From Halobacteriaceae archaeon Tc-Br11_E2g27 (GTDB lineage Archaea; Halobacteriota; Halobacteria; Halobacteriales; Haloarculaceae), in contig LKNH01000002.1 in the NCBI GenBank assembly GCA_001564135.1, positions 1 to 37,379 of the forward strand: a DNA stretch of 37,379 nt, read 5' to 3'. Position numbers and translations under genes: made by a program. Shown here piece after piece: positions 1 through 37,379 of this stretch (its first letter is position 1; each line of letters opens with the position of its first letter). Below the pieces are notes generated by a model. It was not told the origin of the DNA. It saw nothing but the letters and a program-made list of their open reading frames with translations, and did not search any database.

Positions 1-341
1 AGTAGAGTGACTATGAGTGCTTTTGGTTAGTCAAACTCTGCCGAAAGTGCTGTCAAGCAAACTCCAAGAGTGTAGCTCGGACCGGTGGTCAGATGATTTC
101 TGCAACCGTGTACAAGAACGTGAAGAGTTAACCAACATGGTGCCGACGGGCATGTCATTGTTGGTTAGTGGGTTAGATTATTAACTACCTACTCACTCGG
201 ATTGACTGGGTCTTCATCAATCTCAAACTGAGGATGGACCGACAGGACAGCAGGATACGGGTCGGAATCGGGTGTCAACCGGTCGAGTTCGAAGCCATTC
301 TGTTCGTGAGATTCGGATCTACGGTGGGTTTGAAGTTAAGT
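1..341. other. Intergenic edge region without a convincing gene
   Basis: I see no supported coding region here; the open frames that reach into it are antisense to the minus-strand gene that ends at 342. The only structure noticed is an inverted repeat at 129-167. The region lies downstream of the minus-strand gene pair 342-1286, so it probably holds their transcript end. Confidence 0.4.
129..167. repeat. Imperfect hairpin with 9-bp perfect base
   Basis: TAACCAACA at 129-137 is the exact reverse complement of TGTTGGTTA at 159-167. Inside it GTGCC (141-145 region) can pair with GGCAT using one G-U pair, giving a bulged stem-loop of about 39 nt. It may be a transcript-end structure for the minus-strand genes or the edge of an element outside the window. 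No family recognised. Confidence 0.35.
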
Positions 342-761
342 TCAAAAGGAAGGATCATCCTCATACAATGCAGTTCGCCAGCATTTAAACACGGCCCTGG
401 TGACGAGTTCCGGCTGTTCAACCTCGATACACGAACGAACACGGTTCCTGGCGTCAGGTGGTTCGTGGAAGTGTTTTTCTGGCGTATTTGGTTCGGGATG
501 GCGGTCAAATCGAAAATCAATCCCTTCGGTTTCCGTATAGTGGAAATTATAGTAGTTCCTCTCTGTCCACACAATATCAAACCGTCCACTACGACTCTCT
601 CCAAACCCAACCTCGACACTCACGTGTAGTTCCGGCCGCGGTTCCAGTCGATCATCAAGACTGTACCGACTGACAAGTGGTTCAGTTTCTAAGATAGTGT
701 CACGTATCAGTTCGAGTGCGTCGTAATCAATTGGGCCCGTATCGCCATGCAACCCTGTCAT
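342..761 (-). CDS. Haloarchaeal small protein, TumE/DUF6516-like (putative toxin partner)
   Basis: A 139-residue acidic protein. The middle has an aromatic and His-rich stretch (NYYNFHYTE, then DFRFDRHP and KHFHEPPD around residues 68-103), which recalls the conserved His/Asp pattern of small TumE/DUF6516-type proteins found next to HTH partners. The start ATG is 3 bp after the stop of the HTH gene 765-1286, so the two are almost certainly co-transcribed. The assignment is by resemblance only; the toxin role is inferred from the pairing. It could equally be an uncharacterised partner of the regulator. Confidence 0.5.
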   Translation of the reverse strand: MTGLHGDTGPIDYDALELIRDTILETEPLVSRYSLDDRLEPRPELHVSVEVGFGESRSGRFDIVWTERNYYNFHYTETEGIDFRFDRHPEPNTPEKHFHEPPDARNRVRSCIEVEQPELVTRAVFKCWRTALYEDDPSF

Positions 762-764
762 CTG

Positions 765-1286
765 TTAGACGACAACCCGTTGTGCATCGTAGAAACTGAG
801 CGCTGCTTTGACAAGGTACAAATTTTTTTGCGTGGTCTGCCACATTGTGTGGTCATCCCAGCCTTCGCTGTCAGTCGGGTCGAGTTCCTGAGCGAGTTCT
901 GTTGGCGATTCCACGGCATATTCAGCTCTGAACGAATTAACCGTCTCTTTGAGCGACTGCAGTTGGGCAACAAGTTCACTCTCAGTGTACTGGTTCTGGA
1001 TTTCGACAACCTGCTGGTAGATATACATTTGGTCGTTGCGCTTGTAGAGCCTTCCCTGTCCAGTTTCTTGGCTCTGTACAAGTCCCATATCAACAAGATC
1101 AGCTAACGTATCACGGACCACAGGTTCGCTTGCCCGGGCACGCTCTGCGACAACTGATGCTGGTGTTGGTTCATGAGTCCGCTGGATGACCGACCGGATA
1201 CGCTCTCTCGTTGTGGTCTCTTCGACCCACTCCTCAACAACTTCCTCGTTAACATTGTCGTACTCCTCTGGAGGTTCAATTTGCAT
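765..1286 (-). CDS. Winged-helix DNA-binding protein, DUF7342-like
   Basis: A 173-residue protein, taking the ATG at 1286 as start; an in-frame TTG at 1316 is a possible longer start, but the N-terminus MQIEPPEEY looks natural. Residues about 25-75 form a winged-HTH segment (RERIRSVIQRTHEPTPASVVAERA, recognition region SEPVVRDTLADLVDMGLV), followed by a wing (GRLYKRND). The C-terminal half is helical with coiled-coil character (LVAQLQSLKETVNSF). This architecture fits the haloarchaeal DUF7342/TrmB-like HTH proteins that precede small partner genes. AT-rich sequence with TATA-like elements on the minus strand at about 1340-1370 probably holds its promoter. It is likely the regulator or antitoxin of the pair with 342-761. 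Confidence 0.65.
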   Translation of the reverse strand: MQIEPPEEYDNVNEEVVEEWVEETTTRERIRSVIQRTHEPTPASVVAERARASEPVVRDTLADLVDMGLVQSQETGQGRLYKRNDQMYIYQQVVEIQNQYTESELVAQLQSLKETVNSFRAEYAVESPTELAQELDPTDSEGWDDHTMWQTTQKNLYLVKAALSFYDAQRVVV

Positions 1287-1500
1287 AGCTTTCTCTAGCT
1301 TCAGTGATTTGGCCAAACGTGTTGATTCTCAATCCAGTGCGCATAGTATACATAATATATAATCTGGCTTGGTAATATATGTTTTCACACAACGCAACTG
1401 TCAGACAATATAGGTTCTCAGCAGTGCACTCAATAACCGAACTATATCAGTTGACTATGGATCCGAATCCAGAGCAGATACACGTCTCCAGATACAGGTA

Positions 1501-2091
1501 ATGAGTATGGTGGATACTCAGTGGAAAGCATATGCAACTGCCCTCGAATCGGGCGATGCAGACCAGGTCAACGATGTAATTGAGAAAGTCAAAGAGATGG
1601 ATCTAGACAAGCGAATCCGCCTATTTGAGGTTTGTTTTGATGACCTCACTGAGATCTACACAGAGACCGATGATGGATATGTTCGACAGTCAACAGTACG
1701 AATGGCTGACAAACTGACGCCTGGCATTGCGCTCGTTTTTACAGCGACTGAGAGCGAACAACAGCCAGCGGTCGTCGAATCGGCGGTTCGTGAACAAACC
1801 GATGCCCTCTGTGGTTTTTTGCTAGAGGCGATGACTGACCAAGATGGCCGAGTCAGACAATCCGCCCAGCGTGGATTGAAAGACGTATTCAGAACGTACG
1901 AGTCACTTGAGGACACGCAGACGATCAAAGCCTTAGCAGTTGAACTTGAGGAGATGGCGACAGAGTTCGACGACAAGCGGCGCGATCATCTGCTTGAAAC
2001 GAAAGAAGACGCTGAATTCTTTCTGCAATCAGGATTCGGGCGTATCCTCGACGGTTTCCAGAAAGAGTTCGGTGATTCGTTGCGGGACTGA
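1501..2091 (+). CDS. Hypothetical HEAT-like helical protein
   Basis: A 196-residue, very acidic and almost entirely helical protein. Two stretches look like HEAT/armadillo-type repeats: DDGYVRQSTVRMADKLTPGIALV (about residues 58-80) and QDGRVRQSAQRGLKDVFRTYESL (about 116-138), which share the pattern D-G-x-V-R-Q-S. There is no signal peptide or membrane segment. An alternative start is Met3. It stands alone: the HTH gene diverges upstream and the convergent VapBC module lies downstream. It has the look of a small scaffold or anti-toxin/defence accessory protein, but I do not recognise a named family. Confidence 0.6.
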   Translation: MSMVDTQWKAYATALESGDADQVNDVIEKVKEMDLDKRIRLFEVCFDDLTEIYTETDDGYVRQSTVRMADKLTPGIALVFTATESEQQPAVVESAVREQTDALCGFLLEAMTDQDGRVRQSAQRGLKDVFRTYESLEDTQTIKALAVELEEMATEFDDKRRDHLLETKEDAEFFLQSGFGRILDGFQKEFGDSLRD

Positions 2092-2235
2092 TCATGCCAT
2101 ACCCTTCGTTGGACCCGTCGTATCACTCCCCGGTCAGTCTCCAAATGTTACTCGCCTCTGTGACCGTGCGCTTGAATGATACCACTACCGTACCGGTTCT
2201 CAATCCCTCTGAGACAACTTAATTCGATGAACTGG

Positions 2236-2631
2236 TTAGTACTCCTCGACGTTAACAACGCGTTTCGTCTCTTCGTGAGTGAGGTCTCGGTCACTGGAGA
2301 CTACCGGCGCGTCAAGTTCACGACCGACCGCGGCAATCAATCCATCGGGTCCATCTAAATAGGGGCCAGATGGCTCGATTTCGTCCGCGATTCGTCCTGC
2401 AGTGACGGCTGTGTGCTCATCGACGGGATGAATGTCGATCCAGGCCAAATCCGCCCGGGCTCCGTCAACGTCCCCGCTCGGGAGGTTCCCTTCACCGATG
2501 AGTACCTCCGCGAGCGCTGGGACTGGAGCAACCCACCGGATCTCATCACCGCCGTGCTTTTCGTAAAACTTGCGAGTCGCCTCAACTCCGTCCAAGTAAT
2601 CGATCAGAAAGGTCGTATCGAGAACCTTCAT
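2236..2631 (-). CDS. vapC: VapC-type PIN-domain ribonuclease toxin
   Basis: A 131-residue protein, the usual size for VapC. The PIN-domain acidic residues are present: Asp5 in KVLDTTFLIDYL, Glu42 in ALAEVLIGE, Asp96 in DGPDGLIAA and Asp114 in VVSSDRDLTH. VapC toxins are Mg2+-dependent endoribonucleases that cut tRNA, rRNA or mRNA. The start codon overlaps the stop of the upstream antitoxin by 4 bp (ATGA type), the standard coupling of a TA operon. It lies in the accessory segment upstream of the hydrogenase locus, next to an IS remnant. Confidence 0.9.
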   Translation of the reverse strand: MKVLDTTFLIDYLDGVEATRKFYEKHGGDEIRWVAPVPALAEVLIGEGNLPSGDVDGARADLAWIDIHPVDEHTAVTAGRIADEIEPSGPYLDGPDGLIAAVGRELDAPVVSSDRDLTHEETKRVVNVEEY

Positions 2632-2876
2632 GCAGCGTCCTCGCCACGCTCGCGCATCCGACCCTTCCGTTTCTCCTTCGCCTTCTGTCGACCCTCACGA
2701 ACGCGGTCAGCTTCTTCGTCTGACCATCTACCAAACCCGTCGTAGAAGTCGCCAGCGTCCTCTTTGTCGAGGATACGTTCAAGGGCATCGTTGTAACTCT
2801 CACCCTCTCGACGCCGTCGTTCAATTTTCCGTTTCACCGTCTCGCTTACTCTGATCTGTTCATCTGCGACGCCCAT
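2628..2876 (-). CDS. vapB: VapB-type antitoxin
   Basis: An 82-residue protein. Residues 1-35 (DEQIRVSETVKRKIERRRREGESYNDALERIL) have the pattern of a haloarchaeal VapB/RHH-like N-terminus: one strand followed by two helices. The tail after residue 40 is disordered, basic and acidic (GFGRWSDEEADRVREGRQKAKEKRKG), as expected for the segment that wraps the PIN toxin. It is encoded first and overlaps vapC by 4 bp. Tandem GTTGACG repeats lie just upstream of the start and may be its autoregulatory operator. Confidence 0.82.
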   Translation of the reverse strand: MGVADEQIRVSETVKRKIERRRREGESYNDALERILDKEDAGDFYDGFGRWSDEEADRVREGRQKAKEKRKGRMRERGEDAA

Positions 2877-2881
2877 ATTAC

Positions 2882-2900
2882 GTTGACGTTAGTGTTGACG
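2882..2900. promoter_or_regulatory. Tandem GTTGACG repeats upstream of vapBC
   Basis: GTTGACG occurs at 2882-2888 and again at 2894-2900, in direct orientation with a 12-bp period, starting 6 bp upstream of the vapB start codon. RHH/AbrB-type antitoxins commonly bind short tandem sites close to one helical turn apart, so this may be the autoregulatory operator. The position is seen directly; the function is inferred. Confidence 0.4.
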
Positions 2901-3763
2901 CTACTTTTCTTTTTGCCCGAAAACACTCGTCAAACCAACCCGTCCCTGATCAAATATACTACAGTGAAAACCGATGGGGTGTTATTGCAAGAGTTGCACA
3001 GAAGGGTCCCTTATTGAGTCAATATTGTGTATAAGTAGTTTCGTGACATGATTGCACAGTAGACAAGTGTTTTTTGCACTGAGCAAACACAGCGAAATAT
3101 CGAAGGAACAGTCTACAAGCGATACTGAGTGCTACAGCGTATACCACTGTTACGACTATTCTATCGGGCTGACGAACAAAACCTGAAAAAGACCGTTCGG
3201 ATAACTGCAGGTCCCGCGATTGGATTAAGGTTGTAACATGGTGGTCACTGCTTATGCCGTCCCGCCTACCTTCATCCAGATTCGCCAGCGGTCAGGGTGT
3301 AGCTTCCTTGAGAACCACATTAATGCCAAACCACACAACCCCACGTTTGCGCCACTCCAGTACCCACTTGCCAGTAAGTGCTAACCTGCCGTTACTGACA
3401 GACCACCTACGATCATGTGCGCTAGCCGGAGGTCAAGATACTCGCCGTCATTCAGATATCTTCCGTTGCTCATGTCAAATGATTCTCACGGAGGGTGTTC
3501 AGTATTCGGCTACAGAGGGTGCCGTGGCTCGCCTCAAATCATCACCCAGTACTGAGCTCAGAGCAAGCAGTGACCGGTGAGGTGTGCTTCTTGCCAAATA
3601 TTCATCTGAAGTGTTGTGCAAGATGCAGAGAATGACGGCACTGTAGAAAGGGTAGCCGATGAGTGATTAAAATCCATTGAATAACTCTTTTCTAACTTTG
3701 GTCTATAATTTTTATGAGTTATCTACCTCAAGAAGCCGTTAAATCAATAACTTGGCTAATAAC
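2901..3763. other. Long stretch without a convincing gene; possible decayed DNA
   Basis: About 860 bp with no gene I can support. Two overlapping plus-strand open stretches exist. One of 108 codons at 3254-3580 has no recognisable domain and an unusual Ser/Arg/Pro/Leu-rich composition. The other, in the frame of ATG 3238, is open to 3384 and again from 3385 to 3561 after one stop. TTGCACAG occurs twice (about 2993-3000 and 3053-3060), with AT-rich sequence near 3660-3760. Lying between a TA module and an IS remnant, it is most simply read as relics of inserted DNA. Confidence 0.4.
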
Positions 3764-4350
3764 GTGTTTAAAGAAAATAACGAACATCAGCAGGAAAAGT
3801 TATTCTCGCCTGTAAAAGACCTCCCAGACGGCATAGATGAGAAATTACAGAATCACTAGTCTACTCACTTTTATCAACACATCTTTACCCAGATTGATGA
3901 AACGAAATTCGGACGGCTATACCATGATGGGTATAGCCGTCCGAACAAGCCCGTCAATGAGCTTGTTTCCTTGGAGATTATCAAACACCTGCTCGACCTC
4001 TCTGACGAAGAGCTTGAATACGCCTACATCTTCGATTTTCGCGTCAGAAACGCACTGGGGAAAGAAACACTCGGCGACAACATCTGTGAGAAGACATTCA
4101 CCAATTTCCGCCGCCGGTTGATGGAACACGAAGAAGAGACTGGTCAAGATCTGTTACACGAGGTTTTCGAAGATCACCGCAGCTATTTCCAAGAACAGTT
4201 TGACATCGATGCCAGTACCCAGCGGATGGATTCGACGTTCATTGAGGCTAATATCAAGCAACTGTCCCGTGTTGATCTCCTCGCCAAAGTTCTCCACAAC
4301 TTCCTGCTGGCATCGACGACTTCGTAGACACCGATAACCTAGAGCTCTCA
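3764..4350 (+). pseudogene. Decayed IS1182-like transposase (N-terminal part)
   Basis: Reading from a GTG at 3764, the frame encodes a transposase N-terminus of the IS1182/DUF772 type (SPVKDLPDGIDEKL, then QHIFTQIDETKFGRLYHDGYSRP, LEIIKHLLDLSDEELEYAYIFD, RVRNALGKETLGDN, RRRLMEHEEETGQDL, DSTFIEANI). An in-frame TAG at 3857-3859 interrupts it. After LAKVLHNFL (about 4305) the frame shifts; IDDFVDTDNLELSYQ continues in the next frame and then similarity is lost. Only about the first 190 codons of a full transposase of roughly 500 residues remain. No transposition activity is expected. It marks the left side of the hydrogenase locus. Confidence 0.8.
3908..3945. repeat. Perfect 16-bp palindrome inside the IS1182-like remnant
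   Basis: The 16 bases at 3908-3923 (TTCGGACGGCTATACC) are exactly reverse-complementary to 3930-3945, with a 6-base loop ATGATG. The element lies within codons for the transposase segment FGRLYHDGYSRP. Such a strong stem in a transposase 5' region could block translation from outside transcripts, a known control mode for some IS elements, or it could be a by-product of codon choice in a near-symmetric peptide. Confidence 0.8.
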
Positions 4351-4446
4351 TACCAGCATTGGCTTGCAACGGGGTTTCGTCAAAGACAGTTACATATAAA
4401 GCCTGAATGTATGAAGAGTCACTTTAATGCTTTTATCAGATTATTA

Positions 4447-4454
4447 TTTATATG
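4447..4454 (+). promoter_or_regulatory. Candidate TATA box for the hydrogenase operon
   Basis: TTTATATG sits in an AT-rich stretch about 150 bp upstream of the small-subunit start. A second AT-rich candidate (TTAAAAAATA, about 4495-4504) lies closer. No TATA-like sequence is visible 25-30 bp upstream of the ATG at 4601, so the operon transcript probably carries a leader of 70-120 nt. Assigned by composition and position only. Confidence 0.3.
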
Positions 4455-4513
4455 TGCGAAAAAGTTGCCGAGCGTATCGTTCGCTTGGCTAAAGTTAAAA
4501 AATAAGCAACCGT

Positions 4514-4527
4514 CGCTCTGAAGAGCG
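4514..4527. promoter_or_regulatory. Inverted repeat in the hydrogenase upstream region
   Basis: CGCTCT and AGAGCG form a perfect 6-bp inverted repeat with a 2-base centre, 73 bp upstream of the small-subunit start codon and just after the AT-rich TTAAAAAATA. Its place between a candidate TATA element and the start codon suits a repressor or activator site, or a small leader hairpin. Function unproven. Confidence 0.35.
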
Positions 4528-4600
4528 TGATTCGAGTGTTGGTGGTCTACCGAGGTGTTGACTCAAGCGACGAATCCCAACAGGTCCAAACCTACTGACG

Positions 4601-5821
4601 ATGTCACAAACAGAAACACCAGAGAACGAAACATACGACTCTGACGGTCAGCGGGGCCCGTCAACATCCCGGCGGAACTTTCTACAACTTGCTGCAGGTG
4701 CGGCAGCCGGGACAGTCATTACACAGTATAGCACGGAGATTAGCGCAGCATTCGAACAAGTAACCAACGGGGAACTTGACGTCGTGTGGCTACAGGGCCA
4801 GGCCTGCACAGGCTGTACAATATCAGTTCTGCAAGGCCAGTATCCCTCGCTTGAAGAGGTATTGAGCGAGTTTCGGCTCGACGTCACATTCCACCCAACA
4901 ATCATGCCTGAAGCGGGTGAACCAGCCATTGAGGCGATGAGCGATGAGCCTGACGTACTCATTGTTGAAGGTTCCATCCCAATGGATATCCCAGAGGCGG
5001 CAACGGTTGGGACGACAGCGGATGGCGAGAGTAAACCCATGGTTGACTGGGTGATGGAGCTTGCTCCTGAGTCGGAATACGTCATTGCAGTAGGTAACTG
5101 TGCATCGTTCGGTGGGTGGCCCGCCGCAGAAAACAAACGGAATCTCCACGACCTCGGTGCAAATATCACCGGAGCCCGTGGTCTCCAGTTCGAAAAGCGG
5201 GAAGAAAGAGGGGTTCTTGGCCCTGATTTCACCTCGGGTGCAGACCTCCCCGTCATTAATTTGGCTGGCTGTCCAGTCCACCCGGATTACGTGCTCTTGA
5301 CGATTGCAACCGTGCTCAATGGGCATGTTCCAGAACTCGATGAGTATAACCGGCCGAAACCGTTTTACGAACCACTCGTTCACGACAACTGCCCGCTTCG
5401 TGGGTATTTCGACCGGGGCGAATTTGCCGAGAAGCCGGGAGACGAGGGCTGTCTAATTAAAACGGGGTGTGCTGGACCGTACACGTATTGTGATGACCAG
5501 AGTCGGCTGTGGAACGACGGAACAAGCGTCTGTCTGAATGTTGGTGCCCCATGTATCGGTTGCATGGAGCCCGGATTCTGGGATCGCTTTGCACCGCTGG
5601 ATGAAGAGATTGAGCGGCAATCCTTCTTTGGTCCTGTTACGGCCGAGCAAGCAGGATGGGCTGGGCTGGCTGCGGCTGGCGTCGGAATTGGTGCGCATGC
5701 CGTGCGAAAAGCAACTGGGTATGGGTCTTTCGGTGAAGATGGTGAGCAACCCACGTCTACGACTGATACGCAAGAATCGGCGGACGAACGTACCTCGGAT
5801 GAAGCGACGAAGGAGGAGTAA
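4601..5821 (+). CDS. hyaA: [NiFe]-hydrogenase small subunit, Tat-exported, group 1-like
   Basis: A 406-residue electron-transfer subunit. A Tat signal (S-R24-R25-N-F-L) and hydrophobic stretch show that the folded dimer is exported. Proximal [4Fe-4S] ligands are Cys69, Cys72, Cys167 and Cys224. Distal-cluster ligands are His261, Cys264, Cys284 and Cys290. Medial-cluster ligands are Cys297, Cys318 and Cys321, plus Cys311 where classical [3Fe-4S] enzymes have Pro, so a medial [4Fe-4S] is likely. The proximal motif is CTGC, without the extra Cys of O2-tolerant CTCC enzymes. Residues 350-370 form a weak hydrophobic helix like the membrane anchor of HyaA, followed by an acidic Ser/Thr-rich tail. 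It is first in the operon; a strong AAGGAGG near the end of the gene serves the large subunit. Group 1 membrane-bound uptake type is inferred from the Tat signal and the cytochrome b neighbour. Confidence 0.95.
   Translation: MSQTETPENETYDSDGQRGPSTSRRNFLQLAAGAAAGTVITQYSTEISAAFEQVTNGELDVVWLQGQACTGCTISVLQGQYPSLEEVLSEFRLDVTFHPTIMPEAGEPAIEAMSDEPDVLIVEGSIPMDIPEAATVGTTADGESKPMVDWVMELAPESEYVIAVGNCASFGGWPAAENKRNLHDLGANITGARGLQFEKREERGVLGPDFTSGADLPVINLAGCPVHPDYVLLTIATVLNGHVPELDEYNRPKPFYEPLVHDNCPLRGYFDRGEFAEKPGDEGCLIKTGCAGPYTYCDDQSRLWNDGTSVCLNVGAPCIGCMEPGFWDRFAPLDEEIERQSFFGPVTAEQAGWAGLAAAGVGIGAHAVRKATGYGSFGEDGEQPTSTTDTQESADERTSDEATKEE
5811..5818 (+). promoter_or_regulatory. Strong ribosome-binding site of the large-subunit gene
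   Basis: A GGAGG-type Shine-Dalgarno lies in the last codons of the small-subunit gene, about 6 bp before the ATG at 5824. It fixes the start of the large subunit and suggests translational coupling within the operon. Confidence 0.7.
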
Positions 5822-5823
5822 CT

Positions 5824-7392
5824 ATGGTAGAAATAACGATTGACCCAACGACACGAATCGAAGGACACCATGGAACAGTGCTGGAGGTTGAAGACGGTCA
5901 GGTCGTCGAAGCCAAAAGTCAGATGAAGATGTTTCGTGGAGCAGAGATTATCACGATTGGCCGACAGCCCAATGATGCTGCCCAACTTACCGGGATGGTC
6001 TGCGGCGTTTGCTTCCTCTGTCATCGACTTTGCTCATCAAAGGCGTCAGAAGATGCCGCAATGAACGCAGGCGTCTACGACGGGCCACCACGGAATGCGG
6101 TGTTGCTTCGTGATGCTGCAGAAGGGATTTTCTATTTGTGGAATCACGCAATCCATTTGTTTGCACTTGCCGGGCCGGATTACAGCGATGCCGTAGCTGA
6201 CACGGGATTCGACCGCATAGACCCACTTGAGGGTGACGGATATCAGAGTGCGTTGGCAAACCAGCGCAAATTAATGAAGGCGCTGACAGAGTTCGGTGGG
6301 CGAGCACCACACCCAGTGGGCTACATCCCAGGCGGGTTGGCGACGAAAGCGGATGCGTCGACAATCGAACAGGTGAAATCGAGAGTTCGTGAGGTAAGCG
6401 AGTGGCTTGGTCCAACGGATGCGATACCCGAAGTCCTTGAAAACGTCCAAAATGGTGAGTTTGACCCAACGCTCGGTGAGGGGCTTCACGATGTTGTATC
6501 AATCCTCGTTGGCGCTGCACAGATGGGCGCTGCCGAACTCGGAGAAGGTCCAAACCGGTTCTACAGTAACGGGATATTCGAGGACCCAGATACTGGCGAG
6601 TTGTTCCTGCCACGAGGTGTCTATCGGGACGGACAGGTAGAACTGATGGACAAAGAAGAGATTGTTGAGGGTATCACTGAGGATACAGAGTATTCCTGGT
6701 ACACCGACGAGTCAGCAGGAGCGCCAACCGAAGCGCCGCCGCCAGAGCCCGACCTAGACAAAGAAGATGCCTACTCATGGGGGAAAGCACCTCGGTTTGA
6801 CGGACAGTCGGTAGAAGTTGGCCCGTTGGCAAGGCTGGTCGTAGCGGACCTCGACCCGTTCGACCTTCGGGAAACACTCGGTGGTGGGAGTGCTGAAAGC
6901 AATACGCTTAATCGGCTGATTGCTCGGGCACAAGAGGTTGTCCTCGTTCGCGACCAAGTGCTCGAATGGCTTGACGCAATTGACCCCTCGGAACCGTTCG
7001 TCAACGACTTCCCGAAAGAGTTCACAGGTGAAGGCGTTGGATTGTTCGAACCCTCACGTGGCGCGTTGTCACACTATGTCGACATCGAAGATGGAATAAT
7101 CGAGCGATATCAGATTATCACCCCCACGTTATGGAATATCGGGCCACGAGATGGTGAGGGTCAACCGAGTATCATGGAAGAGGCAATCGTCGGTGACCCA
7201 GTCGATGATGTGGAAAATCCGCTTGACATTTTGCGAACGGTTCGCTCGTTCGACCCGTGTTTGGCTTGTGCAGTCCACGTCAGAAGCCCAGAAAGTGAGT
7301 ATGAAACAATAATCGAACCGGCACGGCCAGAGATGGCTGGCGCCGGCGCTTCCTGTGAAGTACGGGATTCCCCCATGATGGACGATGACTAA
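5824..7392 (+). CDS. hyaB: [NiFe]-hydrogenase large (catalytic) subunit
   Basis: A 522-residue subunit that carries the Ni-Fe(CN)2CO site and splits H2. Ni/Fe ligands are Cys60 and Cys63 in the L1 motif and Cys479 and Cys482 in the L2 motif DPCLACAVH. The proton-relay Glu13 (TRIEGHH), the canopy Asp in ALAGPDY and the Arg in PSRGALSH are present, as is YSWGKAPRF...EVGPLAR typical of group 1. Odd points: L1 reads GMVCGVCFLCHRLCSS, with Met58 where Arg is normally found and extra cysteines at 66 and 70; the canopy Pro is Ser. The C-terminal extension after His485 is 37 residues and is expected to be cleaved by the HyaD-type protease after Ni insertion. The stop overlaps the cytochrome b start by 8 bp. 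Export is by hitch-hiking with the small subunit. Confidence 0.95.
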   Translation: MVEITIDPTTRIEGHHGTVLEVEDGQVVEAKSQMKMFRGAEIITIGRQPNDAAQLTGMVCGVCFLCHRLCSSKASEDAAMNAGVYDGPPRNAVLLRDAAEGIFYLWNHAIHLFALAGPDYSDAVADTGFDRIDPLEGDGYQSALANQRKLMKALTEFGGRAPHPVGYIPGGLATKADASTIEQVKSRVREVSEWLGPTDAIPEVLENVQNGEFDPTLGEGLHDVVSILVGAAQMGAAELGEGPNRFYSNGIFEDPDTGELFLPRGVYRDGQVELMDKEEIVEGITEDTEYSWYTDESAGAPTEAPPPEPDLDKEDAYSWGKAPRFDGQSVEVGPLARLVVADLDPFDLRETLGGGSAESNTLNRLIARAQEVVLVRDQVLEWLDAIDPSEPFVNDFPKEFTGEGVGLFEPSRGALSHYVDIEDGIIERYQIITPTLWNIGPRDGEGQPSIMEEAIVGDPVDDVENPLDILRTVRSFDPCLACAVHVRSPESEYETIIEPARPEMAGAGASCEVRDSPMMDDD

Positions 7393-8326
7393 TCAGGAAC
7401 AAAAGCCAACGGAAGAGGTACGCTCCGATGGCGGGCAGCCAAAAGCAAAACGTGTCGTTAGTTCGGATGAGAGTGTCGGAGTAATCGAACGACTCCCAGG
7501 TGGGTCGTTCGTTGCCAACCTCTGGTGGTCGCTTGCATCTCGGTATGAGCCGTACGTAACGCTTGAGAAGGATAACAAAGAGTCAATCAAGCGCTGGGGC
7601 TATGGCTCGATTATCTCCCATTGGGTGCTAGTGTTCCTGATGGGAGTGGTTGCAGCCACAGGGTTTCTGTTCTGGACAGGGTGGTATGGACCCCTCAACA
7701 TCGGTATCTGGGATGGATACCAGGTATCGTTTTATCTCCATATTTATGGCGGCATAGTGCTGGCAGTGATCGCACTGCTAGTCTTCCCATTCTATCACAA
7801 ATTCGCTGATGGTCACAAACTCCTCGTATCACCCCGCCAGATTAAAGAGGAGATTATAGTCGCCCTCTCATTCCTCGGACTAGTGAAATACATCCCGGGA
7901 TACAAGCAAGCGCGTCGAGCCTATGATGAAGATGAAAAAGAGTGGGTCGGTTATCACCCAATGCAAACTGTCTTCTGGTACGTCACGTGGGGATTCGTTA
8001 TCATCCTCACGCTGACTGGGTTTGCACTGTGGGCTGCGCTGGCAACAGACCCTGCGTGGTGGGTATCGGCGCTTGGATTCATGGCGGGATGGACCACCTA
8101 TGAAACAATGTTGCGACTGCATCTCATCGCCACGTTTTGGGTACTCGCAGCGATTGCAATTCACGCATACTTCGCTGTGATGCCGGGTAATTGGGATGTG
8201 ATGAAGTCAATGGTTGTCGGCACAATCCCGGGCTGGCGGGTTGACGAAGAAACACGGCCCTCGCTTCCCACTGAGCGAAATGATTCGTCAATTGACTCAA
8301 CACCAGAGGAGCATGACCATGAGTGA
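7385..8326 (+). CDS. hyaC: Hydrogenase cytochrome b subunit (quinone-reducing membrane anchor)
   Basis: A 313-residue membrane protein of the cytochrome b561/HyaC type. Four hydrophobic helices lie at about residues 74-98, 113-138, 185-211 and 241-265. Candidate haem b ligands are His79 (IISHW), His119 (FYLHIYGG), His246 (LRLHLIA) and His260 (IAIHAYF). It would pass electrons from the small-subunit distal cluster to the membrane quinone, so H2 oxidation on the outer face is coupled to respiration. An N-terminal hydrophilic extension of about 60 residues and an acidic C-tail are additions relative to bacterial HyaC. It overlaps the large-subunit gene by 8 bp and is followed directly by the protease gene. 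Confidence 0.9.
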   Translation: MTNQEQKPTEEVRSDGGQPKAKRVVSSDESVGVIERLPGGSFVANLWWSLASRYEPYVTLEKDNKESIKRWGYGSIISHWVLVFLMGVVAATGFLFWTGWYGPLNIGIWDGYQVSFYLHIYGGIVLAVIALLVFPFYHKFADGHKLLVSPRQIKEEIIVALSFLGLVKYIPGYKQARRAYDEDEKEWVGYHPMQTVFWYVTWGFVIILTLTGFALWAALATDPAWWVSALGFMAGWTTYETMLRLHLIATFWVLAAIAIHAYFAVMPGNWDVMKSMVVGTIPGWRVDEETRPSLPTERNDSSIDSTPEEHDHE

Positions 8327-8924
8327 AAAACTGAATGCGGCCCCGACGCGTCCTGAGAGCGTAGTTGAAGCTGGAGCTGAGTTAGAAGCGAGAGTATCGG
8401 GGAACAGTGCGAATGCAGCGATTATCGGAATTGGAAACCGATTACTCCGAGATGATGGCGTCGGTCCACGTGTTATTGACGCGTTGGAAGAGTCACAAGA
8501 CCTGCCGGAAGGTGTTAGATTGTTCGATGCAGGGACGACTGGATTTTTAGCGCTTGAAGCGATGAGTGGCTGTGAGCGTGCAATCGTTGTTGATGCAATT
8601 CAAACTGGAAAAGAGCCAGGAACTGTTCAAGAGTATCGGTTCAAAGATGGAGAGTTCTCTGAAGAGATACCACAGATGACGATGCATGACATCTCGTTCA
8701 CGGAAGCACTCATCTATGCACGTGAGGTGTACGAACTGCCAACCGATGTCCGAATCATCGGTGTTGAACCTGAATCATTGAGTACTGGGCTTGAGCTCAC
8801 CACACCAGTCACAGCGGCTATCCCTGAAATTCTCGACCGTATCGCAAGCTATGAACCACTAATTGACCCTGAACAGCTAGCGGAATATCAAGTGAGACCC
8901 CCACAAATGGTGAAAGACAAATGA
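8319..8924 (+). CDS. hyaD: Hydrogenase maturation endopeptidase, HyaD/HybD family
   Basis: A 201-residue protein from the ATG at 8319, chosen because GAGG at 8306-8309 gives a 9-bp spacing; longer in-frame starts run into the cytochrome gene, and an ATG at 8313 is too close to the GAGG. The family features are visible: GIGN at 37-40, LLRDDGVG with Asp46 in place of the usual acidic Ni ligand, Asp92 (VVDAI) and His123 (MHDIS). These proteases sense bound Ni and cut the C-terminal extension of the large subunit after the L2 His. It starts within the last codons of the cytochrome gene (8-bp overlap) and overlaps the next small gene by 4 bp. There is an N-terminal extension of about 33 residues before the Rossmann-like core. 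Confidence 0.92.
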   Translation: MSEKLNAAPTRPESVVEAGAELEARVSGNSANAAIIGIGNRLLRDDGVGPRVIDALEESQDLPEGVRLFDAGTTGFLALEAMSGCERAIVVDAIQTGKEPGTVQEYRFKDGEFSEEIPQMTMHDISFTEALIYAREVYELPTDVRIIGVEPESLSTGLELTTPVTAAIPEILDRIASYEPLIDPEQLAEYQVRPPQMVKDK

Positions 8925-9103
8925 AATCAGTATGGTACTGTACAGAGTGTGAGGCACGGATTACCAGCGAGGAGATTGACCAACATGAGGAGGACGGCCA
9001 TCACGTCAGAGGGCAAATACAGCCTGATAGACTACTGGGGAATGACCCGCACAACGTGACCGTCCTGACACAGGACGAGTTGGACAACAAGGGAGGTGAG
9101 TGA
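8921..9103 (+). CDS. Small CxxC/HH zinc-finger-like protein in the hydrogenase operon
   Basis: A 60-residue protein with Cys7-x2-Cys10 (WYCTECEAR) and His22 and His27/His28 (DQHEEDGHHV), a C2H2-like spacing suited to one Zn ion. The second half (PDRLLGNDPHNVTVLTQDEL) is acidic and probably extended. Its start overlaps the protease stop as ATGA, and hypC follows 3 bp after its own stop, so it is clearly part of the operon. I know no classical hya/hyp component of this kind. It might chaperone Ni or Zn, bind the large-subunit precursor, or take the place of a HyaE/HyaF-type accessory. Function unknown. Confidence 0.75.
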   Translation: MKSVWYCTECEARITSEEIDQHEEDGHHVRGQIQPDRLLGNDPHNVTVLTQDELDNKGGE

Positions 9104-9106
9104 CTG

Positions 9107-9496
9107 ATGTGTCTCGGAATACCCGGTGAGATACTCTCGATTGATGGGCATACAGCGCGTGCAGAGTTCTGGAACGTTGAAAAGACCGTCCGGTTAGATA
9201 TCGTTGGCGAGACGGTGGAAAAAGGAGATTATATCCTGAATCACGCCGGATTTGCGATTCGAAAAATACCCGATGAGGAAGTAGAAGAGACGATTGCAAT
9301 TTATGAGTCATTCTTGGAAGGTGACGAAGATGAAGCACTTGAGGAAATTGGTGCAACGGACGCGACACTTGAATTTGGTGACCGTCCCTCTGCAGTGAAC
9401 AACAAAGACGCCACCCCAATAACCCCAGACCCAGGTGACCGACGGCAAGGACCGGACGCAGATGTTACAACAGAGGGGAACACAGATGGCAACTGA
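9107..9496 (+). CDS. hypC: Hydrogenase assembly chaperone HypC
   Basis: A 129-residue HypC/HybG-family chaperone. The essential N-terminal MCLGIPGEI is present with Cys2, and His46 lies in the conserved DYILNHAGFAI. HypC shuttles the Fe(CN)2CO unit from HypD to the large-subunit precursor. The start is fixed by the invariant Met-Cys and by GGGAGGTGA at about 9091-9099. HypC is normally 75-95 residues; here an acidic, disordered tail of about 40 residues follows, typical of halophilic proteins. It overlaps hypD by 11 bp. Confidence 0.95.
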   Translation: MCLGIPGEILSIDGHTARAEFWNVEKTVRLDIVGETVEKGDYILNHAGFAIRKIPDEEVEETIAIYESFLEGDEDEALEEIGATDATLEFGDRPSAVNNKDATPITPDPGDRRQGPDADVTTEGNTDGN

Positions 9497-10592
9497 GGCT
9501 CCCCTACAGTTTCGGGACCCGGACGCAGCAACGGAGCTTGCAGACCGTCTAGAGGAATTAATGAACGAAATCAGTGAGCCAGTGAATGTGATGCACGTCT
9601 GTGGCTCGCACGAACAGGCTATCGCAAAATTTGGACTGCGTAGTCTGCTTCCTGACGGTCTCTCCGTTCGGATGGGGCCCGGTTGTCCTGTTTGCGTAAC
9701 CAACATGCCAGAAGTCGATGAAGCAGTGTCACTGGCTGAGGACGGCGCGATTGTGGTAACGTATGGTGATATGTATCGCGTACCTGGAACCAGTAAAAGT
9801 CTCGCTGATGCAAGCGCCGAGGGTGCGGATGTCGAGATTATCTACTCCGTGAGTGAGGCCGTTGAGTTGGCTGAAGAACATCCAGAGCGCGAGGTGGTAT
9901 TCTTCGCGACTGGCTTTGAAACGACCGCTGCACCAACGGCTGCTGTCCTCGCTGCAGGAGTTCCAGATAACTTCTCGGTGCTATCAGCACACAAATATGT
10001 GCCACCTGCAATGGAAGTCGTTGCAGCCCTTCCCGAGACCGATATCGACGGGTTTCTCGCTGCAGGCCATGCCGCAACAATAACTGGCTACGAGTTGTTT
10101 GAGGATTTCGTCGACGAATACCAGATCCCGGTCGTTGTCGGTGGGTTCGAACCGCTTGACGTCTTACTCGGCATAGAACGGCTACTCGAACTAATCCGAG
10201 ACGAACGGGCTGGATTGGAAAACGCGTATCCACGGTGTGTGAGCGAAGAAGGGAATACCGCTGCCTTGGATATCCTGTGGGACGTATTCGAACCCACTGC
10301 AGGAGAGTGGCGAGGGATAGCGAACATCCCCGATGCGAATCTCATAATTCGCGAGCAGTATGCTGACTACGATGCCCGAAAGCGGTTTGATATCGAACCG
10401 GATACAGGTGCTGCTAACCCACTGACAGAGCAATGTCTCTGTGGCGACATAATGGCAGGAACAGCCGACCCTGATGAATGTGCGCTCTTTGGAGAGGAGT
10501 GTACACCCGCAAACCCTGTTGGTGCATGCATGGTAAGCAGTGAAGGAACTTGCAAAATCTGGCTCGAATATGGAGGGAGACCTGACCTTTGA
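9486..10592 (+). CDS. hypD: Hydrogenase maturation factor HypD
   Basis: A 368-residue Fe-S protein that, with HypC, scaffolds assembly of the Fe(CN)2CO moiety. The ATG at 9486 is chosen over upstream in-frame Mets because GAGGGG at 9473-9478 is well spaced and the length then matches the family. Key motifs are MHVCGSHE (Cys39, His42), GPGCPVC (Cys67, Cys70), FFATGFETTAAP, and the C-terminal [4Fe-4S] cysteines in EQCLCGDIM, GEECTP, GACMVSSEGTC. The stop precedes hypE by 1 bp. Confidence 0.95.
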   Translation: MATEAPLQFRDPDAATELADRLEELMNEISEPVNVMHVCGSHEQAIAKFGLRSLLPDGLSVRMGPGCPVCVTNMPEVDEAVSLAEDGAIVVTYGDMYRVPGTSKSLADASAEGADVEIIYSVSEAVELAEEHPEREVVFFATGFETTAAPTAAVLAAGVPDNFSVLSAHKYVPPAMEVVAALPETDIDGFLAAGHAATITGYELFEDFVDEYQIPVVVGGFEPLDVLLGIERLLELIRDERAGLENAYPRCVSEEGNTAALDILWDVFEPTAGEWRGIANIPDANLIIREQYADYDARKRFDIEPDTGAANPLTEQCLCGDIMAGTADPDECALFGEECTPANPVGACMVSSEGTCKIWLEYGGRPDL

Positions 10593-10593
10593 T

Positions 10594-11688
10594 ATGACCA
10601 CCAACAAACAAACATCGCAGAAAGACCACGAGACAGAAAGTCACCCAGAGGCAGATGAAGAGGTAATCACGCTTGCCCACGGCGCTGGTGGCGAAGCAAT
10701 GCGTTCTCTCGTGAACGAACTGGCTATCAACCGGTTTGAAGAGAACACACCGTCGTCAGAGGGAACTGTCGGCTTATCGGCGCTGGATGACGGTTCAGCC
10801 CATCCCCTTCCTAACAGCGACTCATCACTGGTCGTTACGACTGATAGCCACGTGGTGAGTCCGCCAGTGTTTCCCGGTGGTGATATCGGACGACTCTCAG
10901 TCGCAGGTACGGTCAACGACCTTGCGGTAATGGGTGTCACTGACCCTATCGCTCTCACCTGCTCTTTAGTGATCGAAGAGGGAACTCAAAGGGCACAGTT
11001 GGATGAGATAATGGAGTCAATGCGAGAGACCTGCAAAGAAGCGGGAGTGAGTATTACGACCGGCGATACGAAGGTGATGGGTCGTGGAGAACTCGATGGC
11101 CCGGTGATAAACACCACTGGTGTCGGCGTGGTCAGCACTGAGACGGTCGTTGCCGATGCTGGACTCTCACCAGGTGACGCGATCATTGTCTCGGGAACGG
11201 TTGGCGACCACGGCATTGCACTCCTAGCTGAGCGTGAGGGTTTCGATTTTGGCGACAACCTCAAAAGTGATGTTGCACCAGTCAATGACATTGTAAGAGC
11301 GGCAACCGATGCCGGACGAATAACCGCGATGAAAGATCCAACTCGCGGTGGATTGGCGACGACTCTGAACGAAATGGCAGAAAAAGCAAACGTCGGCATC
11401 GAAATCAAACAGGACGATATCCCAGTCAATGATGCAATTGCCTCAGCAGGGGAAATACTTGGAATCGACCCCCTTTCAGTCGCCAACGAAGGGAAAGTCG
11501 TCTTTGGGGTTGACCCAGACGACAAAGAGGCAGTTCTCAGTGCGATACGTGCTCATCAAGGCGGGGAGGAAGCAGCAATTATCGGAACGGTCACCGAAGA
11601 GCAGGCTTCTAGAGTTGTCTTGGACACTGGGTTTGGAAGACGCTATCTGAGTGAGCCGACCGGAGAGACGTTACCACGAATTTGTTGA
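10594..11688 (+). CDS. hypE: Carbamoyl dehydratase HypE
   Basis: A 364-residue PurM/AIR-synthase-like protein. HypE receives a carbamoyl group from HypF on its C-terminal Cys and dehydrates it with ATP to the thiocyanate that supplies CN ligands. The diagnostic C-terminus PRIC is present, as are LAHGAGGEAM at the N-terminus and DPTRGGLATTLNE. The ATG at 10594 is preferred because it directly follows the hypD stop; two longer in-frame Mets would overlap hypD. GGAGGGAG lies upstream but with a long spacing of about 14 bp. The first 30 residues are a charged halophilic extension. Confidence 0.94.
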   Translation: MTTNKQTSQKDHETESHPEADEEVITLAHGAGGEAMRSLVNELAINRFEENTPSSEGTVGLSALDDGSAHPLPNSDSSLVVTTDSHVVSPPVFPGGDIGRLSVAGTVNDLAVMGVTDPIALTCSLVIEEGTQRAQLDEIMESMRETCKEAGVSITTGDTKVMGRGELDGPVINTTGVGVVSTETVVADAGLSPGDAIIVSGTVGDHGIALLAEREGFDFGDNLKSDVAPVNDIVRAATDAGRITAMKDPTRGGLATTLNEMAEKANVGIEIKQDDIPVNDAIASAGEILGIDPLSVANEGKVVFGVDPDDKEAVLSAIRAHQGGEEAAIIGTVTEEQASRVVLDTGFGRRYLSEPTGETLPRIC

Positions 11689-11694
11689 AAAACC

Positions 11695-12150
11695 ATGCAT
11701 GAACTCAGTATCGCGATGGGAATCGTTAACCGCGCCCTCGAGACAGCCGAGGAACACGGTGCAGAGACAGTAACAGCGCTCACCGTGGAACTTGGGTCGG
11801 CAACGCACGTTAACCCAGCTCAACTCAAATTCTGTATTGAAACAGCCGCCAAGGAAACACCTGTGGCAGAGGCGGTCGTGACAATTGAAGAGGTGACACC
11901 ACTTGCCGAATGCGTTTGTGGCTGGGAGGGAACACCCGGAACTCTCGACCAGGCAATGGTGTATGCTCCAGATGTGACCTGCCCGGAATGCGGAGACCGG
12001 ACGACACTGATACGCGGACGTGAATGTCGACTTGCTACTGTCGAGTTACCAGACGAACAATCACATCAGAAATCTGCGCAGGAGACACCAGCCCCGACCC
12101 AGAACAAACCTCCAGAAGAGAAACGCCTGCTACAGGATAACAAATCATGA
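11695..12150 (+). CDS. hypA: Nickel-insertion metallochaperone HypA
   Basis: A 151-residue HypA. The Ni site at the N-terminus, Met1-His2-Glu3 (MHELSIAMGI), is intact. The Zn site has Cys73-x-Cys75 and Cys96-x2-Cys99 (CPECGDR); the first pair is CxC, where most HypA proteins have CxxC. It works with HypB to deliver Ni to the large subunit after Fe(CN)2CO insertion. The last 35 residues are a disordered Gln/Pro/Glu-rich tail. It overlaps hypB by 4 bp and starts 6 bp after hypE. Confidence 0.94.
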   Translation: MHELSIAMGIVNRALETAEEHGAETVTALTVELGSATHVNPAQLKFCIETAAKETPVAEAVVTIEEVTPLAECVCGWEGTPGTLDQAMVYAPDVTCPECGDRTTLIRGRECRLATVELPDEQSHQKSAQETPAPTQNKPPEEKRLLQDNKS

Positions 12151-12962
12151 TTCACCACGTCCAGAAGACTATTCCGAACCCGATGAACAGCACAAGAAAA
12201 ACACTCAAACGTATTGAGGACGCAGTCGGGCCAATCCGGTTACATCGGTTTGGACACGACCATGGGCATGCCCATGATGAGTCGGTAAGCGATGTCGAAG
12301 CTGACGTCCTCGCCGAAGTTCGAAAGCGGGCCGGAGAAATTCATGAACGGTTAGCTCACGAGCACGGCGTTTATTGCGTCGAGTTTGCCGGCTCAACCGG
12401 AGGTGGGAAAACCATGCTGATTGAGCGCTTACTTGAGCGTGCCTCCGAAGATGAGGTCATTGGCGCAGTTGTTGGAGATGTTGCCGGTGAAGATGACGCC
12501 AAACGCTTCCGAGCACATGGTATTCCAGTCGAAAACGTAAATACCGAAAAAGAATGCCATCTGGACCCGACGATGGTTTCAGAAGCGATTGAGTCGTTCG
12601 ATTTAGAAGAGCTCGATACCCTGTACCTCGAAAATGTCGGTAACATGGTCTGTCCAGCAGATTTCCCGCTCGGTGCTAACCGACGTGTTCTCGTAGTGAG
12701 TACAACAGAAGGCGACGATGTCATCAGAAAACATCCAATGTTGGTGCAGACAGCAGATATCGTGGCAATTAACAAAATTGACGTGGCCGAGGCAGTTGGC
12801 ACCGATGTTGACCGTATTTGTGATGATATCGAAGCAGTTGCTCCTGGCACACCGATTGTAGAAACAGATGCGAAAAACGATGTCGGGATTGACGAACTAG
12901 CCGCAGCACTTGAGCCTGATGGTACCCACGCCCACCACGGTGAGGCCCCTCATTCACACTAA
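12147..12962 (+). CDS. hypB: Hydrogenase nickel GTPase HypB
   Basis: A 271-residue GTPase. The P-loop is GSTGGGKT (82-89), the dimer metal site is Cys137-His138 (EKECHLDPTMV) with Cys169 (NMVCPADFP), and the guanine-specificity motif is NKID at about 209-212. His-rich segments at both ends (HRFGHDHGHAH near residue 33-43; HAHHGEAPHSH at the C-terminus) could store Ni. HypB hydrolyses GTP to drive Ni transfer with HypA. The ATG at 12147 overlaps the hypA stop; Met13 is an alternative start. It is the last gene of the first co-directional run. Confidence 0.94.
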   Translation: MIHHVQKTIPNPMNSTRKTLKRIEDAVGPIRLHRFGHDHGHAHDESVSDVEADVLAEVRKRAGEIHERLAHEHGVYCVEFAGSTGGGKTMLIERLLERASEDEVIGAVVGDVAGEDDAKRFRAHGIPVENVNTEKECHLDPTMVSEAIESFDLEELDTLYLENVGNMVCPADFPLGANRRVLVVSTTEGDDVIRKHPMLVQTADIVAINKIDVAEAVGTDVDRICDDIEAVAPGTPIVETDAKNDVGIDELAAALEPDGTHAHHGEAPHSH

Positions 12963-13011
12963 GACATAACATCCAATTTAGGCGAACAGTCCAATAGTGA
13001 CCCGTACGAGA

Positions 13012-13099
13012 ACTAATACTGCCGGATGTAACTTCGTAAACGTACTCGCCACGCCGGGGTGGCGAGATGGTTTAAATGCTTACGTCCGGTAGTATAAGT
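13012..13099. repeat. Large nested inverted-repeat structure between hypB and hypF
   Basis: A 20-base arm at 13012-13031 pairs with 13080-13099: 17 of 20 positions are Watson-Crick, two more would be G-U wobbles in RNA, and one is an A-A mismatch. Inside, TAAAC (13037-13041) pairs with GTTTA (13070-13074), and CTCGCCAC (13045-13052) pairs perfectly with GTGGCGAG (13059-13066) around a 6-base loop. The whole 88 bp could form one long interrupted hairpin. It overlaps the candidate hypF TATA element. It may be a transcript-end or regulatory RNA structure, or a miniature inverted-repeat insertion. Confidence 0.65.
13071..13078 (+). promoter_or_regulatory. Candidate TATA box of hypF
   Basis: TTTAAATG is centred about 27 bp upstream of position 13101. 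Transcription from there would give a leader of about 18 nt that contains AAAGGAGG (13106-13113) before the GTG start at 13119. This suggests hypF has its own promoter, separate from the hyaA-hypB run. Confidence 0.45.
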
Positions 13100-13118
13100 G
13101 TCCCCAAAGGAGGCAGAC

Positions 13119-15560
13119 GTGAATCAAACTAATACAACCCCAATTCGTGTCGAACTGACCGTGACCGGTGTGGTTCAAGCAGTTGGATTTCGACCGTTTG
13201 TCTACCGACGGGCAACAGCCCATGGGCTTGGTGGATCAGTCAAGAACACAGGCGATGCCGGGGTTGAAATCGTTTTGAAGGGTGACTCAACGGCTGTTGA
13301 TGCGTTTCTTGAGGAGCTCCAAGAGAGCCCTCCACCCCTGTCCGTTGTGGAATCGGTAGATATTATTCGGCGTGAGCCACTTTCGGAGACGACAAATCAA
13401 CAACAGGACAAATCGCGTCAGTTTACGATAGCCCAGTCCACTACAGATGAGAGTGGCTCTGGAACGATTCCACCTGACACTGGAATCTGTCAGGCGTGTC
13501 TTGAGGACGTTCGCGATACTGATTCGCGATATCACAACTACTGGGCAACTTCCTGTGTTGATTGTGGACCGAGATATACCGTGATTGAATCACTACCATA
13601 TGACCGCCCGCAGACGACAATGGAGCCGTTCTCCTTGTGTGATGACTGCCAAGAGGAATATACTGACCCCCAAGATAGACGATATCACGCCCAAACGATT
13701 GCCTGCCCTGCGTGTGGACCGGAGCTGTCGCTTTTAAACCGTGACCGGGAGACACGTGCGAAGGGGCATGATGCAATTACTGAGGCGACTCACCGGCTTC
13801 GAAATGGCGATATCGTTGCAATTCGGGGCATCGGCGGAACACACTTAGCTTGTTTAGCAACCAACCAAGCAGCGGTCCAAACGCTACGGAATCGCACAAC
13901 CCGACCTGGAAAACCGTTTGCCCTCATGGCCGAATCGACTGAGGTAATCGAGCAATTCGCCCGAGTCACTGAGAAAGAGCAGGCATTGCTCACTGACGTT
14001 CGGCGACCAATTGTCGCACTAGAAAGACTGACTGACCCTAAAAACGAATTCGAATGGCTAGATGCAGTGGCGCCCGGCCTCCACACTGTTGGAGTGATGC
14101 TCCCCTATGCAGGATTACACCATTTGCTGTTTGATGATATATCGAGCCCACTCGTAATGACGAGTGCAAATCACCCGGGAAAACCAATGGCAACCACCGT
14201 TGCTGACATTTATGACGATGTCGGCAACGTGATTGATGCTGCTCTGGCACATGATAGACGTATCGCCGCCCGATGTGATGACAGTGTTGTGCGCGTCGTC
14301 GATGGAACACGCCGGTTTCTCCGACGGTCTCGAGGCTGGGTGCCAAAACCATTGCCACGTCATGTTGACGGGCCGCCACTCCTCGCATTCGGCGCGGAGT
14401 TTGACAACACGATTGCCATTGCTCGTGATGACGAAGTAGTACTCTCACAGCACCTCGGTGATATCGATGGGCCTGAAACAGAGGCGTTTCTTAGGGCAAC
14501 TCAGACACATCTCACCGAACTCTTAGGTGTTTCACCTGCGGTCGTCGCCTGTGACCGCCACCCACAGTTTGTCACTTCAGCGCTAGCCGAATCGTACGCA
14601 GACCGTCTCATAGACGAGACAGGAGCCAGTAAGCAGACAGAACCAGTTCGGGTTCAACATCACCACGCCCATGCAGCAGGGTTGCTTGGTGAACATAACA
14701 AGGAGCGTGCAATCGTTATAACGATCGATGGGACAGGATATGGTCCAGATGGAACAATCTGGGGAGGCGAAATACTGGACGCCACAAGAGAGAGTTTCGA
14801 ACGAGTTGGCGGACTCAGTGAATTTACTCTCCCGGGCGGAGAGGCAGCTGTCCGAGAACCAACGCGCATCCTTGCAAGTTTGTTAGATAACCGCTCTGAA
14901 ATTCTTCGTTTGCTTTCGACCCAGACTGCCCTTTCAACCGACGAAGCCGACACCGTGTACGAGAGTGCGAAAGCAGGTGTAAATGCCCCGGTGACGACCA
15001 GTGCGGGGAGATATCTCGATGCTGTGAGCGCCTTACTTGGCATTTGCACAGAGCGAACGTATCAAGGAGAACCAGCACTCCGGCTTGAGTCACGGGCAAG
15101 TAAAGCGGAATCGGTCCCTTTCAGTCACGGGTTCAGCCCTGACTGCGATGATGTTCGTAAGATGGTAACTGCGGGAACAAGCGAACTAACTGTCCCATAC
15201 ACCGAGCGTGAAGGGAAACCAGTTATCGATACACCTCGACTGGTGAACAAACTAAACGAACTCCGTGACGCTCATTCAACCGAAACGCTCGCTGCAACCG
15301 CACAGATGGCACTTGCCGAAGGGTTAGCTATTCTTGCAATCGAAATGGCGACTAGAAGAAATGTTTCAGAGATTGGCATCAGTGGCGGTGTGACATACAA
15401 TGACGCCATTTCACAGCGAATTCGAGAACTAGTCGAAGCGACCGACTGCCGATTCCTTGCACCAACGCTGGTTCCTCCCGGTGATGCAGGGATATCGTAT
15501 GGACAAGCGATTGTTGCGAGTGAGCTGTCGACACACAAGGCTAGCCACTCGGGCTCCTGA
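13119..15560 (+). CDS. hypF: Carbamoyltransferase HypF
   Basis: A protein of 813 residues from the GTG at 13119, chosen because AAAGGAGG at 13106-13113 precedes it; a GTG at 13098 would add 7 residues. Domains in order are acylphosphatase-like (GVVQAVGFRPFVYR, about 17-30), two zinc-finger repeats (CQACLEDVRD from residue 124, CVDCGPRYT, CDDCQEEY, CPACGPEL to about 205), a YrdC-like nucleotide-binding domain (IRGIGGTHLACLATN) and a Kae1-like carbamoyltransferase domain with the metal-binding HHHAHAAG near residue 514-519 and GISGGV near the end. HypF uses carbamoyl phosphate and ATP to carbamoylate the HypE C-terminal Cys, supplying the CN ligands. It completes the Hyp set. It converges on the minus-strand gene 15591-16370. 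Confidence 0.95.
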   Translation: MNQTNTTPIRVELTVTGVVQAVGFRPFVYRRATAHGLGGSVKNTGDAGVEIVLKGDSTAVDAFLEELQESPPPLSVVESVDIIRREPLSETTNQQQDKSRQFTIAQSTTDESGSGTIPPDTGICQACLEDVRDTDSRYHNYWATSCVDCGPRYTVIESLPYDRPQTTMEPFSLCDDCQEEYTDPQDRRYHAQTIACPACGPELSLLNRDRETRAKGHDAITEATHRLRNGDIVAIRGIGGTHLACLATNQAAVQTLRNRTTRPGKPFALMAESTEVIEQFARVTEKEQALLTDVRRPIVALERLTDPKNEFEWLDAVAPGLHTVGVMLPYAGLHHLLFDDISSPLVMTSANHPGKPMATTVADIYDDVGNVIDAALAHDRRIAARCDDSVVRVVDGTRRFLRRSRGWVPKPLPRHVDGPPLLAFGAEFDNTIAIARDDEVVLSQHLGDIDGPETEAFLRATQTHLTELLGVSPAVVACDRHPQFVTSALAESYADRLIDETGASKQTEPVRVQHHHAHAAGLLGEHNKERAIVITIDGTGYGPDGTIWGGEILDATRESFERVGGLSEFTLPGGEAAVREPTRILASLLDNRSEILRLLSTQTALSTDEADTVYESAKAGVNAPVTTSAGRYLDAVSALLGICTERTYQGEPALRLESRASKAESVPFSHGFSPDCDDVRKMVTAGTSELTVPYTEREGKPVIDTPRLVNKLNELRDAHSTETLAATAQMALAEGLAILAIEMATRRNVSEIGISGGVTYNDAISQRIRELVEATDCRFLAPTLVPPGDAGISYGQAIVASELSTHKASHSGS

Positions 15561-15590
15561 TCATAATTTCACAGTCAAGGTTCGATGTCA

Positions 15591-16370
15591 CTATGGTTCT
15601 AACAAGGCCTGTAAGTCTGGGTGGCTCTTTACAGACGTGCTCACCGTTTTGTCTCGCTGGAGTCTGTCTCGGATTTCTTGCCATCCAGCGTGACGACGGT
15701 GAATTACGACTGGAACGTGATCGAGATCAAGAATTTTTGCAATCGCCAGCCGATGTTGACCATACGTTCGCCAGTAGAACGTCCCGTCGCGACCAATGTC
15801 GACGTTGATTTCTCCATAAACGTGGGCTAACCGGGGTGTTTTCTCCTCGGCGAGTTCGACTTGGGTACGGTAGCCATGGGTTCGAATCGACTCGTAGAGC
15901 CGATCTATCTCTTGGCACCGAGCCTCGAAGCCCGCGATAGAATAATATCCCCAAGCATTTCCAAAGCGCCTGAGCTGGTCAGTGAACGCGTCAAACAGCG
16001 CAGTTTGTGCCCAAGGTTTGCCCTCTTCATAACGTTCGCATAAGCCCTGGTAGACTGGTCGCTGTCCAAACGGCTCCCATCGTTGGTCCCAGTCACCCCC
16101 AACCACCCGACCCCATTGTGGATGCTTTGGAATCCACTCTAAGACGCTTCTGTTGATTGAATCCGGGTCAACCCAAACGATAGCAAAGGGATCGGAATCG
16201 GTGTAGCGGTGAGAGAAGAGCCGGCGCCGCATGCGATGATAACGCCGACATAGTTCAAGAGGCGTCTTTGCGCCGATTGGTGCAATCAACCAGCGACGAG
16301 TCCCCACGATAAGCTTTCCGCGGAGAGACAACAGGAATGACCGAAAATCCGCTTGAGTGTCAAGATTCAC
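15591..16370 (-). CDS. Haloarchaeal hypothetical protein with ParB-like C-terminal motif
   Basis: About 259 residues from a GTG at 16370, which overlaps the end of the upstream membrane-protein gene by 11 bp. The N-terminal part is basic (LRGKLIVGTRRWLIAP, RRYHRMRRRLFSHRY). The C-terminal region DIGRDGTFYWRTYGQHRLAIAKILDLDHVPVVIHRRH resembles the ParB/sulfiredoxin-type nucleotide-binding fold (G-Q-H-R-L-A-I-A pattern), followed by WQEIRDRLQ. The middle has many Trp and Gly residues (WGRVVGGDWDQRW). Proteins of this kind sit in haloarchaeal surface-polysaccharide or accessory regions, but I cannot name a reaction. It faces hypF tail-to-tail with a 30-bp gap. Confidence 0.65.
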   Translation of the reverse strand: MNLDTQADFRSFLLSLRGKLIVGTRRWLIAPIGAKTPLELCRRYHRMRRRLFSHRYTDSDPFAIVWVDPDSINRSVLEWIPKHPQWGRVVGGDWDQRWEPFGQRPVYQGLCERYEEGKPWAQTALFDAFTDQLRRFGNAWGYYSIAGFEARCQEIDRLYESIRTHGYRTQVELAEEKTPRLAHVYGEINVDIGRDGTFYWRTYGQHRLAIAKILDLDHVPVVIHRRHAGWQEIRDRLQRDKTVSTSVKSHPDLQALLEP

Positions 16371-16758
16371 GGCGATAAAGCACGGCGAGAATGACTACAA
16401 GGGCTACTTGTGCAGTCTTGTCGATGGCTTCTAACATGAGATCTGTACTACCGGGGTCGACCAGCAGCCAGAAGATGATTTGACTCCCTGTGTAGGGGAT
16501 ACCGATTAAATAGAGTAGTGGCCGCTGGACATTTGCAAGGAAGAGGAGCACCGCACAAACAAAACCCCCCGTCGATAGCAGAAAAAGAATACCCATCCAG
16601 TGGGGGAGCATCTCGAGACCCAGTATCAAGTGTACCGTTGCAGTAACGAGTGCCATTGCAATCGCGAACCAGTGCAACGGCGTTACCGACGACGTATCAA
16701 ACTGAGTCCCCGACACGGTTACTATTGTATATGTTAACGCGAATAAAATCGTTTGCAT
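16360..16758 (-). CDS. Small four-helix membrane protein
   Basis: A 132-residue integral membrane protein with hydrophobic stretches at about residues 2-18, 28-48, 54-74 and 80-98, and a final one near 112-127 (AQVALVVILAVLY). It resembles the haloarchaeal DUF7475-type small membrane proteins (TPLHWFAIAMALVTATVHLILGLE). No catalytic motif. Its last codons overlap the start of the ParB-like gene, suggesting co-transcription. Function unknown. Confidence 0.65.
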   Translation of the reverse strand: MQTILFALTYTIVTVSGTQFDTSSVTPLHWFAIAMALVTATVHLILGLEMLPHWMGILFLLSTGGFVCAVLLFLANVQRPLLYLIGIPYTGSQIIFWLLVDPGSTDLMLEAIDKTAQVALVVILAVLYRRES

Positions 16759-16806
16759 ACGAGCAAGACGGACGGTCTATAGTAGCCACTGACTGTGAGA
16801 ATTGTA

Positions 16807-17292
16807 TCAATCTGGCTTCTCAGCTTGCTGTTGAAATCCAGGCGGCAGACTGGCGTGTTCGATACCTGCCCAATCATCTATTCGAAATTCATAGAGACGT
16901 GTGCGTTCGGTTTCACTCGCCGTTTCGAAAAACTCTGGACGCCAACGCGGTTCCTGCTTACCCGTCAATTCTGCGCGCTTTTCAGCCGGAAGCTCCTCAA
17001 CTGTCCCAGTCAAGCTCACACTTTGCCAGTTGAACATCGTTTCAGCAGCGTACACGAGGAAACTTACTGTCTCGGCCTGTTCCAATAACTTTACTTTCCG
17101 ACTCTGGTCACTCACAATAAAATAGAAATATAGTCGTGCTCCACCATCGTAACCGTAAGACATTGGTAACAGGTACGGCTCATCTTCGGTCGGCAGTCCC
17201 AGAACGCCTAAACTATGACTCGAAAGAAACCGCTCCACTCTGTCGTCTTCCATTCGCTCCATGCCATATTCTTCGAGTTCTTCGACAGTCAT
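16807..17292 (-). CDS. Pyridoxamine 5'-phosphate oxidase-like FMN-binding protein
   Basis: A 161-residue split-barrel flavoprotein of the NimA/PPOX-like family. The N-terminal helix (DRVERFLSSHSLGVLGL) is followed by strands LLPMSYGYDGGARLYFYFIVSDQSRKVKLL, the typical FMN-phosphate region. VSFLVY...WQSVSLTGTVEEL follows the family pattern. In haloarchaea these are stand-alone flavin-binding proteins of unknown substrate. It is monocistronic or grouped loosely with the membrane protein gene. Confidence 0.8.
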   Translation of the reverse strand: MTVEELEEYGMERMEDDRVERFLSSHSLGVLGLPTEDEPYLLPMSYGYDGGARLYFYFIVSDQSRKVKLLEQAETVSFLVYAAETMFNWQSVSLTGTVEELPAEKRAELTGKQEPRWRPEFFETASETERTRLYEFRIDDWAGIEHASLPPGFQQQAEKPD

Positions 17293-17355
17293 TGTGTATG
17301 ATTATTTGTTATCGAGTGGTATAATCAGGCTGATGAGTCTCACTTACTGGTAACG

Positions 17356-18255
17356 CTACTCCGCCGGTAACTCGTCAATAAGCACAGCAGCTTCGCCTTC
17401 GACCACTTTCTGACCATCTTCGTCGAAAACATCGGTTGTCAACTCGTATTTGTTTTGGCCGAACGTCCCGACGATTTCACAGGCAGCGGTGACTTGTTCC
17501 CCAATTTCGACCGGGGAGAGAAAGGAAAGGTCCTGTGAGACATAGATTGTCAGTCCCGGCAATCGAGCAAGTGCAGCACTGATAAGACCGCTCACGAGAC
17601 TCCCATGGACGATACGCTTCCCGAATCTGGTTTCTTCGGCGTAGGCCTCCTCAAGATGTAGACGGTTCGTATCGCCGCTGACTTCGGCATATCTTTCGAC
17701 ATCGTGTTCGCTAAGTGTTTTGCTAAACTCAACTTTGTCACCAACTGTGGTATCGGTTTCCGAGAGTCGACTACATTCAAAGCTCCAATCATCTTTTTCA
17801 TAGGCTGTCTCCGGGCGTGCCTGATAATACGAGTTACTCACAGCATCAGATTCTTCCTGTACTTCGTAGCGATGGAAAACCTGTGGCACGTATCGAATGA
17901 TATCATCGGTACTGACGAGACCGACGAGTTCGTCATCGTCGAGGACCACGAGGCGTGCAATTTCGTGCCCCTGCATGGTTGCCACGGCTTGGCCAACCGG
18001 TGTCTCTGGGCTCGTCGTGATAGCAGGTGCAGACATTACTTCTCGAACGGGCTGTTGGCCAGGTTCATGTGTGGTCGCAAGCGCTTCAAGAAGGTCCATC
18101 CCAGTGACAATGCCAACTACGTCTTCATCCGTCACGACGAGCGAGCCAATGTCTTTTTCAAAACACTCCGCCGCCGCAACTGCAACCGTCTCATCCACAT
18201 CAATTGTTTCCACTGGACTGCTCATAACGTCGGAAACTCGAATTGGAAAGGGCAT
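17356..18255 (-). CDS. CBS-CBS-MaoC hotdog fusion protein
   Basis: A 299-residue fusion, starting at the ATG at 18255 because a TATA-like TTAAAT lies 27 bp upstream and the CBS domain begins at once. Two CBS domains (about 6-60, RVSDVMSSPVETIDVDETV; and 70-123, REVMSAPAITTSPETPV) form a nucleotide-sensing Bateman module. After a linker comes a MaoC-type hotdog domain (170-299) with Asp195-x4-His200 (SGDTNRLHL), the catalytic pair of R-specific enoyl-CoA hydratases. The combination suggests a hydratase, or acyl-binding domain, regulated by adenylate or SAM-like ligand. Substrate unknown. Confidence 0.85.
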   Translation of the reverse strand: MPFPIRVSDVMSSPVETIDVDETVAVAAAECFEKDIGSLVVTDEDVVGIVTGMDLLEALATTHEPGQQPVREVMSAPAITTSPETPVGQAVATMQGHEIARLVVLDDDELVGLVSTDDIIRYVPQVFHRYEVQEESDAVSNSYYQARPETAYEKDDWSFECSRLSETDTTVGDKVEFSKTLSEHDVERYAEVSGDTNRLHLEEAYAEETRFGKRIVHGSLVSGLISAALARLPGLTIYVSQDLSFLSPVEIGEQVTAACEIVGTFGQNKYELTTDVFDEDGQKVVEGEAAVLIDELPAE

Positions 18256-18279
18256 GTTCGGTGCTACGAACGAGTACCA

Positions 18280-18285
18280 ATTTAA
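18280..18285 (-). promoter_or_regulatory. TATA element of the CBS-MaoC gene
   Basis: On the minus strand TTAAAT is centred 27 bp upstream of the ATG at 18255, which fits a leaderless haloarchaeal transcript. This supports the start chosen over a longer frame reaching 18321. Confidence 0.5.
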
Positions 18286-18416
18286 TGTATGGGTGGGCCT
18301 CGTTGGATGAGAATACCCCAATTAGCCTGTTGCAGACATTGAGAGGTCTTTGACACCACCCTTTCAGAGAGATTGCCTTGGTTGGTGGTTAATCTATAGA
18401 GAAAGCAGGCAGAGTG

Positions 18417-18542
18417 CCTCGGGGTCGGACGGAAATCAAAGATCTCCGCGATCTTCAAAAGACCCTGCTCTTTTGGACCTCGCGGAGCAAAGCTCCGCTC
18501 AGTGACGAAACACTCCGTGTTTCGAACCACTTGACCCCGAGG
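18417..18542. repeat. Cluster of four hairpins enclosed by a 10-bp inverted repeat
   Basis: CCTCGGGGTC (18417-18426) pairs perfectly with GACCCCGAGG (18533-18542). Between them are four perfect stem-loops: AAGATC/GATCTT (18439-18455), CAAAAGA/TCTTTTG (18456-18475), GCGGAGC/GCTCCGC (18482-18498) and CGAAACAC/GTGTTTCG (18506-18524). It lies just after the stop of the minus-strand IS200-type TnpA remnant, so it is probably the right-end region of an IS200/IS605 element, whose ends carry recognition hairpins. It could also be a structured RNA. Confidence 0.7.
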
Positions 18543-18561
18543 GTGAATGCCGTAAGCTCCA

Positions 18562-18693
18562 CTAGACGTGTTCAGTGCGTTCGATATACTGCTCAATAGT
18601 CTGGCTTGATACCTCACCTGCCGTTTCGACGTAGTACGATTCTTCCCAGAAACCACCAGTTACAGTATCTGTTTCAAAGAGTCGAAGAATTCA
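18562..18693 (-). pseudogene. C-terminal fragment of IS200/IS605-type transposase TnpA
   Basis: On the minus strand the frame ending at the TAG 18562-18564 reads GFWEESYYVETAGEVSSQ then IEQYIERTEHV, the characteristic C-terminus of HUH-superfamily Y1 transposase TnpA. It is open only back to about 18693, where a stop occurs, and the N-terminal catalytic HUH and Tyr regions are missing. It is a relic. With the hairpin cluster downstream it marks an old IS200/IS605 insertion on the right side of the hydrogenase region. Confidence 0.8.
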
Positions 18694-18748
18694 ATCAAGA
18701 AGCCCCACGACTCGGTGTGAACTCCGGTAAGGAGGGAACTAAAGTAGG

Positions 18749-19486
18749 CTACTCTATCGATTCGTATGTGACTTCACCATCGTCAACGATTGCAAGCAAC
18801 GCGTTTCGAGCGAGTGTCGGGTTATGGCGGAGGTGATGTTCTGGAATCAGCGGCAGCGGGGCCGGTCTATATCCGTCAGCACGCATCTCAGTGACCGTTC
18901 CAAACTGGGCAACGAGACGTTCATCTCGAAATACCTGAAATTGTTTGTCAGAACGCTTGTACCGCACTGGGAACGCTGACGGCGTCGGACCGGGACAACT
19001 CAGCGACGCTATCGAATCGACCACTGCAATAATATCATCGTCAACGGTGAGCTGAATTGCTGGTGAGTCTGTTTCCGTACCTGGGTCAACCTCTGACCAT
19101 TGGAGGCTCCCTCGGCTATCTATACATGCGAAGCTCCCGTCAGTTAATCTAATACGATCTTCAACCGCGTAGAACTGACGGCGTCCATCAATTATATCTT
19201 CAACCGCAATTGGAGATGACAGTATCTCTATTACGTCTGAGCGAGTGTGTCGGTCTGTAACGATCACTGGCAACTTCCCTTGACGTGTCGCATTCTCAAC
19301 GGCGCTGACGACCGACAACGGTCGTCCGTCAAAAAGCGGAACAAAGGCGACCTGTTCGTCCAGTGTACTGATTTCAGCAGGAGGAGCAGGAACGGAAAGT
19401 CCCCAGTCGTGTGTCTTGACCTCAACCCCTCTGCTGATGAGATTATCATGTACAGAAGCCATTTGCCCCGACACTTGCCCTGTCAT
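18749..19486 (-). CDS. Hypothetical protein, 245 residues
   Basis: An acidic soluble protein without signal or membrane segment. The N-terminal third (VAFVPLFDGRPLSVVSAVENATRQGKLPVIVTDRHTRSDVIEIL, about 47-90) looks like an alternating alpha/beta domain; the rest is strand-rich (FYAVEDRIRLTDGSFACID; AIQLTVDDDIIAVVD) and ends with ARNALLAIVDDGEVTYE. I do not recognise a named family; similar-looking proteins in haloarchaea are annotated as hypothetical. It is downstream of the IS200 relic and upstream-divergent from 19659-19958. Confidence 0.6.
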   Translation of the reverse strand: MTGQVSGQMASVHDNLISRGVEVKTHDWGLSVPAPPAEISTLDEQVAFVPLFDGRPLSVVSAVENATRQGKLPVIVTDRHTRSDVIEILSSPIAVEDIIDGRRQFYAVEDRIRLTDGSFACIDSRGSLQWSEVDPGTETDSPAIQLTVDDDIIAVVDSIASLSCPGPTPSAFPVRYKRSDKQFQVFRDERLVAQFGTVTEMRADGYRPAPLPLIPEHHLRHNPTLARNALLAIVDDGEVTYESIE

Positions 19487-19658
19487 TGATTATTTTCAGT
19501 GAGGAGCGAATATAAACAAGTGGTCAAGCTGTTGTGGGAAGCCAGGTTGAGAGCATCTGGTCTGCTCGTGTGTAGGTGCAGTGATTGAATAGCACGCGTC
19601 GCTACTTTCTCCGAACAGTATATTCAGGACCAAGCTATTTTTATGATTCAAATCCTGA

Positions 19659-19958
19659 ATGAGACCAGTGACAACGGAGTCTGACATTCCTGCCGACGTG
19701 CACACAGTGGTTGAACAATTGCTAGCAAGTTCCCATCAGGCGTTTGCAGAGGGGGATGTGTCAACTGGCCTGTCAGCAGTGAACACCATCTCAACAGTTG
19801 CCACGAACAAACTTTCAGAGGGCGAACTTCGTGAGTATCTCCTCCACGGTTGTGAACGCGTTATGATGGTCACGGAAACAGAATATGAAGGAAAAACCAT
19901 TGCGATGGAGTATGTCGCCGCGATGACCCGGCAATTCGAAACGATGACTACTCAGTAA
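19659..19958 (+). CDS. Small haloarchaeal hypothetical protein
   Basis: A 99-residue helical protein (VEQLLASSHQAFAEGDVSTGLSAVNTISTVATNKL; MEYVAAMTRQFETM). The start at 19659 has the AT-rich CTATTTTTATG just upstream, so a short leader is likely. There is no domain I can name. The helical repeat-like character (a pair of amphipathic helices around residues 14-50) suggests an adaptor or regulator. It is convergent with the SDR gene, with a 5-bp gap. Confidence 0.6.
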   Translation: MRPVTTESDIPADVHTVVEQLLASSHQAFAEGDVSTGLSAVNTISTVATNKLSEGELREYLLHGCERVMMVTETEYEGKTIAMEYVAAMTRQFETMTTQ

Positions 19959-19963
19959 GTTTG

Positions 19964-20836
19964 TCAAGGCCAGTCGGAATCAACACCAACTAATTCAGCA
20001 CTGATTTCCCACAGACTCTCTGCGTGTTCCCGCTTGCTCGCCTCTGCTGAAGGAGTCTCGATACCGTTTCCAGTGAGGTACACGCCGCTTTGCTCAGCAA
20101 ATGTCGAATCTGTTGCTAATCGAAGGAGTCGCCGTGCTCCCTCTTGTTGTGTCGTTCCGACACCAGGAATGATCGCTGCACCTCGAATCAGGAAACGTGT
20201 CCAGAAAGGCGCATCCCGGAATAGATTCGTCGATGGAACAAACCCTGGGTGAAAACAGTTCGCAGTCACCTCAGTATCAGACAGGCGACTAGCCAGTTCC
20301 CTTGTGAACGCGATGTTCGCCAACTTTGAGTGCGAGTAGGCTTGAAGCCCATCATAATCGTTTGTGAACTGTAGATCATCAAAGTCGAACGTCGCTCTCC
20401 GGTGGATATCTGAAGCAGTGACGACTATTCTCGCCGGCGATGACTCTCTAAGACGATCCAACAGTTCGTGTGTCAGGAGATATGGTGCTAGGTGATTGAC
20501 GGCAAACGTCAGTTCGAGACCATCCTCAGTTTCTGTTCGGCTATTTGCTGACAGTCCAGCATTATGAACGAGAACGTCTATCCGACTGTAATCGTCACAG
20601 AGGTCCGCTGCAAGCGTCCGAACGGTTGCCTGAGAACTCAGGTCCGCCTGGTAAAAATCAATGTCACCAGCAAGGCTTGTGGCCTCCTCTTGAAGAGACC
20701 GACCCCTGTGCTCATTTCGACCGATAACTGCGACGGTTATTCCTTCTGAGGCGAGTTCAACTGCTGCGATGCGACCGATTCCGCTTGTCCCACCAGTAAG
20801 GACGACGACTTTGTTGGTATCAATAGAGTCGCTCAC
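19964..20836 (-). CDS. Short-chain dehydrogenase/reductase, retinol-dehydrogenase-like
   Basis: A 290-residue classical SDR from a GTG at 20836; no in-frame ATG lies upstream. The NAD(P)-binding TGGTSGIG is at 14-21, NAG in VLVHNAGLSA near 92-94, Ser142 (VTASDIH), and the catalytic Tyr167-x3-Lys171 (YSHSK). The YSHSKLAN context and the C-terminal pattern are those of the retinol dehydrogenase/WW-oxidoreductase-like subgroup, which usually prefers NADP. Substrate unknown. It stands alone between convergent and tandem genes. Confidence 0.85.
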   Translation of the reverse strand: MSDSIDTNKVVVLTGGTSGIGRIAAVELASEGITVAVIGRNEHRGRSLQEEATSLAGDIDFYQADLSSQATVRTLAADLCDDYSRIDVLVHNAGLSANSRTETEDGLELTFAVNHLAPYLLTHELLDRLRESSPARIVVTASDIHRRATFDFDDLQFTNDYDGLQAYSHSKLANIAFTRELASRLSDTEVTANCFHPGFVPSTNLFRDAPFWTRFLIRGAAIIPGVGTTQQEGARRLLRLATDSTFAEQSGVYLTGNGIETPSAEASKREHAESLWEISAELVGVDSDWP

Positions 20837-20884
20837 GTATTGGTCATGTATTCTCCGGCCACAACCGAATTGATTTCGGTAAAA

Positions 20885-21922
20885 TTAGTCCTGGTCCAGT
20901 TCATCCTCATCTGTTCCAAGGACTGGCTCATCGCGCTCAAAGCCACGGACAAGACCGAGCGCGATGGCTACATCGCGCAATTCGACTGGTCCGATAGCAT
21001 TGTACTCACGGATGTACTCGTTTGCGTCCGTTCGTTTTGAATTCGCTAGGTCGGTATCACCGGTTGCTCGGGCATCGGATTCTGCAGCCATCGTACCAGT
21101 GAATCCAACCGCGGCGTCTGCCCGTGACTCAAGTTGCCCAAGTAACTCCCGAAGGTCATCGAGTGCCACCGTTTCGACACGTGGGTGCCCATCGAATTCA
21201 TCTGTCCTCGCTACCGCATCCTCGAAGCTCTCGGTAATCTCCTGGTAGTCGTCACAAGCAGCACGAAATGCAGCCGAAGCCGCCTCATAGGAATCTTCCT
21301 GCCATTGACTGACAGCATGGTTGAACATCCGTATTGCTGCGGTTGTTCTCTCGTGGCCCTGCAAAACGCTTTCCCAAATTTCAATTCGTACGGCATAAAG
21401 GGGTATTCTGTCCTCTGGTTGGTTAGACATGATTTCCCGTGGGTCATCGTCGTGACCCAACCCAAGCACATGGCCAATCTCATGTTTTGTGGTGACGAGA
21501 ATTTTTCCGAATGGTCGCGCACCAGCAACAACCCGCGTTGTCACTGGAAGGTTTGGCCGACTGCCTGGTTGCAGGACCGGCGCACAACCCAGAACTCGCT
21601 CACTAAATCCCTCGACGGCTTCACAGCCACTTGGGTCATCAGCATACGCGATGACCACCTCCGGGTCATCGGCTGAAACGACCTCGAATTCGATGTCAAA
21701 TCCAACGTATTCCTGACTATTCTCTTCCCAGAACTCCAGCGCCTCACGAGCGTTTGCCTCTACGTCATGGTCAGTCTCGCTATTGTTATCGATACGGACA
21801 GCCACCGTCGAGTCAGCAAATGGATGTACTGGACTCCCTGAACCCGGATCCAGTGAAATACATCCCGCACTTGAACCCGCAACCCCCGTCACACTGGCTA
21901 CAATAAACTGCCGGCGTCGCAT
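20885..21922 (-). CDS. Matrixin-like zinc metalloprotease lipoprotein
   Basis: A 345-residue exported protein. The N-terminus has RRRQFIV followed by a hydrophobic stretch and a lipobox with Cys21 (SSAGC), so it is probably a Tat-exported lipoprotein. The zinc motif is complete: His147-Glu148-x2-His151-x5-His157 (HEIGHVLGLGH) with the Met-turn Met165 (EIMSN), the metzincin/matrixin signature. Residues 170-330 are helical (FNHAVSQWQEDSYEAASAAFRAACDDYQEIT) and may bind partners or form a stalk. It probably cleaves proteins or peptides at the cell surface. Confidence 0.85.
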   Translation of the reverse strand: MRRRQFIVASVTGVAGSSAGCISLDPGSGSPVHPFADSTVAVRIDNNSETDHDVEANAREALEFWEENSQEYVGFDIEFEVVSADDPEVVIAYADDPSGCEAVEGFSERVLGCAPVLQPGSRPNLPVTTRVVAGARPFGKILVTTKHEIGHVLGLGHDDDPREIMSNQPEDRIPLYAVRIEIWESVLQGHERTTAAIRMFNHAVSQWQEDSYEAASAAFRAACDDYQEITESFEDAVARTDEFDGHPRVETVALDDLRELLGQLESRADAAVGFTGTMAAESDARATGDTDLANSKRTDANEYIREYNAIGPVELRDVAIALGLVRGFERDEPVLGTDEDELDQD

Positions 21923-22100
21923 GTAAGCCTCATTTTGCGGCGAGAGGTATAAAATAACGTGTTAAAAACAACAGGGAGTTACAGATGACTTCGATGCGCG
22001 AATGGAAATGCAATTATTACTTGTTAGTGGACAGACTAGTCCTAGCTGAAACGATATCCTTGTGCTATATGACAGTTGTTGAAGTGGGAAAATCCAGTAC

Positions 22101-22110
22101 GGTTATTAAA
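22101..22110 (+). promoter_or_regulatory. Candidate TATA box of the sensor kinase gene
   Basis: GGTTATTAAA is centred about 30 bp upstream of the ATG at 22137, which fits a near-leaderless transcript. Assigned from spacing and composition only. Confidence 0.35.
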
Positions 22111-22136
22111 CAGGCACCAATGTGTTATACTACTAA

Positions 22137-24773
22137 ATGCCCGTTCCTGAGCGTATCACTGTTCTTCATGTCGATGACGACCCGCATTTCAGTGAGTTGG
22201 GTAAAGCGATGCTCGAACGCGAGGACGACAGATTTGAAGTTATAACTGAAACGAATCCAGAGCACGTTGAGAACCATCTTGAGGAGCATGCTGTTGACTG
22301 TGTTGTAACAGACTATAACATGCCCGAGATGGATGGGATAGCGCTTCTTAAACGGATTCGGAGCCGCGACTCGAAATTACCAGTAATTTTGTTTACCGGG
22401 AAGGGCACTGAGGAAGTTGCAAGCCGTGCCATCTCTGCCGGTGTGACTGATTATCTTCAAAAGGAGGGTGAGACGGACCAGTTTACCGTTCTCGCCAATC
22501 GGATTCGGAATGCTGTCGAGCATAGAATGGACCAGCGAAAGCGTGAGCAGTACCAGACCGTTGTTGAAACGGCTGGAGACGCTATGTATGCCCTTGATGA
22601 AGACGGCTACATCGAAATTGTTAATCACGCACTTGAACAGATGTCTGGCTACGACAGGGAAGAGCTGATTGGAAAGCACGTCTCAGACCTTCTCCCGGTT
22701 GAGCAGGTGGAACAGGGGGAAAAAGCAATTCAATCATTACGAGAGGGAGATTCAAATGAGAGTGAACGCTTTACGTTCCGTCTCCAGCGCTCTGATGGCG
22801 AATCTAATCTGTACGAATTGACATTATCATTACTCAATAAGAACGAATTTGACGGCAGCGTTGGTATTATTCGTGATATTACCGAAGACCGGCGCAAAGA
22901 TGAATTGCTCTCGGGATTATTCGAAAAATCAATTCATGGAATCAGTGTCATGGAAATCGTCACAGATGAGGACGGCGAACCTATCGACTACATTCACCAA
23001 CGAGTGAATGAGAGATTTGAGGAACTGACTGGCCTGGATGCAGATGAAGTCGTTGGAAATCGGGCAACGGAGGTCATTGAAGGACTTGAAGAGACGCCTT
23101 TCATTGAGATATATGGCGAAGTTGCACGAGAAGGGACAACAGCACAGTTCGAACAATACTCTGCGCCCCTCGACAGACACTATGAAGTATCAGCTTTTTC
23201 ACCGCGACCAGGCGAATGCATCAGCATCTTCGCTGATATCACCGACCGAAAAAAACACGAAGAGTCGCTTGAGCAATACAAACAACTGGTCGAGTACTCA
23301 CCTGACCTATTAGTGCTGTTGAACGAGGATATGACCGTCAGGTACCAAAGCCTCCCATCGCCGCTTTTGGAGTGGGAGCCGAAAGACGTGACAGGTGAAA
23401 ATCCGCTGGAACATATTCATCCTGATGATCATGAGAAAATCCTTCAACATTACACCCAACTATTCGAAAATCCAGGCCAAATTGCCACGACTGAGTTCCG
23501 TGCAAAGGATGCCAATGACCAGTGGCAATGGCTCGAAAGTCGAGGACAAAATCTGACCGATGACGATAGTATTAATGGCATTTTGGCTGCAATGCGTCGA
23601 ATTACCAACCGGAAAGAGCAAGAACAACAACTCGAACGATACAGCGAAACATTAGAAGAGTTACAGCGGACAACACAGGCGCTAGTTGAGACCACAGATA
23701 TTCAAACGGCAGGGAGGCAAGCAATCATTGCTTTTGAGAAAGTATTCGATTTCCATATTGCGGGGCTGTGGCTGAGCACACCAGAACGAGATGCGCTTGA
23801 GCCACTTGCTCTCTCAGAAAAGGGAAGTGATCTCATTGCTGACCCGCCAACATACTCTGCGGAAACACCGTCTCTCTCTTGGGATGTATATCAAGAACAG
23901 GAATCACGTTATATCCAAGATATGTCCGATTGCGAAAAACCGATTAACCAGGATACGCCGATTCAAAGCGAAGTTATCGTGCCACTTGGCCAATATGGAT
24001 TGTTGAACATCGGGTCTTTGGAAGTGGATGCGTTCAGTGACCATGAGATCCGTCTCATTGAGTTATGGGCCGACACGTTGGCTGTGGTCTTCGCACAAGT
24101 TCTCCAGTTTGAGTTGTTAACAGAGCGAGAGACAGCGCTTCGACAACAACGGAACCGACTGGATGAGTTTGCAAGCGTCATCTCCCATGATTTACGAAAT
24201 CCACTGAACGTTGCGACATTACGCACGGAACTTGCAAGCCGTGAGTGTGAGAGCGACCATTTAGCAGATGTATCGAAGGCACTATCTCGAATGGAGGAGT
24301 TAATTGATGACCTCTTGCTCTTAGCTCGACAGGGTGAAACCGTTGGAAAACGCGAGGAAATCAATCTTCACGATGTCGTTTCTACCTGCTGGCGTACCGT
24401 CGAAACTGGTGAGGCAACACTAACCATTGAAGACAAAGCAATCTTTAAAGCAGACCGGAGTCGATTGACGCAGGCGCTGGGGAATCTCTTTCGTAATGCG
24501 ATTGAGCACGGTGGTGAGAATGTGACGGTCACCGTCGGCGTGACAGATGAAGAAAATGGGTTTTACGTTGCAGATGACGGGCCAGGTATCCCTGAGGAAC
24601 ACAGGAAAGACATCTTTGGAAGTGGTTTCACGAGAAAGTCTGACGGAACAGGATTTGGTCTGGCAATCGTCAAGCAAATTTGTTCGGCTCATGGTTGGGA
24701 TATCACCGCTACCAAAAGTGAATCAGGTGGCGCGAGATTTGAAATTACAGGCATTGACTCAATCGACTGTTGA
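22137..24773 (+). CDS. Multi-domain sensor histidine kinase (REC-PAS-PAS-PAS-GAF-HisKA-HATPase)
   Basis: An 878-residue cytoplasmic kinase. An N-terminal receiver domain (1-125) has the acidic pocket DDD near 13-15 and phospho-acceptor Asp59 (VVTDYNMPEMDG). PAS domains follow at about 140-255, 260-375 and 380-500, then a GAF-like domain (about 510-660), and the kinase core with His684 (FASVISHDLRNPL), N-box GNLFRNAIEHGG, G1 ADDGPGIPEEHR and G2 GTGFGLAIVKQI. There is no membrane segment, so it senses a soluble signal such as redox, light or a ligand. The receiver at the N-terminus means its activity is itself controlled by another kinase. No partner response regulator is adjacent, as is common in haloarchaea. 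Confidence 0.92.
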   Translation: MPVPERITVLHVDDDPHFSELGKAMLEREDDRFEVITETNPEHVENHLEEHAVDCVVTDYNMPEMDGIALLKRIRSRDSKLPVILFTGKGTEEVASRAISAGVTDYLQKEGETDQFTVLANRIRNAVEHRMDQRKREQYQTVVETAGDAMYALDEDGYIEIVNHALEQMSGYDREELIGKHVSDLLPVEQVEQGEKAIQSLREGDSNESERFTFRLQRSDGESNLYELTLSLLNKNEFDGSVGIIRDITEDRRKDELLSGLFEKSIHGISVMEIVTDEDGEPIDYIHQRVNERFEELTGLDADEVVGNRATEVIEGLEETPFIEIYGEVAREGTTAQFEQYSAPLDRHYEVSAFSPRPGECISIFADITDRKKHEESLEQYKQLVEYSPDLLVLLNEDMTVRYQSLPSPLLEWEPKDVTGENPLEHIHPDDHEKILQHYTQLFENPGQIATTEFRAKDANDQWQWLESRGQNLTDDDSINGILAAMRRITNRKEQEQQLERYSETLEELQRTTQALVETTDIQTAGRQAIIAFEKVFDFHIAGLWLSTPERDALEPLALSEKGSDLIADPPTYSAETPSLSWDVYQEQESRYIQDMSDCEKPINQDTPIQSEVIVPLGQYGLLNIGSLEVDAFSDHEIRLIELWADTLAVVFAQVLQFELLTERETALRQQRNRLDEFASVISHDLRNPLNVATLRTELASRECESDHLADVSKALSRMEELIDDLLLLARQGETVGKREEINLHDVVSTCWRTVETGEATLTIEDKAIFKADRSRLTQALGNLFRNAIEHGGENVTVTVGVTDEENGFYVADDGPGIPEEHRKDIFGSGFTRKSDGTGFGLAIVKQICSAHGWDITATKSESGGARFEITGIDSIDC

Positions 24774-24869
24774 ATACGCTGGTTGGGTCTGAATGCTTGG
24801 ACAGAATTCCGATATTGACCAGAAAATGACATTGTCACCCAGAACACTCACACCCAAATTCTCTTACGC

Positions 24870-25832
24870 CTAGCTACTATCTCTCTGTGTCAGAAAAGCC
24901 GCTGCTTGACTGCGTCCACGGTCGAGTAGTTCGTCGATAAACTCCGGACTCCGGTCAGTTTTTGTCGAATAGTCATACCGCTTCCCCATCTGAATACGGT
25001 GAATTTCTGGCTGAGAGAAATCGTCAGGTGAGAGTTTCCCGTCGTCAATCCACTGGTTGACTTGCTCGACGAATCGCAGCTCCTGATTTAACGAGATATT
25101 TCCGGAGAGTTCGTTGCGGCGGTCGGCAATTTCTTCGAGCGTTTTTGGTTCCCCTTCGAGTTCTTGCGGGTTGATTTGGATGACCCAGAGTTCGTCCGGT
25201 TTGCGGTCTGGTGGCTGGTGCAGAAGGTCCTTGACTGGTGGATTTTGGGAAAACAGTCCGTCCCAGTGCAGATTGCCATCGACTTCGACGGCCTTGAACA
25301 GACTCGGAACAGCAGCGGACGCGAGAACCGCCTCCACAGTAACGTCTTCGTTCACGAATGTATCGAAGACTCCTGCATTGATGTCGACTGTCCCAACGAC
25401 TAATTCCGGTGCGGTTCTTCGACAGTATCCCGGAATATCGTCGAATTCAATATGCCTTTCCAGTATCTCGGCAATTTTTTCTTTCCCAAGTTCTGACCCA
25501 GGGTTCTGATAGGGGCTTATCTGTGCAACGGGGAAGCCTGCGTTCTGAAGCCGTTGGTACGTCTGAAACCAGGCATTCGCTAGCTTGTCCGAATATTCCT
25601 TCGCCGCCAAGTCCTTCCAGATGCTGTTGACAAGTGCTGCAGCCTTTGCCTCGTCACCGGTGACAAGCCCGTACCATGCTGCAAGGGCATTGAATGCGCC
25701 ACCTGACGTGCCGCTGATTCCGACGAGTTCGTGTTCATCATCCCAGTTCTCGAAGAGGTGTTCAAGTACACCGGCAGTAAAGGCTGTGTGACTTCCCCCT
25801 CCCTGACAGGCAATTGCAATGTTAGTGGTCAT
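24870..25832 (-). CDS. phaZh1: Patatin-like PHA depolymerase/phospholipase (PhaZh1-like)
   Basis: A 320-residue patatin-family hydrolase. The oxyanion loop is Gly11-Gly12-Gly13 (CQGGGSH), the nucleophile Ser43 is in GTSGG, and the catalytic Asp191 is in HWDGLFSQNPP, giving a Ser-Asp dyad. In Haloferax mediterranei a patatin-like protein, PhaZh1, degrades native PHA granules and is encoded beside bdhA; the same neighbour is seen here, 19 bp upstream. That pairing is the basis for the specific name; without it the call would be patatin-like phospholipase. It would release hydroxyalkanoate monomers from stored polymer. Confidence 0.8.
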   Translation of the reverse strand: MTTNIAIACQGGGSHTAFTAGVLEHLFENWDDEHELVGISGTSGGAFNALAAWYGLVTGDEAKAAALVNSIWKDLAAKEYSDKLANAWFQTYQRLQNAGFPVAQISPYQNPGSELGKEKIAEILERHIEFDDIPGYCRRTAPELVVGTVDINAGVFDTFVNEDVTVEAVLASAAVPSLFKAVEVDGNLHWDGLFSQNPPVKDLLHQPPDRKPDELWVIQINPQELEGEPKTLEEIADRRNELSGNISLNQELRFVEQVNQWIDDGKLSPDDFSQPEIHRIQMGKRYDYSTKTDRSPEFIDELLDRGRSQAAAFLTQRDSS

Positions 25833-25851
25833 ACGTTATGAAAAATGTTGA

Positions 25852-26712
25852 TTACTCGTAGGTGTTTGTATATCCACCATCCCAGAGCAGGTCACCGCCG
25901 TTAAGATGCTTCCCGTGGCGAGAGAAGGCAAACGTAAACAGATTTGCCACTTCTGCGGGCGTCATCATCTCCTTGGTCCGTGCTTGCCCGAGCATGACAT
26001 CTTCGACAACCTCCTCTTTTGAGATGCCCCGTTGGGCTGCCGTATCTGCAATCTGGTGTTCCATTAATGGCGTCAGGACGTATCCCACAGAGACTGAAAA
26101 CCCTCTGAGAGTTCCGTCACCTTCGGCGGCAATCGACCGTGTCAGGCCGTTTACTGCGTGTTTCGCTGTAATGTATGCAGGCTTTCGCTGTGTGGCAAAG
26201 TGCCCATGAACCGAGGACATCGTTCCGATTGCACCGACTCCATCGTCGGTCGATTTAATGTGGGGAATCGCTTCCCTCGCTGTGAGAAACGGTGCCCGAA
26301 CCATGATATCCTGTAAGAGGTCGTATTTTTCCATCGGATACTGCTCGATAGCGTCGATATGCTGCATTCCAGCAATATTGGCTACATATCGAAGCGTACC
26401 AATCTCAGCAGCGGTCTCGACAACCGCAGCAACCGCATCATCATCAGTCAGGTCAGTACCGACTGGTTCGATTGGCCCCTCCGCACCAATATCCGCAGCG
26501 ATGTCGACCGTATTTTGGAGTCCTTCTTCATCAATGTCAGCGGCCACTACGGTCAATCCGTTCGCGGCCAGACCAACTGCAGTGGCCTGGCCGATACCAG
26601 ACGCTGCACCGGAGACCAGTGCAACAGTTTGCTCAGTGAATCGGGGGTCATCGAGAAGGAGCAATGCATCACGAGTTAGTTCAGGAGAGTTCAACGAAAC
26701 GGTATCAGACAT
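25852..26712 (-). CDS. bdhA: 3-hydroxybutyrate dehydrogenase, SDR family
   Basis: A 286-residue SDR. The cofactor loop is SGAASGIG (34-41) with an acidic residue after the second strand (AADIDEEG), which indicates NAD. The catalytic residues are Ser166/Ser167 (MSSVHG), Tyr180 and Lys184 (YITAK). The stretch VSVGYVLTPLMEHQIADTA and the VMLGQARTKEMMT region match D-3-hydroxybutyrate dehydrogenases. It oxidises 3-hydroxybutyrate to acetoacetate. It is the first gene of a pair with the PhaZh1-like gene, and TGATAAG on the minus strand about 27 bp upstream of the start is a plausible TATA element. An N-terminal extension of about 28 residues precedes the fold. Confidence 0.87.
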   Translation of the reverse strand: MSDTVSLNSPELTRDALLLLDDPRFTEQTVALVSGAASGIGQATAVGLAANGLTVVAADIDEEGLQNTVDIAADIGAEGPIEPVGTDLTDDDAVAAVVETAAEIGTLRYVANIAGMQHIDAIEQYPMEKYDLLQDIMVRAPFLTAREAIPHIKSTDDGVGAIGTMSSVHGHFATQRKPAYITAKHAVNGLTRSIAAEGDGTLRGFSVSVGYVLTPLMEHQIADTAAQRGISKEEVVEDVMLGQARTKEMMTPAEVANLFTFAFSRHGKHLNGGDLLWDGGYTNTYE

Positions 26713-26782
26713 AGAATAGTTTACACAAAGCAGGCTTATCAGTTGTTGGGAAACAGAATAATTCGACGCAATCCTGTTTGGC

Positions 26783-26865
26783 TGGTGAAAACATGCTACG
26801 ACTAGAGCTGAAATTCGACAAGATAGTAGCCTCGTCCACCCAGGCGCGAGGTTAGCTTTTCACCA
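26783..26865. repeat. Spaced inverted repeat in the bdhA-crtI intergenic region
   Basis: TGGTGAAAA (26783-26791) is the exact reverse complement of TTTTCACCA (26857-26865). Between them GCTAC/GTAGC (26795-26799 and 26826-26830) and CCTCG/CGAGG (26830-26834 and 26847-26851) can also pair. The segment lies between the divergent bdhA and CrtI-family genes. It may be two operator half-sites or an RNA structure; it may also be chance. Confidence 0.3.
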
Positions 26866-26952
26866 ATGTTCCAATCTGTGCTGCGGGAACAAGCCGAAAA
26901 AGTACCTGATGTGTATGTGAGCATAGTAAAGGTTCAAGCAAATCTAATATAC

Positions 26953-28554
26953 ATGATGAGTTATACCCAACCCAACGGAAACACTGACGAACCGCTCAGG
27001 GGAGAACGTATTGCAGTCGTTGGTGCGGGCTTTGGCGGGCTTTCGGCAGCGTCATATCTCACTGATGCCGGCGCAGACGTGACGGTTTTTGAGCGAAACG
27101 AACACCCAGGCGGATATGCCGGCCGAATTGAACGTGATGGGTTCCGGATCGATACCGGGCCTTCTTGGTACCTGATGCCAGAAGTGTTCGATCGGTTTTT
27201 TCAGCACTTCGGTCGGGAAGTAGAGGAGTTCTACGAGCTGACCGAACTAGAGCCGCTGTACGAGATTTACTGGAAAGACGGTGATCATGCTGAGATACCA
27301 TCCACGCGTCAAGGACAAAAGCAGCTGTTCGAATCGTACGAATCGGGCGCTGGCAGCAAGCTTGACGATTACCTTTCGGATGCAGCAGAGGCGTACGAAC
27401 TGGGGATGGACCGGTTTGTCTATCCCAGTCGTTCGCGGCTACGGGACATGATGGACCTTGATATTATTCGGTCAGTACGTGCGCTACCGAAGTTACGGAC
27501 AATGGATACGTACGTCAAGTCCTACTTCACACACCCGAAACTGCGACAGATTGCCGAGTACAAACTGGTGTTCCTCGGCGGCTCCCCGTACAACACGCCT
27601 GCGATATACACGCTGATGAGCCACGTGGATATGAACCTCGGCGTCTACCATCCGACGGGCGGGATTGCGAGTGTAATAGATGGGATGGTGACGCTTGCGA
27701 CAGATCTTGGCGTTACAATCCATACTGATACGCCTGTAACATCGATTGAGCCTCTATCCCGAGCAGATGAGACCCGACAACAGTTTGATATTACGACCGG
27801 TAAGGGGCCAGACCGAAACACTGCTGAGACTGACGGCGGTCGGTTCGACCGAGTCGTTGCCAACGCGGCCCCGACCCACGTCGAGCGTGACCTCTTGCCG
27901 GAAGAATACGCAAACCGTGAAGCGTACTGGAACTCTCGGACGTACGCACCCTCGGCGTATCTCCTGTACCTCGGTGTAAACGGGGAAGTCGACGGCTTGG
28001 AACACCATTCACTTATACTACCAAATGACTGGCAGCCCCACTTCGATCGCATATTCGACGAGGCCGGGTGGCCGGATGACCCTGCATATTACGTCCACGT
28101 TCCGTCAAAAACCGACGATACGGTTGCCCCCGACGGCCACGAAGCCGTGGTCATCCTAGTGCCGCTCGCTCCCGGGCTCGAAGACGATACGGAGACGCTC
28201 GAGCAGTTTCGCAAACTGGTACTTGATGACCTCGCGGAGACCACAGGGGTTGAGTTCCGCGATCGAATCGTCCTTGAAGAATCGGCCTGTGTATCAACGT
28301 TTGCCGACCGGTTCAACGCTCCAGAAGGGACTGCACTCGCGCTGTCGCATACACTCGGTCAGACTGGCCCACTCAGACCGGCCCACCGTGCGCCAGGTGT
28401 CGACGGACTCTATTATGTCGGCGCCTACACGAACCCCGGAATCGGGATGCCCATGTGCCTTCTCAGCGGCGAACACGTAACGAACGCCATAATCGAAGAT
28501 ACTCGTAAAACGGGACTCCTCCCGCCTGTTGTGCCGACCTCGACGTTTCGGTGA
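26953..28554 (+). CDS. Phytoene desaturase/CrtI-family FAD oxidoreductase
   Basis: About 533 residues from the ATG pair at 26953/26956; a longer in-frame start at 26866 adds a segment unlike the family. The FAD dinucleotide fold is AVVGAGFGGLSAASYL, followed by VFERNEHPGGYAGRIERDGF and DTGPSWYLMP, all characteristic of CrtI. The C-terminal FAD-binding motif is DGLYYVGAYTNPGIGMPM. In haloarchaea this family makes the C40/C50 carotenoids of the membrane by phytoene dehydrogenation or 3,4-desaturation, and I cannot tell which from sequence alone. No other carotenoid gene is adjacent. Its codons look slightly more GC-rich than those of the hydrogenase genes. Confidence 0.88.
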   Translation: MMSYTQPNGNTDEPLRGERIAVVGAGFGGLSAASYLTDAGADVTVFERNEHPGGYAGRIERDGFRIDTGPSWYLMPEVFDRFFQHFGREVEEFYELTELEPLYEIYWKDGDHAEIPSTRQGQKQLFESYESGAGSKLDDYLSDAAEAYELGMDRFVYPSRSRLRDMMDLDIIRSVRALPKLRTMDTYVKSYFTHPKLRQIAEYKLVFLGGSPYNTPAIYTLMSHVDMNLGVYHPTGGIASVIDGMVTLATDLGVTIHTDTPVTSIEPLSRADETRQQFDITTGKGPDRNTAETDGGRFDRVVANAAPTHVERDLLPEEYANREAYWNSRTYAPSAYLLYLGVNGEVDGLEHHSLILPNDWQPHFDRIFDEAGWPDDPAYYVHVPSKTDDTVAPDGHEAVVILVPLAPGLEDDTETLEQFRKLVLDDLAETTGVEFRDRIVLEESACVSTFADRFNAPEGTALALSHTLGQTGPLRPAHRAPGVDGLYYVGAYTNPGIGMPMCLLSGEHVTNAIIEDTRKTGLLPPVVPTSTFR

Positions 28555-28765
28555 CCGGTCAAACTCCAAATGTATCAGGCCTTCAGTTTTGGAGACAGGT
28601 ACCTGCTTGAAAGATGTAGATGTTGTAATACTGAGGACTTTATCCACGGTGGCACCATTACTCCCTGCGTACGGACGATCCACTGCTTACCGGTCCAGCT
28701 AATCTGAAAGAGGGCAAAATACTTTGCTGATGCCCACACAGCAGTTAGATAGAGGGCTGATTACC

Positions 28766-29167
28766 GTGGAAATCTCTCATAAACTACTCTGTCTGTTCAG
28801 TGCTACTATCTCGGAGTCGTCTGATAGCTACCGGATCGAAATTCCGAAACGGGAAATCGAAACAGGAACCGTAGAGCCCGGTGAAACCTATCGTGTTGCA
28901 CTTATTTCTCCTGACGACGAGTCAGGAGCGGACACTACGGTCGACCGTTCGCGAAGCCCGGACGAACCACAACCACCCGTCGAACCCGGGGAAATCCGTT
29001 ACGTCGAAATTGAAGACCTCGGTAAACAGGGTGACGGAATCGCCCGCGTCGAGCGGGGGTACGTCATTATCGTCCCAGAGACTGATGTTGGTGAACGGGT
29101 GAAAATTGAGGTTACGGAAGTGAAATCAAACTTCGCTGTAGGCCAGCGCGTCGAAGAGCCGGTGTAA
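28766..29167 (+). CDS. TRAM-domain protein
   Basis: A 133-residue protein from the GTG at 28766, chosen because haloarchaeal TRAM proteins begin (M/V)EIS-KLLCLFSA; an upstream ATG at 28724 would add 14 residues with no counterpart. The first half is a small N-terminal domain (YRIEIPKREIETGTVEPGETYRVALIS). A Pro-rich linker leads to the TRAM domain (about 73-133: RYVEIEDLGKQGDGIARVERGYVIIVPETDVGERVKIEVTEV), a beta-barrel that binds RNA. Archaeal TRAM proteins act as RNA chaperones. Confidence 0.88.
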   Translation: MEISHKLLCLFSATISESSDSYRIEIPKREIETGTVEPGETYRVALISPDDESGADTTVDRSRSPDEPQPPVEPGEIRYVEIEDLGKQGDGIARVERGYVIIVPETDVGERVKIEVTEVKSNFAVGQRVEEPV

Positions 29168-29308
29168 AAAGTCGGCGTAAAGATTGGTCAGCAGTTGTTT
29201 CTGTGTTATACCAGTAGCGAACAGTCACGAGATGTCCATCGACCGGTAAAGTCAATAATACTGTTTTCTCAGCGTCTCTCCCGCGATTAACCGTCTGTAC
29301 CAAACTCC

Positions 29309-29315
29309 CTATAAG
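29309..29315 (+). promoter_or_regulatory. TATA box of the small HTH gene
   Basis: CTATAAG is centred 26 bp upstream of the ATG at 29338, which fits a leaderless haloarchaeal transcript. Confidence 0.55.
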
Positions 29316-29337
29316 TGTATTCTCGGTATGTGTTAGT

Positions 29338-29586
29338 ATGAGCGCGACTGTCGAAACCAGCACTGATGCAATAGGACTCTCAGAAAAACAACGCTGTATC
29401 CTCGCCTTTCTGGAAGCGAACGTCGATGAACAAACCTATTTCAAATCACGCCTCATTGCTGACGAGGTTGGGATGTCCGCAAAAGAAGTTGGAACAAACA
29501 TGACAGCTATCGCAGAGGGTGACGTTCCGATTTCCGTCGAAAAGTGGGGATATTCATCCAGTACGACATGGATGGTTACCGCTTAG
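29338..29586 (+). CDS. Small winged-helix protein, DUF7123-like
   Basis: An 82-residue protein that is almost only an HTH domain: LSEKQRCILAFLEANVD, then FKSRLIADEVGMSAKEVGTNMTAIAEG, then a wing (ISVEKWGYSSSTTWMV). This is the widespread haloarchaeal DUF7123 type, probably a DNA-binding regulator, with a leaderless promoter. Its target is unknown. Confidence 0.78.
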   Translation: MSATVETSTDAIGLSEKQRCILAFLEANVDEQTYFKSRLIADEVGMSAKEVGTNMTAIAEGDVPISVEKWGYSSSTTWMVTA

Positions 29587-29649
29587 GAACCGAACACGTA
29601 GAGAAACCAATCAGTATCACCTTTGCTCGTTGGCGCTGTAGAGACCATT

Positions 29650-30090
29650 ATGCACGACCATTACGAAGAAGTCCCAGCAGGTGAGTCAATGGAATTGGGG
29701 ACAATCAGCGTCACTAAAGAAGAAATCAAGGAATTCGCGGAGAAATTTGACCCACAATCGTTTCACCTCTCGGATGAATCGGATGGACCATTTGGCGGCA
29801 TTATTGCAAGTGGCTGGCACACAGCATCGATGACAATGCGGTTATTGGTTGATGACTATCTCGGTACAGCAGGTGCGATAGGTTCGCCTGGACTGGCGGG
29901 TCTCGAATGGTCCCACCCAGTCCGTCCAGGTGATACGCTTGGTGCGAGGCTTACCTTTGGAAAAAAGGAGCCGTGGGACAAACGTCGAGGTGTAGTCCAT
30001 TTAGAGGTTGAAACGGAGAACCAGAACGGAGAGCGTGTTCTCTGGATGGACTCGAAAGTACTCTATCCGCGAGGGGAGACAGGACAGTGA
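29650..30090 (+). CDS. MaoC-type (R)-enoyl-CoA hydratase, PhaJ-like
   Basis: A 146-residue hotdog protein from the ATG at 29650; a TTG upstream would add 9 residues. The hydratase-2 catalytic pair Asp34-x4-His39 is in KFDPQSFHLSD, followed by FGGIIASGWHTASM, with Gly-Trp-His typical of MaoC-like dehydratases. The family hydrates trans-2-enoyl-CoA to (R)-3-hydroxyacyl-CoA and, in PHA-storing haloarchaea, can feed polymer synthesis from beta-oxidation. It overlaps the next gene by 4 bp. Confidence 0.85.
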   Translation: MHDHYEEVPAGESMELGTISVTKEEIKEFAEKFDPQSFHLSDESDGPFGGIIASGWHTASMTMRLLVDDYLGTAGAIGSPGLAGLEWSHPVRPGDTLGARLTFGKKEPWDKRRGVVHLEVETENQNGERVLWMDSKVLYPRGETGQ

Positions 30091-30374
30091 CCGAACGGCC
30101 CACAAAAGCACAACTTGAATCGGCGTTTGCCCGACGGTTTGATGATTCTGAAGCGAAGCGAGTTGCTGTTGCTCGGCAGGCGGGTGACCTACTGGATTCA
30201 AAGCAACTCATCGATGACCTGGGCACGCAGCCAACCCCGGAACAGCTCTGTGAACATCTCTCTGATGCCCCGGATGGCTATACGCTCGCCGAGCGATGGA
30301 ACTGGTGGATTGGCTCATTAGAACTCGCATTCGGTGGATATCTCGAATTCAGAGTTCACGGGGAGAGTGAATGA
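30087..30374 (+). CDS. Small hypothetical protein co-transcribed with the MaoC hydratase
   Basis: A 95-residue acidic helical protein (TKAQLESAFARRFDDSEAKRVAVARQAGDLL; AERWNWWIGSLELAFGG). It starts with GTG in the GTGA overlap with the hydratase stop, which indicates translational coupling. No known domain recognised. The Trp-rich segment near 70-85 (RWNWWIG) is notable in so short a protein. Confidence 0.65.
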   Translation: MTERPTKAQLESAFARRFDDSEAKRVAVARQAGDLLDSKQLIDDLGTQPTPEQLCEHLSDAPDGYTLAERWNWWIGSLELAFGGYLEFRVHGESE

Positions 30375-30422
30375 GAGCGTCTATACCGCAAAGTATCGGA
30401 AGTGGCGAGAGCTCAGGTAGTA

Positions 30423-32120
30423 TCAAGCCAGCACGGCTGCGGCAGTCACAAGTATCGCCCCAACAATGATATAGAACAAGACAGGAATTAAATTAAGTCG
30501 GATAACGCGACCTTCTTTTCCAACCAGCCCGACGGTAGCGAGTGCAGCAATAACGTTATGTATGGCGATTACGTTGCCGATGGCACCACCAACCATCTGT
30601 GCGCCGACAATAACGTGTTCGGGGAGTCCTGCCTGCGTTGCCACCTCAAACTGCAATCCTGTGAATGTGATATTTGAGACAGTGATAGAACCAGTAATGA
30701 ACGTTCCGAGGATACCGACTGGAACAGCAACAACCGTATAGAACTCACCAAACAGGGTTGCAGTGCCATCTGCGAGCACAACGAGCATACTATCGCCACC
30801 CGGTGCCTCCGGATACTGCCCAGATTCGAGCATAATCCCAACCATACCGATAACGAAAACGAGCGCAATAGCAGGAGTCCGAATGGTCTGTCCAGCCTCT
30901 CGCCACGCGCTGGTCACTTGTTGTTTTGTCATTCCGAACACCGGGATAGCAATGAGTGCGCTTGCGAGAAGCCACGTTCCTGGGACGTAAGCCCATTCAA
31001 TACCCTGAACGATAGTCGTTCCAAGAATTCCATCCCATGTCGGGGCAAAAATCGGATGGTCCGTGAGCAGTTCACCGATTGGCGTAAAGTCACGAGTGAT
31101 GATAAGCAATATGACAAGCAGAAGATACGGCGACCACGCACGAAGGAGCGACATAGAGCGCTGGTCGACAGTGACGGAGGATGTCGTCTGGTCGTCACTG
31201 CTCCCCCCAGGCTCTACTGAACCAACCCAGTAGTCCGGCCACTCATCCCGGTCAGGGAATGTCCAGTCCTCTTCAGGAACAAAGTACCCGGCTCGAAGCG
31301 TCGCGACAACAACCAGGATACCGACCATCGAACCGATTATCGATGGAAATTCTGGGCCGACAAAAACGGCGGTAAGGGTGAATGGAGCGACAAACGCGAC
31401 GCCGGAAAAGAGACAGAGTGGCAGGACTTCCCAGACGGGTTCAAGTGACCGTTCGTCTGGGTCACCAAAGAAGTATACAACCATCCCAACGGTCAACAGA
31501 GGCATTGCAATACCAAAGACGGCTTGATACAATGCACCAGTGGCAGTTGCCTGAGCAACCAGTTCGGAGAGTTCCGTATCGGATAACGTCCCGACAGCGT
31601 CAATCGGTCCTCGAATGCCTGGGTTAACGGGAACCCCTACGGCACCGAAAGTGGTCGCTATCGAGTGTCCAACGAGTGCAGCGACAACAGCAGCCATCGC
31701 CGGAAACCCAAGCGCAAGCAACAGAGGGGCAACGACAGCCGCAGGCGTCCCGAACCCAGCGACACCTTCGAGAAACGTCGCCATGAAGAACCCAAGGAGA
31801 ATAACCTGAATCCGGCGGTCCTCGCTGATAGCCGCAAAGCCCTCATTAATCTTGTCGATAGCACCGACTTGCATCAGTGTATAAAGTAGTACAAGTGCTC
31901 CAAAGACAATCCAGAGTATTTCGATAGCAAGCAAAACACCCCAGAGGCTAGTTGCGAACACCCACTCGATTGGCATACCCCAGACAGTCGCGCCAACAAC
32001 GGCTGCCGTCGCCCAGGCCACTGGCATCGACTTGACCGCAGGCCAGAGCAGCCCAATGAGAAGGGTTGCAACAACAACCAACGGTGCGAGGGCTGCCAGG
32101 ACGAGCGATGTCTCTACCAT
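30423..32120 (-). CDS. lctP: L-lactate permease (LctP family)
   Basis: A 565-residue transporter with about 12-14 transmembrane helices. Family-typical stretches include FFMATFLEGVAGFGTPAAVVAPLLLALGF, a loop with PGIRGPIDAVG, and near the end VGAQMVGGAIGNVIAIHNV. LctP proteins import lactate and related 2-hydroxy acids with protons. GATAAAC on the minus strand about 25 bp upstream of the ATG resembles a TATA element, so it is probably monocistronic. No lactate dehydrogenase gene lies beside it in this window. Confidence 0.93.
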   Translation of the reverse strand: MVETSLVLAALAPLVVVATLLIGLLWPAVKSMPVAWATAAVVGATVWGMPIEWVFATSLWGVLLAIEILWIVFGALVLLYTLMQVGAIDKINEGFAAISEDRRIQVILLGFFMATFLEGVAGFGTPAAVVAPLLLALGFPAMAAVVAALVGHSIATTFGAVGVPVNPGIRGPIDAVGTLSDTELSELVAQATATGALYQAVFGIAMPLLTVGMVVYFFGDPDERSLEPVWEVLPLCLFSGVAFVAPFTLTAVFVGPEFPSIIGSMVGILVVVATLRAGYFVPEEDWTFPDRDEWPDYWVGSVEPGGSSDDQTTSSVTVDQRSMSLLRAWSPYLLLVILLIITRDFTPIGELLTDHPIFAPTWDGILGTTIVQGIEWAYVPGTWLLASALIAIPVFGMTKQQVTSAWREAGQTIRTPAIALVFVIGMVGIMLESGQYPEAPGGDSMLVVLADGTATLFGEFYTVVAVPVGILGTFITGSITVSNITFTGLQFEVATQAGLPEHVIVGAQMVGGAIGNVIAIHNVIAALATVGLVGKEGRVIRLNLIPVLFYIIVGAILVTAAAVLA

Positions 32121-32225
32121 GTACCTTCCATAGCGCTTTGTTTATCAGAGCAAGTAGGTACCAGTCCGCCACGAGATTTATCCAATTGGTCAAAATCTGT
32201 GGGCATACTTATGGATGTGCTTCCA

Positions 32226-32242
32226 CACGAAATAAATTCGTG
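32226..32242. promoter_or_regulatory. Inverted repeat upstream of the lactate permease gene
   Basis: CACGAA and TTCGTG form a perfect 6-bp inverted repeat with a 5-base spacer, about 105 bp upstream of the lctP start, in very AT-rich DNA. The 270-bp gap (32121-32390) otherwise has several TATA-like runs near 32280-32320. It could be a regulator site for lctP or a transcript-end hairpin; function not shown. Confidence 0.3.
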
Positions 32243-32390
32243 GTTTTGTCGCTATTATACTGAATTAATCATTATTTTTAGAGGGATGAGGTATAAATTT
32301 ATTAAGGTTTAAATTTTCAACACGGTAACAAGCCACAATAACTGAATTGGAACTTGGCCGTCTTTATCGGTAACATCCACAGCGTATTTT

Positions 32391-33395
32391 CTAGCTGAAA
32401 GAGGCTAGTGCATCACGGACAGTCAACCCCTCATCAACAATGTCCCGCCGATAATGCATATAAACTGCCCCAAGAGGTGGTTGCAGGACGTATGCAAGCG
32501 CAATTGGTAACACAGCAGTATCTGGGATTGTTGGTGCCGCGACGACGATTGCTACCGCTATCGAGAGATTGCGCATACTCGTTGCGTAGACGAGTGCCAC
32601 ACCGCTTTTTGTATCAAGGAGGAGCCGACCGAGTCCAGCGCCGACACCAAGTATCACGATGTAAAATAGTATCAGTGGAACGATGACAATCGCAGAGGCA
32701 ATCGGGTCCGCCAGTATACTTTGAGAGCGCATCGCCATAGCGATGAATACGATTAACATCACCCCGAAAGAACTGAGGCCGCCAAACAATGGCTTCAGTC
32801 GTTTAAAACCATCCGGGCCATACTGTCGAAGCAGGATGCGTCGAGTAACGTTTCCAGCCACCATCGGCAATATGATAATCTGTGCTAGCTGCTGATAGAG
32901 GGCGCTGGGGTCGAATCCGACACTTGCTGGGATTAAAACAGAGAGATAGAGAGGCAAAATGGCCACTGCTAACAGAAGGTTAACTGCCATCGCAACAAGG
33001 GCAGAGCCAAGATCGCCGTTTGCGAGACCTGCCCACGCCGCCGTCATGCCCGACGTAGGGATTAACGCAATGAAATAGAGTCCAATCGCATACTCGATAT
33101 TGCCTGCAAAAAACAATCGAGCAAGTCCCACCGCGACGAGCGGAGCCACAACAAAATTTACGAATACGCTCAAGAGTACCGTCCCAGCGTGGCTACGGAC
33201 GTTGACGACCTCCTTCAGGTCTATGTTTATCATCATCGGATAAATCATAAGGAACAACACCGGGACAACTGCTGCCTGCAACAAATCCCGTGTCCCATCC
33301 CCGGCTACCTGGCCAAACGCCAAGCCGATCGCAAGCGAAGCGAGAACAACAAAGATGAGATTCGATTTCAATCCGAGTAGGAACCTACGTATCAT
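32391..33395 (-). CDS. Bile acid:sodium symporter (BASS)/ACR3-superfamily transporter
   Basis: A 334-residue membrane protein with about 10 helices. The BASS fold signatures appear: LIPTSGMTAAWAGLANGD in the first crossing region and YATSMRNLSIAVAIVV in the second. The two-fold arrangement and length fit the family. The Cys of the ACR3 arsenite motif is absent, so arsenite export is less likely than Na+-coupled uptake of an organic anion. A perfect inverted repeat abuts its start codon. Confidence 0.85.
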   Translation of the reverse strand: MIRRFLLGLKSNLIFVVLASLAIGLAFGQVAGDGTRDLLQAAVVPVLFLMIYPMMINIDLKEVVNVRSHAGTVLLSVFVNFVVAPLVAVGLARLFFAGNIEYAIGLYFIALIPTSGMTAAWAGLANGDLGSALVAMAVNLLLAVAILPLYLSVLIPASVGFDPSALYQQLAQIIILPMVAGNVTRRILLRQYGPDGFKRLKPLFGGLSSFGVMLIVFIAMAMRSQSILADPIASAIVIVPLILFYIVILGVGAGLGRLLLDTKSGVALVYATSMRNLSIAVAIVVAAPTIPDTAVLPIALAYVLQPPLGAVYMHYRRDIVDEGLTVRDALASFS

Positions 33396-33398
33396 AGT

Positions 33399-33421
33399 GT
33401 ATAGTATTGTTATTACTATAC
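33399..33421. promoter_or_regulatory. Perfect inverted repeat at the symporter promoter
   Basis: GTATAGTA (33399-33406) and TACTATAC (33414-33421) are exact reverse complements with a 7-base spacer, starting 4 bp upstream of the ATG on the minus strand. It overlaps where the leaderless promoter must be, so a bound dimer would block transcription. The size and symmetry suit an ArsR- or TetR-like repressor. Confidence 0.5.
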
Positions 33422-33480
33422 AATAGTATTTCGGAAAGTATATTGTCCAACCCAGGACCGATCTTAGCTTTCAAAGCGGA

Positions 33481-34059
33481 TCAAAACGGAGATTTAGCAT
33501 CGTCAAGCGTTACCGGCTCTCCCGGAAAGGCCTTTTCCCCGGCCTCGATTCGTACGTCGAGCCAGTTTTCCATCGGAATGAGCGGGCAGTCATAGGCTTC
33601 GTTGTACGCACACGTTGGGTTGTACGCGAGATTGAAATCGACAACCCACCCATCTTCAGTTCGGTGCTGGGACTCGGAAAGGTCGAGATAACGCCCCGCA
33701 CCGTACGTTTCTTCACCGTTGGTTTCGTCCCGAAATGGAACCCAGAGAGTGTCGCTGTCTGGTGAATCTCTGTACGCCTGTAGTGTGTACGAGTCGTCGC
33801 CATGTTCGAACGTGAATTCACCCCAACGGAGATACTCACGTTTTCCGTCAGCGGTCGTCTCAACTGTGATGGTCTCTTTAGTTTCGTGTTCAGACAACGG
33901 TACCTGAAACCAGTAGTCCGGGTCAACGGGAAAGTACGCCAGTCCGGGGAACGAATCACCTTGCTGTTCTCGCGCTAACGGAGAGCCGTCTCCCGACCGA
34001 AACTGTTTGTCTTTTTGTTCACGATACTGCTCAACATTCGCCACATATTCGTCTGTCAT
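33481..34059 (-). CDS. DUF1684 domain protein
   Basis: A 192-residue soluble protein matching the DUF1684 pattern: an N-terminal helix (YVANVEQYREQKDKQFR), FPGLAYFPVDPDYWFQVPL, the strand region TFEHGDDSYTLQAY, and the highly conserved C-terminal block GAGRYLDL...DFNLAYNPTCAYNEAYDCPLIPMENWL. Two Cys residues and an Asn/Tyr-rich loop in this block are invariant features of the family. The biochemical role is unknown. Confidence 0.88.
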   Translation of the reverse strand: MTDEYVANVEQYREQKDKQFRSGDGSPLAREQQGDSFPGLAYFPVDPDYWFQVPLSEHETKETITVETTADGKREYLRWGEFTFEHGDDSYTLQAYRDSPDSDTLWVPFRDETNGEETYGAGRYLDLSESQHRTEDGWVVDFNLAYNPTCAYNEAYDCPLIPMENWLDVRIEAGEKAFPGEPVTLDDAKSPF

Positions 34060-34207
34060 ACCGTTTGGTAGGATTTCCGGACAAAAAACCCCTCGTCAGT
34101 GCTGACGTTTCTGACCCATTTCTCAAAATCGAGTTTACCACCCGTCCATTCGATTGCTGGCGCAACGGTGAGTTCGCTCAGTCAGACTTTTGCAAAATAG
34201 CAATTAA

Positions 34208-35227
34208 TTACCTCGTGGAAAGTGACTGCATAGCTTTTCTCCGCTGCCAAAGATAGATAATCCCGACGACAATCGAAAGAAACCAGATGACGCCACCAAC
34301 CACGTAGAGCCACTGATATTTCGGCCAACTGGTGTACTCACCGATGGTTTCCGTATCCCGATAGATAACAAACGGAAGCAATCCGGTGAGAATTAGAATT
34401 GCTATCCCAGCAAACGTTTCAGGGAGCATCTCCAGGGTTGCTATCACCAATATCCACGCGACAACCGACCCCGCAATAGCCCCTTCCCACTTTCGAGAGG
34501 GTGGCCCTGATACTTCATGCGGGTCAGCAGGCTCCTGGTTCTCAGCAGGTGCTGGCGCTTCTGGAGTGGCCTCTGTTGTCTGAACCGTATCAGCTTCAGC
34601 TGTCTCCTCAGCAAGAGCAAGAAAATCCAGATACTCAACGACGAGATCCCCCGCCTCATGTTCGTCAATGAGCGCAATGAGGTCGTCGCCGTTGATGAGT
34701 TTGACATTCAACCGTTCGGCCAGTTCCCGTGCCTGTTGTGTGAACTCATTTGTTGTCACAACAACCACCTTATCCACGCCGTCGTACTGATTTTTCAAAC
34801 TGGCGTACTGCTGGATATCCGGCGAGCCAACGGTCGTATTTGGCCCATACCGTTTGGCCTGAATGAGTGTTAACTGGTCATACGGGAGACTTTTCCGCGC
34901 GGTGACGTCAACTCCCTGGTCCGCCGACTCCGTCGAGACTTCTGTCTCCCACCCCATCCGTTCCCACAGGTCCCCCACAAAATACTCAAACTCGTAGGGG
35001 TCCATCTGCTGAAGGGCTGCCTTGAGTTGTCCCGGTGTTTCTAACGGTTGCCCGTCATCCGGAAACTGGCTCATATCCAGCTCCGAGTAGCGTTCCCGAA
35101 GAGGACGCTCTTCTTCTGCCTTGTCGGGTTCTACCGGGTCACTGGAATCGTTGGAGGAATCCCTTCCGAGTTGACGGAGATACCGGTAGACTTCTCGGTA
35201 GAGAATATACCGAAAAAGCCGTTTCAT
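34208..35227 (-). CDS. Mrr-like restriction endonuclease-fold protein with membrane helices
   Basis: A 339-residue protein. The N-terminal 70 residues are charged. Residues about 75-195 form an Mrr_cat-type nuclease domain: an acidic helix (PYEFEYFVGDLWERMGW), the core Asp107 in DQGVDV and Gln123-x-Lys125 (IQAKRYG), followed by VVVVTTNEFTQQARELAERL and NGDDLIALI. After an Ala/Glu/Pro linker there are hydrophobic stretches at about 250-292 and 306-330. So a nuclease domain is tethered to the membrane. Mrr-fold enzymes cut modified or foreign DNA. The start is near a basic helix (MKRLFRYILYREVYRYL). Confidence 0.85.
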   Translation of the reverse strand: MKRLFRYILYREVYRYLRQLGRDSSNDSSDPVEPDKAEEERPLRERYSELDMSQFPDDGQPLETPGQLKAALQQMDPYEFEYFVGDLWERMGWETEVSTESADQGVDVTARKSLPYDQLTLIQAKRYGPNTTVGSPDIQQYASLKNQYDGVDKVVVVTTNEFTQQARELAERLNVKLINGDDLIALIDEHEAGDLVVEYLDFLALAEETAEADTVQTTEATPEAPAPAENQEPADPHEVSGPPSRKWEGAIAGSVVAWILVIATLEMLPETFAGIAILILTGLLPFVIYRDTETIGEYTSWPKYQWLYVVGGVIWFLSIVVGIIYLWQRRKAMQSLSTR

Positions 35228-35276
35228 ATTCGTTCGTTTGGATGCCAGTTAGTTAGCAGTTTGGGCAAAAAAGGTG

Positions 35277-36533
35277 TCAGTCACGCTGTTCGACAGAAAA
35301 AATCATTCCGGCATCACGTAGCCGTTCGACGAGCGGCTGACCGATACCCGACGCAGGAGTGAGAATACCCCCTGACAGCGACGAGGTACACTCATTCCGG
35401 ACCAGACACATCGCAGCCTCGCCGAGCATCTTTGCGGTTGCGCCATAGCCAGGGTCACGGTCCGCGCTAACCGTCCCCTGAATTTCGAAGGGCCCACTGG
35501 TGGCGATACCACGACCAATAAGCCGAATCGTAAAGTATCCGTTCTCTATCTGCTCTCTCGTTGGCCCTTCACCAGGGTCAGGAAAAACAAAGCGGCGTAG
35601 GGCCTCTCGAGTTGGTCCGAATCGCATCCCAGCGGTCGCAACCGCAAGCCCGGCTGAAGCCGCGCTGGCACCCACAAAGCCAAGTGGCCCACGTCCGGTT
35701 GTTGCAACTTCTCGGCACGTGAATTCCTGACCGTAAGGATACTCAAGAAGCGCGTTGCTCCGATGGATGACGCGCTCGTTAATGAGAGCCATCGGAGAGG
35801 GTGCCGTCCACGCGTTACGGAGTGGGTCGTATTTCGGACCAATCTGTGCTCCGGTATCGACACCACTGCGCTTTCCTTTTGGAGCAAGCGAATAGGGGTT
35901 CGATATCGTCTGTTTGGCAAGTGGGTCACGCGAGACTGCCTGAAACAACTCGACCATGCTGGCCATCGTGCCGCCACTAACCCCACCGCGTCCCTCCTCC
36001 AGATACAGGGTTACCATATCACAGGGAGCGTCAAACGTTTCGAGGGCGTATGACTGTACGAGCTGCGTTCCAAGGTCTGCAGGGATTGAATCAAAGCCAC
36101 AGCTGTGCACGATGCGCGTGTGTGAGTCAACAGCCTGCTCGTGATACCGGTCAATCATCTCCCGGACCCAATTGATTTCCCCAGTGAGGTCACAATAATG
36201 GGTTCCGCCCTCGACACAGGCTTCAACCAGCGGCGTCCCATATTTCGTATACGGTCCGACCGTTGTACAGACAACACGGGTATCCTGGGCAATCGAACGG
36301 AGACTGTCTGGGTCAGTCGCATCACCGAGCACAAGCGGGATGTCCTCCCACCCCTGTTGTTCTGAAAGCAATGCCGACCGGATTTCATTTAATCGCCCTT
36401 CGTCCCGTCCACCGATCGCTAGCGAGAGCGAATCCGGCGTGTATCGTTCGGTGAGATGCTCGGCAACAAGGCGACCAGCCACGCCTGTTGCTCCCCATAT
36501 GACAAGGTCGTACGGCCTATTATCGTATTTCAT
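35277..36533 (-). CDS. Saccharopine dehydrogenase-like/trans-acting enoyl reductase family protein
   Basis: A 418-residue NAD(P)-dependent protein. The Rossmann motif is WGATGVAGRLVAEHL near the N-terminus, followed by LAIGGRDEGRL, VCTTVGPYTKYGTPLVEAC and GTHYCDLTGEINWVREMI, all typical of this family; then HSCGFDSIPADLGTQLV. In mycobacteria relatives act as enoyl reductases in complex-lipid synthesis; in haloarchaea a role in reducing isoprenoid or other lipids is possible but unproven. It is followed, in the direction of transcription, by the Mrr-like gene 49 bp away. Confidence 0.87.
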   Translation of the reverse strand: MKYDNRPYDLVIWGATGVAGRLVAEHLTERYTPDSLSLAIGGRDEGRLNEIRSALLSEQQGWEDIPLVLGDATDPDSLRSIAQDTRVVCTTVGPYTKYGTPLVEACVEGGTHYCDLTGEINWVREMIDRYHEQAVDSHTRIVHSCGFDSIPADLGTQLVQSYALETFDAPCDMVTLYLEEGRGGVSGGTMASMVELFQAVSRDPLAKQTISNPYSLAPKGKRSGVDTGAQIGPKYDPLRNAWTAPSPMALINERVIHRSNALLEYPYGQEFTCREVATTGRGPLGFVGASAASAGLAVATAGMRFGPTREALRRFVFPDPGEGPTREQIENGYFTIRLIGRGIATSGPFEIQGTVSADRDPGYGATAKMLGEAAMCLVRNECTSSLSGGILTPASGIGQPLVERLRDAGMIFSVEQRD

Positions 36534-36581
36534 GATTCGTATTTGTATGCTGTGGACACAATGGTTTGTTTGTCACAATCA

Positions 36582-37379
36582 TTATCCGCTTGTCAGCCCC
36601 AGTTTTGCCCGTGTTTCACGGAGTGACTGTGTTACCGCGAGTGGATGAGGCAATCCAAGCCGATATCTGAGCCGGTCCTGTTGTTTGAACGGGGCAAACA
36701 GGGCTGGTTCTTTGAGTTGATAAATCGATGCAGGTGACCCACCGTGTCGACTCATAATAGCATTCGCAGCCCGGCGACCCGCTTCGTTTGCCGATTCCAT
36801 GGACGCCAAGTCACTGTTCGTCCGAACAAAATCTGCTGCGATTGTAAGATTCGCTACTGGGGTATCTGCTGGAGGTCGATACCGAAGCGAGTCGACCGTG
36901 TTGATGAGAAGTGGTGATGTGTTTTTCACCCCTTGCTCCGTCTCGACAATGGCAGGGTCAAGAAACCAGTCAACGAGTAACTCATCCCGAAGAACCGTCT
37001 CGTCAGTGTCGAGATGGCGTTTCAACTGCTCCCAAATTTCCTCAACAATCTCTTGTCTGGTACATCGGCGGGCAGGTTTGCCATGGACGATTCCCGGTGT
37101 ATCCCAGTCTGAGGCGATGACTGAGAGGACACCTTCTATCTCAGCAGGTGCATTCTCTTCGAAGTCATACCGGTCCCAGAACTGTCGTTGCGAAATAGAC
37201 GTCAGCGCCCATGGTGCGTCGGCGTACACCTGGTGGCCCGCAGAGAGTTGGATGTCTTCCCGTAAATAAAACTGAATGCCGTTCATCCAGGCGGTATCGA
37301 GGTTCCGTATGCCGGAAAGCTCGGAACTCTCGAGCGAATCCGGAATCAACGACGGAGCCACCTCGACAGGGACGGCAAG
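36582..37379 (-). CDS. FAD-dependent oxidoreductase, phytoene desaturase/hydroxysqualene-like (partial)
   Basis: The C-terminal part of a flavoprotein; the reading frame stays open to the window edge, so the GTG at 37361 is internal and the N-terminal FAD fold lies outside the window. Visible parts are GIRNLDTAWMNGIQFYL, PWALTSISQRQFWDRY, a helical substrate-side domain, and a C-terminal block NLTIAADFVRTNSDLASMESANEAGRRAANAIM, in which the Asp-containing strand and ESA-x-E-AGRRAA match the second FAD-binding motif of amine oxidase/HpnE-like enzymes. Probably acts on an isoprenoid. It sits upstream of the saccharopine-dehydrogenase-like gene on the same strand. Confidence 0.8.
   Translation of the reverse strand, partial: LAVPVEVAPSLIPDSLESSELSGIRNLDTAWMNGIQFYLREDIQLSAGHQVYADAPWALTSISQRQFWDRYDFEENAPAEIEGVLSVIASDWDTPGIVHGKPARRCTRQEIVEEIWEQLKRHLDTDETVLRDELLVDWFLDPAIVETEQGVKNTSPLLINTVDSLRYRPPADTPVANLTIAADFVRTNSDLASMESANEAGRRAANAIMSRHGGSPASIYQLKEPALFAPFKQQDRLRYRLGLPHPLAVTQSLRETRAKLGLTSG

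Follow-up and report, generated by a model that had tools for sequence, protein, structure and literature searches.

The hydrogenase HydAB of Natrarchaeobaculum sulfurireducens AArc1 is encoded by the solitary hydrogenase gene set of this strain, which is located on plasmid pAArc1-02, and AArc1 grows anaerobically on H2 with sulfur or DMSO (PMC6176080). Strain AArc-Mg also grows on H2, the AArc strains made no aerobic use of it, and the haloarchaeal homologues have been assigned to group 1a of the [NiFe] hydrogenases (PMC6176080). Of two Halodesulfurarchaeum strains, HTSR1 uses H2 and HSR6 has a hydrogenase cluster yet does not use H2 (PMC5437934). The standard motif by which catalytic [NiFe] subunits are recognised, R-x-C-G-x-C-x3-H, begins with an Arg of the L1 stretch; no study of this Arg itself was found in the openly accessible literature.

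The hydrogenase locus and its L1 stretch

The window, i.e. the whole stretch of 37,379 nucleotides that was analysed, comes from Halobacteriaceae archaeon Tc-Br11_E2g27 and contains the following features, all on the forward strand:

4601-5821 (+): hydA, small subunit with the Tat motif SRRNFLQLAAG, proximal Cys69, 72, 167 and 224, and medial Cys297, 311, 318 and 321
5824-7392 (+): hydB, [NiFe] large subunit of 522 aa, a single open frame matching PF00374
5992-6033 (+): HydB L1 stretch with Gly57, Met58, Cys60, Cys63, Cys66, His67 and Cys70 (reading and alignment)
6112-6114 (+): HydB Asp97, Asn in 24 of 25 Arg58-bearing relatives
6142-6144 (+): HydB Asn107, aligned with the canopy Asp (Asp123 in D. 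vulgaris, Asp103 in Hyd-2)
6301-6312 (+): HydB Arg160 and His163; Lys160 in all 25 Arg58-bearing relatives, His163 equivalent to His229 of Hyd-5
7054-7059 (+): HydB canopy Ser411-Arg412, within PSRGAL (reading and alignment)
7258-7278 (+): HydB C-terminal CLACAVH with Cys479 and Cys482, processing site at His485
7385-8326 (+): hydC, membrane cytochrome b (PF01292, 41.9 bits, cut-off 30.1)
8319-8924 (+): hydD, maturation protease (TIGR00072)
9107-15560 (+): hypC, hypD, hypE, hypA, hypB and hypF, with the gene order of pAArc1-02

HydA, the cytochrome b, the protease and the hyp genes are all intact, and a three-cluster small subunit predicted to be Tat-exported, a cytochrome b and a protease are the components of a group 1 respiratory uptake enzyme. 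The cluster ligands of HydA are presumably those listed, as assigned from alignment and family knowledge; Cys311, which we take to be the fourth medial Cys, stands where enzymes having a three-iron medial cluster carry Pro. Group 1a hydrogenases have a four-Cys medial cluster, as HydA presumably does. Its proximal motifs, CTGC and NCASFGG, include no supernumerary Cys, and assignment to the oxygen-tolerant membrane-bound type was rejected because HydA lacks the six-Cys [4Fe-3S] proximal cluster.

Between hydD and hypC a small protein with a CxxC followed by a His cluster is encoded (8921-9103, +), and the similar-sized AArc1_RS00985 is found at the same place in pAArc1-02. Just upstream of hydA lies a transposase remnant (3837-4327, +; PF05598), and a PIN-domain protein encoded at 2236-2631 (-) is a possible toxin of a toxin-antitoxin pair.

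The L1 stretch of HydB reads AAQLTGMVCGVCFLCHRLCSSKAS, that is T-G-M-V, Cys60, G-V, Cys63, F-L, Cys66, His67, R-L and Cys70. The codons lie at 5992-5994 (Gly57), 5995-5997 (Met58, ATG), 6001-6003 (Cys60), 6010-6012 (Cys63), 6019-6021 (Cys66) and 6031-6033 (Cys70), with Ser411 at 7054-7056. As a sequence-only reading of this DNA had claimed, Met58 stands in place of the usual Arg, and the remainder of R-x-C-G-x-C-x3-H fits. HydB also departs from G-x4-P-R-G-x3-H, with Ser-Arg-Gly instead, as does the D. desulfuricans enzyme 1e3d, and it scores 376 bits against NF033181 (nickel-dependent hydrogenase large subunit), under the curated cut-off of 600. The two CxxC pairs of group 1 large subunits (Cys60/63 and Cys479/482) and the N-terminal Glu13 are all retained, in agreement with the earlier reading, and a C-terminal extension of 37 residues follows His485. 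Because the PF00374 match of 276.7 bits places full-length homology beyond doubt, HydB is filed, on its sequence, as a variant of the group 1 [NiFe] large-subunit family despite the missed motif.

Distribution and descent of the Arg58 loss

Homologues were collected from the class and the phylum (394 genomes each), from entire families surrounding the window and three additional centres, and from named genome contigs and plasmids, and 40 distinct haloarchaeal large subunits were comparable. Of these, 10 keep Arg58; the other 30 lack it, 22 having Met in its place, 7 Lys and 1 Thr. Arg58 is also kept in all non-haloarchaeal sequences read, which comprise other archaea, 12 bacterial plasmid enzymes and the PDB chains with displayed alignments, and in the enzyme of archaeon 128-326 (L075), which is 53% identical to HydB. 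The Met58/Cys66/Cys70 triplet is present in 11 distinct haloarchaeal proteins, two complete plasmids included, and was found in all sampled members of the genus Halodesulfurarchaeum. Met58 is clade-fixed, a point that the sequence-only reading had proposed to check. A sequencing error at Met58, which that reading had left open, was rejected because the trait is shared by independent genomes and by complete plasmids. Selenocysteine, considered for homologues L009, L013 and L028 owing to a TGA flagged in the matched stretch, was likewise rejected, as the C-terminal Cys pair already precedes the first stop. The alignment thus identifies the loss of Arg58 as an inherited lineage trait of most haloarchaeal enzymes.

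In a tree made without the L1 columns, the Arg58-bearing haloarchaeal clade is sister to one Met58-bearing clade (support 90/87), which implies two losses or one loss and one regain; a single clade of all Arg58-less proteins was not rejected by the AU test (p 0.25). The window genome belongs to the same genus as G304, G118 and G370 (the enzymes L067, L074 and L058 match named Halovenus records). The enzyme of the window has its nearest relatives in Natrialbaceae and on plasmid pAArc1-02, and the types present in other Halovenus species are different, which suggests horizontal transfer of the hydrogenase island.

Several homologues differ in other respects. L016 and L017 (1501-3117 and upstream) carry Asn at position 163, where the proximal-cluster His was supposed to be invariant. 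In their small subunits a low-complexity, Arg/Ser-rich tail has taken the place of the Cys motifs for the medial and distal clusters; both enzymes are likely to be degenerate or repurposed hydrogenases. The small subunits of L018 and L075 have Asp at the second proximal-cluster Cys (Cys72 in the window), reading CSGD and CTAD. The proximal site of Arg58-type haloarchaeal small subunits (L019-L025, L063, L069) reads CxAC, and in most of them another Cys stands two residues beyond the third proximal ligand (GTCACYGG). In the Met58 'CLGC' clade (L024, L026-L030, L061, L068) the small subunits show no recognisable Tat-type RRxF motif, and these enzymes may be cytoplasmic.

The positions of Cys66, directly before His67, and Cys70 had been given correctly, but neither is extra, as both residues occur in other family members. 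Relatives show V, T, S, A, D, N, I or C at position 66; among the 40 haloarchaeal proteins, 27 have Cys there and 3 have Ser, and the 10 that bear Arg58 all have Val. Cys70 is restricted among haloarchaeal proteins to the clade of the window (12 proteins) and one Natronomonas protein, and is present in Roseovarius, Mesorhizobium and Streptomyces enzymes. The canopy Ser of PSRGAL is indeed there but is not unusual: Ser411 is universal in haloarchaeal large subunits (40 of 40), and the solved D. desulfuricans 1e3d, reading ADVSRGGL, shares it. Both Cys66 and Cys70 are regarded as small side chains that these positions tolerate, with no part in redox chemistry.

Second-shell changes and their interpretation

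In the 25 Arg58-bearing rows of the alignment 92 columns are near-invariant, and the 27 Arg58-less rows depart from just three of them, 58, 97 and 160. Asn97 is replaced by Asp in 25 of these 27 rows and Lys160 by Arg in 26, and the Arg58-bearing haloarchaeal clade retains both Asn97 and Lys160 in 10 of 10. The coupling is not strict, as one protein type combines Met58 with Lys160 and four combine it with Asn97. With Arg58 present, position 160 of bacterial plasmid enzymes is Gln in Mesorhizobium, Roseovarius and Sulfobacillus and Arg in Streptomyces.

Arg160 lies three residues ahead of His163, and the equivalent His229 of Hyd-5 points at the proximal cluster (PMC3940037). Gly57 aligns with Glu73 of Salmonella Hyd-5, a position near His229 and the proximal cluster that is mostly Gln in oxygen-sensitive enzymes (PMC3940037, PMC6981441); the Parabacteroides enzyme likewise has Gly. 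At the position of the canopy Asp (PMC3325256, PMC10430524) all haloarchaeal rows have Asn107, and Ser is present in several further sequences, among them the D. vulgaris Hys chain. An AlphaFold model built from 21 sequences has a mean pLDDT of 65, with values below 50 at residues 51-59 and 159-165, which makes it unreliable around positions 58 and 160.

It is proposed that the product of hydABC is a respiratory uptake [NiFe] hydrogenase of the haloarchaeal group 1a cluster, exported by the Tat pathway and anchored in the membrane. H2 would be split at the Ni-Fe site (Cys60, 63, 479 and 482, Glu13, Arg412), and electrons would reach cytochrome b and quinone by way of the proximal, medial and distal clusters, probably in anaerobic respiration. 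The loss of Arg58 would be a tolerated second-shell change accompanied by Asn97 to Asp and Lys160 to Arg, in which Arg160, close to the proximal-cluster His163, may supply the charge or the hydrogen bonds otherwise provided by Arg58. Arg160 and Asp97 would then perhaps replace Arg58 and compensate its loss. A more specific and only tentative version is that haloarchaea moved the near-universal second-shell Arg of [NiFe] hydrogenases from L1 to the FGG(K/R)xPH loop, with the new Asp97 as its anchor, and retuned the proximal cluster via His163 while keeping H2 oxidation.

It is possible, if rather doubtful, that Arg58 simply became dispensable in haloarchaea, for instance through high salt or an altered subunit interface, and that positions 58, 66, 70, 97 and 160 drifted neutrally with no compensating relation. 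Met, Lys and Thr all occur at 58 and both 97 and 160 show exceptions, which fits drift, as does the small number of independent events; with one or two tree events only, the co-occurrence is not independent and the joint change at 58, 97 and 160 is not amenable to statistics. However, the loss of just these 3 of 92 otherwise near-invariant columns argues against drift, and so does the uniform Asn97 and Lys160 of the haloarchaeal clade that keeps Arg58. That the enzyme is inactive or repurposed is scarcely credible. Several otherwise conserved residues are altered (57, 58, 97, 107, 160, 411) and HSR6 fails on H2 despite its cluster, but the metal ligands, Glu13, Arg412, His163 and the full accessory operon are retained, and the AArc strains and HTSR1 oxidise H2. 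AArc1 and AArc-Mg have an identical L1 motif, D97, R160 and operon. The H2 growth of AArc1, whose 85%-identical enzyme is its only one, and the H2 use of HTSR1, for which Met58/Cys66/Cys70 is known here at genus level, make an Arg-less L1 compatible with activity and support the earlier view that the enzyme is probably active.

It is highly improbable that Cys66 and Cys70 tune the response to oxygen next to the Ni-Fe site in the manner of an oxygen-tolerant enzyme. R. eutropha HoxG and the 3ayx enzyme, reading ERICGVCTGCHALAS in their solved structures, also have Cys at position 66, but oxygen-tolerant Hyd-1 has Val (CTGVH) and oxygen-tolerant Hyd-5 has Thr (CTGTH), and the AArc strains did not use H2 aerobically (PMC6176080). 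Because the proximal cluster has ordinary four-Cys ligation and not the six-Cys oxygen-tolerant type, Cys66 and Cys70 give no reason to expect oxygen tolerance and appear ordinary in that respect. The window probably encodes a functional respiratory uptake [NiFe] hydrogenase with ordinary clusters and a rewired second shell, in which Arg160 and Asp97 perhaps replace Arg58.

Comparison with known hydrogenases

The enzyme belongs to a known kind and represents a genuine, inherited variant of it; its cysteine part is ordinary, and the missing Arg with its two companion changes is the part worth keeping. Motif filters would discard Arg58-less enzymes, since the standard motif requires the L1 Arg. 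A natural active Arg-less enzyme beside Arg-keeping sisters offers a ready test of the role of this Arg and shows which partners change with it.

HydAB of AArc1 (WP_117362508) resembles the window enzyme in its 85% identity, its L1 stretch GMVCGVCFLCHRLCSS, D97, R160, PSRG and operon order, and differs in being plasmid-borne with iron ABC transporter genes upstream, where the window has the transposase remnant. The Arg58-bearing haloarchaeal enzymes of Halonotius, Haloplanus and Halovenus aranensis share the class-wide Asn107 and Ser411, but at about 58% identity they have QRVCGVCFxVH, Asn97, Lys160 and a small-subunit CxAC proximal motif. The best solved-structure matches are group 1a [NiFe]/[NiFeSe] hydrogenases such as D. 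vulgaris Hys, which unlike the window enzyme keep Q-R-I-C; the canopy Asp is replaced by Ser in Hys, and the window enzyme has Cys instead of Sec. Oxygen-tolerant R. eutropha HoxGK, E. coli Hyd-1 and Salmonella Hyd-5 likewise possess the His229 equivalent, and HoxG shares the Cys-His step of Cys66-His67, but all three keep E-R-I-C and have the six-Cys proximal cluster that is absent from the window.
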